DNA of 64,000 bases from Thermococcus aggregans (GTDB taxonomy: Archaea > Methanobacteriota_B > Thermococci > Thermococcales > Thermococcaceae): contig NZ_CP099582.1 of the NCBI RefSeq assembly GCF_024022995.1, positions 1,477,054-1,541,053 on the forward strand. The letters are read 5' to 3'. A program made the translations under genes and the position numbers. Below are positions 1 through 64,000 of this stretch, in pieces. The notes beneath the pieces were generated by a model, which had not been told where the DNA came from, searched no databases, and saw only the letters and a list, made by a program, of their open reading frames with translations. How positions within the stretch are numbered: position 1 is the stretch's first letter; each line of letters starts with the position of its first letter.

Positions 1-536
1 GAAAACGGAAGGACAACAAAGGGTCTAACCATTCTGGCTTTTCTGGGGGTTACAGAGTAATCATATTCGACTACAAGAGCATGAACGACGCCAGGGACTC
101 CAAGTTCGAGGGGAAGGACAGTTCCCCCAACAGGTGCCTCCTTTTCTTCAAGATGAACTTCTCTTATCTCCTCTACTGTCGCTACGTCGCTTGAACGGCC
201 AAGGAGGAGCTGGTATTTAGGTCGTCTAAAGTGTTCTTCCCACTCATCAGGGAGATAAAGGTAGAGCTCGGCGTTGTACAGGAATTCGCGCTTCATTATG
301 TCTGTTTCAACTTTCCCGAGGGCGTAGATTTTCTCTAACTCTACGCCTTTACCTTCACTTTTGAATACATATCCAAGGTAGGGCAGTTCGGTCAGATAAA
401 CGGGCTCGCCTTTTGCCGCTGAGAGGAGTCCCTGAATTGTTGAAGGTGGTGGGACTGGTAGTGTTGGTTGATAACCTGACTGGAAAGTCGGATAACGGAA
501 AGAGGCAGTCCACGCCCGCAGCTTGACCCTTATCAT
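1..536 (-). CDS. cas5: CRISPR-associated protein Cas5 (type I-B), partial at left edge
   Basis: The reading frame starts at an ATG at 536 and runs off the window, leaving 178 residues. The N-terminus (MIRVKLRAWTASFRYP) followed by the segment PPPSTIQGLL at residues 29-38 is typical of the Cas5 RAMP family. Cas5 caps the 5' handle of crRNA in Cascade. It begins 4 bases after the cas7 stop codon, so the genes are surely co-transcribed and probably translationally coupled. The order cas8-cas7-cas5 matches the Tneap form of type I-B, where cas3 normally comes next; that would lie outside the window. Family assignment is by motif and context; the C-terminal part was not seen. Confidence 0.88.
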   Translation of the reverse strand, partial: MIRVKLRAWTASFRYPTFQSGYQPTLPVPPPSTIQGLLSAAKGEPVYLTELPYLGYVFKSEGKGVELEKIYALGKVETDIMKREFLYNAELYLYLPDEWEEHFRRPKYQLLLGRSSDVATVEEIREVHLEEKEAPVGGTVLPLELGVPGVVHALVVEYDYSVTPRKARMVRPFVVLPF

Positions 537-540
537 GGGC

Positions 541-3873
<3,333 letters not shown>

Positions 3874-3910
3874 TTATGGGTTCTCGATATCGTTTGATTT
3901 ATTATCTCAA

Positions 3911-3920
3911 AGTATTTAAG
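3911..3920 (-). promoter_or_regulatory. Probable TATA box of the cas operon
   Basis: On the minus strand the bases read CTTAAATACT, a good Thermococcales TATA element, about 50 bases before the cas6 ATG. That would place the transcript start near 3886 with a leader of roughly 25 bases carrying the GGGGAGT ribosome binding site. It is the only strong element between ribonucleotide reductase and cas6. Confidence 0.5.
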
Positions 3921-4012
3921 CATTACTTAACAAATTGTAATGCAACTCTACAACGATCCGGAGAAACTTCTCATATCATTAAAACAGCGTGGAACAAATT
4001 TAAAATAGAAAA

Positions 4013-8647
<4,635 letters not shown>

Positions 8648-8712
8648 TTATAGAGAAGCTCTGTCGAAATAATAATGAGTAGAAAAACCCTTAAGTCGGA
8701 TATTTTATCCAA

Positions 8713-9153
8713 CTATTCCTCTAGGCCTTCATAGATAATCTTCAGCCTGTAGGCATGTTTGAGCTCTTCTTGAGCCATCATCTTAAATATCTCGCTTAGG
8801 GAGCCGCTTAAGATTTCACTCAACTTGTTATACAGTTCATAGCTGTGTTTCTCCCTTATAAGCGCTTCAAGAACGAGATCGTTTAGAGTTTGCGGCTCAG
8901 CCCTCCCATCTTGGAAGTAAGGTTCCAGACTTAGCAAGTCAACGTAGTCTATAACCGGAGTACCCTCAAGCGTCTTTTCACTGATAAATTTTTCGATTGT
9001 GTCTCTATGCCTTAACTCCTCACTTGCGAGCCACTGGAAATGCCCGGTTAAGTGAGGATACTCATAAGTCGCAAAGGTCTCTCCAAGTTTGTAAAGGTTG
9101 TAAAGCTCATTCTCCTGATGAACTATCTTTTGCAAAAGCTCTTCGAGCTTCAT
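8713..9153 (-). CDS. Ferritin-like / rubrerythrin-type diiron protein
   Basis: 146 residues, almost entirely helical. Carboxylate and histidine pairs fit a four-helix diiron site: E14/E16, EELRH at 45-49, E96 to E101 in ALIREKHSYELY, and QEELKH ending at H133. There is no rubredoxin domain, so it is a stand-alone erythrin-like or ferritin-like domain, possibly acting in peroxide or iron handling. I prefer the ATG at 9153 (MKLEELLQK) to the GTG at 9162; GAGTGAGG stands just upstream. It follows the CDF transporter gene almost without gap, forming a two-gene operon that may link metal export with oxidative protection. The physiological role is inferred. Confidence 0.75.
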   Translation of the reverse strand: MKLEELLQKIVHQENELYNLYKLGETFATYEYPHLTGHFQWLASEELRHRDTIEKFISEKTLEGTPVIDYVDLLSLEPYFQDGRAEPQTLNDLVLEALIREKHSYELYNKLSEILSGSLSEIFKMMAQEELKHAYRLKIIYEGLEE

Positions 9154-9158
9154 CTGCC

Positions 9159-10019
9159 TCACTCCGTTACCCCTTTGATGTCAACATGAACAAATGCAAC
9201 CTCAACCTCATCGAGGTTTTCGATTCTCTTTTTAACTTCTTCGCTTATGTCATGGGCCTCTTTAAGAGTCAAATGCGGGGGAACCTCTATATGCAGTTCA
9301 ACATGAAGTTTTGGCCCAACATAGTGCGCCCTTAGGTCGTGAACGCCGATAACACCCTCCACCTCAAGGGCAGTTTTTTTAATTTTTTCACAAAGTTCAA
9401 ACGGCGGAGAAGTGCCGGTTAGGTAGTGCACATTCCTGAGGACTATCTCAACGGCTGCTTTTCCTATCATCAATGCCACAATAAGCCCTGCCAAGGCATC
9501 TCCATAGCCAAACCCAAGTTTCTGAAAGAGCAAGCCTATTAACACTGCTACGCTGCTCAGGGCGTCACTTCTGTGGTGGTATGCATCTGCAATCAATATC
9601 TGGTTGTTGAGTTTCCTCCCCACTCTAAGGGAGTATTGTGTCATAGCTTCTTTTGAGAGAATAGAGACCACAACAACGGCAAACATAAGCGAGTTGACTT
9701 CAATGACGTATCCAACGAAAATTCTCTCTAAAGCATCTTTACCTATCTCATAGGCAACCAGAAAGAGTCCCATACCAATGAAGAGGGCAAACAAGGGTTC
9801 GAATCTGGAGTGCCCAAAGGGGTGAGTCTTATCGGCTGGCTTTGAGGATATCTTAACTCCTATGTAGCCTATAACGCTCGTAACAACGTCTGAGAGGGAG
9901 TGAATGCCATCGGAAATCAAAGCTAAACTTGAATACATGAGCCCCACAAGAACTTTGAGAATGGCCAAAAGAATATTTCCAAAAATACTGACTATCAGAG
10001 GCCTGTAGAGTTCTTCCAT
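9159..10019 (-). CDS. Cation diffusion facilitator (CDF) family metal transporter
   Basis: 286 residues with about six N-terminal membrane segments followed by a cytoplasmic metal-binding-type domain. Conserved CDF residues are visible: D37, H40 and D44 in SDGIHSLSD; HPFGH at 66-70; and H148-x3-D152 in ADAYHHRSD. The two HxxxD motifs form the transport-site metal tetrad. CDF proteins export Zn, Fe, Mn or Co in exchange for protons; the substrate here is not determined. The ATG at 10019 follows a GAGGGG ribosome binding site that overlaps the 3' end of a C/D box sRNA. The next gene encodes a ferritin-like protein, which hints at iron. Confidence 0.88.
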   Translation of the reverse strand: MEELYRPLIVSIFGNILLAILKVLVGLMYSSLALISDGIHSLSDVVTSVIGYIGVKISSKPADKTHPFGHSRFEPLFALFIGMGLFLVAYEIGKDALERIFVGYVIEVNSLMFAVVVVSILSKEAMTQYSLRVGRKLNNQILIADAYHHRSDALSSVAVLIGLLFQKLGFGYGDALAGLIVALMIGKAAVEIVLRNVHYLTGTSPPFELCEKIKKTALEVEGVIGVHDLRAHYVGPKLHVELHIEVPPHLTLKEAHDISEEVKKRIENLDEVEVAFVHVDIKGVTE

Positions 10020-10024
10020 TGTAA

Positions 10025-10083
10025 ACCCCTCAGTCCGTCACTCCCTCATCACAACTCAGATAAGGCTGAACTCTTCATTGGGT
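10025..10083 (-). ncRNA. C/D box sRNA (2'-O-methylation guide)
   Basis: On the minus strand the order is: C box ATGAAGA (10072-10078), a 12-nt guide, D' box CTGA (10056-10059), a 3-nt linker, a perfect C' box GTGATGA (10046-10052), a 12-nt guide, and D box CTGA (10030-10033). The 12-nt spacers are the hallmark of archaeal C/D guides. The flanks ACCC and GGGT can pair to close the terminal stem. A TATA box at 10104-10111 is about 25 bases upstream of the inferred 5' end. The guides read GTTCAGCCTTAT and GGGAGTGACGGA; their targets were not identified. Its D box abuts the ribosome binding site of the CDF gene. Confidence 0.85.
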
Positions 10084-10103
10084 GTTATACACTTAACTTG
10101 GAG

Positions 10104-10111
10104 TTTTTAAA
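10104..10111 (-). promoter_or_regulatory. TATA box for the C/D sRNA and CDF gene
   Basis: The minus strand reads TTTAAAAA, centred about 25 bases upstream of the predicted sRNA 5' end near 10083. The spacing is right for archaeal TBP/TFB initiation. No separate promoter is seen between the sRNA and the CDF start, so one transcript may give both products. Confidence 0.55.
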
Positions 10112-10172
10112 TGTTTTTCATTGTTTCAAAAGACTTTTATTAGTAGGCAAAAAACAACAAGTGGTGGAGATT

Positions 10173-10529
10173 ATGGCAAATAAGCCGAGGTATACGATAA
10201 GGATTTACATGGGAAGCAAAGACAAGTATATCGCTCTAAGCCTATGGGACGCCCGTACAGATGAGTATGGAAATTTTAGACCTGCAAACATAAGCATGAT
10301 AATTCACAACGAGGACATCGAGGCAAAGGCTTCAATGAGAACCGAGACTGCTGCGAGATTAGCGGCTGTGCTTTTAAGTATGGTGGCAGAGGCAGAAAAA
10401 CTTACCATGAAAGAAAAGAAGAAGATTAGCCTCGAAGGAAGACTGGAGGGGCAGTTCCTTCTTGAAGAAGAGGAAGAAGATATTCTCGAAGAGGTAGAAA
10501 GAATAGAACCAAGTGTTGACGAGGAGTGA
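10173..10529 (+). CDS. Conserved hypothetical protein with acidic C-terminus
   Basis: 118 residues from MANKPRYTIRIYMGS. The start is fixed by the ribosome binding site GGTGGAG 4-5 bases upstream; an in-frame ATG at 10098 has none. The first 75 residues predict a small alpha/beta domain. The tail is strongly acidic, with a run of Glu around residues 95-108. There is no signal peptide, membrane segment or metal motif. I do not recognise the family. It overlaps the next radical SAM gene by 4 bases (GTGA), so the two are probably one operon and the protein may be a partner of that enzyme. Confidence 0.7.
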   Translation: MANKPRYTIRIYMGSKDKYIALSLWDARTDEYGNFRPANISMIIHNEDIEAKASMRTETAARLAAVLLSMVAEAEKLTMKEKKKISLEGRLEGQFLLEEEEEDILEEVERIEPSVDEE

Positions 10530-11362
10530 TTGCTTTGAAAAAGCTCAAAGTTTACATACCGGGAGTTTCTTTTCCATCAATCTCTCTTACTGGAAACTAC
10601 TGCGCCTTAAACTGCGCTCACTGCGGGAGGCATTATCTTGAAGGAATGAAGAAGGTTACAAAACAGAGTCTCCTTGAATACTGCAAGTCTCTTGAAAAAG
10701 AGGGTTGTAAAGGCTGTCTCTTAAGTGGAGGAATGGATTCCCGCCTGAAAGTACCGCTCGATCTCTATTCTTCGGAGATAGAGCGAATAAAAAAGGGAAC
10801 AAAGTTAAAACTCAACGCCCACGTTGGATTCATAGATGAAAGGGACTTAGAATGGATAAGGCATGTAGATGTGGTTTCGCTCGATTTTGTGGGTAGTGAT
10901 GAAGTCATCAAAAGGGTCTATAAAATAGAAAAGGGCGTTAAAGATTACATTGAGATATTGGAGCTTTTAGTATCGAATGGAGTTAAAGTTGCACCGCACA
11001 TAACGATTGGCCTGGACTTTGGAAAGGTCTGGTGGGAGTATAAGGCCATTGACATGCTTGTGGAATATCCAATTGATGTCTTGGTTCTTAATGTGCTGAT
11101 TCCCACAAAAGGGACAGAAATGGAAGGCATAGCTGTTCCTTCTGTAGAAGAGAGTCTAAAAGTTGTCAAATACGCAAGGGAGAAATTTAATGGCGAGCTG
11201 AGCATTGGATGCATGCGGCCCCTCGGAAAATGGAGGCTGGAGTTTGACAAAGGAGCAATAGAGAATGGGATCGACAGAATAACGAATCCCCCAAGAAAAG
11301 TCATCGAATGGGCAAAAAAGATAAGGGAAGTGGAAATCATTTACGAATGCTGCGTTATGTGA
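10526..11362 (+). CDS. Radical SAM protein, biotin-synthase-like (COG1856-type)
   Basis: 278 residues. C26-x3-C30-x2-C33 in YCALNCAHCGRH is the radical SAM [4Fe-4S] motif, and later glycine-rich strands (LLSGGMDSR, HITIGLDFG) fit the TIM barrel. The protein resembles the uncharacterised biotin/lipoyl synthase homologues grouped as COG1856. The C-terminus ends with a Cys-Cys pair (ECCVM), which might bind an auxiliary cluster. The GTG at 10526 overlaps the stop of the upstream gene; a TTG at 10535 with GAGGAG upstream is an alternative. The substrate is unknown. It overlaps the convergent exchanger gene by 8 bases. Confidence 0.8.
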   Translation: MIALKKLKVYIPGVSFPSISLTGNYCALNCAHCGRHYLEGMKKVTKQSLLEYCKSLEKEGCKGCLLSGGMDSRLKVPLDLYSSEIERIKKGTKLKLNAHVGFIDERDLEWIRHVDVVSLDFVGSDEVIKRVYKIEKGVKDYIEILELLVSNGVKVAPHITIGLDFGKVWWEYKAIDMLVEYPIDVLVLNVLIPTKGTEMEGIAVPSVEESLKVVKYAREKFNGELSIGCMRPLGKWRLEFDKGAIENGIDRITNPPRKVIEWAKKIREVEIIYECCVM

Positions 11363-12281
11363 AACTAACGTAGAGGAAGTATGCGTAGAGGGCCAAAAGG
11401 ACAACCCCTGTTTTTCTTCCAACCCTGTTATTTAGTTTTAGAGAAACTGCTAATATCGCCATTACAACAAGCGTTAAGGGCATTGTAAAAGAGTAAATGT
11501 CGGGATTCACGTTTATAGGCCTTATTAGAGCTGCAACACCAATTACTATCAGGATATTCAATATATTCGCTCCGACTATGTTGCCAACGCTTATGTTAGG
11601 AATTTTCTTCAGTGTGGCTGCTATGGAGTTTGCCATCTCTGGAAGGGATGTACCAACTGAGACCAGCGTAAGGCCGATAATCACTTCGGGAATTCCAAAG
11701 GCGGTTGCAATTTTTACTGCACTATCAACGACAAGCCTAGCTCCAAGAACAACCACAAGTCCACTCGCAAACAAAATCGCGATGTCTTTCTTTAGATGCC
11801 CCTTGCCCTCTTTGGCTTCCTCCAGGGTTACGTGCTTTTTGTAAAGGTAGTATAAAAAGCCCAGATACATCAAAACCAAACTCAGCCCCTCAATCCTCGA
11901 AATTACGAGATCTCTCATCAAAACCCATGCATAAAGGGTAACACCAATCATAAAGAGTGTATTTTCCCAGGCAATTCTATGAACATCAAGCGGCATTATG
12001 AGTGCAGATAGTCCCAAAATCAGAGCAATGTTTGCCAAAGCACTCCCTATCGCATTTCCGAGAGCTATGCCGCTGGCCCCTTGATACGCGGCTATAGCCG
12101 AAGTTGTAACTTCCGGCAAAGTTGTGGCAATACTCGCCAACACTAAGGCTATTATGAATTCACTAACTCCAAACCCTTTGGCAACTCTCGTGGCAGCTTC
12201 AACGAATAAGTCGCTTCCCTTGATTAACATTACTAACCCCAAAGCGAAGATTCCAAAGGTTATAATGTATTCTACTGCCAT
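11355..12281 (-). CDS. CaCA-family Na+/Ca2+ (cation) antiporter
   Basis: 308 residues with about ten membrane segments in two inverted halves. Each half holds an alpha repeat: GNAIGSALANIALILG with TTLPEV in the first, and GTSLPEM with GNIVGANILNILIVIG in the second. The Glu in TLPEV and SLPEM are the expected cation ligands. Members exchange Ca2+ or Na+ for H+/Na+ at the cytoplasmic membrane. GGGAGG precedes the ATG at 12281, and a minus-strand TATA-like element lies at about 12310-12322. The gene is monocistronic, divergent from deoC and convergent with the radical SAM gene. Confidence 0.88.
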   Translation of the reverse strand: MAVEYIITFGIFALGLVMLIKGSDLFVEAATRVAKGFGVSEFIIALVLASIATTLPEVTTSAIAAYQGASGIALGNAIGSALANIALILGLSALIMPLDVHRIAWENTLFMIGVTLYAWVLMRDLVISRIEGLSLVLMYLGFLYYLYKKHVTLEEAKEGKGHLKKDIAILFASGLVVVLGARLVVDSAVKIATAFGIPEVIIGLTLVSVGTSLPEMANSIAATLKKIPNISVGNIVGANILNILIVIGVAALIRPINVNPDIYSFTMPLTLVVMAILAVSLKLNNRVGRKTGVVLLALYAYFLYVSFT

Positions 12282-12378
12282 TTTTTCCCTCCCGGAGGTT
12301 ACTCAAGGGGTTAATTTTTAAAGCTTTTTGTGAAAACTCTAAATACAACTTAGACCAACTCTCGGTGAGGTGAAAGAT

Positions 12379-13068
12379 ATGGATATTGCGAAGTATATAG
12401 ACCACACGAACCTGAAGCCCTATGCTACAAAGGAGGACATAAAAAAGCTTTGTGAGGAGGCAAAGAAATACGGATTCTATGCTGTCTGTGTAAATCCCTA
12501 TAGAGTAAAATTCGCAAAAGAACAACTCAAAGGCACAGACATTAAAGTTGCAAGCGTAATTGGGTTCCCCCTTGGAGCAATACCTACTGAAGTGAAGGTT
12601 TTCGAAGCAAAAAGAGCCCTCGAAGATGGGGCAGACGAGCTTGATATGGTAATCAACATCGGCGCATTGAAGGATAAAGACTATGAGTACGTTAAAAACG
12701 ACATAGCAGAAGTCGTTAAAGTTGCTCACGAGAAAGGGGCAATAGTGAAGGTTATAATTGAGACGTGCTACCTTACCGACGAAGAAAAAGAAATAGCCTG
12801 TAAGCTCGCTATGGAAGCTGGAGCAGACTTCGTCAAAACATCAACAGGATTTGGAACCGGGGGAGCAACAGTCGAGGACGTCAAGCTGATGCGTAGAGTC
12901 GTGGGAGACAAGCTTGGAGTGAAAGCCGCAGGGGGTATAAGAACCTACGAACAAGCTCTTGAGATGATAAAGGCAGGCGCAAACAGAATTGGCACTTCAA
13001 GTGGTGTGCAGATCGTAGAGGGTGCCAAAAAGAGTCAAAAAGAAATCGAATCTTCAAAAGAAAATTGA
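12379..13068 (+). CDS. deoC: Deoxyribose-phosphate aldolase
   Basis: 229 residues beginning [14 protein letters not shown], the standard DeoC N-terminus. Catalytic segments are present: [10 protein letters not shown], then KTSTGFG with the Schiff-base lysine, and KAAGGIRT with the proton-relay lysine. It cleaves 2-deoxyribose-5-phosphate to glyceraldehyde-3-phosphate and acetaldehyde in deoxynucleoside catabolism. The ATG at 12379 follows GAGGTG by 7 bases; a GTG three codons earlier is less likely. A TATA-like CTAAATACA lies about 35 bases upstream. It stands alone, convergent with the ECF S-component gene. Confidence 0.95.
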
Positions 13069-13075
13069 AGGGACT

Positions 13076-13678
13076 TTAAATTTGAAGAGATACCAGCATG
13101 TCTTTGACTCTTCTTTTTACTATGTGTCCTACTCCACCACCCACGACGATTCCGGTAACTGCTTGGAGGGTGTTTCCGGGAAGTGAGGAGATGGCTCCTC
13201 CCCATCCGTAGAAATATACCTCAACAAGGAAGTACCCTGAGACCATCAGCGCTCCACCAAGGATTGTTGCCAAGAGGATTGTCGTGAAGTCGTCCTTTTT
13301 TGATGTTATGTATCCAACGACGAATCCTTCCACTCCCTTTATCACCAGCGTAAATGGCGCCCAATGTGCGTAGCCGGTAATTACATCAGCCATTGCAGAA
13401 CCAAAGCCACCTGCGAATGCACCTATCGTTGGCCCAAAGAGGACTGCCACAAGCATTACCATGCTGTCTCCAACGTTAATGTATCCTCTCGTTAGAGGAG
13501 TCGGAATTTGGATGAACATTGTCACTACAGCTACCAGTGCGGCCATTATGCCTGAAAGAGCCACACCAACTGCAACCTCAAACACTTTCTTCTTAAGCAC
13601 GAAGAGGTAAACAAAGTAAAGGACTGCAACGGTTATTAAGACCCACTTACCATAAGGCGCAATTGCTTCCATACTCAT
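13076..13678 (-). CDS. ECF transporter S component (riboflavin-type family)
   Basis: 200 residues with about six hydrophobic segments. The central part (RGYINVGDSMVMLVAVLFGP, then GFGSAMADVITGY and FTLVIKGVEGFVVGY) matches the ECF-type S-component family often annotated for riboflavin. S components bind a vitamin and dock onto shared EcfA/EcfT energising subunits, which are not encoded here. GAGGTGA lies about 5-6 bases before the ATG at 13678; a GTG at 13687 and an ATG at 13684 are alternatives. A perfect palindrome sits in the leader, so regulation by a repressor is likely. The ligand is not established by sequence alone. Confidence 0.8.
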   Translation of the reverse strand: MSMEAIAPYGKWVLITVAVLYFVYLFVLKKKVFEVAVGVALSGIMAALVAVVTMFIQIPTPLTRGYINVGDSMVMLVAVLFGPTIGAFAGGFGSAMADVITGYAHWAPFTLVIKGVEGFVVGYITSKKDDFTTILLATILGGALMVSGYFLVEVYFYGWGGAISSLPGNTLQAVTGIVVGGGVGHIVKRRVKDMLVSLQI

Positions 13679-13704
13679 TCTCATCACCTCACTTTATTAG
13701 TTTC

Positions 13705-13720
13705 TCAAGTTTTAACTTGA
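13705..13720. promoter_or_regulatory. Perfect 16-bp palindrome, putative operator of the ECF S-component gene
   Basis: TCAAGTTTTAACTTGA, with 7-base arms around a TT centre, lies 27 bases before the proposed ATG and downstream of an A+T-rich TATA-like stretch (about 13725-13735). A position at or just after the transcript start is typical for archaeal repressor sites. It could also form a weak RNA hairpin. Confidence 0.45.
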
Positions 13721-13801
13721 AATCGAACTTAAAAAACTTTATCTTTGTATACGTGCAGAAAAGACAAAACTAGAAATTGAAAAATAGAGTAAAATACGAA
13801 A

Positions 13802-15151
<1,350 letters not shown>

Positions 15152-15295
15152 TCACCGATGTATAGAATATTTCTCACCTATATAATTTTATGCTCTCTAA
15201 ACTCCTTTTTTGCTCGAAAAACTTTCGAAAATAACTGGGGTTAAAGTGGACTTCTGCAATAAAAAATGGCCGTAAAAAAGAAGCAAAACAACAGA

Positions 15296-16288
15296 TCACT
15301 CTTCATTTACTTGAGTTTTCCACTCCTCTAAAAGCTCCTTTGCGGAATTGGCCGCTATAGCTCCCTGTCCAACAGCTACCGCAATCTGCTTAAAGACATT
15401 TGTTATGTCGCCAGCCGCAAAGATTCCCTTTACTTTTGTTCTCATGTGCATATCAACTGGAATGTAGCCCTGCTCATCGGTGATGCCGAGGTGCTTAACG
15501 AAATCCGTTTTAGGTTCGTAGCCTATGAAAATAAACACCCCATCAACTTTCATCTCGAATTTTTCACCAGTTTTTACGTTTTGGAGCACAACGCTCTCAA
15601 CTTTCTGGTCTCCCTTTATCTCCACAACAACGGTGTTTAAAATCGCAGAGATTCCAGCTTTTTTGAACCTATCCTGCAGTATTTTGTCTGCCCTGAACTT
15701 ATCTCTTCTGTGAACCAGAGTAACGTCGACTCCTATCTCTTTTAGGTACAGAGCCTCCTGCAGCGCTGTATTTCCTCCTCCTACCACTATGACCTTTTTG
15801 CCCTTAAAGAGCGGACCATCACAGGTTGCACAATAGCTGACGCCCCTTCCGTAGAATTTGTCCTCTCCAGGAACCCTAAGCTTCCTTGGCTCTGCTCCAA
15901 CAGCTATTATGACTGTTCTGGCCTTGTAAACCTTGCCGTTTTTCGTTTTTACATTGAACTTGCATAGGCCTTCATAATAAGCACATTCTGTAGGGTCTAT
16001 TCTCTCAACTTCATCAAAGACTATTGGCACTCCAAGTTTCTTCACTTGCTCGTGCATCCTGCTGACAAGCTCTGCTCCCTTTATTCCTTCGGGAAATCCG
16101 GGGTAGTTCTCAATTAAATCCGTGAGTGCAACGTTCCCGCCTATGTCTTTTGAAATTATAACGGTCTCCAGCCCATAACGTGCTGCATATATCGCTGCGG
16201 TAAGACCTGCCGGGCCTGCTCCGATTATTAGAACGTCCCATGTTTTTGTCTCATCAACTCTCTGTGAGAGTCCTCCTAAGCTGAACAT
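15296..16288 (-). CDS. trxB: Thioredoxin reductase
   Basis: 330 residues. It has an FAD dinucleotide-binding motif GAGPAG at 23-28, redox-active C153-A-T-C156, an NADPH-type GGGNTA motif near 170, and the C-terminal FAD motif AAGDI. These are the marks of low-molecular-weight thioredoxin reductase, which passes electrons from NAD(P)H to thioredoxin or protein disulfide oxidoreductase in the cytoplasm. An N-terminal extension of about 15 residues precedes the Rossmann fold. GGAGGTGA lies just before the ATG. It is a single gene on the minus strand. Confidence 0.93.
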   Translation of the reverse strand: MFSLGGLSQRVDETKTWDVLIIGAGPAGLTAAIYAARYGLETVIISKDIGGNVALTDLIENYPGFPEGIKGAELVSRMHEQVKKLGVPIVFDEVERIDPTECAYYEGLCKFNVKTKNGKVYKARTVIIAVGAEPRKLRVPGEDKFYGRGVSYCATCDGPLFKGKKVIVVGGGNTALQEALYLKEIGVDVTLVHRRDKFRADKILQDRFKKAGISAILNTVVVEIKGDQKVESVVLQNVKTGEKFEMKVDGVFIFIGYEPKTDFVKHLGITDEQGYIPVDMHMRTKVKGIFAAGDITNVFKQIAVAVGQGAIAANSAKELLEEWKTQVNEE

Positions 16289-16353
16289 TTTTTCACCTCC
16301 GGTTTATAACTTTTGGTTGAATACTTAAAAACGTTATGGAACAGATTTGAGAC

Positions 16354-16884
16354 CTAAATTACCTTCACTTCCCGATCAACTATCAGGTGGAGAGTGTACC
16401 CCAAAAAGGCTGCAAAGCCAATAAACAAGGCTTCTCCAAATTTAAACCCAAGACCGCGCTCGAAAGAAGCAAAAATTACGATGCCATATATCGAGGCAAA
16501 CGCTAGAGAATGGACTATTCCCCTATGCCTTGGCATTAAAGCTGAGAAAACATACCACGATGCAAAAGCGAACAAAGCTGCTATAGCCCATCCAAGAGTT
16601 AGATCCACAATTGAATTTCCAACAGATACGAGGTTTCCGCCTTTAACAAAAACCGCACCGCCGACCATTAGGGCTACTAATGGCTTTACTCCCATGTGGA
16701 TGAGCGAATCGGGATGATCAAGATCCGGTAAATCAGACCCCAGAACGTAAACCCCATACCCAACTATCATGGAGAGAGTAGTTAGTTCAAAAGGAAGGTT
16801 CGCATAATGCTTCAAAAAAGATGCAAGCAAAATAACAAGAGGGTAAGTTAAGATACCACTAAGGACGTGCTCTTCGTAATTCAC
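16354..16884 (-). CDS. Membrane-bound metal-dependent hydrolase (YdjM/DUF457-like)
   Basis: 176 residues with about five membrane segments. Polar motifs between them include H6 in YEEHVLSG, SDLPDLDHPD, MPRHRGIVHS and YTLHLIVDR. This His/Asp pattern is typical of YdjM-like membrane metal-dependent hydrolases; the substrate is unknown. Translation starts at a GTG that overlaps the stop of the upstream AAA ATPase gene (GTGA at 16881-16884), with AAGGAG just before it, so the two proteins are translationally coupled and may work together at the membrane. Confidence 0.7.
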   Translation of the reverse strand: MNYEEHVLSGILTYPLVILLASFLKHYANLPFELTTLSMIVGYGVYVLGSDLPDLDHPDSLIHMGVKPLVALMVGGAVFVKGGNLVSVGNSIVDLTLGWAIAALFAFASWYVFSALMPRHRGIVHSLAFASIYGIVIFASFERGLGFKFGEALFIGFAAFLGYTLHLIVDREVKVI

Positions 16885-18086
16885 TTCTCCTTCACCTCCT
16901 TTTGTTCTTCAAGGAACTTCCTGACGTAGTCCGGCACTTTATAGTTGCCCTTTGGATCCCCAACCAAAAACCCTAACCGTATGAGTTCTTCAAGATGTTC
17001 ATAAACCTGAACTCCCGGCTTTTTAACTTCCTTAGCAACTTGAATATAGCTCACTGGTCCGCCGTTGAACTTATACACTATAACCTCTACAAGGTCTCTG
17101 TACTCCTTGGGAATCCTTGTCAAGTATTCTTCAAGGCTCTTGGGCTCCTCCAGGATTGTTGTAACAACGTAATCGTCTATCGGGTCGAATTTGTGCTTGC
17201 TAGCTTCGCTTAAAACGTAATGCAGGAGTCTCAAAATCTGTCTCGGGTTGCCCTTTGCAAGCTCATGGATAAGCCTTATTGCATCTTCTGTAAAGGGATA
17301 TATCGGATCGTCCGTGTCCCTTATCCTAACCTTGTTGAGCCTCTTCTTAACGAGCTCAAAGGTCTCCTCAAGGCTCATTGGTCTAAGCTTGAACTCATAG
17401 TGAAGCCTCATAAAGAACGCTGGAAAGAGTTTAGAATATTCCTCATACGCCTCTGGCACGCATGCAAAGGCAAAAATGCATCCAGGAGGCATGTTGCTTA
17501 TAAAGTGTCTAAGCATCTCGAAGAATAAGATTTTATCTTGCTCACTTGCTGTCTGCATGTTTTCAAGCTCATCCAGCAAGAGGGCGGAATAAGGATACTT
17601 GCTGAGCTCCTTTGTAAGCATCTCTGCAATATCCCTCGATTTGTATTCTTTTGTTGAAGAGAGCATTTTTTCGAGCCTGTCTATAAAGCCGAGCTTCTTT
17701 GAGAGATTCTCGAAAAAGATGTTAGTCCTTGTCTTTGGGGGCTTCAGTCCGTTGAACATGTCCCTTGTAAGTTTTAGGATATCGTTTGTGTCCACTTTGA
17801 TGTAGATGGGCTTTCCTCCCTGTTCTAACATCGCCCTATAGATGGTTTTGAGTCTCTGGGTTTTTCCCATTCCAAGTGGACCGACTATGGAAAAGGCTAT
17901 TGAGCTTTTATTTCCTATGACCTCTGAGATTATCATCGAGAGGCGCATGTCCACCTCTTGATAAACGTGTATGCTTTCCACATCCTCTATCCCTTCACTT
18001 GCCAACTGTTCGAAAGGATTTTTCGCCAGACCGTAGACTTCATAAGAGGGAGGGGAATAAACTTTAAGTGTGCTTGGTCTTTCCAT
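16881..18086 (-). CDS. AAA+ ATPase, Orc1/Cdc6-like, with C-terminal winged helix
   Basis: 401 residues from MERPSTLKVY. Walker A is GPLGMGKT at 69-76, Walker B is ALLLDE at 168-173, and a sensor-like region and lid end with KGNPRQILRLL near 285. The last 80 residues (QVAKEVK and QVYEHLEELIRLGFLV) look like a winged-helix DNA-binding domain. The layout recalls Orc1/Cdc6 or the archaeal ATPase/HTH families, but the sequence is not a canonical replication initiator. The ATG at 18086 with GTGGG upstream is preferred to a TTG at 18098. It is coupled to a downstream membrane hydrolase gene, an unexplained pairing. Confidence 0.75.
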   Translation of the reverse strand: MERPSTLKVYSPPSYEVYGLAKNPFEQLASEGIEDVESIHVYQEVDMRLSMIISEVIGNKSSIAFSIVGPLGMGKTQRLKTIYRAMLEQGGKPIYIKVDTNDILKLTRDMFNGLKPPKTRTNIFFENLSKKLGFIDRLEKMLSSTKEYKSRDIAEMLTKELSKYPYSALLLDELENMQTASEQDKILFFEMLRHFISNMPPGCIFAFACVPEAYEEYSKLFPAFFMRLHYEFKLRPMSLEETFELVKKRLNKVRIRDTDDPIYPFTEDAIRLIHELAKGNPRQILRLLHYVLSEASKHKFDPIDDYVVTTILEEPKSLEEYLTRIPKEYRDLVEVIVYKFNGGPVSYIQVAKEVKKPGVQVYEHLEELIRLGFLVGDPKGNYKVPDYVRKFLEEQKEVKEK

Positions 18087-18149
18087 TTTACCCACCAACT
18101 CTAAGTTTTAGGCGGGGAGATATATAAGTTTGTCCATGGAGGGAAGAAA

Positions 18150-18644
18150 ATGACGACTCTGCTTGTAACTGTGCCTGGTGGAAGAGAAGGAGATGCCGCT
18201 CTTGAGCTGGAATGGGCACTTGGGGATGTGAAGATAAGGCGAACAAAGTGGAGGGGAGTTCTGATAGCTAGAACGCCCCTAGAGAAAGAAGAAGCCCTTG
18301 AAAGGATCAGAGAGTTCGACACGACGGCTATATTCAAGGTAATACCAATAGAGAAATTCGTTGAGAGCAAAAAAGAAACAATCCTGGATGAGGCTTTCCA
18401 GCTTGCAAGGGAATACATTAAAGAAGGAGACAGCTTTGCGGTAAGGTGCAAAAGAAGGGGCAACTGGATTCGGTCTGGAAAGGAAATAGAGATAGAACTC
18501 GGAGCAAAAATAAAAGAAAGCTTGAAGGCTAGGGTTGACCTTACAAATCCAGACTGGTACGTTTGGATTGAGGTTCTTGGAAAGCAAACGGGTATAAGTG
18601 TCATTAGGCCAGAAGAAATAATAAGGAAAAGAGTGGAATTCTGA
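18150..18644 (+). CDS. THUMP-domain RNA-binding protein (Tan1-like)
   Basis: 164 residues, essentially one THUMP domain with its N-terminal ferredoxin-like part. Typical segments are LLVTVPGGREGDA, FAVRCKRRG and VWIEVLGKQTGIS. THUMP domains bind the acceptor end of tRNA. Stand-alone archaeal members (COG1818) are related to yeast Tan1, which assists tRNA cytidine acetylation, so a role in RNA acetylation is plausible but inferred. GGAGGGAAG lies before the ATG. It is divergent from the AAA ATPase gene with a short shared promoter region, and it is followed by a gene-poor stretch. Confidence 0.8.
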   Translation: MTTLLVTVPGGREGDAALELEWALGDVKIRRTKWRGVLIARTPLEKEEALERIREFDTTAIFKVIPIEKFVESKKETILDEAFQLAREYIKEGDSFAVRCKRRGNWIRSGKEIEIELGAKIKESLKARVDLTNPDWYVWIEVLGKQTGISVIRPEEIIRKRVEF

Positions 18645-18715
18645 ACTACCTTATACCCCTAAAGAAGAAAGAAGATACTCAAAGAATCAAATACCAAAAT
18701 TAGTAGACCTTTTAT

Positions 18716-18850
18716 TTATGCTCCCTTTAAAACTTCAATCATATACTTTCTATCAACAACCTCCACAGATGCAAGACGAATTCCGCTAACTCCTCAACTC
18801 TTCTAGAGGTATTCTGTTGCTTTTTTCTTTTGAATATCTTACTCCCTATG
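18716..18850 (-). pseudogene. Decayed gene remnant in a 385-bp gene-poor stretch
   Basis: Between 18645 and 19029 I see no intact gene. On the minus strand 18716-18781 reads as a protein-like C-terminus (IRLASVEVVDRKYMI, then EVLKGA and a stop). The preceding bases continue in another frame as KRKKQQNTSRRVEELAEF, as if one gene had lost its frame near 18782. Neither piece has a start codon with a ribosome binding site. The rest of the stretch is A+T-rich with no clear RNA motif. The origin is unknown; an old toxin-antitoxin or small regulatory gene is possible but unproven. Confidence 0.3.
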
Positions 18851-19029
18851 ATAGAAAAGAAAATCAAGAACTTTAGTGAAGTGATCAATAAAAGTTTCTC
18901 AAACAATATTTAATATCTTAGCTAAATCCAAAAACTTTTTTCTAATCCCCTTATTCCCTACAGGCGAAGTGCCCTAAAGAGTTCTTGCAAGGCGAAATCT
19001 TTTTCCCACAGTTTACAGTTTATGAAGAT

Positions 19030-19278
19030 CTACTTTTTGAACAACACTTTTAGTTCTCTTTTGTATAGGCCCCAGTTAATACTCAGATGGATAATTATCA
19101 ATATGTTCATTATAGGGCCTAAAATGTTCCTAGCATTAAATAACTCTGCTTTACTTATGCCAAGAAATGTATGCCCAGTTCTTGTTGTGTATAACACTCC
19201 TATCGTAATTATCAAAACAGCGAGGAATACCACGAGCAAAATTGTGGAGAGTATTGCTCGTATTTTTACTATGTTCAT
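19030..19278 (-). CDS. Small membrane protein, DUF4405-like
   Basis: 82 residues from MNIVKIRAIL. Two membrane helices (about 8-30 and 49-70) flank a short loop. The motif IHLSINWGLYK near the end of helix 2 resembles DUF4405-type cytochrome-like membrane domains, in which the His is conserved; haem binding is not shown. GGGAGGG lies about 8 bases before this ATG, which is therefore preferred to the ATG at 19296. The upstream region carries a two-copy 16-bp tandem repeat. It is a single gene with no evident operon partner. Confidence 0.55.
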   Translation of the reverse strand: MNIVKIRAILSTILLVVFLAVLIITIGVLYTTRTGHTFLGISKAELFNARNILGPIMNILIIIHLSINWGLYKRELKVLFKK

Positions 19279-19306
19279 GACATTTCCCTCCCACATGTGT
19301 GCGTTT

Positions 19307-19338
19307 TTAGTATTTTGAGAGATTAGTATTTTGGAGAT
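19307..19338. repeat. Two-copy 16-bp tandem repeat upstream of the DUF4405-like gene
   Basis: TTAGTATTTTG occurs at 19307-19317 and again at 19323-19333, each followed by a purine-rich GAGA/GAGAT segment, giving a 16-bp period. It lies immediately upstream of the small membrane protein gene and may hold duplicated promoter or regulator sites. Confidence 0.5.
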
Positions 19339-19373
19339 AGGAGTATAAAAGCATTATTCCAAACACATTTACG

Positions 19374-20092
19374 TTAAGTGAGTGGCTCTATCTGATAAAC
19401 TGTCTTATCCTCACCAATAGCCTCAAGAAGTCCCCTGTGCCTCCTGACACAGCTCTCGCATTCTCCACAGTGGACGGGCTTCCCATCTTCTGTAAAACCT
19501 CTGGGCATGTAACATGAGTTGGAGTATTCGTATTTTGCGTTGAGTTCCTTCAGAAGCTTTGCTATACCTTTTTTATCGAGGTTAATAAGAGGAGCAACCA
19601 CTTTTACGTCGCTCAATGTCCCGTATTTCAGCATTTCATTAACCTTTTCCACGAACTCGGACGTGTTGTCAGGGAAAGTAGCACCCTCCTCTGCGTTAAA
19701 GCCCACTATAATGTCTCCTCCACCAAGGGCATCTAAAAGTGAAGCGGCAACACTAATCAGCACAAGGTTTCTCGCCGGCACCCAAACACTCTTTGCGGTT
19801 TCCTGGGCTTTCTCCGTGTTTTCTAATTCCTTTGCTGTGACCTTTGGAGTTTCTCCACCAACTAAAGTTGTCCCCCTAAGCTTTGAGAACTCTTCTAAAA
19901 AGTCTAGGCGGATTATTTTAAGCGGAACGCTAAGCTCCTTTGAAAAGAACTCCGCAACTTTGTTCATGACTTTTTCCTCGTTGCTCCCGTAGTTTATTGT
20001 TAGCATGATAACTTCATCGTAGTTCTCCTTTGCCCAATATAGGCATGCAGTACTGTCAAGACCACCGCTAAACAATACCACGGCGCGCTTCA

Positions 20093-20093
<1 letters not shown>
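19374..20093 (-). CDS. queC: 7-cyano-7-deazaguanine (preQ0) synthase QueC
   Basis: 239 residues. The PP-loop SGGLDST at 9-15 and a C-terminal zinc site with C194, C209, C212 and C215 (HCGECESC) are diagnostic. QueC converts 7-carboxy-7-deazaguanine to preQ0 with ATP and ammonia; in archaea preQ0 is the precursor of archaeosine at tRNA position 15. GGAGGTGG precedes the ATG, whose first base position overlaps the vapC stop by one base. It is therefore the third gene of a vapB-vapC-queC operon. No other archaeosine genes are in the window. Confidence 0.95.
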
Positions 20094-20724
<631 letters not shown>

Positions 20725-20729
20725 TCACC

Positions 20730-20754
20730 ATAGTATAGTATGGTTTTATACTAT
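20730..20754. promoter_or_regulatory. Promoter and inverted-repeat operator of vapBC-queC
   Basis: ATAGTATA (20730-20737) and TATACTAT (20747-20754) form perfect 8-base arms with a 9-base spacer. The distal arm overlaps the minus-strand TATA-like element ATTTATAGTATAAAA (about 20744-20758). The site begins 12 bases before the vapB ATG, the usual place for a VapB autoregulatory operator. Confidence 0.6.
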
Positions 20755-20761
20755 AAATACC

Positions 20762-20889
20762 TTACTCCAGTGTCTTCTTTGTGCACCTGGCCCACTGCAT
20801 GAAATCATAATTATCATAATTGTTGATTTCAGACGCAAGAATGAGGTTCTCAAAGCGTATCTCGAAGAGCTCGACCTTAAGTCCGCCAT
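20762..20889 (-). pseudogene. Possible frameshifted small gene upstream of vapB
   Basis: On the minus strand GAGGTG followed by an ATG at 20889 opens a frame MADLR that continues for only 47 low-complexity residues and runs into the vapB promoter. Another frame over the same bases reads a more protein-like VELFEIRFENLILASEINN and then NYDNYDFMQWARCTKKTLE before a stop at 20762. Joining them needs one frameshift near 20875. Either a small gene has decayed here or the signal is chance; I do not recognise the sequence. Confidence 0.22.
20800..20831. repeat. Nested palindrome (32 bp)
   Basis: The outer arms TGAAATCA (20800-20807) and TGATTTCA (20824-20831) enclose an inner palindrome AATTATCATAATT, giving almost complete dyad symmetry. 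It lies 80 bases upstream of the vapB start, inside the uncertain small reading frame. It could be an RNA hairpin or a regulator binding site. Confidence 0.5.
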
Positions 20890-20940
20890 CTTGACACCTC
20901 AAAGGGAGAAGAGTTAGTTTGCTATTAAGGTTTTTATCTT

Positions 20941-21309
20941 TTAATTGAACACGAAAGGGAACATAAAGAACCGTACGACGAAGAGTGTCCACATCACAAG
21001 GGTAAACCCCGCGCCGAGCTTTATGACTGTTTTAATAATCGAAAGCTCCTCAATTCTTGAGTCAAATTTAATCAGAAAATATGACATGAAGCCCCATATG
21101 ACTATCCCAAATGTCCAGAGCTTATACGAGAAAAATGGAATTAAAATCCAGGGAAAAAGCGCAAAAGCATGAAAAAGAGGCGAGAAGGGAATGTGATTTG
21201 GGTCATGAAGGTATCTAAAGTAATCCTGAGCGAAGCTTAACAAAGCTATCACAAGTGTCGTTGAAAGATAGCCGAAGGCAACATATTTGAGCTTATCTCT
21301 AAGCATCAT
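20941..21309 (-). CDS. Small multi-pass membrane protein, unknown
   Basis: 122 residues with three or four membrane segments (about 11-28, 45-60, 66-84 and 96-120) and a polar loop DYFRYLHDPNHIP between the first two. No family is recognised. The ATG at 21309 has no ribosome binding site, and a TATA-like ATTAAATACTT lies roughly 30 bases upstream, so the transcript is probably leaderless. A TTG or other weaker start is unlikely given the good hydrophobic start at MMLRDKLKYVAFG. It is the gene nearest downstream of SRP RNA on the same strand. Confidence 0.6.
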   Translation of the reverse strand: MMLRDKLKYVAFGYLSTTLVIALLSFAQDYFRYLHDPNHIPFSPLFHAFALFPWILIPFFSYKLWTFGIVIWGFMSYFLIKFDSRIEELSIIKTVIKLGAGFTLVMWTLFVVRFFMFPFVFN

Positions 21310-21553
21310 CGCAATACAATTTAATTTTTAAGTTAAGTATTTAATGCTTGTTGTTCTTGGGAATGTTTTTCAGAGGTTTTCTATGAGAATACTAATAAGC
21401 TCCAGTGTGAACAAACGGCACTCTCCCTTTTCTTTGCGAGTTCCATTGAAGTCCGTGTAACCGAGTTAGGGAGCAGTGTATTGGGTTCCTGTTACGAGCC
21501 GAAGCTTAGAACTTTGTGAAAAGAACTCCAGTTTAAGTGTGTCGAATCTTTTT

Positions 21554-21871
21554 ACGGCGGCGGACACGCCCGAGGGTGGGAACCCTCCTCCAGCGGCTTC
21601 CACCGAGACTTGCTCGCCCCCGCTACCCCACGAGCGCCGAACGTCCCGCCTACCGCTGCTCCCTTCCGGGCCTTGCGGGGTTCGGCGAGCAAAGGGAGTT
21701 AACGGAGCCCTTCAGCTCCGCCCCTCCCACCGCCGGCCCCGTGGGACAGGGGCTCATGGCTCCTCTCGGCTTCCGCCGCTGGATTTGGGAACCGCCCCTC
21801 GGACTTCGGCCCCCGCATATCGGCGGTTTCGGGTATAGGGGACGCCGAACCCCCCGGCCTAGTCCGCCGCC
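21554..21871 (-). ncRNA. Signal recognition particle 7S RNA
   Basis: A roughly 318-nt block of very high G+C in an A+T-rich genome. On the minus strand the ends pair: GGCGGCGGAC at the 5' end with GTCCGCCGCC at the 3' end. The conserved domain IV loop with GGCCCGGAAGGGAGCAGC lies at about 21653-21672, which is diagnostic for SRP RNA and is the SRP54-binding site. The 5' domain has the GGGGGGTTCGGCG segment expected for Alu-like helices. A TATA box at 21894-21901 lies about 25 bases upstream of the 5' end. Ends are estimated to within a few bases. It directs membrane and secreted proteins with SRP19 and SRP54. Confidence 0.95.
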
Positions 21872-21893
21872 ATTTAATACTATCCGTGAAGAG

Positions 21894-21901
21894 TATATAA
21901 A
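21894..21901 (-). promoter_or_regulatory. TATA box of the SRP RNA gene
   Basis: The minus strand reads TTTATATA within CCTTTATATACTC, a strong archaeal TATA box preceded by an A-rich BRE-like segment. Its centre is about 26 bases upstream of the inferred SRP RNA 5' end at 21871. Confidence 0.75.
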
Positions 21902-21948
21902 GGTTTTGTAATACTATTCACCCATCTAGAACAAAGCCACATCCCAAG

Positions 21949-22536
21949 TTATTCCCTCTTAGACTCCCCTGTCATCACGGCAGAGGCTATCATATGGGCC
22001 AGCCTTAAAGGTTCGGGTATAAGAGAGCTCTTCTGGGTTAGTTTTATTATTTCCTCAGCCTGTTCTGGTGGAATTCCATAAGCCTGGTAAAAAATCTTCC
22101 CCGGGATTAACTCCCTTATCTCCCCCGCTTTTTTGAGGAGGGCTATTCTTTCATGTGCATCAGCAAAATGTTTTTTCAATGCGTTTTCCATTGCCTCTAA
22201 ATCAGGCTTTTTCCTTATCACCACTATCACTGGCAGTCCAGTTTCCTTGCTAAGCTTTTCGATATCGACAACGTTGAACCCCGCATACGTTATTCCCTTG
22301 AGCATTATAACCCGCAAATCCTTAAATCGGGAGTTGTTTATAGCATCGATCATTTTCTCTGTTGAATCTCTCCCATCAACTTCAATCCATCTCGTGACAA
22401 TCCCAACGATATCTTGCGAGCCTTTCATGATAACTCCAACCAAAATGGTCTTCTCCCGCTTAAGTTTAGATTTAAAAGAAAAGGTGCCATCATCAAAGCC
22501 AATAACCCTTATTTGCGGCTTTACTTTCCTTATCAT
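21949..22536 (-). CDS. DUF99 (UPF0215) family protein, endonuclease V-like fold
   Basis: 195 residues with the DUF99 signature [11 protein letters not shown] at the N-terminus and [17 protein letters not shown] in the middle. The family is archaeal and is related in fold to endonuclease V and other RNase H-like nucleases; its substrate is not known. AGAGGTAAC precedes the ATG at 22536, which overlaps the cutA stop by 4 bases, so cutA-DUF99 is a coupled pair. The C-terminus ends with a conserved-looking [16 protein letters not shown] helix. Complete and normal in length. Confidence 0.85.
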
Positions 22537-22838
22537 TTTGTTACCTCTAAAAGCCAGTCCAAATATTCTTTGTTGACGTGATCCACGTCTATTCTTATTA
22601 TCGCCGGCACAGAATACGGGTGAAGCTCCTTTAGAGCCTCTTTGAGCTCACTCCAAAGCTCAACTTTTGTTTTCAGTATTGCCCCAACTTCTTTGTCTTC
22701 TTCAATCTTCCCCTCCCACCAGTAAAAAGCTTTGTGCTCCCTTAGATTTGCACAGGCAACTAACTTTCTTTCCAACAGCTCTTTTATTATTTTTTCAGCG
22801 CTCTCCCAGTCAGGAAATGTTGTATATACAAGGATCAT
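22533..22838 (-). CDS. cutA: Divalent-cation tolerance protein CutA1
   Basis: About 101 residues from [16 protein letters not shown]. The family pattern is complete: [21 protein letters not shown], and [14 protein letters not shown]. CutA1 is a very stable trimer implicated in copper and other divalent-metal tolerance, though its molecular role is unsettled. Homology favours this ATG, yet ATG codons at 22847 and 22859 are also in frame and lie near GGGATGTG. It is divergent from acylphosphatase across a compact shared promoter region. Confidence 0.92.
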
Positions 22839-22918
22839 TTCTCCCATTTCACATCCCAAAAAAGTTCGAGAAGATAAACTTAAATTTTATGGAAGTTACT
22901 TTTAATGGGGGTTAGGAT

Positions 22919-23194
22919 ATGGAGATAGTAAGAGCACATTTAAGGATATATGGTCGGGTGCAAGGAGTGGGCTTTAGATGGAGTATGCAGAGAGAAGCAA
23001 AGAAACTTGGTGTTAACGGGTGGGTAAGGAATCTACCCGATGGCAGTGTAGAGGCAGTAGTCGAAGGGGAAAGGGAGAGAGTTGAGGCGTTAATTGCATG
23101 GGCGCATCAGGGGCCTCCTCTGGCAAAAGTCACTAGAGTAGAGATTACTTGGGAAGAGCCAAAAGGAGAAAAAGGATTTAGGGTTATAGGCTAA
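22919..23194 (+). CDS. acyP: Acylphosphatase
   Basis: 91 residues with the full acylphosphatase signature: [17 protein letters not shown] with the catalytic arginine, then [17 protein letters not shown] with the catalytic asparagine. It hydrolyses carboxyl-phosphate bonds. GGGGTTAGG precedes the ATG, and a TATA-like ACTTAAATTTTA lies about 35 bases upstream. It overlaps the convergent ACT-domain regulator gene by 4 bases. Confidence 0.95.
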
Positions 23195-23784
23195 TGTTTG
23201 TAGTTTAGATTCTCAATAACAACTTTTTTAGGACAATAATTGACTTCACAGTGGCTGCATACAATTTTTTCTTTGCTCTTTTCTGGGGTGTGAAGAACGA
23301 GCTTTTTAAACCCGGGGATGTCCTTTATCTTCATGAAAACATCTACCGGCAGAGTTCCATCTATAACGATGTACGCTTTTGCATCCTCTTGTCTGAGGTT
23401 CCTACTGAAGATTTCCATGACTGGAACACCACTCTCGTAAAGATATTCAAGCAACTCTGAAAGGGCGCGAGAGTACTCCTCTTTATCGAATTCTATTTCA
23501 AGAACTTCCCATCCCATGATAGGGGCAACATTTACGAGGCTTGGTAGGGGATTAAGTCTTTCAAATATCATCCGCAGAGGATATGTGTTTTCAATGTAAT
23601 CTATTGTGTGATAGATTATTTTTCTATTCACGCCTATTATACGGGAAAGTTCGCTTATTGGCACCTCGACATCTCTCAAATAAATTTTTCCATTTCTTAC
23701 ACTTAATCCGTTTTCAAAAAGAAACTCAGCAACTTTCCTCCTGGCTGGAAAGTTCTTAAAGTAAGCCTCCAATATAAGCATCAT
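23191..23784 (-). CDS. ACT-domain regulator of amino acid metabolism (COG2150-type)
   Basis: 197 residues from [17 protein letters not shown]. The first 75 residues hold an HTH-like segment ([21 protein letters not shown]), and the middle contains an ACT-like alpha/beta domain ([16 protein letters not shown] to [11 protein letters not shown]). The C-terminus has a cysteine cluster, [13 protein letters not shown]. The layout matches archaeal proteins annotated as regulators of amino acid metabolism with an ACT domain. GAGGTGG precedes the chosen ATG; earlier in-frame codons lack a ribosome binding site. Which amino acid is sensed is unknown. Confidence 0.75.
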
Positions 23785-23908
23785 TTTTGACCACCTCTTA
23801 TACAATGTTGTGTACAGATGAATATTTAAGTTTTTCTCCACAGTTCAAAGAGACAATCTTTTTAAAGCATCCAAAATCTTAATAAAACACGTAAGTGAAG
23901 TGAGGGTG

Positions 23909-25897
23909 ATGTCTATTCTGATAGTGGGAATTGATATAATCAGCGAAGAGCCAAAACGCTTTGCCGTGGTTAGCTGGTTCAATGGAAAGTTGATTAAGCA
24001 TGGGGAGTTTACTTTTTACCGCCTCCTGAGGTTCATAAGGGCAAAGAAGCCCGACATAGTTGCCATGGACAACATTCATGAGCTTGGGGAATACCTTAGA
24101 AAGTTCATACATGCAATCCCACAAGGAACAAAGATAGTGCAGGTAACAGGCAGACCCGGAGAGCAAAGATCCCTTTGGAGCTTGGCAAGAGAGTATGGAA
24201 TTAGAGTGAGTGACAAGTTCAACCCCTACGAAGAGGCAAAGGTATGCGCCCTTTTAGCAGCTAGAGGAGTCGGTTACGAAGTCCTTCCCTTTGAGGACGA
24301 GGTCATTATAAAGGTTTCGCGTGGAAGGAGCCAAGGAAAAGGTGGATGGAGTCAGGATAGGTATAGAAGAAGAGTCCATAACTTGATACAGAACAAAGTC
24401 AGGGAAATCGAGGAGACTCTCAAAAGGGCTAACATTCCCTTTGACCTCGAAATTAAGGAAAAGGATCAGGGATTGGAGAGAGGGGAATTCAGGGTTTACA
24501 CCTCCAGAGAGGAGCTTGCGGGACTTATAAAGCCCATGAGAGGAGGAGACGTTGAAATCAGAATCCGTCCAGTAGAAAGGAAGACGTTTGAGTTTGTTCC
24601 GCTAAAGAGTGAAAGCGTCATAAAGGAAAGAAAAAGCATTATTGTTGGGCTTGATCCTGGCATTACAGTTGGTATAGCGGCTTTGGATTTGAATGGAGAG
24701 GTTTTGGCGCTTTACAGTGAGAGAAACATGGCCATTAGCGATATTGTGAGGTTTATAAGCGACGTTGGTCATCCGATAATAATAGCCACTGATGTCAATC
24801 CTGCTCCCGGCTTGGTGGAAAAAATTTCTCGCTCGTTTAAGGCTCAGCTCTTCGTTCCGAGAGAAAGCCTCCGCGTGGAAGAGAAAAACGAGCTTCTAAA
24901 AAACCTGGGCATAACTGTTGATGATGATCACCAACGCGATGCCCTTGCTGCTGCCTATAAGGCCTACCTCCGGCTGAAACCGAAGCTCGACCATGTAGAG
25001 GCAAAGCTTAGGGAAATGGGAATTACGAAAAAGGGTGAAGAAATAAAGGCTCTCGTCCTTCAGGGATACAACCTAGGAGAGGCTATTCTGAAGGTTAAAG
25101 AAAAAGAAAAGGTCAAAGAAGAAACAAAAACCGCTGAAGCCCTCGAAGCTCCCGTTGATGTTACACCATACATTGAAAAGATAAGGGAGCTCGAAAACAC
25201 CATAAAAATAATGGAAAGAGAAAACCAAGAGCTGAGAGCTGTGATCGAAGAGCAAAGAAGAATCATAGAAAGTCTGGAGAATAAGTTAGCAACTTACGAC
25301 GAAAAAATTAGGGAAAGGATTCTCAGAGAGAAAGAATTGGAAATAAGGGATAAAAGAATAGCATACCTCGAAAAAGAGCTTAGAGAGGCAAAGTCAATAA
25401 TAGAGAAGCTGAGCAGAGACCTTGTTTTGGCAAAAAGGATGCACTTACTGGAGCTTAGGGGTACTGCAGTTCCGCTTAAAGTGATTGAAAACCTGACATG
25501 GAGAAAGCTCGAAGAGCTAGAACGCTCCGCGGGAATTAAAAGAGAAGACGTGCTCTACGTTATCAACCCGGCCGGGGCTGGAAAGAGCATAGCCGAGTAT
25601 ATAGCCGAAAAGAAGATAAAAGCACTCATAAGTGCGAAAAAACTTCCAAGCATTGTGTACGAAACGCTAAGAGAGAAAAGAATACCGATTCTATACGAGG
25701 ATGAAATCGAGGTTAAGAGGGTTGATGACTTCGCAATAGTGGATAGAAAAGAGCTCGAAGGAGCAATAGAAGCTAAGCTAAAGCACTGGGAAGAGGAGGA
25801 AAAAGAGAGAGGAGTCCAGCAATTTTTGAAACTCGTAGAGGAATACCGGATGGAGAGAATTAAGGAGCTTAAGAAAAAGGCTGAAGAAGGTCATTAG
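23909..25897 (+). CDS. DUF460 protein: RNase H-like domains with central coiled coil
   Basis: About 662 residues. An N-terminal domain begins ILIVGIDIISEEPKR and a second RNase H/RuvC-like domain begins IIVGLDPGITVGIAALD near residue 250, with DDDHQRDALAAAYKAY as its acidic end. A long charged coiled coil spans about 395-525. A C-terminal alpha/beta domain follows (RKLEELERSAGIKR, VLYVINPAGAGKS). It belongs to the archaeal DUF460/COG2433 family, for which no biochemical role is established; an RNA- or DNA-acting nuclease is inferred. The ATG at 23909 is preferred to a GTG at 23900. It overlaps the convergent HTH gene by 4 bases. Confidence 0.8.
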   Translation: MSILIVGIDIISEEPKRFAVVSWFNGKLIKHGEFTFYRLLRFIRAKKPDIVAMDNIHELGEYLRKFIHAIPQGTKIVQVTGRPGEQRSLWSLAREYGIRVSDKFNPYEEAKVCALLAARGVGYEVLPFEDEVIIKVSRGRSQGKGGWSQDRYRRRVHNLIQNKVREIEETLKRANIPFDLEIKEKDQGLERGEFRVYTSREELAGLIKPMRGGDVEIRIRPVERKTFEFVPLKSESVIKERKSIIVGLDPGITVGIAALDLNGEVLALYSERNMAISDIVRFISDVGHPIIIATDVNPAPGLVEKISRSFKAQLFVPRESLRVEEKNELLKNLGITVDDDHQRDALAAAYKAYLRLKPKLDHVEAKLREMGITKKGEEIKALVLQGYNLGEAILKVKEKEKVKEETKTAEALEAPVDVTPYIEKIRELENTIKIMERENQELRAVIEEQRRIIESLENKLATYDEKIRERILREKELEIRDKRIAYLEKELREAKSIIEKLSRDLVLAKRMHLLELRGTAVPLKVIENLTWRKLEELERSAGIKREDVLYVINPAGAGKSIAEYIAEKKIKALISAKKLPSIVYETLREKRIPILYEDEIEVKRVDDFAIVDRKELEGAIEAKLKHWEEEEKERGVQQFLKLVEEYRMERIKELKKKAEEGH

Positions 25898-26190
25898 ACC
25901 TCATCTAGGATCTCGCGGAGTAATTTTAGGTACTTTCCAGTCTCTTGGGCACCTTTTGAGGTTATTTCTACCGCAGTTCTAGGCCTATCGGAAAAGACTT
26001 TCCTAATCTTAACGTACCCTGCTTTTTCAAGAGCTTTAAGGTGGGAATCGAGATTACCGGGGGTTATTTCCAGCACTTCGAGTAACTCCTTAAACAAAAC
26101 TCGAGTTCTTGGGAGAAGGTAGAGCATTATAGCCAGCCTAGTTGGATTTCCAAGTACGTGGTTGCTGATGAATTCCTTGAGCCGATCCAT
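25894..26190 (-). CDS. Winged-helix transcriptional regulator (ArsR/MarR-like)
   Basis: 98 residues from MDRLKEFISNHVLGNPTRLAIM. A winged helix spans residues 15-80 (VLFKELLEVLEITPGNLDSH, then LKALEKAGYVKI), with a short dimerisation helix after it. GGTGATAAG lies just before the ATG. It follows a six-helix membrane protein gene with a 4-base gap, so the pair forms an operon. Such HTH/membrane pairs often work as a transcription factor with its membrane sensor or effector; this is inferred. No metal-binding motif is visible. Confidence 0.75.
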   Translation of the reverse strand: MDRLKEFISNHVLGNPTRLAIMLYLLPRTRVLFKELLEVLEITPGNLDSHLKALEKAGYVKIRKVFSDRPRTAVEITSKGAQETGKYLKLLREILDEV

Positions 26191-26194
26191 CTTA

Positions 26195-26800
26195 TCACCG
26201 CTCAATGACTTTGAAAGCAAAGTAGAGGTAGAGCAGAGATGTTAAAGCATACCCCGTGGTAACGAGAAAACCCGCCCAAATTATGGCGCCTTTTTCCATT
26301 CCAAGGACTATTGGTATCCCCAAGGCAGGCAGCAAGTATGCTGGAATCATTGCCTTGTCTACTATTCCCGCTTTTATGGATGTGAGCCACATTCCAAAGA
26401 CTCCAAGGAATATGAACGTAAGAGAGCCTGCGGCGACACTTGCCTCCTCCGTTATTCCCAGGTTAAGTCTTGGAACTATGCCCCATCCGATTATTGCTCC
26501 AACAATCCAAGAGAGAAATATGGGAGAGTAACTAGATCCTTCTCTTTTTTCTTGTGCTCTGAGGAGAGCTTCAAGCCGTTTACCTATCATAGTCCCTATC
26601 CATCCTATAAAAACAAAAGCCCCAATCCAGTAAATAGCGGAGAAGATACCGCTAAAGCCTAAAATTGCTCCAAGAACATAGTAAAGCCCCATAGCTACGA
26701 GGAAAGCTGTAAACCACATTGCCCCATACATATACTGCGCCGCTATCAATTTTCTCTCAACTCTCTCAAGCATGCCCTTGAGCTCCTTAACTTCTTCCAT
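26195..26800 (-). CDS. Six-helix membrane protein, partner of the adjacent HTH regulator
   Basis: 201 residues from MEEVKELKGMLERVERK. A short amphipathic N-terminal helix is followed by about six membrane segments, with a basic loop around residue 80 (RLEALLRAQEKREGS). GAGGTGAGAAAT precedes the ATG; the codon three residues upstream has no ribosome binding site. No family is recognised. Position and spacing suggest that it works with the downstream regulator, for example as a sensor or as its main target. Confidence 0.6.
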   Translation of the reverse strand: MEEVKELKGMLERVERKLIAAQYMYGAMWFTAFLVAMGLYYVLGAILGFSGIFSAIYWIGAFVFIGWIGTMIGKRLEALLRAQEKREGSSYSPIFLSWIVGAIIGWGIVPRLNLGITEEASVAAGSLTFIFLGVFGMWLTSIKAGIVDKAMIPAYLLPALGIPIVLGMEKGAIIWAGFLVTTGYALTSLLYLYFAFKVIER

Positions 26801-26903
26801 ATTTCTCACCTCAGCTTAGAGTACTATATCCTTTTATTTATAGTGTGACGTTTCTCTGAATTTCAGAGAAAACCTTAAGCTTAGTGAAAGCAAGAGTATT
26901 TTG

Positions 26904-27914
26904 ATGAAAGTTGAGTGGCTTTATGAAAAACACGACAAAGGTGTTAGGTGTCTTGTTTGTGAGAGGAAATGCCTGATAGATGAGGGCAAAAGAGGACTAT
27001 GCAAGAATTATGCCAATCTGAAAGGGAGGCTGGTGCACGTAGGTTATGGAAAGCTGAGTGCCCTTGAAAGCAGACCCATTGAAATAAAGCCGTTCTTTCA
27101 TTATTATCCAAACAGCACCGCTTTAACTTTCTCCGGCTTTGGGTGCAACTTTTACTGCCCTTGGTGCCAAAACTACCATTTAAGTTTCTCCGATATCCCG
27201 GAGTGGATTAGAGAGATTTCCCCAGAGGAGCTTTTAACTTTGGCTTTGAGAAATAAAGACCAAGGGCTCTGTGCAAGCTTTAACGAACCAGCAACCCTCT
27301 ATACCTACCTCCTAGACGTTTTTGAGCTTGGAAAGGAAAAAGGGCTGTACTGCTGTTTGGTGACAAACAGCTATTTTACCACCAAAGCCTTGAGGAACCT
27401 TATTGAGAGCGGAGCTTCCGGTTTTAGTATAGACATCAAAGGCTGCCCCGAAATGAAGGTTCTAGGGACTGTTGATCACAAAAAGGTTTTCAGGAACGCC
27501 AAGGAAGCCATAACTCTCGGAGCTCACGTTGAAATGGTTTACCTTGTAGTTCCAAATGCCAACGATTTTGAAGAGTGCTACCGCTGGATATTCAGCATGC
27601 ACTTAAAAATGCTTGGAGAAGAAGTCCCTTTACATATAAATCGCTATTACCCAATGAACTACTGGAAAGAGCCGCCTACCCCAGTTGAGAAGCTGTTAAA
27701 GCTAAAAGAGATAGCTCAGCAAGAGTACAATTTGAGGTATGTTTACGTTGGAAACATCGGCTCAGTTGAGCACGAAACAACGTACTGCCCCAAATGCGGC
27801 AAAAAGCTGATAATACGTTCTGGTTTCAGAGTATTAAAATGGAACCTAAAGGACAGCAAATGCCCGAGGTGTGGAGAAAAAATTCCAATTTATGGAAAGT
27901 TCACTCGACCCTAA
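26904..27914 (+). CDS. Radical SAM protein, AmmeMemoRadiSam / PflA-like (COG1180)
   Basis: 336 residues. Two N-terminal CxxC-type motifs (CLVCERKC and GLCKNY) are followed by the radical SAM motif GCNFYCPWCQNYH near residue 90, where C-x3-C-x2-C binds the cluster. SGASGFSIDIKGC and the C-terminal zinc ribbon (CPKCGKK to CPRCGEK) complete it. The N-terminal half matches the COG1180 family linked to pyruvate formate-lyase activases and the AmmeMemoRadiSam system. The C-terminal zinc ribbon is an addition. The ATG at 26904 is chosen over a TTG one codon before it. The substrate is unknown. It overlaps ttuA by 14 bases, tail to tail. Confidence 0.8.
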   Translation: MKVEWLYEKHDKGVRCLVCERKCLIDEGKRGLCKNYANLKGRLVHVGYGKLSALESRPIEIKPFFHYYPNSTALTFSGFGCNFYCPWCQNYHLSFSDIPEWIREISPEELLTLALRNKDQGLCASFNEPATLYTYLLDVFELGKEKGLYCCLVTNSYFTTKALRNLIESGASGFSIDIKGCPEMKVLGTVDHKKVFRNAKEAITLGAHVEMVYLVVPNANDFEECYRWIFSMHLKMLGEEVPLHINRYYPMNYWKEPPTPVEKLLKLKEIAQQEYNLRYVYVGNIGSVEHETTYCPKCGKKLIIRSGFRVLKWNLKDSKCPRCGEKIPIYGKFTRP

Positions 27915-28866
27915 AAGTGATTCCCTTCTCTTTTGCTTTCTTCTGCACTTGGAGCTTAAAGTTGCAAGCCTTACATATCTCTCCAGTTGTAGGCTGGCCG
28001 CAGATTTTGCACCTGTTGAGGTCTCTATGAGCGTAGGCTTTTGCCAATAGGGGAAACATCTTGTCATAGCTCCTTAGTATCTGGTATTTTGTCCCGGGAT
28101 GCTTTTCCTCCATCTCATTTAGCCAATCTCTAATTTCTGCTCTAAATGCTTCTACTGCATAAGGACACTCGCTGAAGTCCACCTCAATGTTATTCAGAAC
28201 AGCATAAAGCACTATCTCCTTTTCCGGCACTTCTCTGAGGGGCTTTATCCTCGGCACAAGCCCCTCATGGATAACCTCGTAATAAGGGCCAGTTCTTCCC
28301 AGCCTGGCAACGTCTCCACGCATTATGTTCATGAGGAACATCTGCACTTCATCATCTAAATTGTGGCCAACGGCGAGCTTATCGGCATTAACATCTTTGG
28401 CCGCGTAGTTGAGGAGCCACCTCCTCCAAACGCCGCAGTAAGAACACGCCCCAACCCTTTCCTTTTTCTCAAAGCTCCCCATTATGTTAACAGTCTCATC
28501 GAGGGTAAAGCCTATGTATTCCTTAAACGAATAAATCCTGTGTTCAATTCCAAGCTTCTTTGCATTCCTCTTTGCTATCTCAACGCTCTCAGGCCTGTAC
28601 CCTTCTATCCCCTCATCTATGGTTATTGCGATTATCTCAAAAGGAAACTTTTGGTTGAGCTTGTGAAGGATATGGAGAAGAACGACGCTGTCCTTTCCAC
28701 CGCTCACTCCTACTGCTATTCTATCTCCTCTCTTGATTAGCCCGTATTTTCTCACAGTCTGCTTTACTTTGCTCTCAACCATCTCATTGAAATGTTTGTG
28801 GCAGTAGAACTTACCTTCATATCTCGCATGATATACTGCCTCTCTTCCACACTTTGTGCATTTCAT
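27901..28866 (-). CDS. ttuA: tRNA-5-methyluridine(54) 2-sulfurtransferase TtuA
   Basis: 321 residues. An N-terminal zinc ribbon uses C3, C6, C22 and H25. The PP-loop is SGGKDS at 55-60. C141, C144 and C234 are the three ligands expected for the [4Fe-4S] cluster. A C-terminal zinc ribbon follows (CKICGQ to CKAC). This layout is that of TtuA, which thiolates m5U54 of tRNA to m5s2U and stabilises tRNA at high temperature, using a ubiquitin-like sulfur carrier. AGGCGAGGGAA precedes the ATG at 28866. The annotation is strong because the Pyrococcus enzyme is characterised. Confidence 0.9.
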   Translation of the reverse strand: MKCTKCGREAVYHARYEGKFYCHKHFNEMVESKVKQTVRKYGLIKRGDRIAVGVSGGKDSVVLLHILHKLNQKFPFEIIAITIDEGIEGYRPESVEIAKRNAKKLGIEHRIYSFKEYIGFTLDETVNIMGSFEKKERVGACSYCGVWRRWLLNYAAKDVNADKLAVGHNLDDEVQMFLMNIMRGDVARLGRTGPYYEVIHEGLVPRIKPLREVPEKEIVLYAVLNNIEVDFSECPYAVEAFRAEIRDWLNEMEEKHPGTKYQILRSYDKMFPLLAKAYAHRDLNRCKICGQPTTGEICKACNFKLQVQKKAKEKGITFRVE

Positions 28867-29084
28867 TTCCCTCGCCTCACTGAAGGGAAAGAACATCCCT
28901 TAAAAAGCCTTTCCTACGAACTCTCTGTTCTTTTTGATATAGCGTTAAACCTTACATGCACAGCACATCTTGATAATATACAACATCATTAAAATTATCA
29001 TCAAAATTTTTGTGTCATATGCCCTATAAAACCGTAAGATTTTTATATTAAATCATGTTTTTGTGAAAATCGTGAGGCTGGTGA

Positions 29085-29177
29085 ATGACGTGGAAATACT
29101 TGATACTGACACCAGCTGAAGAAAATAGAGGCCCAAAGAGAAGTCGGAGGGATAATAATGGGATGCAAAGGAAATAA
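29085..29177 (+). CDS. Possible 30-residue leader peptide overlapping the YfcC start
   Basis: An ATG at 29085 preceded by GAGGCTGGTGA opens a 30-codon frame ([15 protein letters not shown], then a basic tail) that ends 20 bases inside the YfcC gene. A TATA-like TTTTATAT at 29041-29048 would start transcription near 29072. Overlap of a small leader frame with the main start could give translational coupling. No homologue is recognised and it may be chance. Confidence 0.25.
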
Positions 29178-30576
29178 CGAAAATTGTAATGGAAAAAGAA
29201 AAAGGTGGATTCCAGATGCATACGTGATAATATTCATAGTAATAGTCTTGGCGGCAATTGCAACTTGGATTATTCCCGCTGGAGAATTTGAACGCACACA
29301 AGTAGGCGGAAGAACTGTAGTAGTCCCAGGGACCTTCCACTATGTTGAGAAAAATCCAATAGGACCTTGGGAAATGTTCCTCTCGATAGTAAAAGGGCTC
29401 AACGAAGCTGCACCAATAATATTCTTCATATTCATAATTGGAGGCCTTATAGGAGTAGTTGAAGCCACAGGGGCGTTAACAGCAGGTTTATCGGCAGCAG
29501 CTCTAAAGATGAAAGGTAAGGAAACTCTCTTTATACCAGCCTTGATGATTCTCTTCGGTCTTGGAGGCTCTGTATTTGGAATGGCAGAAGAAACACTAGC
29601 TTTTGTCCCTCTTATGATAGGACTTGCAGTAGCTATGGGTTATGACAGGGTTGTCGGAATTTCTATATCGTTCTTAGGAGCAGCCACAGGGTTCGCAGGA
29701 GCATTTATGAACCCCTTCACAATAGGTGTCGCCCAAACAATAGCAGAACTGCCACTTTTCTCGGGCATGCAATTTAGAATTGTTGTTTGGCTAGTATTTA
29801 TGGCAATAACCATCCACCATGTTCTATCTTATGCTTCAAAAGTAAAGAGGAACCCAGAAGCCAGTATCGTCGCAGATATACCCTATGAAGAAATTGAAGT
29901 TCCTCAGAACATGGAAGGAGTTAAGCTTACTTCAAATCAAAAATTAGCTCTCCTAGCATTCATGGGCACTTTTGTTGTCTTAATCTTCGGCGTGCTAAAG
30001 TATGGATGGTACATAAACGAATTATCTGCCCTTTTCATAATAAGCGCTATTGTTATCGGACTCGTTGCAAGAATGGAACCCAACGAAATAGTCAGGCAAT
30101 TCATAAAAGGTGCAGCTTCACTAACATACGGTGCATTGATTGTGGGATTTGGTAGAACAATCGCAGTAATCTTACGCGACGGTAAAATCTTGGACACAAT
30201 AGTCTATGCATTATCTCAACCACTCAGCGGACTACCTCATGGATTAATCGGAGTAGGCATGTTTTTCGTGCAAACACTAATTAATTTCCTCATTTGCTCC
30301 GGAAGTGGTCAAGCAGTTGCAACAATGCCTATCATGGTTCCATTATCTGATGTCGTTGGGATCACAAGACAGGTAGCAGTACTTGCGTTCCAGTTTGGTG
30401 ATGGTATAACAAACATAATCTATCCAACTTGTGGAGTTGTAATGGCAACAATATCAATGGCAAAAATACCATATGACAGATGGCTAAGATATGCAGTCCC
30501 ACTTGTGATAAAGCTTTCAATAGCAGCAATAATCTTAATTTACATAGCAGTAGTAATAAATCTCGGGCCATTCTGA
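29158..30576 (+). CDS. YfcC-family membrane transporter
   Basis: 472 residues with about twelve membrane segments and a hydrophilic N-terminus ([16 protein letters not shown]). YfcC features include [10 protein letters not shown] after helix 1, [23 protein letters not shown] and the late [13 protein letters not shown] and [12 protein letters not shown] motifs. Members of this ion-transporter superfamily group carry organic anions, amino acids or short peptides; the substrate is not known. GGAGGGATAATA lies before the ATG. An M20 peptidase gene follows after 48 bases, so uptake of a conjugated amino acid or peptide followed by hydrolysis is the likely pathway. Confidence 0.85.
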
Positions 30577-30624
30577 GCCATTTTTTTCATTCTTTTCTTT
30601 TTGGTATCTAAGGAGGGAAGATTA

Positions 30625-31863
30625 ATGGAAAAGAAAATTGAAGAAAAAATTTTTGAGAAAATTAAAGAAGAAAAAGAGGATATGATAAAAATACTCGAAA
30701 GTCTCGTTAGAATCCCTACTCAAAATCCTCCTGGAGAGAATTACGAAGAATTCGTTATGACAGCTAAAGAATACCTAGATGAAAAAGGAATAAAAACAAA
30801 AGTCGTGAGAATTCCGGAAAGCTTTGCAAAGAACTTCATCGAAAATCCCCAAGAATACCCACGATTTATTCTTCTAGCCGAGCTAAAGAAGGGAGAGCTT
30901 ACAATGCACTTTAACGGCCATTATGACGTCGTTCCCGCAGGGGAAGGCTGGGACATAGACCCATTTTCCGGAAAAATCATAGATGGCAAATTGTATGGAA
31001 GAGGAGCAAGCGATATGAAGGGCGGCATTGCGAGCATTATTAGCACGTTGAGAATCCTTAGTGAATTTGAGGATCATTTAGACGTTGGGGTAAATGCTTC
31101 GCTCGTTCCAGATGAAGAGACTACATCAATGGGAACTAAGTACCTAATCCAAGAAAACCTCGTCAACGCGGATTATGCAATAATCACAGAACCGACTTCA
31201 TTGAAGAGCATAGACATTGGATGCAAGGGCGGAATATGGATGCAAGTTTGCGTTAAGGGGAAAGCCGCTCATGCTTCAAGGCCATGGCTTGGAGAGAATG
31301 CTTTTGAGAAGGGCGTTTTACTTGTCCATGCAATATTGACAGAATTAAAGCCAAAAGTAACAGCAAGAACATCCAAATATGAATTTCACGATCAAAATTC
31401 GAAGAGGGCAACAATGGAACTAGGAGGATACGTCAAAGGAGGAAGTAAAACCAACGTTATTCCAGATGAATTCTGCTTCTCAATAGACAGAAGAGTACTG
31501 CCTGATGAGGACGTGCAAGAGGCTTATAACGAGATTATTGAATTCATAAAGAGTAAGAGCAAAGAGTTAGGGGCGTCTTATGAAGTTATTGTTGAGGATA
31601 TCGAAAATTCATACGTATTGAAAGGAGATAGAAGCATTATTAGCGCTATTTCTCAAATCACAGAAAGCATTACCGGTGTTCAGCCAAGGGTTGGTGTCAA
31701 GACGGGTTTCACAGAAATGGCACTATTTGGAGCCAAAGGAATTAAGGCACTCACCTTTGGTCCTGGAGATGAAAACTTAGCTCATGTGGCAAACGAATAT
31801 ATTGAAATTCAGCAACTCATTGACTCCGTGAAGATATTTTCAACGCTACTCTTGAGAATTTGA
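30625..31863 (+). CDS. M20 family metallopeptidase / ArgE-DapE-like deacylase
   Basis: 412 residues. Zinc-binding and catalytic residues include H99 and D101 in NGHYDVVP, D130 in GRGASDMKGG, E164 and E165 in VPDEETTS, and a late GPGDENLAHVANE with the last His. The dimerisation (lid) domain spans about 200-310. The family includes acetylornithine deacetylase, succinyl-DAP desuccinylase and aminoacylases, and the reaction here is most likely hydrolysis of an N-acyl or peptide bond. GGAGGGAAG precedes the ATG at 30625. It is in an operon with the YfcC transporter upstream. Confidence 0.88.
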   Translation: MEKKIEEKIFEKIKEEKEDMIKILESLVRIPTQNPPGENYEEFVMTAKEYLDEKGIKTKVVRIPESFAKNFIENPQEYPRFILLAELKKGELTMHFNGHYDVVPAGEGWDIDPFSGKIIDGKLYGRGASDMKGGIASIISTLRILSEFEDHLDVGVNASLVPDEETTSMGTKYLIQENLVNADYAIITEPTSLKSIDIGCKGGIWMQVCVKGKAAHASRPWLGENAFEKGVLLVHAILTELKPKVTARTSKYEFHDQNSKRATMELGGYVKGGSKTNVIPDEFCFSIDRRVLPDEDVQEAYNEIIEFIKSKSKELGASYEVIVEDIENSYVLKGDRSIISAISQITESITGVQPRVGVKTGFTEMALFGAKGIKALTFGPGDENLAHVANEYIEIQQLIDSVKIFSTLLLRI

Positions 31864-32052
31864 AAAATATATCGAAAATATGGGTCAGTAACCTCGTTAC
31901 TAAAGAATTTAGTTTGCATTCGCTAATACTACTATCTTAATTTTTTATTTTGTAAATTCCAAGATGTAACCCTTTATTGCCCGTTTCGATCAAGGTAGAA
32001 TGAAAAACTTAAATAAAATAAGCCCAATATTCTCATTCGTATGGTGATGACT

Positions 32053-32787
32053 ATGGAACTCATAAAGACTAATATTCCTCCGCTTGATAAAGCCCTTGGA
32101 GGGGGGCTAATTGAGGACAGCATTGTTCTGATAACATACGACACTTACTCACAAGGCTGGACTCTCGCTTTTGAGATTCTAAGAAGAAGAATAGAAGAAG
32201 GGGATTTTGGAGTGATAATAAACTCTGTGCTTCCCCTTTCAATGCTGAACATGGAGCTTGAGAGAATTGGCTTTGATATCTTCGAGGAAGGTGAAAAGGG
32301 AAATCTCGGGATAATTGATGTTTTCGCGTCATTCTATGGGATAAAATATAACCAGCCTTATGTCTACTACACTGATATGGATCGGGAAACGTACTTCCCG
32401 AAGTTCACGAGCCTTTATAGAAAGATGCTGGAGGAGAGAATAAAAGACAGAAGACCAATAGGAATCCAGCTAACTGCAGATGGATTTGCATTCCTATTGG
32501 GAGAAGAAAGAGAACTTAGAAACCTTCAAAAGAATCTGGCCGAAAAAGAAAACGCTCGACTCTACGAGAAAAGGAAAAGACCGATAAATATAGTACTCCT
32601 AAACAGGGACAGAGTTTCGCAAAGATATCTCTCATGGCTTGCTCTCTACAGCCAGTGTCAGATCGACTTCAAATCTCAAGAAGGAAAGCTGGAGGAGACG
32701 ATGCTCATAAGGAAATCTCCTTTGTCAGGCTTTAGACCAACCACACGTATATTCAAAATAGAAAACGGAAAGATAATCATTACCTAG
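32053..32787 (+). CDS. KaiC/RAD55-like RecA-fold protein lacking the P-loop
   Basis: 244 residues. The N-terminus (NIPPLDKALGGGLIEDSIVLI) is that of KaiC/RAD55 domains. Where GxxGxGKT should follow there is YDTYSQGWTLAFEIL, with no GK[ST]. The following strands (GDFGVIINSVLP, GNLGIIDVFASFYG) keep the RecA fold. It is therefore probably an ATP-independent regulator or scaffold. The ATG at 32053 follows GGTGATGACT; an ATG at 32041 is possible. It overlaps the convergent LOG-like gene by 8 bases. Confidence 0.7.
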   Translation: MELIKTNIPPLDKALGGGLIEDSIVLITYDTYSQGWTLAFEILRRRIEEGDFGVIINSVLPLSMLNMELERIGFDIFEEGEKGNLGIIDVFASFYGIKYNQPYVYYTDMDRETYFPKFTSLYRKMLEERIKDRRPIGIQLTADGFAFLLGEERELRNLQKNLAEKENARLYEKRKRPINIVLLNRDRVSQRYLSWLALYSQCQIDFKSQEGKLEETMLIRKSPLSGFRPTTRIFKIENGKIIIT

Positions 32788-33292
32788 CAAGTTCTAATGC
32801 AAGCCTGGCGGCTTCTTTTGCATCTTTTGTAAAACGCACTTTTACGAGTTTTTTGTGGTCAAAGTAGCCATCCTCTGCCAAAAGCTCAAGCCGATCACTG
32901 GGGTAACCGGTGTCAGTGACTACGATTATTGGCTTTGAGCAATCATATGCCATCAATGCTTCCACCATTGTGCCTATTCCTCCCCCAAGAACCACGAGGA
33001 CGTCAGCGGAGTTAACCATAACCGCGCTTCTCTCGACAAAGTCCATCCCGGTTTTTATTCTTATTGTGTTGAACTCATTTCCTTCCTGCCTTTCTGGGAG
33101 AATTCCTACAACGATTCCTCCAAACTTGGTGAACTCTCTGCTTGCTACTTCCATAATGCCCCCTCTGCCACCGGTAAGGAGAACAACGTTATCCTTATAT
33201 TTGGCTAACTCTTTTATGAATTCCTTTGTCTTTGCAACGGCTTTTGGTAGGGGCTCGCTATCGCTTGAGCCCGCTATGGCTATCTGGATCAT
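32780..33292 (-). CDS. LOG-like Rossmann protein (TIGR00725 type)
   Basis: 170 residues. The nucleotide-binding loop GSSDSEP, the motif TGGRGGIMEVASRE and the second loop GGGIGTMVEALMAY are those of the LOG/TIGR00725 group, related to cytokinin-activating phosphoribohydrolases and molybdenum-cofactor carrier proteins. Which nucleotide-like ligand it binds or cleaves is not known. GGGGTGATAAA precedes the ATG, 4 bases after the site-2 protease stop, so it is the second gene of that operon. Confidence 0.8.
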   Translation of the reverse strand: MIQIAIAGSSDSEPLPKAVAKTKEFIKELAKYKDNVVLLTGGRGGIMEVASREFTKFGGIVVGILPERQEGNEFNTIRIKTGMDFVERSAVMVNSADVLVVLGGGIGTMVEALMAYDCSKPIIVVTDTGYPSDRLELLAEDGYFDHKKLVKVRFTKDAKEAARLALELAR

Positions 33293-33296
33293 TTTA

Positions 33297-34430
33297 TCAC
33301 CCCAGAAGGCTCCTTAAAGCTGGGAACATGTTTACTGCAAGCAAGAACAACCCTACTCCTACGAAGAGATACGTTATGGACTTGGCAACTTTTGGTGGAA
33401 AGATGGCCTTCAAAATATCATCGAGCATCCTTCCCCCATCCAATGGGATCAGCGGGAAGAGGTTCATCAACCCTATGCCCAGATTCAGAACGTATATCCA
33501 GTAAAGCGAAAACGCAAGCGGGAGCACAATACCACTAAAGCCCACTTTGGAGGTTATATGCTGTGCGGGATAAACCCCTAGGTAACCTTTTTCGGGATTG
33601 TCCGGATGAGAGCCCAGAGGAATCTTGAGAACTATTCTTTCTCCTTTCCTTATTACCTCAACCTCTATTGTTTCTTCAGCCCGGGTTTTGTTCATTAAGT
33701 TAAAGAACTCCTCCACAGTTGCTATCTGCTGACCGTTTATTCCAACTATTATGTCCCCTTCTTGGAGATAGTCCTTAGCAGGTCCTTCCACAGCAAGTTT
33801 TGAAACCTCAACTCCAGCCGGCTGCAGTACGGGATTCAACGCATAACTTAAAAGCAAGATCGCCAGCAGAGCTGTTACAATGTTTGCCATAGAGCCTGCG
33901 GCATAAACTCTTAGTCGGCTCAGCAAGGGAGCCTTGAGTAGTTCTTCCTCATCCGGCTCAACAAACGCTCCGGGAATTACAAAGAAAAGCACGAGGCCAA
34001 CTGACTTTAAAGGCAATCCCTCAGCTCTGGCCACAAATCCGTGACTCAGCTCGTGGACAAACATAACTACCATAAGCCCTATCAATCCGTACCAAAGGGG
34101 AATCGTAACGCCAGGTATAACAAGCTGAACGCCCGGAGTTGCGGCTTTTGTGCGGAGATTCTGTATGGCAAGGGTAAAGAGGGTATAAAAAACATATGCC
34201 ATCCCAATGAAGCCGATGATTATACCAACTGTAGAGTACCCTTTCCAGAATTTTCTATACTTCGTTCCAACTTTGTCTATAAAATCGACAAATCTTTTGG
34301 TTCTCCATATCGCAATGAAAGCCCCAACTTGTAGCCCTTCTTCGCTTTCTTCGGCTTTTCTTCCAAATGCGAGGTACAAAACACCCCAGAAGCCGAGTAT
34401 TAATGCTATTGCTGTAAGCAGGTTCACCAT
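33297..34430 (-). CDS. Site-2 protease (M50 family) with PDZ domain
   Basis: 377 residues. Two N-terminal hydrophobic segments precede the zinc site H126-E-L-S-H130. A PDZ domain at about 205-290 (LQEGDIIVGINGQQIATVEEF) follows, and the C-terminal LFPLIPLDGGRML carries the third, aspartate ligand. It cleaves within membrane segments, generally to release regulators or clear signal peptides. GGTGGAGG precedes the ATG at 34430; the GTG at 34439 forms part of that site. Its promoter region is shared with a divergent C/D box sRNA. A LOG-like gene follows. Confidence 0.9.
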   Translation of the reverse strand: MVNLLTAIALILGFWGVLYLAFGRKAEESEEGLQVGAFIAIWRTKRFVDFIDKVGTKYRKFWKGYSTVGIIIGFIGMAYVFYTLFTLAIQNLRTKAATPGVQLVIPGVTIPLWYGLIGLMVVMFVHELSHGFVARAEGLPLKSVGLVLFFVIPGAFVEPDEEELLKAPLLSRLRVYAAGSMANIVTALLAILLLSYALNPVLQPAGVEVSKLAVEGPAKDYLQEGDIIVGINGQQIATVEEFFNLMNKTRAEETIEVEVIRKGERIVLKIPLGSHPDNPEKGYLGVYPAQHITSKVGFSGIVLPLAFSLYWIYVLNLGIGLMNLFPLIPLDGGRMLDDILKAIFPPKVAKSITYLFVGVGLFLLAVNMFPALRSLLG

Positions 34431-34511
34431 TTCCTCCACCTAATTTCACTCCAAAAAGAAGTTTAAAAAGATAGTGCATACCCTTTAAAAACAAAAGCCC
34501 TCAAGAAAAAT

Positions 34512-34571
34512 ACGCGATGATGAGTGATGGGCGAACCGAAGGATGAGGATGGAAAGGTGATCGCTGAGCGT
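34512..34571 (+). ncRNA. C/D box sRNA
   Basis: Plus-strand order: C box ATGATGA (34517-34523), 12-nt guide GTGATGGGCGAA, D'-like CCGA (34536-34539), a 3-nt linker, C'-like ATGAGGA (34543-34549), 14-nt guide TGGAAAGGTGATCG, and D box CTGA (34564-34567). Flanks ACGC and GCGT pair to close the stem. A TATA-like CTTTAAAAAC at 34483-34492 lies about 25 bases before the start. The D' box is one base off consensus and the second spacer is slightly long. It sits between the divergent S2P gene and the end of lplA. Targets were not identified. Confidence 0.72.
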
Positions 34572-35320
34572 CATTTTTGAAAGTTCCAGTTCTCGTTTCC
34601 ATATTTCTCTTCTATAAGCTTCTCTGCAAGTTCAAACTCGTAATCTGTCAGTTTTCCTTCTTCAAGGGGGAATTCCTCAAAGAACTTCTCTTTCAACAGC
34701 TCGTAAGCTTCATCCCTTCTAAGTTCTACCCCTTCTCTTTCCAGCGTTGTTACCCTTTCCCATATGCTTGAAACGCCTTTATCTTGTAGCTTTTTCTGGG
34801 AAACTTTGAGCACTGAAGCGAGAACTTCAAGCCGAGTTGCATACATGAAAGTGCCATGCTGTAGGATGACTCCTTTTCTTCTCGTCTGAGCGGACCCGCT
34901 GATTTTCTTACCGTTAGCAACTATATCGTTCAGCCCGGCAAAACCGCCCTTTATTCCTACTTCCTCAAGGGCTTTAACAAGCGGAGCAGCCAAGAACCTG
35001 TAGCTCTCTTCTACATTTTTCAAACTCTCATGAAAATTCTCGCCTATAATTACACTGTAGGTTATCTCTCCGTATTGATCGTGGAAAACACTCCCTCCAC
35101 CTGTAATCCTTCTCACAACGGGAATGTTAAGCTCCCTACACTTCTCCAAGTTAACGTCGTGCTCAACACTCTGAAACCTGCCAATAGTGATGGAGCTCGG
35201 TTTAAAGACGTAAAGTCTAACAGTATCTTCCACTTTTCCTTCAATTCTTGCCCTCATTATTGCCTCATCTATCGCCATCTGCACTTCGGGTCTTGCGACT
35301 ATTAGGGGAATGAATCTCAT
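34571..35320 (-). CDS. lplA: Lipoate-protein ligase A family protein
   Basis: 249 residues from MRFIPLIVARPEVQMA. The lipoyl/biotinyl ligase core is complete: RRITGGGSVFHD at 71-81 and LNDIVANGKKISGSAQTRR with the catalytic lysine at 138-139, followed by QHGT. It attaches lipoate (or octanoate) to E2 or H-protein domains. Some archaeal enzymes need a separate LplB subunit; this one has an extra helical C-terminus (about 190-249), and no lplB is present here. The ATG at 35320 is preferred to a start at 35347. A+T-rich repeats just upstream probably hold the TATA box. Confidence 0.9.
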   Translation of the reverse strand: MRFIPLIVARPEVQMAIDEAIMRARIEGKVEDTVRLYVFKPSSITIGRFQSVEHDVNLEKCRELNIPVVRRITGGGSVFHDQYGEITYSVIIGENFHESLKNVEESYRFLAAPLVKALEEVGIKGGFAGLNDIVANGKKISGSAQTRRKGVILQHGTFMYATRLEVLASVLKVSQKKLQDKGVSSIWERVTTLEREGVELRRDEAYELLKEKFFEEFPLEEGKLTDYEFELAEKLIEEKYGNENWNFQK

Positions 35321-35392
35321 AACACCACCAAGGAAGGAATGTGGCAAGGGCTTAAAAATGTGTGCTTAAAAATGGATTAAAAATAGAAAGGT

Positions 35393-35450
35393 TCGGTCAG
35401 GGGCCGATTAGTTCATCACTTCTCAGCAACCTACCCTTCACATCATCCCA
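35393..35450 (-). ncRNA. C/D box sRNA overlapping the signal peptidase stop codon
   Basis: Minus-strand order: C box ATGATGT (35440-35446, one base off), a 13-nt guide, D' box CTGA (35423-35426), linker GAA, a perfect C' box GTGATGA (35413-35419), 12-nt guide ACTAATCGGCCC, and D box CTGA (35397-35400). Both spacers have the archaeal guide length. The C box includes the TGA stop of the signal peptidase gene, and no TATA box sits at the right distance, so the sRNA is probably processed from that mRNA. Guide targets were not identified. Confidence 0.8.
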
Positions 35451-35952
35451 ATCCAAGTCGTTCCCTTACAATAAGCGGAGGATACCCAATTTTTGGAAAG
35501 ACGAGCAATGCTTTGGCTTCAATGGCTTCTTGGGGAATGCATGGGAGAACACCCCCTTCAGCCAGGCCGATATAGTCTCTAAGAAATGGAAACTCTTCTA
35601 TGTCGAGGGGATAGAAGTCGCGTATCCAGTTGTTGTCCCCTTGAATAACAAAGCATCTTTTTCCATTGTACTCAATTATATCCCTAACCCTGTGGATTAT
35701 TGGATACCTTGTATATGGCCTCTTATAAACTACAACATCTCCTACCTTTATCTCGCTCGGGGGAACCCCTTTGAGAAGAACCACGTCCCCCCTATAAAAC
35801 GTTGGTTCCATTGAACCGCTTATTACAATAACGAGGGGTGAATCGGTGTGAAGGGCAATTTTTAAACCGTTATGTACGGCAAAAACAACTACAAGACTGA
35901 TAATCAGGAATGCAACGTCTCCTTTCCACCCACTTAACAGCTTCTCCTCCAT
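35443..35952 (-). CDS. Signal peptidase I (archaeal/ER type, S26B)
   Basis: 169 residues with an N-terminal membrane helix (about 13-32) and a short C-terminal domain facing outward. The catalytic serine is S47 in SGSMEPTF. H87 in PIIHRV replaces the bacterial lysine, as in Sec11-type enzymes, and GDNN follows. It removes signal peptides from Sec-exported preproteins. GGAGTTAAA precedes the ATG, which lies inside the end of the DUF531 gene (19-base overlap). Its stop codon forms part of a C/D sRNA C box. Confidence 0.93.
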   Translation of the reverse strand: MEEKLLSGWKGDVAFLIISLVVVFAVHNGLKIALHTDSPLVIVISGSMEPTFYRGDVVLLKGVPPSEIKVGDVVVYKRPYTRYPIIHRVRDIIEYNGKRCFVIQGDNNWIRDFYPLDIEEFPFLRDYIGLAEGGVLPCIPQEAIEAKALLVFPKIGYPPLIVRERLGLG

Positions 35953-36482
35953 TTTAACTCCTCCATGATTGTTCTAATTTTTGCTGGTATCGCTCCTATG
36001 GCAGTGCAGGTTTCCAAACTTATTCTCTTCCCGTCCGTGATATCTAAATGATAGTTGGCCAACTTAAAGATTTCCTTCGGTAGTCCATGCCTTCCGAGCC
36101 CCACAATCAACATAAAGCTTTCCCCTTTAAGTGCCCTCTCCGCAAGATGGCGTGGGGAGATTTCCTTATTCTCGTTGGGTTTTCGTGTAGTTGCTACAGC
36201 ATGCCCAAACTGGGGAGGGAAACCCCCTTTTGGAAACTCAAGAAGATGAAACTTATTGGCTCTTGCAAGCTCTAGGAGGTACTTCCCATCTTCTCCGATG
36301 GTTGTACTTTGGGATATCTCCTTGGCTACTTCCACAGGCTTCTTTTTTTCAAAGGGAAACCCTATAAGGGCAAGATGGAAATCAAAGGCATAGCAGATGG
36401 GAGCTGACCTAGCGATGGCTCTTAGATGGGCCTCGTGAAGCTTCTTAGGATCGTATGAATTGTAGAGTGCCAAGGTAAGCAT
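35934..36482 (-). CDS. DUF531 family protein, SPOUT-methyltransferase-like
   Basis: 182 residues. The C-terminal third (SFMLIVGLGRHGLPKE, then YHLDITDGKRISLETCTAIG) has the glycine-rich loop and the late Ser/Thr-rich loop of the SPOUT knot, and the archaeal DUF531 family is of this type. An RNA 2'-O- or base-methyltransferase is therefore plausible, with an unknown target. GGGGAGTGAG precedes the ATG. It overlaps the signal peptidase gene by 19 bases and is the first gene of that operon. Confidence 0.75.
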   Translation of the reverse strand: MLTLALYNSYDPKKLHEAHLRAIARSAPICYAFDFHLALIGFPFEKKKPVEVAKEISQSTTIGEDGKYLLELARANKFHLLEFPKGGFPPQFGHAVATTRKPNENKEISPRHLAERALKGESFMLIVGLGRHGLPKEIFKLANYHLDITDGKRISLETCTAIGAIPAKIRTIMEELKWRRSC

Positions 36483-36551
36483 CTCACTCCCCTATATTAA
36501 GAAAGTGGGAACGTTTATTAAGTTGTTTCCCCAATATGTTTTTTGATAACA

Positions 36552-37622
36552 ATGGTCGAGATTGATGACATTATATTTTTGGTGAGGAATGGAAAATATG
36601 AAGAGGCATTGGAGTTAGTTAACAATTTAAGCAGTAATTTGGATAAAGTATCAGCTCTTGGTATTATGGCCAAGGAGATTTATCCACAAGATATGGAGGT
36701 AGCTTATGGTTTTTTGGAAGATGCAGAGTACTTTTCCGAGAAAATTAAAGACAGGGGAGAGAAAGCGAATGCACTCGCAAACATTGCCTCTGCATATTAC
36801 GAAATAGGGGACACAGAATACGCTCTAAAGATGTTTGAAGACGCAATAAAGGAAGCGGAAAAAATAAAGAAGCTCGAGGATCGGATATATCCTCTGGCAA
36901 GTGTTGCATACTATCTAGGCATTTCTGGACTCGTTGACCTTTCAATGGAGCTATTTGAGAGAGTTTTTGACGTAGTGGTTAACCTAAAAGTAAACTACGT
37001 GAAGAAAACTGAGTATTTAATAGATCTGGGCAACGTAATAGAGAGCGTTGGTGATGAACTCCCCTCAGAAGAGGCACTTAAATTTTACGAAAGAGCTCGC
37101 GATTTGTTTGAAAAGCTCCACGTACCTTCGAAAGCTGCAACCGTTGAGAGGAAAATCGACCTAGCTAGGACTCTTATCACAGTTGGTCTACCTGAAGTAA
37201 GGAAAGCCGTTTCCGAGGGCAAGTATATCTCCGCCGCCAAGTTAATTCTAAAGATATTCAAAGATGAAGAGGCAGCTATTGGTCTTTTAGAAGTAGCTCT
37301 GTGGATGAAAAAGAACGAAACCCTTGGCTATACTCGCATCGTTAAAGCCGCCCTTGAATATCTGCAGGAACTTCAGGTATCCGAGCGCTATCTCCATTAT
37401 GTGATTAGGTTACTGGCCGAGCTTGAAAAGTTTGAAGAAGCGTTAAAGCTCTCTATGAACATTGAAGACATGAGAATAAGATCCGAAATTCTAGCGGAGA
37501 TAGCCATTAAGATGTTAAGGAGCGAAGAAGTGGAGGGCGCTTTTAAGATAGCTGAGTCGATACCGGATACTTATGTTCGCACCGCTACACTAGCGGAGCT
37601 GAGAAAAATATTAAAATACTAA
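36552..37622 (+). CDS. TPR-like helical repeat protein
   Basis: About 356 residues built of repeated 30-40-residue helix pairs. Units with the pattern A-x-Y-Y-E-I-G and YALKMFEDAIKEAEKI are recognisable TPRs near residues 75-110; others are degenerate. There is no signal peptide or enzyme motif. Such proteins act as scaffolds. The ATG at 36552 has no good ribosome binding site, and TTTATTAA about 35 bases upstream suggests a nearly leaderless mRNA. It is followed after 28 bases by an M19 dipeptidase gene, which may share the transcript. Partner unknown. Confidence 0.72.
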   Translation: MVEIDDIIFLVRNGKYEEALELVNNLSSNLDKVSALGIMAKEIYPQDMEVAYGFLEDAEYFSEKIKDRGEKANALANIASAYYEIGDTEYALKMFEDAIKEAEKIKKLEDRIYPLASVAYYLGISGLVDLSMELFERVFDVVVNLKVNYVKKTEYLIDLGNVIESVGDELPSEEALKFYERARDLFEKLHVPSKAATVERKIDLARTLITVGLPEVRKAVSEGKYISAAKLILKIFKDEEAAIGLLEVALWMKKNETLGYTRIVKAALEYLQELQVSERYLHYVIRLLAELEKFEEALKLSMNIEDMRIRSEILAEIAIKMLRSEEVEGAFKIAESIPDTYVRTATLAELRKILKY

Positions 37623-37650
37623 AAATAAAATAACTAAATAGGGTGAAAAA

Positions 37651-38583
37651 ATGATATTTGATGCACATTCTGATTTGCCAACCTATATCTATGAGGAAAG
37701 AAAGAACGACAATGCAGTTCTGGAGAAAAACTTTGAAAGGTTCTTTGGAAGCTATATAAAATCGCGGGTAATGGCCATCTGGACGCCACCAGAAAGAAGA
37801 CCTATAGCTTTGAGATACGCATTAGAGGTTTTGAACAACTTCCACAAAGATATCATTGAGAGTCCAAGCTTTGAGTTTGTAACCAGCGTAAAGGAAATGA
37901 GAAACGCCATTAAAAATGGAAAAGTTGCGCTCTGGCTTGGACTGGAAGGAGGAGAACCAATAGAAGACAGCCTGAACCTTCTTGAGGTATTTTACGCCCT
38001 AGGTGTAAGAGTCCTAACGCTAACGTGGAGCCTAAGAAATGCAATCGGTGACGGCGTCTTCGAAAGGACTAACGGGGGCTTAACTAACTTTGGCATAGAG
38101 GTGCTGGGAAAAGCGGAGGAGCTTGGTATAATCGTGGACGTGAGCCATCTAAACGAGCGAGGCTTTTGGGACGTCATTGAAACAACGGCATTTCCAATCA
38201 TAGCATCCCACTCAAACGCCTATTCTCTCTGCCCCAATCCCAGAAACCTTAAAGATGATCAAATAAAGGCCATAGCCGAAAGGGAAGGAGTCATAGGGAT
38301 TAATGCTATTCCAAGCTTTGTTGACAAGGAAAACCCAACACTAGAAAAAATGATAGCTCACATAGAGTACGTTGTGGATTTGGTAGGCTACAAACACGCC
38401 GGATTCGGGTTTGACTTTGTGTACTACCTCAAAGGATGGAGCGGAAAAAGTGTTGAGGGATTTGAAAACGAAAGCAAAATCCCGGAGCTTTTAAACAGGC
38501 TAAACGAAACTTTCAGCAAAAAAGAAGTGGAAGCAATAACCTTCAAAAACTTTGAAAGGGTTTTTGAAAGAGTCGCTGGGTAG
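37651..38583 (+). CDS. Membrane-dipeptidase-like metallohydrolase (M19 family)
   Basis: 310 residues in an amidohydrolase TIM barrel. Metal ligands are visible in order: H6 and D8 (DAHSDLP), the bridging Glu in LGLEGGEP, the His of VDVSHLNERGFWDV, and the His of ASHSNAYSLCPNPRNL. Renal-dipeptidase-type enzymes hydrolyse dipeptides, including D-residue ones. There is no signal peptide, so it acts in the cytoplasm. A weak GGGTGAAAAA precedes the ATG. It lies between the TPR and methyltransferase genes, all on the plus strand. Confidence 0.88.
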   Translation: MIFDAHSDLPTYIYEERKNDNAVLEKNFERFFGSYIKSRVMAIWTPPERRPIALRYALEVLNNFHKDIIESPSFEFVTSVKEMRNAIKNGKVALWLGLEGGEPIEDSLNLLEVFYALGVRVLTLTWSLRNAIGDGVFERTNGGLTNFGIEVLGKAEELGIIVDVSHLNERGFWDVIETTAFPIIASHSNAYSLCPNPRNLKDDQIKAIAEREGVIGINAIPSFVDKENPTLEKMIAHIEYVVDLVGYKHAGFGFDFVYYLKGWSGKSVEGFENESKIPELLNRLNETFSKKEVEAITFKNFERVFERVAG

Positions 38584-38630
38584 CCAAAACCTTTTAACCC
38601 ATTTATGTTTTTCTCTTTTGAGTGGAGAAA

Positions 38631-39470
38631 ATGGAGGAAGTTTATTTTCTAACCTTCAGAGAGGCCAGAAAGTTACTGCTTTCCAAAGGAGAGGTTAGGG
38701 CAAACCTTGATTTAAGGAAAACTAACAGATCACATGTGGTTATTGTTGAGGAAGACAAGGTTATCTTCCCAGATGGAAGCGAAGTGGAGAAAGACCTCTT
38801 AAAGAAAATAGCAAAGGACGATAGCACTGTCTATTTTTTAAGGGGAGGGCATTTGTACAAAGCCGCAATTGCCACCGATGGCTTTTACAAGTTAGTTCCC
38901 ACAATACCACCTACCATAGAGATAAACGGCATCAGAATGCACCGCACCAAAGAAGTAAACCCATTAAAAGATACCCGAAATAAGATAGAGACAGTAAACC
39001 CAAAAGAAGGGGAGTTTGTTTTGGACACCTGTATGGGACTCGGCTACACTGCAATAGAAAGCGCGAAAAGAGGAGCCTATGTGATTACAATTGAGAAGGA
39101 TCCAAACGTTATTGAGCTCGCACGACTTAATCCCTGGAGCAGAGAAGTGTTTACATCTCAAAACATTCAGCTTATCCAAGGGGATGCATTTGAGGTCGTA
39201 AAAAAGTTTAATGATGAAAGCTTTGATGTAGTAATACACGACCCACCAAGGTTCTCCCTCGCCGGACAGCTGTACAGCGAAGAATTCTATGCAGAGCTGT
39301 TCAGAATTTTAAAGCCAAAGGGAAGGTTGTTCCACTATGTTGGAAATCCCGGCAAGAAATACAGACGAAAAGATCTCCAGAAGGGAGTAAGGGAAAGACT
39401 AAGAAATGTAGGGTTCAAAAATATCAAACGTGTCGATGAAGCTTTAGGCATAGTTGCTTCAAAGCCATGA
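38631..39470 (+). CDS. SAM-dependent methyltransferase (COG2521-type)
   Basis: 279 residues from MEEVYFLTFREARKL. After an N-terminal beta-rich domain of about 110 residues comes a Rossmann methyltransferase: motif I VLDTCMGLGYTA near 130, an acidic end of strand 2 in ITIEKDP, and motif IV IHDPPRFSLAG near 205. The D-P-P-R form and the N-terminal domain resemble archaeal RNA or small-molecule methyltransferases of COG2521; the substrate is unknown. GTGGAG lies just before the ATG. The next gene begins about 20 bases downstream. Confidence 0.78.
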   Translation: MEEVYFLTFREARKLLLSKGEVRANLDLRKTNRSHVVIVEEDKVIFPDGSEVEKDLLKKIAKDDSTVYFLRGGHLYKAAIATDGFYKLVPTIPPTIEINGIRMHRTKEVNPLKDTRNKIETVNPKEGEFVLDTCMGLGYTAIESAKRGAYVITIEKDPNVIELARLNPWSREVFTSQNIQLIQGDAFEVVKKFNDESFDVVIHDPPRFSLAGQLYSEEFYAELFRILKPKGRLFHYVGNPGKKYRRKDLQKGVRERLRNVGFKNIKRVDEALGIVASKP

Positions 39471-39491
39471 AAAGCCATGATAGGTGAAAAA

Positions 39492-40307
39492 ATGCTCTCC
39501 AAAGCCCTAAAGGAGCTAAAGGAATTCGCAAGGAAAGAGGGGCTCTATGGAAAAAAGATTCTGCTAATGTTTAGTGGGGGTAAGGACAGCAGTCTGGCAC
39601 TTTATCTCCTCAAAAATGCCGGATTAGATGTTTCCGCAATAACGTTCATCCACAAGTGGAGCTGGAAGGAGCCTCTCCCACATATGCTCAAATTTACCGC
39701 CTCTATGGGTGTAGAGCACTACATTGTGGATATAACTGAGGGCCTTCTAAAAAATGCCATTGGAAAAAAAGGCCCCATATGCATCCACTGCAAAAAAGTC
39801 ATGATGAAAAACGCCTATTGGTTTGCAAAAGTTAATGGGTTCGACATTATCGCAAAGGGGGACAATGCAAACGATAAGGTAAAGGGCGCACTTCTTGATC
39901 AATGGAAGGGTGACCACAGGCTAAGCAACCTTCCAAGAATCGGGATTCCAATTCTAAGGCCTTTGATAAACTATACAGCTGAAGAAGTAGAAATTCTCGC
40001 AGAGGAAGCGAGAATAAGAGTTTTTAGGATGTACGAGTACGGAAGGAGGAGACAGTGGAGAGAGGGGTGTCCTTTGCAGTATATTGACAAGGAGCAGATA
40101 ATAAGAGAGGAGTACCTCGATCTGGCCTATGAGGCAAACTATGAAATAAGCAAAATAGCGAGGAAGTATAAGGTTAGAATGAGCGTCCGCGTGCCCTCTT
40201 TCGAGATAATGTGCCACGGGTGTAATAATGAAATCCTGAAAGAGGCTAACAATGTCATTAAAGAGCTCAAAAGGAGGTTTGCCAATGCTTCCTCTGGGAA
40301 AACTTAG
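39492..40307 (+). CDS. PP-loop ATPase (predicted tRNA/nucleotide-modifying or sulfur-transfer enzyme)
   Basis: 271 residues. The PP-loop SGGKDS is at 28-33. C97 and C100 in ICIHCKKVM and a late C-H-G-C (about 242-245) could together bind zinc or an iron-sulfur cluster, as in thiolases related to TtuA and Ncs6. The protein belongs to the uncharacterised COG1365-like PP-loop group. AGGTGAAAAA precedes the ATG at 39492; an ATG at 39477 is an alternative. It overlaps the AIR-synthase-like gene by 23 bases, so the two products are probably made together and act in one pathway. Confidence 0.78.
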   Translation: MLSKALKELKEFARKEGLYGKKILLMFSGGKDSSLALYLLKNAGLDVSAITFIHKWSWKEPLPHMLKFTASMGVEHYIVDITEGLLKNAIGKKGPICIHCKKVMMKNAYWFAKVNGFDIIAKGDNANDKVKGALLDQWKGDHRLSNLPRIGIPILRPLINYTAEEVEILAEEARIRVFRMYEYGRRRQWREGCPLQYIDKEQIIREEYLDLAYEANYEISKIARKYKVRMSVRVPSFEIMCHGCNNEILKEANNVIKELKRRFANASSGKT

Positions 40308-41271
40308 AAACGAAATTTTGAAAGAAGTCGTCCTGGAAAATCTTCCCATAGTTGATGATAAAATACTAATAGGGCCAAAAGAAGGGTTTGATGCAGCTGT
40401 TCTGGAATACGATGAAGACAACTACCTTGTGATTGCCACAGACCCGGTTCTCGGGGTTCCAAAGGAGCACTTTGGGTTTTTCACTTACCATTTCGCCTCA
40501 AGCGATGTGGCTGTTTTTGGGGCAAGGCCGAGATGGCTAATCATCGACCTTCTTTTGCCCCCAGGAAGCAGAAAAGAAGAGCTAAATGCTATTATGAAGG
40601 AGTTAAAAGAGGAGTGCAAAAAATACGGCACCTCAGTAATTGGAGGGCATACGGGGGTTTATAAGAACGTTAGAGACCTCACGGCGACAACAACGGCTCT
40701 TGGCCTTGTGAAAAAAGATGAGCTAAAACTTCCCCTCGCAAAGCCCGGAGATGAGATAGTCATAACAAAGGGTGTCGCCATGGAGTTTGCGGTTGGAGTG
40801 GCGTGGTTTAAAACTGAGGAGCTCAAGGGCATTCTCTCACCTTCAGAGATTTCGGCTTTAAAAGAAATGTACAAGCTCGAAAGCGTTATTAAAGACGCGC
40901 TTTTGGCAAAAAGGTTTGCAAGGGGAATGCATGACGCAACTGAAGGCGGCTTGACAGCTTTACATGAGATAGCAGACAACTCAAAGGTTGGTTTTGAAGT
41001 TTACTACGAAAACATCTACATACCCCCACTTGTAAAGAAAGTTGTGGAACTTTACGGCGTAAATCCGCTAACAGTCTCATCAACGGGGACTTTAATTATC
41101 ATTTCTCCCCCAGAAAACACAGAAGAACTAATTAAAACGCTCCAAGCAAATGGGGTAGATGCATTTCTCATTGGGAAGTTTACAGAGGAGAGGGAGAGAG
41201 TATTGATAAAAAACGACAGAAGGGAGGAGTTCCCAGAATTTGAAAACGACGCATATACAGAGGTTTATTGA
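40285..41271 (+). CDS. AIR synthase / HypE / ThiL superfamily ATP-dependent enzyme
   Basis: 328 residues. Superfamily motifs are present: an acidic metal-ATP segment EGFDAAVLEYDEDN with ATDPVLG, the glycine loop SVIGGHTGVYKNV, and the C-terminal half GMHDATEGGLTALHE. The family activates oxygen- or carboxyl-containing groups with ATP (AIR synthase, HypE, thiamine-phosphate kinase, SelD). This protein lacks the Cys of SelD and the C-terminal Cys of HypE, so it is a separate, uncharacterised branch. A strong AAAGGAGGT lies before the ATG inside the PP-loop gene. It ends directly against the convergent pelota gene. Confidence 0.78.
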   Translation: MLPLGKLRNEILKEVVLENLPIVDDKILIGPKEGFDAAVLEYDEDNYLVIATDPVLGVPKEHFGFFTYHFASSDVAVFGARPRWLIIDLLLPPGSRKEELNAIMKELKEECKKYGTSVIGGHTGVYKNVRDLTATTTALGLVKKDELKLPLAKPGDEIVITKGVAMEFAVGVAWFKTEELKGILSPSEISALKEMYKLESVIKDALLAKRFARGMHDATEGGLTALHEIADNSKVGFEVYYENIYIPPLVKKVVELYGVNPLTVSSTGTLIIISPPENTEELIKTLQANGVDAFLIGKFTEERERVLIKNDRREEFPEFENDAYTEVY

Positions 41272-42342
41272 TCATCCTATCTTGTATCTCAACAATGCAG
41301 CAATTCCACCAAGTGCCTTGAGCTTCTCTCCCCCTTCATGCTCCGAGCTCACTATCACTACCTCTCCTCTCGTGCTCCTTACGAACTCCATTATTTGCTC
41401 TATTTTATCCTTAACATCCGATTTTAACAGCTCATCCAAAACTAAGAGAGTCTCTATAGCCCCATAATTCGCGGCTTCTTCAACCTCTTTCAAACCATAG
41501 GCAACCAATCCATTCTTTGCTATCTCCTCAATAACTCTTTCCACAAGCTGAATTTCCTTGGCGACTCTGTTTTCGTGGTAGACCCTATCAACGGTACCCC
41601 TCCTAATGACCTCATAAATGCCCGTTCTTCCGGTAACGCTTGTATCCTCTAAGACAACTTTCTTAGCCAAATCAGGATAGTTTTCACTCAAGAACTTGTA
41701 GAAGTTTTCCTTTGTGAATCCCGGCCCGGCTACAATAGCTTTGTCCACGTTTTCCCTTTTCATTATGTCAATCATTGTCTTGGCGAGCTCATGGAAGAAC
41801 TTTTTCTCTTCGCTCTCCCTGTCCGAGTTATATCTCTTCCCTCCAAGGTTGTGGGTTATGTTTGCTATGATTTCAACACCATACTCCCTAACAACCGCTA
41901 TATCAGCTTCTCCCTCGTCAATCACAACTATCATAACCCTCGCTCTTTGAGAAGCTTTAACAGCCTCCTCTAATCTCTCAAGGTGATGTCTTTTCCACTT
42001 CTCTTTCTGTATTGTTATCGTGCTGTTCTCTTCAACGGCTATCGTGTGGTATTTCCCAAGAGGGACTTCCTCTCTGGAGGTATATACTATGGGGCCGGTT
42101 ATCCTCAGAGCGTTTGCAAACTTGCGGAGGTTTACCTTCTCCACCTTAACCCCAAGAAACACCGGGATAGCTTGGACTTTTTCTGGCCTTAGAGAATCGC
42201 TCCTCTGGCTTTGTTTTCTGAGAGTTTTAGCGTAAACTACGTCGCCTTCCTCAATGATGTGATAAAGATGCCAGAGGTCATCGAGAGTCTCGACTTTAAC
42301 TTTGATTTTACCCTCTTTGGGGTCTTGATGAACTATCTTCAC
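41272..42342 (-). CDS. pelA: Pelota (archaeal Dom34), mRNA surveillance factor
   Basis: About 356 residues in three eRF1-like domains: the Sm-like N-terminus (LDDLWHLYHIIEEGDVV), a central domain (RARVMIVVIDEGEADIAVV and HNLGGKRYNSD), and the C-terminal L7Ae-like domain (NGLVAYGLKEVEEAANYGA, then VVIVSSEHEGGEKL). Pelota binds stalled ribosomes with aEF1A and ABCE1 to rescue them. By comparison with relatives the start is most likely the GTG at 42342 (VKIVHQD), with GGTGGTGA upstream; a TTG at 42354 is also in frame. Single gene, divergent from rpl15e. Confidence 0.93.
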   Translation of the reverse strand: MKIVHQDPKEGKIKVKVETLDDLWHLYHIIEEGDVVYAKTLRKQSQRSDSLRPEKVQAIPVFLGVKVEKVNLRKFANALRITGPIVYTSREEVPLGKYHTIAVEENSTITIQKEKWKRHHLERLEEAVKASQRARVMIVVIDEGEADIAVVREYGVEIIANITHNLGGKRYNSDRESEEKKFFHELAKTMIDIMKRENVDKAIVAGPGFTKENFYKFLSENYPDLAKKVVLEDTSVTGRTGIYEVIRRGTVDRVYHENRVAKEIQLVERVIEEIAKNGLVAYGLKEVEEAANYGAIETLLVLDELLKSDVKDKIEQIMEFVRSTRGEVVIVSSEHEGGEKLKALGGIAALLRYKIG

Positions 42343-42421
42343 TCTCACCACCAACTCAAGATTTGTGGCTTACCTTTTAAATAATGGGGCGCAACTTTTA
42401 AAAAGCAATGTCTTTTATTCA

Positions 42422-42498
42422 CCACGACTAGGCGGGTTTAGCCCGCGGGATGTTCCGCTCTGCGGAGAACCACAAACAGCGAAAACGAGGTGGAAAAT
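42422..42498 (+). promoter_or_regulatory. Structured G+C-rich leader of rpl15e
   Basis: A TATA-like ACTTTTAAAAA at about 42389-42399 would start transcription near 42422. The leader then holds two hairpins: GCGGG-TTTAG-CCCGC at 42432-42446, and GTTCCGC-TCT-GCGGAGAAC at 42452-42470. The high G+C is unusual between genes here. GAGGTGG, the ribosome binding site, lies downstream of both. An L15e-binding autoregulatory element is possible, or an embedded small RNA; neither is shown. Confidence 0.45.
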
Positions 42499-43083
42499 AT
42501 GGGAATGTACAAGTACATTAGGCAAGCTTGGAAAAGCCCAAAAAAGAGCTACGTCGGAGAACTCCTCAAGCAGAGGATGATTAAGTGGAGAAGAGAGCCA
42601 AGCGTCGTTAGAATTGAGAGGCCAACAAGACTCGATAGGGCTAGGAGCTTAGGTTATCAGGCAAAACAGGGTTATGTTGTCGTTAGAGTTAGAGTGAGAA
42701 GAGGCGGAAGGAAGAGACCAAGGTGGAAGGGCGGAAGAAAGCCCTCTAAGATGGGTCAGGTTAAGTATTCACCCAAGAAGAGCCTCCAGTGGATTGCTGA
42801 GGAAAAGGCAGCAAGAAAGTTCCCCAACCTTGAAGTTCTTAACTCTTACTGGGTTGGCGAAGATGGGATGTACAAGTGGTTTGAGGTAATTTTAGTTGAC
42901 CCACACCACCCAGTTATTAAGTCTGATCCAAAGATAGCCTGGATTGCTGGAAAGGATCACAAGGGTAGAGTCTTTAGAGGCCTTACAAGTGCTGGAAAGA
43001 GAAGCAGAGGACTGCTCAACAAGGGTAAGGGTGCTGAGAAGATTAGACCAAGCATCAGGGCAAACAGGGGTAGAGGTAAGTGA
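42499..43083 (+). CDS. rpl15e: Large-subunit ribosomal protein L15e
   Basis: 194 residues, very basic, starting [14 protein letters not shown]. The family motifs [18 protein letters not shown] and [20 protein letters not shown], and the basic tail [10 protein letters not shown], are all present. It is a 50S subunit protein that binds 23S rRNA. GAGGTGG lies 6-7 bases before the ATG; a GTG at 42490 is part of that site. It is a single gene behind a structured leader. Codon use leans to the highly expressed type. Confidence 0.96.
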
Positions 43084-43246
43084 TTTAGTTTTCTTATCTT
43101 CTTTTCTCTTAAATCTACCATTTGCGTTTAATTCTCAACTGCTAATATCCTTTTATGACTCTTTGCAACTGTCTTTTAGTAATGCTTAAATTTCATGAAC
43201 GACACGTTTTAAAGTGGAAGAGTGAAGAACCTCTGAGGTGAGAGAC

Positions 43247-43702
43247 ATGGCAAAGCTTCAGGCTCATCATATAAGGGTATCAACTTTTGCCCATGCAACA
43301 GAGGATCCAGAAAAAGTCCTCGAAGCCATGGGGACTTTTTTTCCCGAGGATATTCCGTCAGAAGACATAGAGTTTGAGATAATCGAAACCGAGGGTTATT
43401 TTGGAAATCCAATAAAAGTGATAAACGCTGAAGTAAAGAGGAGCAGAAGCGTAAAAAAGATGCTGGAGCACCTTAAAAATCTCCTAAGTGAAGAAGATAA
43501 AGAGTATCTCTTGGAAAACCTTGAAGAAAAAGTTGATGAGACCGGGACGTTCTTTATCCGCTTCAGCAAACAGAAGGCATATTTAGGAGAGGCAGTAATA
43601 GGAGAAGGAGAGGACGTTATCCAGGTCAAGATAAAAGTCAAGGCCTTCCCAATGAGGAAAGAAACAGTCGTAAAAGCAATTAAGGAGTGGCTGAGCGAAT
43701 GA
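43247..43702 (+). CDS. RNA-binding protein, exosome-associated type (COG1325)
   Basis: 151 residues from [20 protein letters not shown]. The alpha/beta pattern and the segment [20 protein letters not shown] belong to the archaeal COG1325 family of double-stranded-RNA-binding-like proteins, predicted to work with the exosome. GAGGTGAGAGAC precedes the ATG. Its stop overlaps the Rpp30 start (ATGA at 43699-43702), so it is translated together with an RNase P subunit, which supports a role in RNA processing. Confidence 0.82.
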
Positions 43703-44340
43703 AGTGGGTTGAAATGGACATCAGAAGCGAGGAAGCTTATAATCAAGCTAAGGAATGGTACGATGAGGTTGTCTTTACAAAGAAGATCTATTTGAAAAGC
43801 TCCCCAAATTTTGAGGAGCTCAAAAGTGAAGTCAAAAGCCTCAGGGAAAAATACGAAAAAGTTGCCCTGCTACTCATTACAGAAAAGCCTTCTCTGGTAA
43901 GGGAAGTAAGGAAAAGGATTTCAAATGCACTTATTTACGTGCAGGGTGGCAATCTAAGGGTTGTTAGATTTGCGATAGAGAACAAGGTCGATGCAATAAT
44001 TTCTCCAGAATACGGGAGAAAAGATTCCGGCCTTGATCATGTCCTTGCGAGACTAGCAGCAAGGAACGACGTCGCAATAGGATTTGCTCTTTCTCCTCTT
44101 CTAAGGGCAAACTCCTATGAAAGAGCCAATATTCTGAAGTTTATGATGAGAAACTGGCGGCTTGTGGATAAGTATAAAGTGCCAAGATTTTTGACTTCCT
44201 CTGCTGAGTCCAAGTGGGAAGTACGTTTTCCTAGAGATTTAATGAGCCTTGGGATAAACATTGGCATGGAAATTCCGCAAGCAAAGGCTTCGCTAAGTTT
44301 TTACCCCGAAATGATACTAAAAAAGTTCAAAAAGAGTTAG
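43699..44340 (+). CDS. rnp3: RNase P protein component 3 (Rpp30)
   Basis: 213 residues from [15 protein letters not shown]. It has the PHP-like TIM barrel of Rpp30, with typical segments [37 protein letters not shown] and a C-terminal [15 protein letters not shown]. It forms the catalytic-domain protein pair with Pop5 in archaeal RNase P, which matures tRNA 5' ends. The ATG overlaps the previous stop by 4 bases; an earlier in-frame start at 43687 lies within that gene and is less likely. Confidence 0.92.
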
Positions 44341-44347
44341 AAAGGTG

Positions 44348-45454
44348 TTACTCGTTTTCTTCAAGCAAACGAGTTAACAATGCCCACTGCTGGTCTTCAA
44401 AAGCCTCCTTTTCTGCAACGAGTATTAGAGTCCCCTTATGACTTACAACAAAATCCTTCAACCTGTTTAGGAATTTTATTACACTTGTGAACTCATTGTA
44501 CATGACCAAATATTCCAGACAGTCTATTATTATAATTCCCCTACCCCCAGCCTCTTCAATGGCTTTTAAGTATTTGTATGATAACTCTGTCATTTTCTCT
44601 AAGTTCGTAGGCGGGATTGCTTCTACTCCGCTCTCTTTGGTAGCTGTAGTCACAAAATAATAAGTCCACGTCTCCGGGATATTGGTCAAAGTTCTTACAA
44701 ATGCAAGGACGGGCGCATCTTTCAGTTTTTCTTTTATCCTTTTGTACTTTTCCGAGTTTATTATCTTGACACCGGGCTCTATCTCGACTTCATGGATTTC
44801 CATCGTTTTTAGCTTGAGGAATTGTTCCGAAGATGCCAATTTTATCGTTAATGAAGTCAACATTACAATTAATACCATTGAGATTCCATAGCCTATAAGC
44901 GGATACACTTCACTGGGGTTTATGTAGATTAGCGGGATCGGAAGCAAATGTAAACCAAAGAGAATAAGTGCGCCTTTTAGATAAGCAATCTTTTTCCCAT
45001 AAATCTCTTCAATTTCGCCTATTTGCAACCCTGCAATAACAAAGAAAAATGCTGCAACACTATGAGAACTTAAAAGCGAAGCAAATCCTGTAGCTTTGGA
45101 GTCTGCTGTGTAATCCACTAAAACCGTATAAATGGTCAAGGCAAGAGCTAGTGCTAGGAATTTTGATATCTTTGTGGGGTCTAATTGTAATCCATTATTT
45201 TCCTCCCAAATCAAATTAATACTTCCCAAAAAGAACAGTATTGAAACTAGAATTACCAAGATACTAGCAATGTAGGGATTACCAGCATTGTAAGTCAACA
45301 CAAGCAGAAAATCAAAAAGCCATGTCAATGACAAATACAAAGCGGATTTTCTCCTATTTTTAAGGTAAACTCTAAGTATCAGTCCAAATGCGAGCAAATC
45401 CGCAATTAATACGATTGCACCTTCAAACATCCCTATTAGCTGGTAGTTTACCAT
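44348..45454 (-). CDS. DUF835 protein with N-terminal seven-helix membrane domain
   Basis: 368 residues. The first 215 contain about seven membrane segments. The cytoplasmic C-terminal part (about 245-368) is a DUF835 domain: APVLAFVRTL, GRGIIIIDCLEYLVMYNEFT and GTLILVAEKEAF. DUF835 is an archaeal alpha/beta domain of unknown function, commonly fused to membrane or sensor domains. GGGGTGGTTTAG precedes the ATG, which lies 32 bases inside the end of the upstream LuxE/PaaK-like gene, so the two are translationally linked. A signalling or membrane-scaffold role is inferred. Confidence 0.75.
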   Translation of the reverse strand: MVNYQLIGMFEGAIVLIADLLAFGLILRVYLKNRRKSALYLSLTWLFDFLLVLTYNAGNPYIASILVILVSILFFLGSINLIWEENNGLQLDPTKISKFLALALALTIYTVLVDYTADSKATGFASLLSSHSVAAFFFVIAGLQIGEIEEIYGKKIAYLKGALILFGLHLLPIPLIYINPSEVYPLIGYGISMVLIVMLTSLTIKLASSEQFLKLKTMEIHEVEIEPGVKIINSEKYKRIKEKLKDAPVLAFVRTLTNIPETWTYYFVTTATKESGVEAIPPTNLEKMTELSYKYLKAIEEAGGRGIIIIDCLEYLVMYNEFTSVIKFLNRLKDFVVSHKGTLILVAEKEAFEDQQWALLTRLLEENE

Positions 45455-46508
45455 CTAAACCACCCCTCTTAGGATTGGCAAATCCATCCCATGCAAACGG
45501 TTTTGTAGGAGGAATTCTTGTTATTTCCTCATTTTCAATTTTAATAATCAATATCTCTGGTCTCGCTATAACAAGAGCCATTTTTCCTCTTTCTCTATAC
45601 TTTACCACTCTGTAACCGTTGTCTTCTTTGACCAACGGAAGTGCAATTGTGAATGGATAGTTAGGGTAATATACGATGTCATTATTTTTAACCATTCCCA
45701 CTAGGTCACCAAATGCATAATGGCCGTACAACGGAATTATTGTCCCATTTGGAAACTCCTCCTGGAGCTCTTTGAGGTACTGGATTGTAATCTCCAGCCC
45801 ACTAAGGATTATCGTTTCTATGTTCTCCAATTGGTGCAAAAAGAGATCTAACAATGGAGGGGCACTTCTTATGGTATTTATTTTATCTTTCTCGAGTACC
45901 CTCCTCGTGTATTTAACTAGCGGCGCTAATCTGCCCCTTAAAAGATATTCCAGTCCTTTTTCATACAACTCTCTTTTTATCCCATCGGTTTCGAACCCAA
46001 TAAAATATAAAAGGCCACTATACGACCAGACTAGCTCACTAATTTCTTCCTGGTACCAACCATAGGGTCCATGTGCAATTGCCCTCATCTTGTGTTTTTC
46101 GTCATACTTTTCATTCAATTTGTAAACCTCATCGAAAGACAATTTTAAGTATTTCACAAGAACCTTTACGTACTCATAGTCCCAATGTCCAATTGCTCTT
46201 TCCCCGGTTGTACCTGATGATTGATAAAACCGTATCTTTCCATTATAATTTTCAGGGAGAAACTCCAGCCAATTATTTCTTAAGTATTCCTCTTCAACAA
46301 ACAGACCTTGATTAAAAATTTTCTCAAATATCTCCTCCAAGCTCCCTTCAAAAATTTCTTCCAAATTGAACTTACTCCGTTGTTTCTTCCAATATGGGGT
46401 GTGTGACAGGTGGTATTCAAAAACCCTCCATAGGTACTCTCGTATTTGTTCTTTATCAATTTTTAGAGGATTTTGGTATTCGCTTATTATATTTTCATAC
46501 ACTACCAT
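45423..46508 (-). CDS. LuxE/PaaK-like acyl-adenylating protein, C-terminal lid reduced
   Basis: 361 residues. The adenylate-forming signature FYQSSGTTGERAIGHWDYE (about 97-115) is present, followed by a Rossmann-like core and a PLYGHYAFGD segment where related enzymes have an aromatic-G-x-T-E motif. The C-terminus ends soon after (PFAWDGFANPKRGG) without the GK-containing lid subdomain, so it looks like LuxE-type acyl-protein synthetases, or a half-reaction enzyme. GGAGGGATATA precedes the ATG. It is divergent from a second member at 46689 and overlaps the DUF835 gene. The substrate is unknown; a fatty or aryl acid is likely. Confidence 0.72.
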   Translation of the reverse strand: MVVYENIISEYQNPLKIDKEQIREYLWRVFEYHLSHTPYWKKQRSKFNLEEIFEGSLEEIFEKIFNQGLFVEEEYLRNNWLEFLPENYNGKIRFYQSSGTTGERAIGHWDYEYVKVLVKYLKLSFDEVYKLNEKYDEKHKMRAIAHGPYGWYQEEISELVWSYSGLLYFIGFETDGIKRELYEKGLEYLLRGRLAPLVKYTRRVLEKDKINTIRSAPPLLDLFLHQLENIETIILSGLEITIQYLKELQEEFPNGTIIPLYGHYAFGDLVGMVKNNDIVYYPNYPFTIALPLVKEDNGYRVVKYRERGKMALVIARPEILIIKIENEEITRIPPTKPFAWDGFANPKRGGLDGKLPANRDV

Positions 46509-46688
46509 TATATCCCTCCTCCAAAAATGATATCATAGAGGTATTAAGGTTCATAACTATGTTTCGAAGTTCTTAATTAATGCTTACTTATTATTGACGT
46601 TTATTAATGTTTCTAAAACTAACTAAAAAACCTTAAATATTTTGACAACACCAAACCAAAATAAGTTAAAACAAGAAGGTGAGTTTTA

Positions 46689-47969
46689 ATGAACGGGTTG
46701 ATACTTGGAAAAACAGATAAAGAAGAACTTAGATATACCATTGAAACTGCTTATAATTTCACCGCATTATGGAAAGAAAGGTTCGAAGAATTAAACATAA
46801 ACGATTTATGCCCTGAATATTTTCTCAGCAATATAAACAGGATACATGTAACCCCTCATGACCTCAACGATAAAGAGAGAGTATGCCCGGAATATATCAA
46901 AGAAAAAAAAGTTTTCCATGGAATTATGAGGACCAGCGGCACAACTGGAGAACCAAAAAGGATACCTTTTACAAAGGATGACAAAAAGAGATATGGTCGG
47001 CAAGCTTGGCCATGGGTAAGTGTTTATCTCGACAACGGATCCACGATAGCATCGTTTTTTCCACAATTGCCTTCTTCTTCGGGAGTATTCGCTTTTGGGG
47101 CTCTTGAATCAGTAGACGCAAAGATAGCATACCACCAGATCCCAATACAATACTTGCGAATGAAGGATGCACTACTAAAGGAGTTCAAAAGTATAAAACC
47201 AAACGTCCTATTTGCTCTGACAACTGCAGCTTATGTGTTAGGTTTAACACTCCCTGAAGATATCAAAAATGACATTCAAGTAATAGTAGTAGGCGGAGAA
47301 ACGCTGACAGAAGAACTCGCAAGAGCTACCCTCGAGAATTTCCCGAATGCTATTATAGTTGATAATTTCGGCAACACAGAAGATGGGATAACAGGATACA
47401 GGATAATAACAAAGAACAAAGTAGAATCCTTTTCCTTCCCCGAGTCTATGATTATATTAAAACCGGATGGGGACGATGAGTACAAGGAGTATCACGAAAT
47501 CTACATTACCAAAATAATGAAAGAGGGAGAACTTACAGGATTGCCATTATTCAATTACAAGATTGGAGATTTGGCAAAAGTCGTTGATGGTAAAGTCATG
47601 AACATAATCAGAGTAAAAGACGTTGTGAGCTTATCTGGAGCAAAACTCCACATAGACCAAGTTATGGACATCGTTCATAGATATCCCTTCCTAGTAGACT
47701 TTGTGATAATTTACCACCCTCTCTCGCCGGGTAATCCGAAACCAAAAGCCATAATAAGGGTGGGATACATTGGAGAAAAGCCCGCTGGCATAGAAGATGA
47801 AATAAGGGAGCTGATATATGAAGCCAACAACCCCGTTAGGTATGAAGTGGAAGAAGCAAAGTCTTCTGAGCTTATTGTAGAGGCAGTTCCAGCGGAAGAA
47901 GTTAGAAAAGGCCTGCCCCAAAAACCAGGCAAAACAAAGAGAATATTCATAGTTGGAAAAGACATCTAA
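46689..47969 (+). CDS. PaaK-like adenylate-forming enzyme (acyl-CoA ligase superfamily)
   Basis: 426 residues. The ATP-binding loop is IMRTSGTTGEPKRIPFT (about 79-95). It also has VIVVGGETLTEEL, the motif NFGNTEDGITGY, the hinge IGDLAKVVDG and a C-terminal lid ending GKTKRIFIVGKDI, with the conserved Lys. This is the full phenylacetate-CoA ligase/F390-synthetase fold. AGAAGGTGAG precedes the ATG, and a TATA-like CTTAAATATTTTG lies about 45-55 bases upstream. It is divergent from a second, shorter member. The acid and acceptor (CoA, protein or other) are unknown. Confidence 0.78.
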   Translation: MNGLILGKTDKEELRYTIETAYNFTALWKERFEELNINDLCPEYFLSNINRIHVTPHDLNDKERVCPEYIKEKKVFHGIMRTSGTTGEPKRIPFTKDDKKRYGRQAWPWVSVYLDNGSTIASFFPQLPSSSGVFAFGALESVDAKIAYHQIPIQYLRMKDALLKEFKSIKPNVLFALTTAAYVLGLTLPEDIKNDIQVIVVGGETLTEELARATLENFPNAIIVDNFGNTEDGITGYRIITKNKVESFSFPESMIILKPDGDDEYKEYHEIYITKIMKEGELTGLPLFNYKIGDLAKVVDGKVMNIIRVKDVVSLSGAKLHIDQVMDIVHRYPFLVDFVIIYHPLSPGNPKPKAIIRVGYIGEKPAGIEDEIRELIYEANNPVRYEVEEAKSSELIVEAVPAEEVRKGLPQKPGKTKRIFIVGKDI

Positions 47970-48040
47970 CACTATTTTCTTTTTTCGTGAGGCAAAATTA
48001 TTTAACTTGAGAGCATTAATTCTATTTTGGGTGAGAAATT

Positions 48041-49291
48041 ATGAAGCCAAAGATAATTCACGATCCCATTCATGGGAGTATGAAGGTAAGCGGACTCATA
48101 TTGGATCTCATAAAAACCCCAGAATTTCAAAGACTAAGGAACATAAAGCAATTAGGTCTTGCGTACCTTGTCTATCCCGGCGCAAACCATTCTCGCTTTG
48201 AGCACTCCCTCGGCACATATAACATTGCGAAACGGCTTGGTACAGAGCTTGATCTCAGCGAGGAGGAACAAACTCTTCTAGAGGCAGCCGCTTTGCTTCA
48301 CGACATTGGTCACGGCCCGTTTTCGCACACGTTTGAGCAAATATATGAGCACTACGTCAGAGAATACGATCACATGCATCTTGGCCAAAACATCATACTC
48401 GGAAAAATCGACATAATAGACGGAGACATAGATGGAAGGCAATTCATACCCGAGATACTGGAGTTTTACGGCTACGAGCCAAAGGAAGTTGCCAATCTTA
48501 TTCTGGGAAAATACGAGAAAAAGTACCTTGGACAAGCACTACATGGAGACGTCGATGCTGATCAGCTCGACTACCTCATCAGAGATGCCCACTACACCGG
48601 TGTAGCCCATGGGATAATTGACCTTGAGAGGCTTTTGAAAGTCATAAGAATCCACAATAATGAACTTGTGGTCGATGAAAAGGGAGTAGAGGCTGTTGAA
48701 GGGATGATGGTTGCTAGGGCGCTAATGTACTCCAGAGTTTACTTCCACCACACGGTGAAGATAGCAGAGGGGATGCTAACGAGAGCATTGGAGTTCGCTC
48801 TTGAGGATGGTCATCTCTGGGACTTCTGGAAAATGACCGACTGCAGGGTTCTTGTAGAGCTTGAGGACTTGGAAGGCTACCCAAGAGAGATCGTAAAGCG
48901 CATTAAATACCGCGACTTGTTTAAGGCGGCAGTGCTATTGGGAGCAGATGAGCTCACTACTGAGGAAAAAAGAGAATTGCTGACAGTTTACAGGAACATA
49001 AAGAAGCGGCAGGAACTTGAAAGAAAATTAGCAGATGCTGTAGGAGCGAGAGAGGGGGAAGTCATTATAGAATTCTCGACGGCTGACCTAATGCTTACAG
49101 AGCCAAGATTAAAGTCAACAGAAATCGGAGTGATAATGCACAATGGAGAAGTGAAGCCCCTAACAAAGGTCACACCCCTTGCAAATGCTCTCAAGAGGCG
49201 CCAAACACCAAGATGGGCTGTTATGATTGCATCACCGTCAAAATACGTTGACAAAATTAGAGAAGTATGGAGAAAAGTCCTCTTCAGCTAG
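48041..49291 (+). CDS. HD-domain phosphohydrolase (SAMHD1/dGTPase-like)
   Basis: 416 residues. Metal site residues are H50 in GANHSRFEHSLGT, H87-D88 in LLHDIGHGPFSH and a later Asp in GDVDADQLDYLIRDAHYTG (near 176). The early IIHDPIHG motif is typical of the archaeal/bacterial SAMHD1-like group, which hydrolyses dNTPs to nucleosides and triphosphate. Its activity here is inferred. GGGTGAGAAATT precedes the ATG, and TTATTTAAC about 40 bases upstream may be the TATA box. It overlaps the convergent XRE regulator gene by 8 bases. Confidence 0.88.
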   Translation: MKPKIIHDPIHGSMKVSGLILDLIKTPEFQRLRNIKQLGLAYLVYPGANHSRFEHSLGTYNIAKRLGTELDLSEEEQTLLEAAALLHDIGHGPFSHTFEQIYEHYVREYDHMHLGQNIILGKIDIIDGDIDGRQFIPEILEFYGYEPKEVANLILGKYEKKYLGQALHGDVDADQLDYLIRDAHYTGVAHGIIDLERLLKVIRIHNNELVVDEKGVEAVEGMMVARALMYSRVYFHHTVKIAEGMLTRALEFALEDGHLWDFWKMTDCRVLVELEDLEGYPREIVKRIKYRDLFKAAVLLGADELTTEEKRELLTVYRNIKKRQELERKLADAVGAREGEVIIEFSTADLMLTEPRLKSTEIGVIMHNGEVKPLTKVTPLANALKRRQTPRWAVMIASPSKYVDKIREVWRKVLFS

Positions 49292-50243
49292 AAAGTTTTC
49301 TATTTATACTCTTTTTAAGCTCCTCAATCATTTCAATGAGCTCATCGGCATCCCTAATTTCGTTGAGCTTCTCCTTTGGAATGAGCGGAATTTCTCCAAC
49401 AACCTCGGTTCTGGTCTTTTCGAGAATAAAGAGTCCATCGCTTTGGATAATTTTGCTAACTTCATTTACCATTTGCGCCCTTTTAATTGTCGATACAGTT
49501 TTTCTCTCGCTTATACCGGTTAGAATTTTTACCCCTTCTTCCTTTGAGATGGCATCGAAGGGTGCTTTTTTGATTTTAACAACACCCATTCCAAACTCCT
49601 CTAAGCGCCTGAAGATTTCCTTTTCAAGTTCTGTCTCCGGTTCAACTTCCATCTTAGCTTCAACTTTAGCGTTAAGGATGTCAATAGGCTTTGCTACCGG
49701 GGCATCAAAAATCTCTTCAAGCCGCAGGGCAATCTCAATGCTCATAGCTTGCTCTCCCCGTTCATAGTTCTGAAGGCTCTTCCTTGAAACACCAAGAAGT
49801 TCTGCGAGTTCTCCAACGCTGTAACCGTGCCTTTCCCTGAGCTGTCGCAGATATTCGCCGTTAACCCTGACGTAAAAGCCCCCTCTCTCAGCGAAGATTG
49901 CAGGCAGTTCATTTTCCACAAGGATGTCGTAAAGGGTTTGAGGACTTAAAGCATAAACCCCATGCCTCTCGTACACTACTCCCTCTTCAAGCTCCTCGTT
50001 TTTAGACCTCAATCCTACGATAAGTGGAGAAGCCTCGAAAAGCTTGGCTAAACGCTTCAAATCTTCCGCCTGTTCCTCCGTAAGAGAGTCAATGTTTTGA
50101 AGTACCTTCACAAAGAGCAACAGAAAGAGCCTACTAGCCGCTAAGTCGAAGCATGATCCTTTAAACTCCATTCTAGCAACCCTAAATCCAGTCCCCCTGA
50201 ATATGCTCTCAACAATTCGCAATAGTCTTTCTTTTTCTCCCAT
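49284..50243 (-). CDS. XRE-type HTH transcriptional regulator (archaeal COG1395 family)
   Basis: 319 residues. A conserved archaeal N-terminal domain (about 1-115, FRGTGFRVARMEFKGSCFDL) precedes the lambda-repressor HTH at about 132-185 (LRQLRERHGYSVGELAELLG, then VSRKSLQNYERGEQAMS). A C-terminal alpha/beta domain follows. Relatives are conserved in all Thermococcales as putative HTH-type regulators. The ATG at 50243 follows a purine-rich leader, and TATA-like bases lie close to 50265. Targets are unknown. Divergent from tiaS. Confidence 0.82.
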   Translation of the reverse strand: MGEKERLLRIVESIFRGTGFRVARMEFKGSCFDLAASRLFLLLFVKVLQNIDSLTEEQAEDLKRLAKLFEASPLIVGLRSKNEELEEGVVYERHGVYALSPQTLYDILVENELPAIFAERGGFYVRVNGEYLRQLRERHGYSVGELAELLGVSRKSLQNYERGEQAMSIEIALRLEEIFDAPVAKPIDILNAKVEAKMEVEPETELEKEIFRRLEEFGMGVVKIKKAPFDAISKEEGVKILTGISERKTVSTIKRAQMVNEVSKIIQSDGLFILEKTRTEVVGEIPLIPKEKLNEIRDADELIEMIEELKKSINRKLSS

Positions 50244-50322
50244 ACCATTTATAAATAGGACTCAGAATTTAAAAGTTTTCTATTGATGGATAAACTTTTA
50301 ACCCTTAAACGCTTCCTACGGG

Positions 50323-51609
50323 ATGATGAAGCTCCACATAGGAATTGACGATACGGATTCCCCAAATGGGATGTGTACCACTTACCTCGGTGCCATGCTG
50401 TACAGAGAAATATCTAGGGTAGCGGAGCCTTTAGACCTACCAAAGCTTATCCGTTTGAATCCAAACGTCCCATACAAGACGAGGGGAAATGGAGCCGTTG
50501 CAATGAGCTTTGAAGTTGAAGAAGACGATGTGCCGAAGATAAAGGAGCTGGTTTTGAAAATGGTTGAATCTCTAGCAGATTTTAATCACGAAAACACAAA
50601 TCCTGGCGTTGTATTTTTGAAGGGAGAAGTGCCGAAAAGGCTGGAAGACTTTACATATAGAGCCATTTGGGAACACGTTACCATTAAAGAAGCCGAGGAA
50701 GTTGCAAGAGAGACGAACGCAGAGATTTATAAATTCAAGCTCGGTAGGGGCATAATCGGAGCTCTTGCCGCAATCGGGCATCCATTGAGGAATTTTACCT
50801 ACGAGCTCCTTGCATATAGGAAAAGAGAATTTTGGGGAACAGAACGGAGGGTTAACAAAGAGAGCGTATTTGAAGCTGATAAGCTGACGTATCCATTCAC
50901 CTACGACAACGTTGACCCCTTCAAGGGGAGCGTCTTAATAACTCCCCATGGAAAAGACCCCGTTTTGGTCGGTATTAGAGGGATAGATAAAAACAAAGTT
51001 TTGTGGGCATTTGAGAACATTATTATTGAAGAGCCGGTCGAGTTTTTCCAGATTTATAAAACAAACCAGAATACAGATGAGCATTTGAGGTTCAGAAAGA
51101 TTGACGAGCTAAAGCCATTGGAGAGTGCAATTGTAAAGGGGAGAGTCAGCAGAAGCTACTGGGAGAAAGGAAGGCATGTGTTTTTTGAGCTGAGCGATGA
51201 CACCGGGACGATTAGGGTTGCGGCCTTTGAACCCACCAAGGGGTTCAGAAGATACGTAAGAATGCTAATCGAAGGTGACGAAATCATTGCAGCCGGAGGA
51301 ATCAAAGAATTCAACGGTGTCTTGACCCTAAACCTAGAAAAATTCTATCCTATAAAGCTTGCCGAGAAAATAACTTACGAAAAGCCAAAATGCCCAAAAT
51401 GCGGGGGAACTATGAAAAGCAAGGGAGATTACTTGAAGTGTAAGAAATGTGGACATAAAATGCCCAAAATCCTTATTCCAAAAAAGCTGCCCCGTGAAAT
51501 TGAGAAAAAAATTTATGAAGTGCCGCCGGATGCAAGAAAGCATTTATCAAGACCGTTAGTCCTCCCATTGGGAGAAGAAAAAATTTTGGAAGCATTTGAA
51601 AAGAGCTAG
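50323..51609 (+). CDS. tiaS: tRNA(Ile2) 2-agmatinylcytidine synthetase TiaS
   Basis: 428 residues starting [21 protein letters not shown], the TiaS signature. The catalytic core continues through about 250, an OB-fold domain follows ([20 protein letters not shown]), and a zinc ribbon ([12 protein letters not shown] to CKKCGHK) closes the protein. It joins agmatine to C34 of tRNA-Ile2 with ATP so that the tRNA reads AUA codons; the gene is essential in archaea. No ribosome binding site is visible, and ACTTTTAACC lies about 27 bases upstream, so the mRNA is probably leaderless. It overlaps the convergent purB by 4 bases. Confidence 0.95.
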
Positions 51610-52955
51610 GCTTTTTCTCGCTTTTCAACCTCTTCTATGTAGGCTATTATATTGTCCACTATTTGAGGAGCAAGGCCTATATAGTTTTCAGGCTTCAGCG
51701 AGTTAAGGTCGTCCTCACTTAAATACTTCATAGCCTCGCTCTCCTTGACTACCTCCAGCAAATCTCTTCCCTTCTCAAATGCCTTCATGGCAATTTGTCT
51801 CACCAGTTCATGTGCTTCTTGTCTCCCCATGCCCTTCTCTGTAAGCTTAAGCATCAGAGGTTCTGCCATTATCAGATTCTTTGTCAAATACAGGTTTTTC
51901 TTTATGTTTTCTGGGAAGAACTCCAAACCGGAGAGAACTGTTTTCATAGTCTTCAACATTTCGTCCAGAAGTACAAACGTCTCCGGAAGGATAACCCGCT
52001 CAACTGAGGAATTAGTAAGGTCTCTCTCGTGCCACAGCGGGTTGTTGAGCAGAGCCGGAATAACGTTGGAATAAATGACTCTCGCAAGTCCACTGACCTT
52101 TTCACACCTTACTGGATTTCTCTTGTGGGGCATCGTCGATGAGCCAACCTGCTTCTTTCCAAAGGGCTCACTTACTTCCAAGATTTCGGTTCTCTGGAGG
52201 TTCCGTATTTCAAGGGCAATCTTATCCAAAGTTGATGCTATTAAAGCCAAAATCGCCATGAGTTCTGCGTAGATGTCTCTTTGAATTATTTGGTTGCTTA
52301 TTCTGGCGGGCTTAAGCCCAAGGTCTTCCATGACCAGACGTTGAATCTCAAGTCCTTTTTCACCAAAAGATGCCATAGTTCCAACGGCGCCGCTCATCTG
52401 ACCAACAAGGATTCTTTCTTTTGCTTCTTCAATTCTATCAATATGTCTCTGGATTTCATCGAGCCAGATGGCGAACTTCATCCCATAAGTAGTTGGGACG
52501 GCATGTTGGCCATGGGTTCTCCCGATGCACACCGTGTATTTGTGTTCTTTTGCGAGCTTCTTGAGAATTGAACGGAGCTCTCTCAAATCTTTCAAAACAA
52601 TCTCCAGAGATTCCTTAATTAAAAGGGCATTCGCAGTATCGATTATATCATTGGACGTTGCCCCAAGATGAACGTATTTTCCGTGTTCCCCACATACCTC
52701 GCTTAGAGCCTTGACGACTGCCATTATATCGTGGTGGATTTCAGCTTCAATTTCCTTAACTCTTTCAGGCTTTACGTACTTTGTATTGGCCCTCTCGGAA
52801 ATAACGCGGGCACTTTCTTCGGGAATGTTGCCGACTTTTGCATGGGCCCTTGCAAGAGCAACCTCTACATCGAGAAGCTTTTGAAGTTTGTTCTCCTCGT
52901 CCCAAATGCGTTTCATTTCTTCACTACCATACCTGTAATCAATTGGATGAATGGC
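51606..52955 (-). CDS. purB: Adenylosuccinate lyase
   Basis: 449 residues from [20 protein letters not shown]. The fumarase/aspartase superfamily signature [16 protein letters not shown] is present, with [14 protein letters not shown] and [11 protein letters not shown] for the other active-site regions. It catalyses two steps of purine synthesis: SAICAR to AICAR, and adenylosuccinate to AMP. GGTGATATTA precedes this ATG; the in-frame codon at 52970 has no ribosome binding site. Single gene, divergent from alba. Confidence 0.96.
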
Positions 52956-53082
52956 CATTAATATCACCAATTTTTTGTAATAATCAACCTTAAAAAGATT
53001 TTCTAATGTACATAAAGATGTTAAAACCGAAACTCAACTCCTCAGCTTTTTAGAGCATATTTGGAAACTCTGGTATTTAACC

Positions 53083-53096
53083 GAAAAGTATTTAAC
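53083..53096 (+). promoter_or_regulatory. Promoter (BRE/TATA) of alba
   Basis: GAAAAGTATTTAAC reads as an A-rich BRE followed by a TATA box, about 50 bases before the Alba ATG. The element GTATTTAAC is repeated 15 bases upstream at 53073-53081. A start near 53118 would leave a leader of about 27 bases with the GGAGGGTG ribosome binding site, as expected for a highly expressed gene. Confidence 0.6.
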
Positions 53097-53144
53097 TATA
53101 TATCCACAGTTTGCTATTGACAAAACTTTCGGAGGGTGTCAAAA

Positions 53145-53420
53145 ATGGCAGAGGAACATGTTGTCTTCATAGGAAAGAAGCCTGTTATGAACTATGTATT
53201 GGCCGTAATAACCCAGTTCAACGAGGGTGCAAAGGAAGTTAGCATCAGAGCAAGAGGTAGGGCTATCAGCAGGGCTGTTGACGTTGCAGAGATCGTCAGA
53301 AACAGGTTCCTTCCAGAGGTTAGAGTTAAGGAGATAAAGATCGGTACAGAGGAGCTTCCAACAGCTGATGGAAGAACAGCCAACACCTCAACAATTGAGA
53401 TCATCCTCGAGAAGCCATGA
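53145..53420 (+). CDS. alba: DNA/RNA-binding chromatin protein Alba
   Basis: 91 residues from [18 protein letters not shown]. The nucleic-acid-binding lysines K11 and K12 in IGKKPVMNY, the helix [16 protein letters not shown], and the beta-hairpin [16 protein letters not shown] are all conserved. Alba dimers coat chromosomal DNA and bind structured RNA. A strong GGAGGGTG lies before the ATG, and codon choice is of the highly expressed type. A small hairpin lies downstream, before the next gene. Confidence 0.97.
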
Positions 53421-53462
53421 ATTTAGCTTTTCTTTCCTTTTCACAACTTTACTCGAATTTTT

Positions 53463-53482
53463 ACTTCAATTCCTTTTGAAGT
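53463..53482. promoter_or_regulatory. Inverted repeat between alba and the membrane-tethered regulator
   Basis: ACTTCAA and TTGAAGT form perfect 7-base arms around a 6-base spacer, 43 bases after the alba stop and 51 bases before the next start codon. It may end the alba transcript as a hairpin, or be an operator for the downstream HTH protein. T-rich bases precede rather than follow it, which favours the operator reading. Confidence 0.4.
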
Positions 53483-53532
53483 GAAAACAAAGGTTTTAAT
53501 AGTCTCGCAGTCAAGTATTCTTGGTGTGATTA

Positions 53533-54123
53533 GTGGAATTTGAAAGGATTGATGTGAGGGATGAGAGAGCCAAAGAATTGGCCCAGATCCTCGCAAATGA
53601 AACGTCTCTTCTAATACTACAGCTCCTGCAAGAGAAGACACTCTCAATGTCAGAGATAGCAAAGGAGCTTGGAATTCCAATGTCAACTGTCTCTTATCAT
53701 CTGGATAAAATGATACGGGTAGGTCTCGTGGAGGTTGCAGGGAAAAAGTACGGCAAAAGACTGCAGGAGGTAAAGCTCTATAGGGCATCATCAAAGCCAA
53801 TTCTTCTGCTTCCCAGAGGAATGCCAATCAAAAAACATTTTCTGAGAGTTTTTGAGAAGATACAAATAATAAGCCTGGGAATTTCGGGTTTGTTGGCCTC
53901 GGGGGTGTATGCTCTCTCCAATAAACTGCTCACGAAAAATATCTTGAGGGAGGAGAACATAACTTACACCATTGAAAAAGCAATCCCTACCTCCAAAGCT
54001 CTTAATGAAACCGTTATGCAACCTTCAACTAAAACTCTCATAGTGCCATACATTTTAGCAATTTTAGTATTTGTGGTGGGGTCTCTCCTAATTTCCCGAC
54101 ACTTGATGAAAAAGAAAATCTAA
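53533..54123 (+). CDS. ArsR-like HTH regulator with C-terminal membrane anchors
   Basis: 196 residues starting at a GTG (GTGGAATTTGAAAGG) preceded by GGTGTGATT. A winged helix spans about 15-85 (MSEIAKELGIPMSTVSYHLD, then KMIRVGLVEV). Two membrane segments follow: about 111-131 and 172-190. The loop between them (about 40 residues) would lie outside the cell if the HTH is inside. The architecture is of a one-component membrane-tethered transcription factor that senses an external or membrane signal. No known ligand motif is seen. Its target may include its own inverted repeat upstream. Confidence 0.78.
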   Translation: MEFERIDVRDERAKELAQILANETSLLILQLLQEKTLSMSEIAKELGIPMSTVSYHLDKMIRVGLVEVAGKKYGKRLQEVKLYRASSKPILLLPRGMPIKKHFLRVFEKIQIISLGISGLLASGVYALSNKLLTKNILREENITYTIEKAIPTSKALNETVMQPSTKTLIVPYILAILVFVVGSLLISRHLMKKKI

Positions 54124-54181
54124 TCCCAAAACATTTTTAAGTCCCCTATCGTAGTCCAATATGAATCAGGAGGGAATAGCA

Positions 54182-54715
54182 ATGATGCCAAAAATTACTG
54201 TAGAGCAAATAGTTAAAAGAAAGGCAGTTGTTGTTAGACCAGACGAGACTGTAGAGAAAATTGCGAAAATCCTCGCGAGAAACAAAGTAAGCAGTGCAGT
54301 TGTTATGGACAAAGACGAGATAATAGGTATTGTCACAGATAGGGATATCCTTAATAAGATAGTCGCTAAAGGAAAAGATCCTAAAAAGGTAAAAGTCAGC
54401 GAGATAATGACAAAAAACCCTGTAACAATAGAATATGACTACGACATTCAAGATGCAATCGAGCTAATGATGGAGAAAGGTGTAAGAAGACTCCTTGTAA
54501 CAAAGTTTGGAATGCCGATGGGTTTCGTCACAGCAGCAGATCTGCTTGCAGCGGTAAATGCCTACAATCACGAGGAAGAGGAATCTGAAAAAGAAGAGGG
54601 AGAAGTTTACGGAATATGCGAGGTTTGCGGGCAGTATGCCCAGCTCCACAGAGTCGTCCACGAAGGCTACGAAAGATGGGTATGCGAGAGCTGCAAAGAC
54701 ATGCTTGAGAGTTGA
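54182..54715 (+). CDS. CBS-pair protein with C-terminal zinc ribbon
   Basis: 177 residues from MMPKITVEQIVKRKAVVV. Two CBS motifs occupy about 5-125 (GIVTDRDILNKI; GVRRLLVTKFGMPMGFVTAAD), a typical adenine-nucleotide-sensing Bateman module. After an acidic linker a zinc ribbon follows with four cysteines (CEVCGQYAQ to CESCKDM). GGAGGGAATAGC precedes the ATG; the earlier ATG at 54161 lies before that site. The partner that it regulates is unknown. It is followed by the proteasome gene after about 100 bases. Confidence 0.82.
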   Translation: MMPKITVEQIVKRKAVVVRPDETVEKIAKILARNKVSSAVVMDKDEIIGIVTDRDILNKIVAKGKDPKKVKVSEIMTKNPVTIEYDYDIQDAIELMMEKGVRRLLVTKFGMPMGFVTAADLLAAVNAYNHEEEESEKEEGEVYGICEVCGQYAQLHRVVHEGYERWVCESCKDMLES

Positions 54716-54812
54716 ATACTCCTTCGATTATTTTTAAATCTGCTTTAGCTTAGTTTATATTCCCAAAGGTTTAAAACTCTTCTAAGGAATACAAATCTAG
54801 AGGTGAAAGAAT

Positions 54813-55412
54813 ATGGAAAAGAAAACTGGAACAACCACCGTCGGAATTAAGTTGAAAGATGGAGTAGTGCTGGCCGCAGACACTCAAGCTTCTCTTGATC
54901 ACATGGTGGAAACACTCAACATAAAGAAAATTCTACCTATAACAGATAGGATAGCAATAACAACTGCAGGAAGCGTTGGAGATTTGCAGGCTCTGGCAAG
55001 AATGCTTGAAGCGGAGGCGAGGTATTACCAATTCACATGGGGAAGACCAATGACAGCGAAAGCAATGGCGAACTTACTCAGCAACATACTTAACGAGAGC
55101 AAATGGTTCCCCTACATGGTCCAGATAATAATTGGTGGGTACGTTGAAGAACCAACACTCGCAAGCCTTGACCCACTGGGTGGTTTAATCTTTGATAACT
55201 ACACCGCAACAGGTTCAGGGAGTCCATTTGCAATAGCCATACTCGAGGACGGATACAAGGAAGACATGGCCATTGAAGAGGCCAAAGAATTAGCCATAAG
55301 AGCTGTTAGGACAGCGGGTAAGAGGGACGTGTATACCGGAGAAAGAAAAATACAGGTAGTCACAATAACCAAAGATGGCATGAAGGAAGAATTCGTTGAG
55401 TTTAAGGAGTGA
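54813..55412 (+). CDS. psmB: Proteasome beta subunit
   Basis: 199 residues. A 6-residue propeptide (MEKKTG) precedes the nucleophile Thr7 in [21 protein letters not shown]39 lies in NIKKILPI, and the SGSPFAI and GKRDVYTG segments match the beta family. Self-cleavage at G6/T7 exposes the catalytic threonine of the 20S particle. GAGGTGAAAGA precedes the ATG, and TTTAAAACTC lies about 45 bases upstream. Thermococcales usually carry two beta subunits; this is one, and the second is not in the window. A metallopeptidase-like gene follows after 22 bases. Confidence 0.94.
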
Positions 55413-55434
55413 TTGTATGCTTTCTGGTGATTAA

Positions 55435-56529
55435 ATGAGGAACAAATCTCTTTTTGCCCTTTTTCTAATAAGCGTCTTTTTTATTGCGATCTTTTACCAT
55501 AACTACTCCTATCCGGGTGAAGATGCCCAGCAAGTGCTCCAAATTGCATCCAACATCTCAAAAGAAGTAGAGGGAATAAGGGGGTTGAAATTCAAGGAAA
55601 CTCCAAAGATAATTGTTCTCACCAGAGAAGAAGCTCTCAAAAAATGGGGACCAGGCAGAGAAGATCACCAAGAAATCAAGAAGTGGGAGCTAATATATAA
55701 GATGACTTTTCTTGTCCCCCTCGATTACAACCTTACAAAAACAAAGATAAAAGAAACCGCTTCTTGGATAGCAGTAACTTCGGGAAATAAGGTCTACATA
55801 ATCTCGGAAAATTTCTTTAAAACCGAGGACACAGCCAAGAGAGTTCTGGCTCACGAGTTTACTCATGTACTACAAAAGCAGTATTTCGACCCAGAGTACC
55901 CAAAAACACTCGATGGGAGTTTAGCCGTCAAAGCCCTAGTTGAGGGAGATGCAGATTTAACAGCTGACCTTTATTGCAAGAAGCATGGCATCAAAATAGA
56001 GAAGATAACATCACTAAACCTCAGAGACCCTCCTATGAACTTCGGGTACTTTCCTTATGTTTTTGGGGATAAATTTGTCGAGTATCTTTACCAAAAAGGA
56101 GGGTGGGAGCTTGTTAACGATGCCTACTCCAATCCTCCTCAGACAACCCAGCAGGTAATGCATCCAGAACTTTATTTGGCCAAAGTTCTCCCCCAAGAGG
56201 TAGAGGTAGAATTAGACAGAGAGTACAAGATAATTCACGAAGACAGGCTTGGAGAGTTCTATTTCTATCTCCTTCTCCTAGTAAACGGTATGAATCAAGA
56301 GGAAGCGCTGAAAATCTCCATAGCATGGAAAGGAGATAAACTAGTCTTGGCAGAAAATTCCACGCACTACGTGCTGATTTGGAAGAGCCTGTGGAGCGAT
56401 GGTAAAGCTCTTCAAGAGTTTCAGAATCTTTTCATCAAAAAGTCGGAAGAGTCGAGCAAATTGAAAGCTCGAGTAATTACCAGCGGAAATGAGCTTACGC
56501 TTAAAACAGTGCTTCCAAAAAAACAATAA
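55435..56529 (+). CDS. Membrane-anchored HExxH metallopeptidase-like protein
   Basis: 364 residues. A single N-terminal hydrophobic helix (about 5-22) is a signal anchor, so the rest should be outside the cell. The zinc motif is H140-E-F-T-H144, and E170 in ALVEGDADL, 26 residues later, is the likely third ligand, as in gluzincin-like peptidases. The last 150 residues are alpha/beta with no known family. GGTGATTAA precedes the ATG. The gene starts 22 bases after the proteasome gene and may share its transcript. The substrate is unknown; I infer extracellular proteolysis or peptide processing. Confidence 0.65.
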   Translation: MRNKSLFALFLISVFFIAIFYHNYSYPGEDAQQVLQIASNISKEVEGIRGLKFKETPKIIVLTREEALKKWGPGREDHQEIKKWELIYKMTFLVPLDYNLTKTKIKETASWIAVTSGNKVYIISENFFKTEDTAKRVLAHEFTHVLQKQYFDPEYPKTLDGSLAVKALVEGDADLTADLYCKKHGIKIEKITSLNLRDPPMNFGYFPYVFGDKFVEYLYQKGGWELVNDAYSNPPQTTQQVMHPELYLAKVLPQEVEVELDREYKIIHEDRLGEFYFYLLLLVNGMNQEEALKISIAWKGDKLVLAENSTHYVLIWKSLWSDGKALQEFQNLFIKKSEESSKLKARVITSGNELTLKTVLPKKQ

Positions 56530-56698
56530 GTGTTCTCCTATGTCTAGCTTTGTACTACCATTATCGAAACTTCTTTTTGATCATTAGGAACGGAATGAAG
56601 ATTTTTGGACGAAACATTTCATTACGCAACAAAAATAGTTATAAATGCCAAAAATCAAACATTATCTGCCTAAACCAAAATATTTTGAGGTGGTAGAA

Positions 56699-58045
56699 AT
56701 GGCTGAAAAGAAAAGAAAAAGGGTGGTAATTCTAGGTGCTGCTGGAAGAGATTTCCACAACTTCAACGTGTTCTTCAGGGACAACCCCGAGTATGAAGTA
56801 GTTGCATTTACTGCAACTCAGATTCCAGACATTGAAGGAAGAATATATCCTCCCGAGCTTACTGGTGAACTTTATCCAAACGGAATACCAATATGGAGCG
56901 AAGATGACCTTGAGAAAATAATCAAAGAGCACGACATTGACATAGTTGTTTTCGCTTATTCAGACGTTTCCCATGAACACGTTATGCATCTTGCTTCAAG
57001 GGCACATGCTGCCGGTGCTGACTTCTGGCTCCTCGGACCAAAGAGCACAATGCTAAAGAGCTCCAAACCCGTGGTAGCAGTTACAGCCGTTAGAACTGGT
57101 TGTGGAAAAAGCCAAACCTCAAGAAAAGTTGCTCAGCTTCTCCAGGAGATGGGATACAAAGTAGTTGCAATAAGACACCCAATGCCATATGGAGACCTTA
57201 GAAAGCAGGTTGTCCAGAGATTTGCAACCTTCGAAGACCTCGACAAGCACGAGTGTACTATCGAAGAGAGAGAAGAGTACGAGCCTTACATCGAAAGGGG
57301 CATGGTTGTCTACGCGGGTGTTGACTATGAGAAGATACTAAGAGAGGCTGAAAAAGAAGCCGACATAATTCTATGGGATGGAGGAAACAACGACTTCCCG
57401 TTCTACGAGCCCGACCTCTGGATAGTTGTAACTGACCCACACAGGCCAGGCCACGAGCTCAAGTACCACCCAGGTGAGACCAACTTCCGCGCAGCTGACG
57501 TCATAATCATCAACAAGATCGACACTGCTAACAGAGATGACATCCAGAAGGTCAGGGAGAGCATTGAGAAGATCAATCCAAATGCTACTGTTATTGAAGC
57601 CGCTTCACCAATATTCGTTGACAAGCCAGAACTCATTAAAGGAAAGCGTGTTTTAGTTGTTGAAGATGGTCCAACACTCACCCACGGAGGCATGAGGTAC
57701 GGAGCTGGATACGTTGCCGCAAAGAAGTTCGGAGCTAAGGAGATCATTGACCCAAGACCATACGCCGTAGGCTCAATCGTTGAGACATACAAGAAGTACC
57801 CACACCTTGATGTCATCCTTCCAGCAATGGGTTACGGCAAGAAGCAGATCAAGGAGCTTGAGGAGACAATCAACAGGGCAGATGCCGATGTTGTCATAAT
57901 GGGAACCCCTGTTGACCTCAGAAGGTTCATGAACCTCAACAAGCCGGCCGTTAGGGTCAGGTACGAGCTCGAAGAAATCGGCCAGCCAAAACTCAAGGAC
58001 ATCCTCGAAGAGTGGGCCAAGAACTGCGAGAAGCTCAAGAAGTGA
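56699..58045 (+). CDS. Cyclic 2,3-diphosphoglycerate synthase-like P-loop protein (COG2403)
   Basis: 448 residues from MAEKKRKRVVILGAAGRDFHNFN. The P-loop RTGCGKS is at 132-138, with LWDGGNNDFPF and IIINKIDTANRDD as further nucleotide-binding motifs. It is homologous to cyclic 2,3-diphosphoglycerate synthetase of methanogens, an enzyme that makes a thermoprotective solute; in Thermococcales the activity is uncertain. GAGGTGGTAGAA precedes the ATG. The 3' half has many C-ending codons (AAC, ATC, GAC), which suggests high expression. Single gene. Confidence 0.8.
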   Translation: MAEKKRKRVVILGAAGRDFHNFNVFFRDNPEYEVVAFTATQIPDIEGRIYPPELTGELYPNGIPIWSEDDLEKIIKEHDIDIVVFAYSDVSHEHVMHLASRAHAAGADFWLLGPKSTMLKSSKPVVAVTAVRTGCGKSQTSRKVAQLLQEMGYKVVAIRHPMPYGDLRKQVVQRFATFEDLDKHECTIEEREEYEPYIERGMVVYAGVDYEKILREAEKEADIILWDGGNNDFPFYEPDLWIVVTDPHRPGHELKYHPGETNFRAADVIIINKIDTANRDDIQKVRESIEKINPNATVIEAASPIFVDKPELIKGKRVLVVEDGPTLTHGGMRYGAGYVAAKKFGAKEIIDPRPYAVGSIVETYKKYPHLDVILPAMGYGKKQIKELEETINRADADVVIMGTPVDLRRFMNLNKPAVRVRYELEEIGQPKLKDILEEWAKNCEKLKK

Positions 58046-58174
58046 ACTCCTTTCCTTCTTTTATCTTCTACTTTATCGGGAGGAATTTATTATTGATGTA
58101 TCCTTCCATGCATTCTACTGATCACAAATATAATTGCGATTGACCATGTTTATTATTAAGTCAGGTGCGTGAAA

Positions 58175-59403
58175 ATGCTCAACAAAAACTTCTGGCTATA
58201 TGCAATTGGCAGATGGGTATCTCAAGCAGGATGGGTGATTCAAGATATAGCAGTCCCCCTCTACGTACTTGATAAAACCGGTAGCGGAGCTATAATGAGC
58301 CTTTTCATACTGGTTGAACTGATTCCAAGACTTCTAGTAAACCCAATAGCCGGTGTAATTGGTGACCGCTATAATCGAAAAAAGCTAATGGTATGGCTCG
58401 ATATAGCGAGAGGAGTGCTTCTTTTTGGAGTTATCGCCTTTAACCTCCTAGATATCCAAAGCTTGCTTGCAGTCCAAGTTGTGATGAGCATTATGGGGGC
58501 ATTTTTCTCGGCAGGAGTGTCAGGATGTTTCCCGACCTTGTAAAGAAAGAGGATCTTGCCCAAGCAAACTCCATACTCCAAAGTGGAGCTCAAGTAATAA
58601 GGATCGTTGGTCCCATATTGGGAGGAGTAGTTTATGCCTTTTGGTGGACTTAGGTTAGCGATACTCATAAATGCAGTGAGCTTCTTCGGCTCTGGACTCT
58701 TTGAAATGCTCATAGAATATCACTGGGAAACCAGAAAGATTTCCAGCATTCATGAAGTATGGGGGGATATGCTTGAAGGTTTTAGATTTATAAAGGATTC
58801 AAAGAGTTTACTCGTCCTTGTTAGCCTCGCAATAGTCCTAAACACTCTTCTAAACCCGATTTTTGCGGTTATTCTCCCATATATATCACGAGTAGTTTTG
58901 GGTTATCCTCTGTACAATTTGAAAGCATTCAAACCGCTACAACAGTTGGAGCATTAGCAGGAAACCTTATTATAGCAGGAAAACTCAAAGATTCTTCCGA
59001 AAACTTGCTGTTCAAAGCTCTTTTCGCAGAGATTATCTGTTTATTCCCGCTATCAGTTGTCACGTATCCATATTTCCAAAAAGCCGCATATTTCATGCTC
59101 TTGGGAATCTTCACAGCTCTCGGCTTTTTCAACACATTGATAAATGTTCCTCTAATAACAAAGCTCCAAAAAGCCGTTCCTAATGAAGTTCGTGCCAGGT
59201 TTTTCTCGGCATTCGAGACGGCACTCATGGCAGCAACCCCACTTGGAATGGCAGTTGCGGGGCCGCTTTTGGACATCCTTGAGGCTTCAACCCTTGTGGC
59301 TACTTTAGTTGCCCTCAGTCTCCTTGCATCGATATACTGCTACATCAACTTTAAAGAAACTATCATGAATATTGGTGCCGAAGTAAGGGAAATGATGGGA
59401 TAA
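58175..59403 (+). pseudogene. MFS transporter (MFS_3/EntS-like), broken by three frameshifts
   Basis: The ATG at 58175 (after AGGTGCGTG) opens a 12-helix exporter. The frame shifts near 58525 (the protein would continue MFPDLVKKEDLAQANS), shifts back near 58645 in a run of T (YAFGGLRLAILINAV), and shifts again near 58910 (VQFESIQTATTVGALAG). The last segment then runs to a stop at 59401-59403. No nonsense codon interrupts any segment, and all parts of the transporter, about 410 residues, are present. The changes are single-base gains or losses, so this is a very recent pseudogene, a phase-variable gene, or a sequencing fault. Confidence 0.85.
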
Positions 59404-59449
59404 AATACCAAAGGAAGGGTATCCACATAACTCTAGACAGAGGCTTGAT

Positions 59450-59581
59450 ATGGAGGAGATACTGCCAGTTTTCTATGAGCTCTACGGTTTGAGGAAGGTG
59501 CTGGATAAAGAAGATGTTAGCGAAAAACTAAAGGACATCCAAGCCCAGCTGCGAAAAGTAATCCCACTAGATGCCTCCTGA
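59450..59581 (+). CDS. Small open frame (43 residues), possible gene fragment
   Basis: MEEILPVFYELYGLRKVL and then DKEDVSEKLKDIQAQLRK look like a genuine helical protein. The frame is also open for 18 codons upstream, back to a stop overlapping the MFS end, and AGAGG precedes the ATG. It overlaps the convergent membrane protein gene by 15 bases. No family is recognised. It could be a small regulator or the tail of a lost gene. Confidence 0.35.
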   Translation: MEEILPVFYELYGLRKVLDKEDVSEKLKDIQAQLRKVIPLDAS

Positions 59582-60400
59582 CGTCCCCTCATACCTCCAG
59601 TGAAGTATAGTCACAACAAGCCAGCCAAATAGGAAGTTCGATAAAATGACCTCCACAAAGTGGGCTCTTCTTATGACGTCGGGCATATATAGGTTGGGGA
59701 GTAAAAGGAGACCAGCCATGAGTACTGAATAGAGTAGAGCCACAGCCAAGCGGGCTTTCTTCCAGTCCCCAATCATCTTGACTATTGGGATCGCCAAAAG
59801 GCCCCATACTATGCCCCTCAAGATTTGAAATGGAAGTATCCATGCTGGCATCTGCAGGTTAGCGTAGTATTCATCAAAGGCTTCTCCCGCTAAGGGTTTG
59901 AAGACCAGAGCTCCAAACACAGTGTAAATAAACATGTAAACAATTCCGATTAAAAGCAATTTCCAAATCCAAGTCTTTAGAGGGAGAGAAAACTCTCTGA
60001 CATGTTCTTGAGGAGTTTCTTTCATTTTATTGTGAATTGCCACTGCTACTGGAGAGAAAACCGCTGCAACAATAAATCCTTCTACAAAAAGCTTTGGAAT
60101 CATCTCAGCGGGAATTATCTCTTCAAAGTAAGTTAAGAACACAACGGTCTCTATCTGGGTCAGAAACGTCGTTACCCCATAAAACACGACAAAAGTTGCT
60201 AAAACAAGCTTCCAACCGCCCCACTTGGAATTAACTATCATGTAACTCAGCACTAATATGTCAAGGAATGCAACTGGGAGCCAGTATATCAAGTTCCCAG
60301 CTTCTGACGATGCTCTTATCCCTGGAATAGGGAGCCAGTACAGAAGAGCTAGAATTAGTGCTAGAAAAACAATCTTCACCGAGAAATTTCGCAAATTCAT
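59567..60400 (-). CDS. Multi-pass membrane protein, unknown
   Basis: 277 residues with about eight membrane segments and a hydrophilic loop near residue 130 (HNKMKETPQEHVREF). Short polar motifs FLTQIETVVFL and FVEVILSNFLFGW lie within or beside helices. No family is recognised. GGAGTTGATGAA precedes the ATG. It is divergent from the PLDc_N-like small protein and convergent with the broken MFS gene. There is no sign of decay. Confidence 0.6.
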   Translation of the reverse strand: MNLRNFSVKIVFLALILALLYWLPIPGIRASSEAGNLIYWLPVAFLDILVLSYMIVNSKWGGWKLVLATFVVFYGVTTFLTQIETVVFLTYFEEIIPAEMIPKLFVEGFIVAAVFSPVAVAIHNKMKETPQEHVREFSLPLKTWIWKLLLIGIVYMFIYTVFGALVFKPLAGEAFDEYYANLQMPAWILPFQILRGIVWGLLAIPIVKMIGDWKKARLAVALLYSVLMAGLLLLPNLYMPDVIRRAHFVEVILSNFLFGWLVVTILHWRYEGTSGGI

Positions 60401-60595
60401 TTCATCAACTCCTTAACATTCCTTTACAAGATTTTTCCATATTTTTAGTCTAAATACACAATAGGTGGGAGTATTTAAAAAACCTCCTAAAATAATTAAA
60501 CCCTCATGCACGTAAGAAGGATTTATCTTGTCGTTACTATTTGCCATTGAAAAAATTTATAAATATTCATAGTAATAAAGTTATGAGGTGAAATC

Positions 60596-60781
60596 ATGGC
60601 ATGGGCATGGTGGGTAATGGGTTTAGTTGTGGCGCTCCTAAGCCTCTTGTGGGTGGTTTATGATGTCTTCAAAAACCAAAAAGATATGAGCACGGCTAGA
60701 AAGGGCTTTTGGATAGTTTTAACACTCCTATTCGGCGTAATAGGAGCCGGAGTGTATTACGTGGTGGAGAAGAGAAGCTAA
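60596..60781 (+). CDS. PLDc_N-like two-helix membrane protein
   Basis: 61 residues with two membrane helices (about 6-25 and 38-55). The loop VVYDVFKNQKDMS and the end FGVIGAGVYYVVEKRS match the PLDc_N-type short membrane proteins, which are found alone or fused to cardiolipin synthase; the function is unknown. GAGGTGAAATC precedes the ATG, and TTTATAAATATTC about 40 bases upstream is a good TATA box. It overlaps the convergent helicase gene by 4 bases. Confidence 0.75.
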   Translation: MAWAWWVMGLVVALLSLLWVVYDVFKNQKDMSTARKGFWIVLTLLFGVIGAGVYYVVEKRS

Positions 60782-62709
60782 TTCTCCTTCACCTTAATTT
60801 TTTCTTCCCTATAGAAGTCTATAAGGCACCGCTTCATTGAAGCCAAAGTCACGGGTTTTATTGTTTCCCTCATCCAATCTGGCAGGTCTTTTCTAACATT
60901 GCTCCACAATAAGCGGTAATCTAAGACTATTATTGCTCCCTTATCTTCTGCACTTCTATGCACCCTACCAGCAGCTTGAACCAGCTTTCTATGAGCCGGT
61001 AATACGTATCCATAGTACCTTCCCTTCCCGGGGAACTTGTTTTCAAAGTACCTTATTTGAGCCTGTACCCTTGGCGTCGGCCTCGCATAGGGAATGCCGA
61101 CTAAAACAACGCCGTTCATTTCATCTCCAGAATAGTCCTGCCCTTCGCTGTTTCTTCCCCCCATAACCCCAAGCAAAACAGCTCCATCTTTCTTTGCCTC
61201 TTCTTTAAATGCCATCACCAAAAGATCGTTCTCTTTTGAAGAAGCCCCTTTCTTTTCAATGAATACCTTTTTTCCGGTTTCCTCTTCTATTTGTATGTCC
61301 ACGTTGGCAGATAAAAGCCCCTCAAGAACTTCATAAGAAGCCGTGAAAACGCCTACATTCTTTGGAATAAGCTTCGCAGCCTCAACGATATACTTTGTGA
61401 GTTTTCTGTACAGCCCAAGGCTTCTCTCATCTCCTCTGGTTGAAACATCTTTAGCCACTAGAACAAGGGCATTTTCCCTCTTAACCATTCTGGGAAACTT
61501 CTTAAGCTTGCCCTCTATCCCCATTATGTCCACAAAAGCCTCTAGAGGAGTCAGCGTTCCTGACATGAAAATTGTCGATTGGACATGTTTAACGAAACTG
61601 AGCGCTTTTGAGGGATCCAGCGCTACAAGTTCAAGAGACAGCCCTTTATCCCTGCTTAGAAGAAAGAGATAGTCTTCTTTTCCGATAAGGGCAAACCAGA
61701 GGAGTAAAAACTCTCCCACCCTACCAACATAGCTCCTTGGGGGTAGATTTCTCTCGATTTTGTCCTCTCTTATGGCATCTCCGGCCTTAACCATCTGGTC
61801 AAGAATTCTGACGAGTCCTCTCTCATTGATTCCCAAAACGTCGAAAACATGATAAAAGATGCTCTCCGGCAGTATGGGCACTTCTTCAATCTGCATGTCC
61901 TTCAATTTCTCCTGATAGAGATTCTCCAAGCCCTTTAGAAAGATGCTTAAGAAATTGGCGATTTCGTGTTCCTTATACTCATCGGCTTCTTTTATTGCCC
62001 TGTTGATGCTGTGGATGCTTATCTTGTCGCTCAGGGCGTTTATTGCCTGATCTGGTAGGTTGTGAGCTTCATCAAAGATAAGTATCAAGTCAGAGTACTC
62101 GAAATCAAAATAGCTCATAAAATTCTCCCTTATAGACGGGCTTATCATGTACAGATAGCTGGCCACTATTACATCTGACTCGAGGGCGACCTTCCGGGTA
62201 AGCTCATAAGGGCAGAAGTCGAACATTTTGGAATACGTAAGTATCGATATGGGCTCTGCAGGTGTCTGGAGAAAGTATTGAACGAGCTCGTCGAATTCCT
62301 CTTTCTTTTTCTTAAGGTTCTCAAAAAACTCACATTTGCCAAGCTTTTTGAGGTTTTTACACACTATCATTGCGTTGTAGGCATCGGGGGCAAAGTTCTG
62401 GATATACTGATGAAGACAAAGTTCTTTTCTGCTCCTAAATTCAACTCCACTTACATGAACCTTTTTGTTTATGGCTTTGAGCTCTTCTATGACTCTGTCC
62501 ATCTGCTTGTGCGTTCTCGCAAGGTAGATTATCTTATAACCCATCTCTTTGGCATAGGGCAAGGCTCCAGCTAATACGCTTATAGTTTTTCCAAAACCTG
62601 TTGGGGCTTCAATAACTAAGTTTTCGCCATTCCTTACTGCATTATCCACTAGCTTGATGAACTCCTCTTGATTTGGCCTTAGGGAATGATATGGGAAATA
62701 TTCGCTCAT
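60778..62709 (-). CDS. XPD/DinG-family superfamily 2 DNA helicase with Fe-S domain
   Basis: 643 residues. Walker A is APTGFGKT at 35-42, and DEAH is at 213-216. The four Fe-S cysteines are C98, C117, C126 and C166, between motifs Ia and II, as in XPD. The C-terminal helicase motifs include GGRNSEGQDYSGDEM and the QAAGRVHRS motif VI. It is a 5'-3' helicase for repair of DNA; archaeal XPD is the probable orthologue. The ATG at 62709 has only a weak ribosome binding site (AGTTAAGATG). Single gene. Confidence 0.9.
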   Translation of the reverse strand: MSEYFPYHSLRPNQEEFIKLVDNAVRNGENLVIEAPTGFGKTISVLAGALPYAKEMGYKIIYLARTHKQMDRVIEELKAINKKVHVSGVEFRSRKELCLHQYIQNFAPDAYNAMIVCKNLKKLGKCEFFENLKKKKEEFDELVQYFLQTPAEPISILTYSKMFDFCPYELTRKVALESDVIVASYLYMISPSIRENFMSYFDFEYSDLILIFDEAHNLPDQAINALSDKISIHSINRAIKEADEYKEHEIANFLSIFLKGLENLYQEKLKDMQIEEVPILPESIFYHVFDVLGINERGLVRILDQMVKAGDAIREDKIERNLPPRSYVGRVGEFLLLWFALIGKEDYLFLLSRDKGLSLELVALDPSKALSFVKHVQSTIFMSGTLTPLEAFVDIMGIEGKLKKFPRMVKRENALVLVAKDVSTRGDERSLGLYRKLTKYIVEAAKLIPKNVGVFTASYEVLEGLLSANVDIQIEEETGKKVFIEKKGASSKENDLLVMAFKEEAKKDGAVLLGVMGGRNSEGQDYSGDEMNGVVLVGIPYARPTPRVQAQIRYFENKFPGKGRYYGYVLPAHRKLVQAAGRVHRSAEDKGAIIVLDYRLLWSNVRKDLPDWMRETIKPVTLASMKRCLIDFYREEKIKVKEN

Positions 62710-62776
62710 CTTAACTCATCAAAAAGGTTATTAATGAGGGTTTTTAACTTTTCCCAAAGTGAAGAGAGGGATTAAA

Positions 62777-63040
62777 ATGAAAGAATACCAAAAGAAACTG
62801 GTAGAAGCTGGAGTTGAAGGGGTTATAATAATGGTATTCTCTTACCTCTTCTACTACCAGAACTACCTTCTCTACAAATGGCACCGCGGTCTTTCGCTGC
62901 CCTCAAAAATCCCCTTTGCAATTGCTGGAATTCTCACGGGGGCAGCTTATCTAATGTACAAACTCTACAGAATCTATCCGCTGATGCAAAAGGAAAAGAT
63001 AGGAGATGTAATAAGGAAAGAAAACTTAGAAAGCCTTTAA
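62777..63040 (+). CDS. Small two-helix membrane protein, unknown
   Basis: 87 residues from MKEYQKKLVEAGVEGVII. Two membrane segments (about 11-33 and 44-62) enclose a basic loop, YKWHRGLSL, and the C-terminal 25 residues are charged and likely cytoplasmic. GAGAGGG precedes this ATG; a GTG six codons earlier is less likely. No family is recognised. It ends directly against the convergent M42 peptidase gene. Confidence 0.6.
   Translation: MKEYQKKLVEAGVEGVIIMVFSYLFYYQNYLLYKWHRGLSLPSKIPFAIAGILTGAAYLMYKLYRIYPLMQKEKIGDVIRKENLESL

Positions 63041-64000
<960 letters not shown>

Follow-up and report, generated by a model that had tools for sequence, protein, structure and literature searches.

Two different relatives of acyl-adenylating enzymes encoded back to back, one of them overlapping the gene of a DUF835 membrane protein, raise the question of whether the three genes work together and, if so, in what kind of reaction. 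We studied this in Thermococcus aggregans, in a stretch of 64,000 nucleotides (the window) from a genome that consists of a single contig of 1.89 Mb. We call the shorter protein of the divergent pair E1 and the longer one E2.

Structure of the locus

The preliminary description of this DNA had been made from the letters alone. Its gene coordinates, the 32-base overlap between the DUF835 gene and E1, the 180 bp between the divergent genes E1 and E2, and the motifs SSGTTGERAIG (E1) and TSGTTGEPKRI (E2) were all confirmed (Table 1). Plausible ribosome-binding sites can be read near the starts, namely GGAGGAGG before E1, AAGGTGA before E2, and, for the DUF835 gene, AGGGGTGG, which is located within the end of E1. 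The gap between E1 and E2 is about 120 bp in most relatives. Inspection by eye of 39 intergenic sequences revealed a TATA-like box toward each gene that is kept in relatives. Some Thermococcus gaps also carry an imperfect TTGG-N-CCAA repeat beside the E2 box, a possible operator. Because this repeat is not conserved across the whole set, we do not claim an operator shared by the two promoters.

Table 1. Features of the E1/E2 locus and its flanks, in positions of the window
Feature	Position	Strand	Basis or remark
RNase P component 3	43687-44340		next to the DUF835 gene in the window's genus alone; unlinked in the rest of the order
DUF835 membrane protein, 368 aa	44348..45454	-	PF05763, hydropathy, E1 neighbour, co-divergence
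E1, 361 aa, EhpF-type adenylate-fold protein without lid	45423..46508	-	profile, AF2 model
E1 phosphate-loop core SSGTT, residues 97-101	46206..46220	-	invariant (32-sequence alignment)
Divergent promoter region E1/E2, 180 bp	46509..46688	.	intergenic sequences of 39 relatives, by eye
E2, 426 aa, AMP-forming enzyme of PaaK type for carboxylate activation, with C-terminal lid	46689..47969	+	PF00501, AF2
E2 phosphate loop TSGTTGEPKR, residues 82-91	46932..46961	+	alignment
E2 Mg2+-binding motif (A5) NFGNTED, residues 226-232	47364..47384	+	E231 invariant (29 sequences)
E2 ribose-binding motif (A7) NYKIGD, residues 289-294	47553..47570	+	D294 invariant (29 sequences)
E2 lid motif (A10) GKTKRI, catalytic-lysine position, residues 414-419	47928..47945	+	alignment
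HD-domain phosphohydrolase (HD + HD_assoc_2)	48041-49291

E2 resembles PaaK-type activating enzymes

E2 matches PF00501 (E = 1.7e-9), and its AF2 model (mean pLDDT 85.7) finds its best PDB matches, over the full length, among PaaK-type ligases (4r1m, E = 8.6e-22; 2y27, E = 4.0e-21). It has its fold, length, lid and catalytic motifs in common with the PaaK ligases (2y27, 2y4n, 2y4o) and the Bacteroides protein BT_0428 (4r1m), but its identity to them is 15-19% and it is tied to a lidless partner. The hallmarks of the PaaK branch of the ANL superfamily (P-loop, A5 Glu, A7 Asp and the A10 Lys of the lid) are invariant or nearly so in the 29 sequences aligned. The phosphate loop has invariant T82, S83, G84, T85, T86, G87 and K90, and the lid motif has invariant G414, K415 (the A10 lysine), T416 and R418; the A8-like R308 and D311 are invariant among the 29 orthologues as well. 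Judging from these motifs, E2 is very likely catalytically active, and the earlier suggestion that one of the two enzymes makes an activated acyl group suits E2, which keeps the full activating machinery.

The curated models of named enzymes did not apply. E2 scores 25 bits against PaaK phenylacetate-CoA ligase (NF041878, cut-off 700), 32.9 bits against F390 synthetase (cut-off 458.7) and 48 bits against the DVU_1553 family (cut-off 300). As it falls far below all three, we class it as PaaK-type and not as any of these enzymes. The nearest structural relatives suggest aryl acids as a possible substrate.

Thermococcales are well known for using ADP-forming acyl-CoA synthetases. In the window's genome, E2 is the sole PF00501 protein found. 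Among the 56 genomes with E2, 40 have no further match to this family; in the remaining 16 there is one more, mostly of about 650 residues. We found no phosphopantetheine carrier protein (PF00550) in the window's genome, and a carrier protein was rejected as acceptor. The LuxC-type reductase family (PF05893) has no match in the same genome (G000), and its matches across the order are weak, occur in 17 of 94 genomes and are uncorrelated with E1. With no carrier protein, and no reductase of this type tracking the pair, CoA or a small molecule is the likeliest acceptor of the acyl group of E2.

E1 is a lidless relative of EhpF

Searches with E1 gave no Pfam match at E < 1, and the 32 E1 orthologues show no consistent one. 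A profile of these 32 sequences identified EhpF in the PDB (E = 2.7e-5), with nearly the full length of both proteins aligned. The AF2 model of E1 (mean pLDDT 89.9) also has EhpF as its best match (3hgv, E = 2.1e-19), the next family being PaaK at about 1e-11. EhpF is a lidless enzyme of phenazine biosynthesis whose gene belongs to a bacterial phenazine operon. No other structure matches E1 nearly as well, and EhpF is like E1 in fold, length class, lack of a C-terminal lid and an atypical A5 region without Glu; the two differ in sequence (16-18% identity) and in a conserved pocket motif that is E1's own. To our knowledge, neither a divergent PaaK-type partner nor a DUF835 gene has been found beside EhpF. 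The initial label "LuxE/PaaK-like" therefore holds for E1 at the level of the superfamily and fails at that of the family, where EhpF is closest.

The short enzyme had also been described as lacking the C-terminal lid, and both model and alignment agree: the E1 family ends at about 352 aa, and alignment, profile and fold place it with the EhpF-type lidless proteins. About 65 positions are invariant in the 32-sequence alignment. Arg104 is invariant where ANL proteins carry Pro next to Lys, and the Lys usual at this site is variable. Near the place of the A7 ribose-binding motif there is an invariant acidic residue, E325. The pocket stretch GPYGWxQxExSxLxW is very conserved, and its part GPYGWxQxExS is invariant or nearly so. 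The A5 place reads YG-(H/Y)(Y/F)-x-FGD, without Thr-Glu and with no Glu at the position of E2 E231. We rejected E1 as a canonical ANL catalyst, as it lacks this Thr-Glu, with its Mg2+-binding Glu, and the A10 catalytic Lys; by its motifs, E1 alone most likely does not adenylate efficiently. Its pocket and phosphate loop are strongly constrained, so that it probably binds both acid and nucleotide and acts with E2.

E1 and E2 are recognisable as remote relatives (hhalign probability 92%, E = 6e-7). They are distant members of different ANL branches, EhpF-like and PaaK-like respectively, which disposes of the idea that they are duplicated phenylacetate-CoA ligases, named beforehand as an outcome that would undo the proposed link.

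The three genes are inherited together

The pair is present in 56 of 94 Thermococcales genomes, the identical set for E1 and E2, and the two genes are adjacent and divergent in all of them but G058, whose contigs break off between the two genes. Detailed reading of 40 loci gave the gene order DUF835-E1 <-> E2-HD-HTH, barring contig ends, with the DUF835 gene downstream of E1 in the same orientation and spacings between these two from small overlaps to +51 bp. A layout kept in 56 of 94 genomes is not due to chance. Genomes without the pair retain the HD gene and usually the HTH gene, and four of them (G016, G023, G040 and G052) have kept a DUF835 gene beside the HD gene, with E1 and E2 both gone. 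On the tree of the HD protein, from which two genomes with contigs ending at the site were excluded, the pair shows about 11 switches between presence and absence, of which at least 6 are required by branches with good support. At every switch, E1 and E2 change jointly.

We compared pairwise evolutionary distances, controlling for the two flanking genes and for RNase P component 3, a gene of similar evolutionary rate that lies unlinked to the locus in most of the genomes compared. The partial correlations are 0.83 for E1-E2, 0.73 for E1-DUF835 and 0.77 for E2-DUF835 (permutation p = 5e-4), against 0.20 between E1 and an unlinked control gene. Recombination that replaced the genes jointly could account for part of this signal. 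Since its distances correlate with those of E1 and E2 beyond the controls, the DUF835 gene is to be counted as part of the unit. The preliminary description had staked its case on the three genes keeping company in other genomes, and the shared layout, the joint changes and the co-divergence bear it out, including the tie of the DUF835 gene to the enzyme pair.

The flanking genes behave differently. The HD phosphohydrolase is found in 90 of the 94 genomes, with or without the pair, and its co-divergence is weaker; we rejected it as a fourth member. Further HD-like matches occur in many Thermococcales genomes. On the other side, RNase P component 3 is a recent neighbour, because the adjacency is restricted to the window's genus.

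The relatives belong to Thermococcus/Thermococcaceae, and a search of the phylum returned none outside Thermococci. Nor did a search of genome contigs with two signature peptides, but its filter was strict and it returned MAG contigs only, so that it says little about absence. With tblastn against plasmids, the matches reached only about 22-25% identity. Distant relatives in Streptomyces carry the annotation "arylcarboxylate reductase". In the searchable literature, nothing on DUF835 or on EhpF-like or PaaK-like proteins of Thermococcales describes the layout or the locus. None of the three proteins has a match in PADLOC, and an anti-phage defence system was rejected.

The DUF835 membrane protein

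DUF835 is a KaiC-derived domain that occurs in archaeal response regulators (PMC5847659). The protein of the locus matches PF05763 with E = 1.2e-33 and 116.3 bits, well above the curated cut-off of 33.1. The domain is C-terminal (residues 233-364) and degenerate KaiC/FlaH-like, with a weak match to FlaH itself (1.9e-4); Cys312, within the motif IDCLEYL, is near-invariant. The protein had been described as seven-helix. A plain hydropathy scan shows six clear peaks and one weaker stretch, so that the count of N-terminal membrane helices becomes six to seven.

The window's genome has eight matches to the DUF835 query. The paralogues read there adjoin genes for a Na+/H+ antiporter, a DUF116 protein and a phosphorylase, unrelated neighbours that mark DUF835 proteins as a modular family. 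Membrane-bound DUF835 proteins of Thermococcales, with several paralogues per genome, have the same architecture of membrane helices and DUF835, but only the copy described here is attached to the E1/E2 unit. A role as membrane sensor is plausible only from the occurrence of the family in response regulators.

An activating enzyme with a proposed partner subunit, and alternatives

We tentatively explain the three genes as one functional unit, with a probability of roughly 0.42, in which E2 would activate an acid, E1 would be its obligate partner subunit and the co-transcribed DUF835 protein would serve as membrane anchor or sensor. E2 would use ATP to activate a carboxylic acid as acyl-AMP and then, most likely, as a CoA thioester. 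E1, in physical complex with E2 as its second subunit, would bind the acid, ATP or acyl-AMP and gate or channel the reaction. Strict pairing of E1 and E2 across the same genomes, through gains and losses and in their divergence, favours such a heteromeric complex. The explanation as a whole is also supported by the division of motifs, complete in E2 and reduced in E1 to SSGTT and E325, with neither the A5 Thr-Glu nor a lid; the scarcity of other PF00501 proteins and the lack of a PF00550 carrier are also in line with it. On the other hand, adjacent genes can be taken by a single deletion, and co-divergence could stem from joint horizontal replacement. The E1 of genome G077 is frameshifted, with E2 and the DUF835 gene open, so cells may be able to do without E1, at least for a short time. 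Finally, a conserved pocket would be expected of a catalyst no less than of a regulatory subunit, and one-to-one co-occurrence also fits two enzymes of one pathway.

The main rival is indeed a single pathway in which E1 and E2 act consecutively or in parallel, although we think this rather unlikely. E2 would make the acyl-AMP or acyl-CoA, and E1, as an active lidless adenylating enzyme needing no contact with E2, would activate a second acid or hand its acyl-AMP to, for example, a reductase. EhpF, the closest solved relative of E1, is itself lidless and stand-alone, belongs to a biosynthetic pathway and has been proposed to be an active adenylating enzyme; GPYGWxQxExS is not conserved as in a dead domain, and the Streptomyces annotation points the same way. 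Yet no LuxC-type reductase accompanies the pair, no further enzyme is constantly linked to it (HD and HTH genes also occur without it), and E1 lacks the A5 Glu and the lid Lys. Much less probable is an acyl relay, in which one enzyme activates and the other transfers the acyl group to a protein or lipid, with the DUF835 protein as receptor or target. It would account for the layout, the joint inheritance, a membrane protein within the same transcription unit and the absence of a carrier protein. The transferase half had been proposed by analogy with the acyl-protein synthetase LuxE, a distant superfamily kin of both proteins. However, neither E1, E2 nor any of the 32 E1 members matches the LuxE family, the sequence reveals no transfer chemistry, and the lack of any cysteine conserved in at least 60% of the E1 or of the E2 sequences speaks against acyl transfer of the LuxE kind. 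With no LuxC partner either, we rejected the LuxE/LuxC hypothesis; the analogy is to be dropped, and EhpF takes its place. Equally improbable is an ordinary PaaK-like aryl-acid CoA ligase (salvage of fermentation acids of the phenylacetate or indoleacetate type) beside a decaying relative, with the DUF835 gene a chance neighbour. The PaaK-type fold of E2, the broken E1 of G077, the many DUF835 matches beside varied genes and the mobile elements that struck the locus in two genomes would fit, but E1 has an intact reading frame in almost every other bearer, has many invariant positions, comes from another ANL branch than E2, and is missing from no genome that has E2; the DUF835 gene co-diverges with both, and E2 scores 25 bits where the nearest PaaK model requires 700.

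The partner-subunit explanation has a bolder form, in which E1 and E2 are a two-protein adenylating machine with a lidless obligate subunit that delivers acyl groups at the membrane under a DUF835 receptor, an undescribed archaeal system of acyl signalling or modification. We consider this form doubtful, well behind the two-enzyme pathway and only slightly ahead of the relay. Conserved, repeatedly lost and always paired, the two unlike ANL proteins point to one specific membrane-tied acid-activation step. Lidless ANL proteins, so far known from EhpF-like biosynthetic enzymes, gain a constant full-length partner, and their role thereby becomes testable in a thermostable pair and in genetically tractable Thermococcus species.

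Disrupted copies of the locus

Three loci depart from the intact arrangement. In G077 (L033, about 9300-10400), frameshifts break E1 into three pieces, possibly through early decay of the unit or sequencing error. In G076 (L132, 5650-6828), an inserted TnpB-like ORF of 392 aa splits the DUF835 gene, with E1 and E2 open. In G080 (L029, about 10550-11090), the gap between E1 and E2 is 742 bp and holds an apparent transposase remnant, IS6-like by eye.
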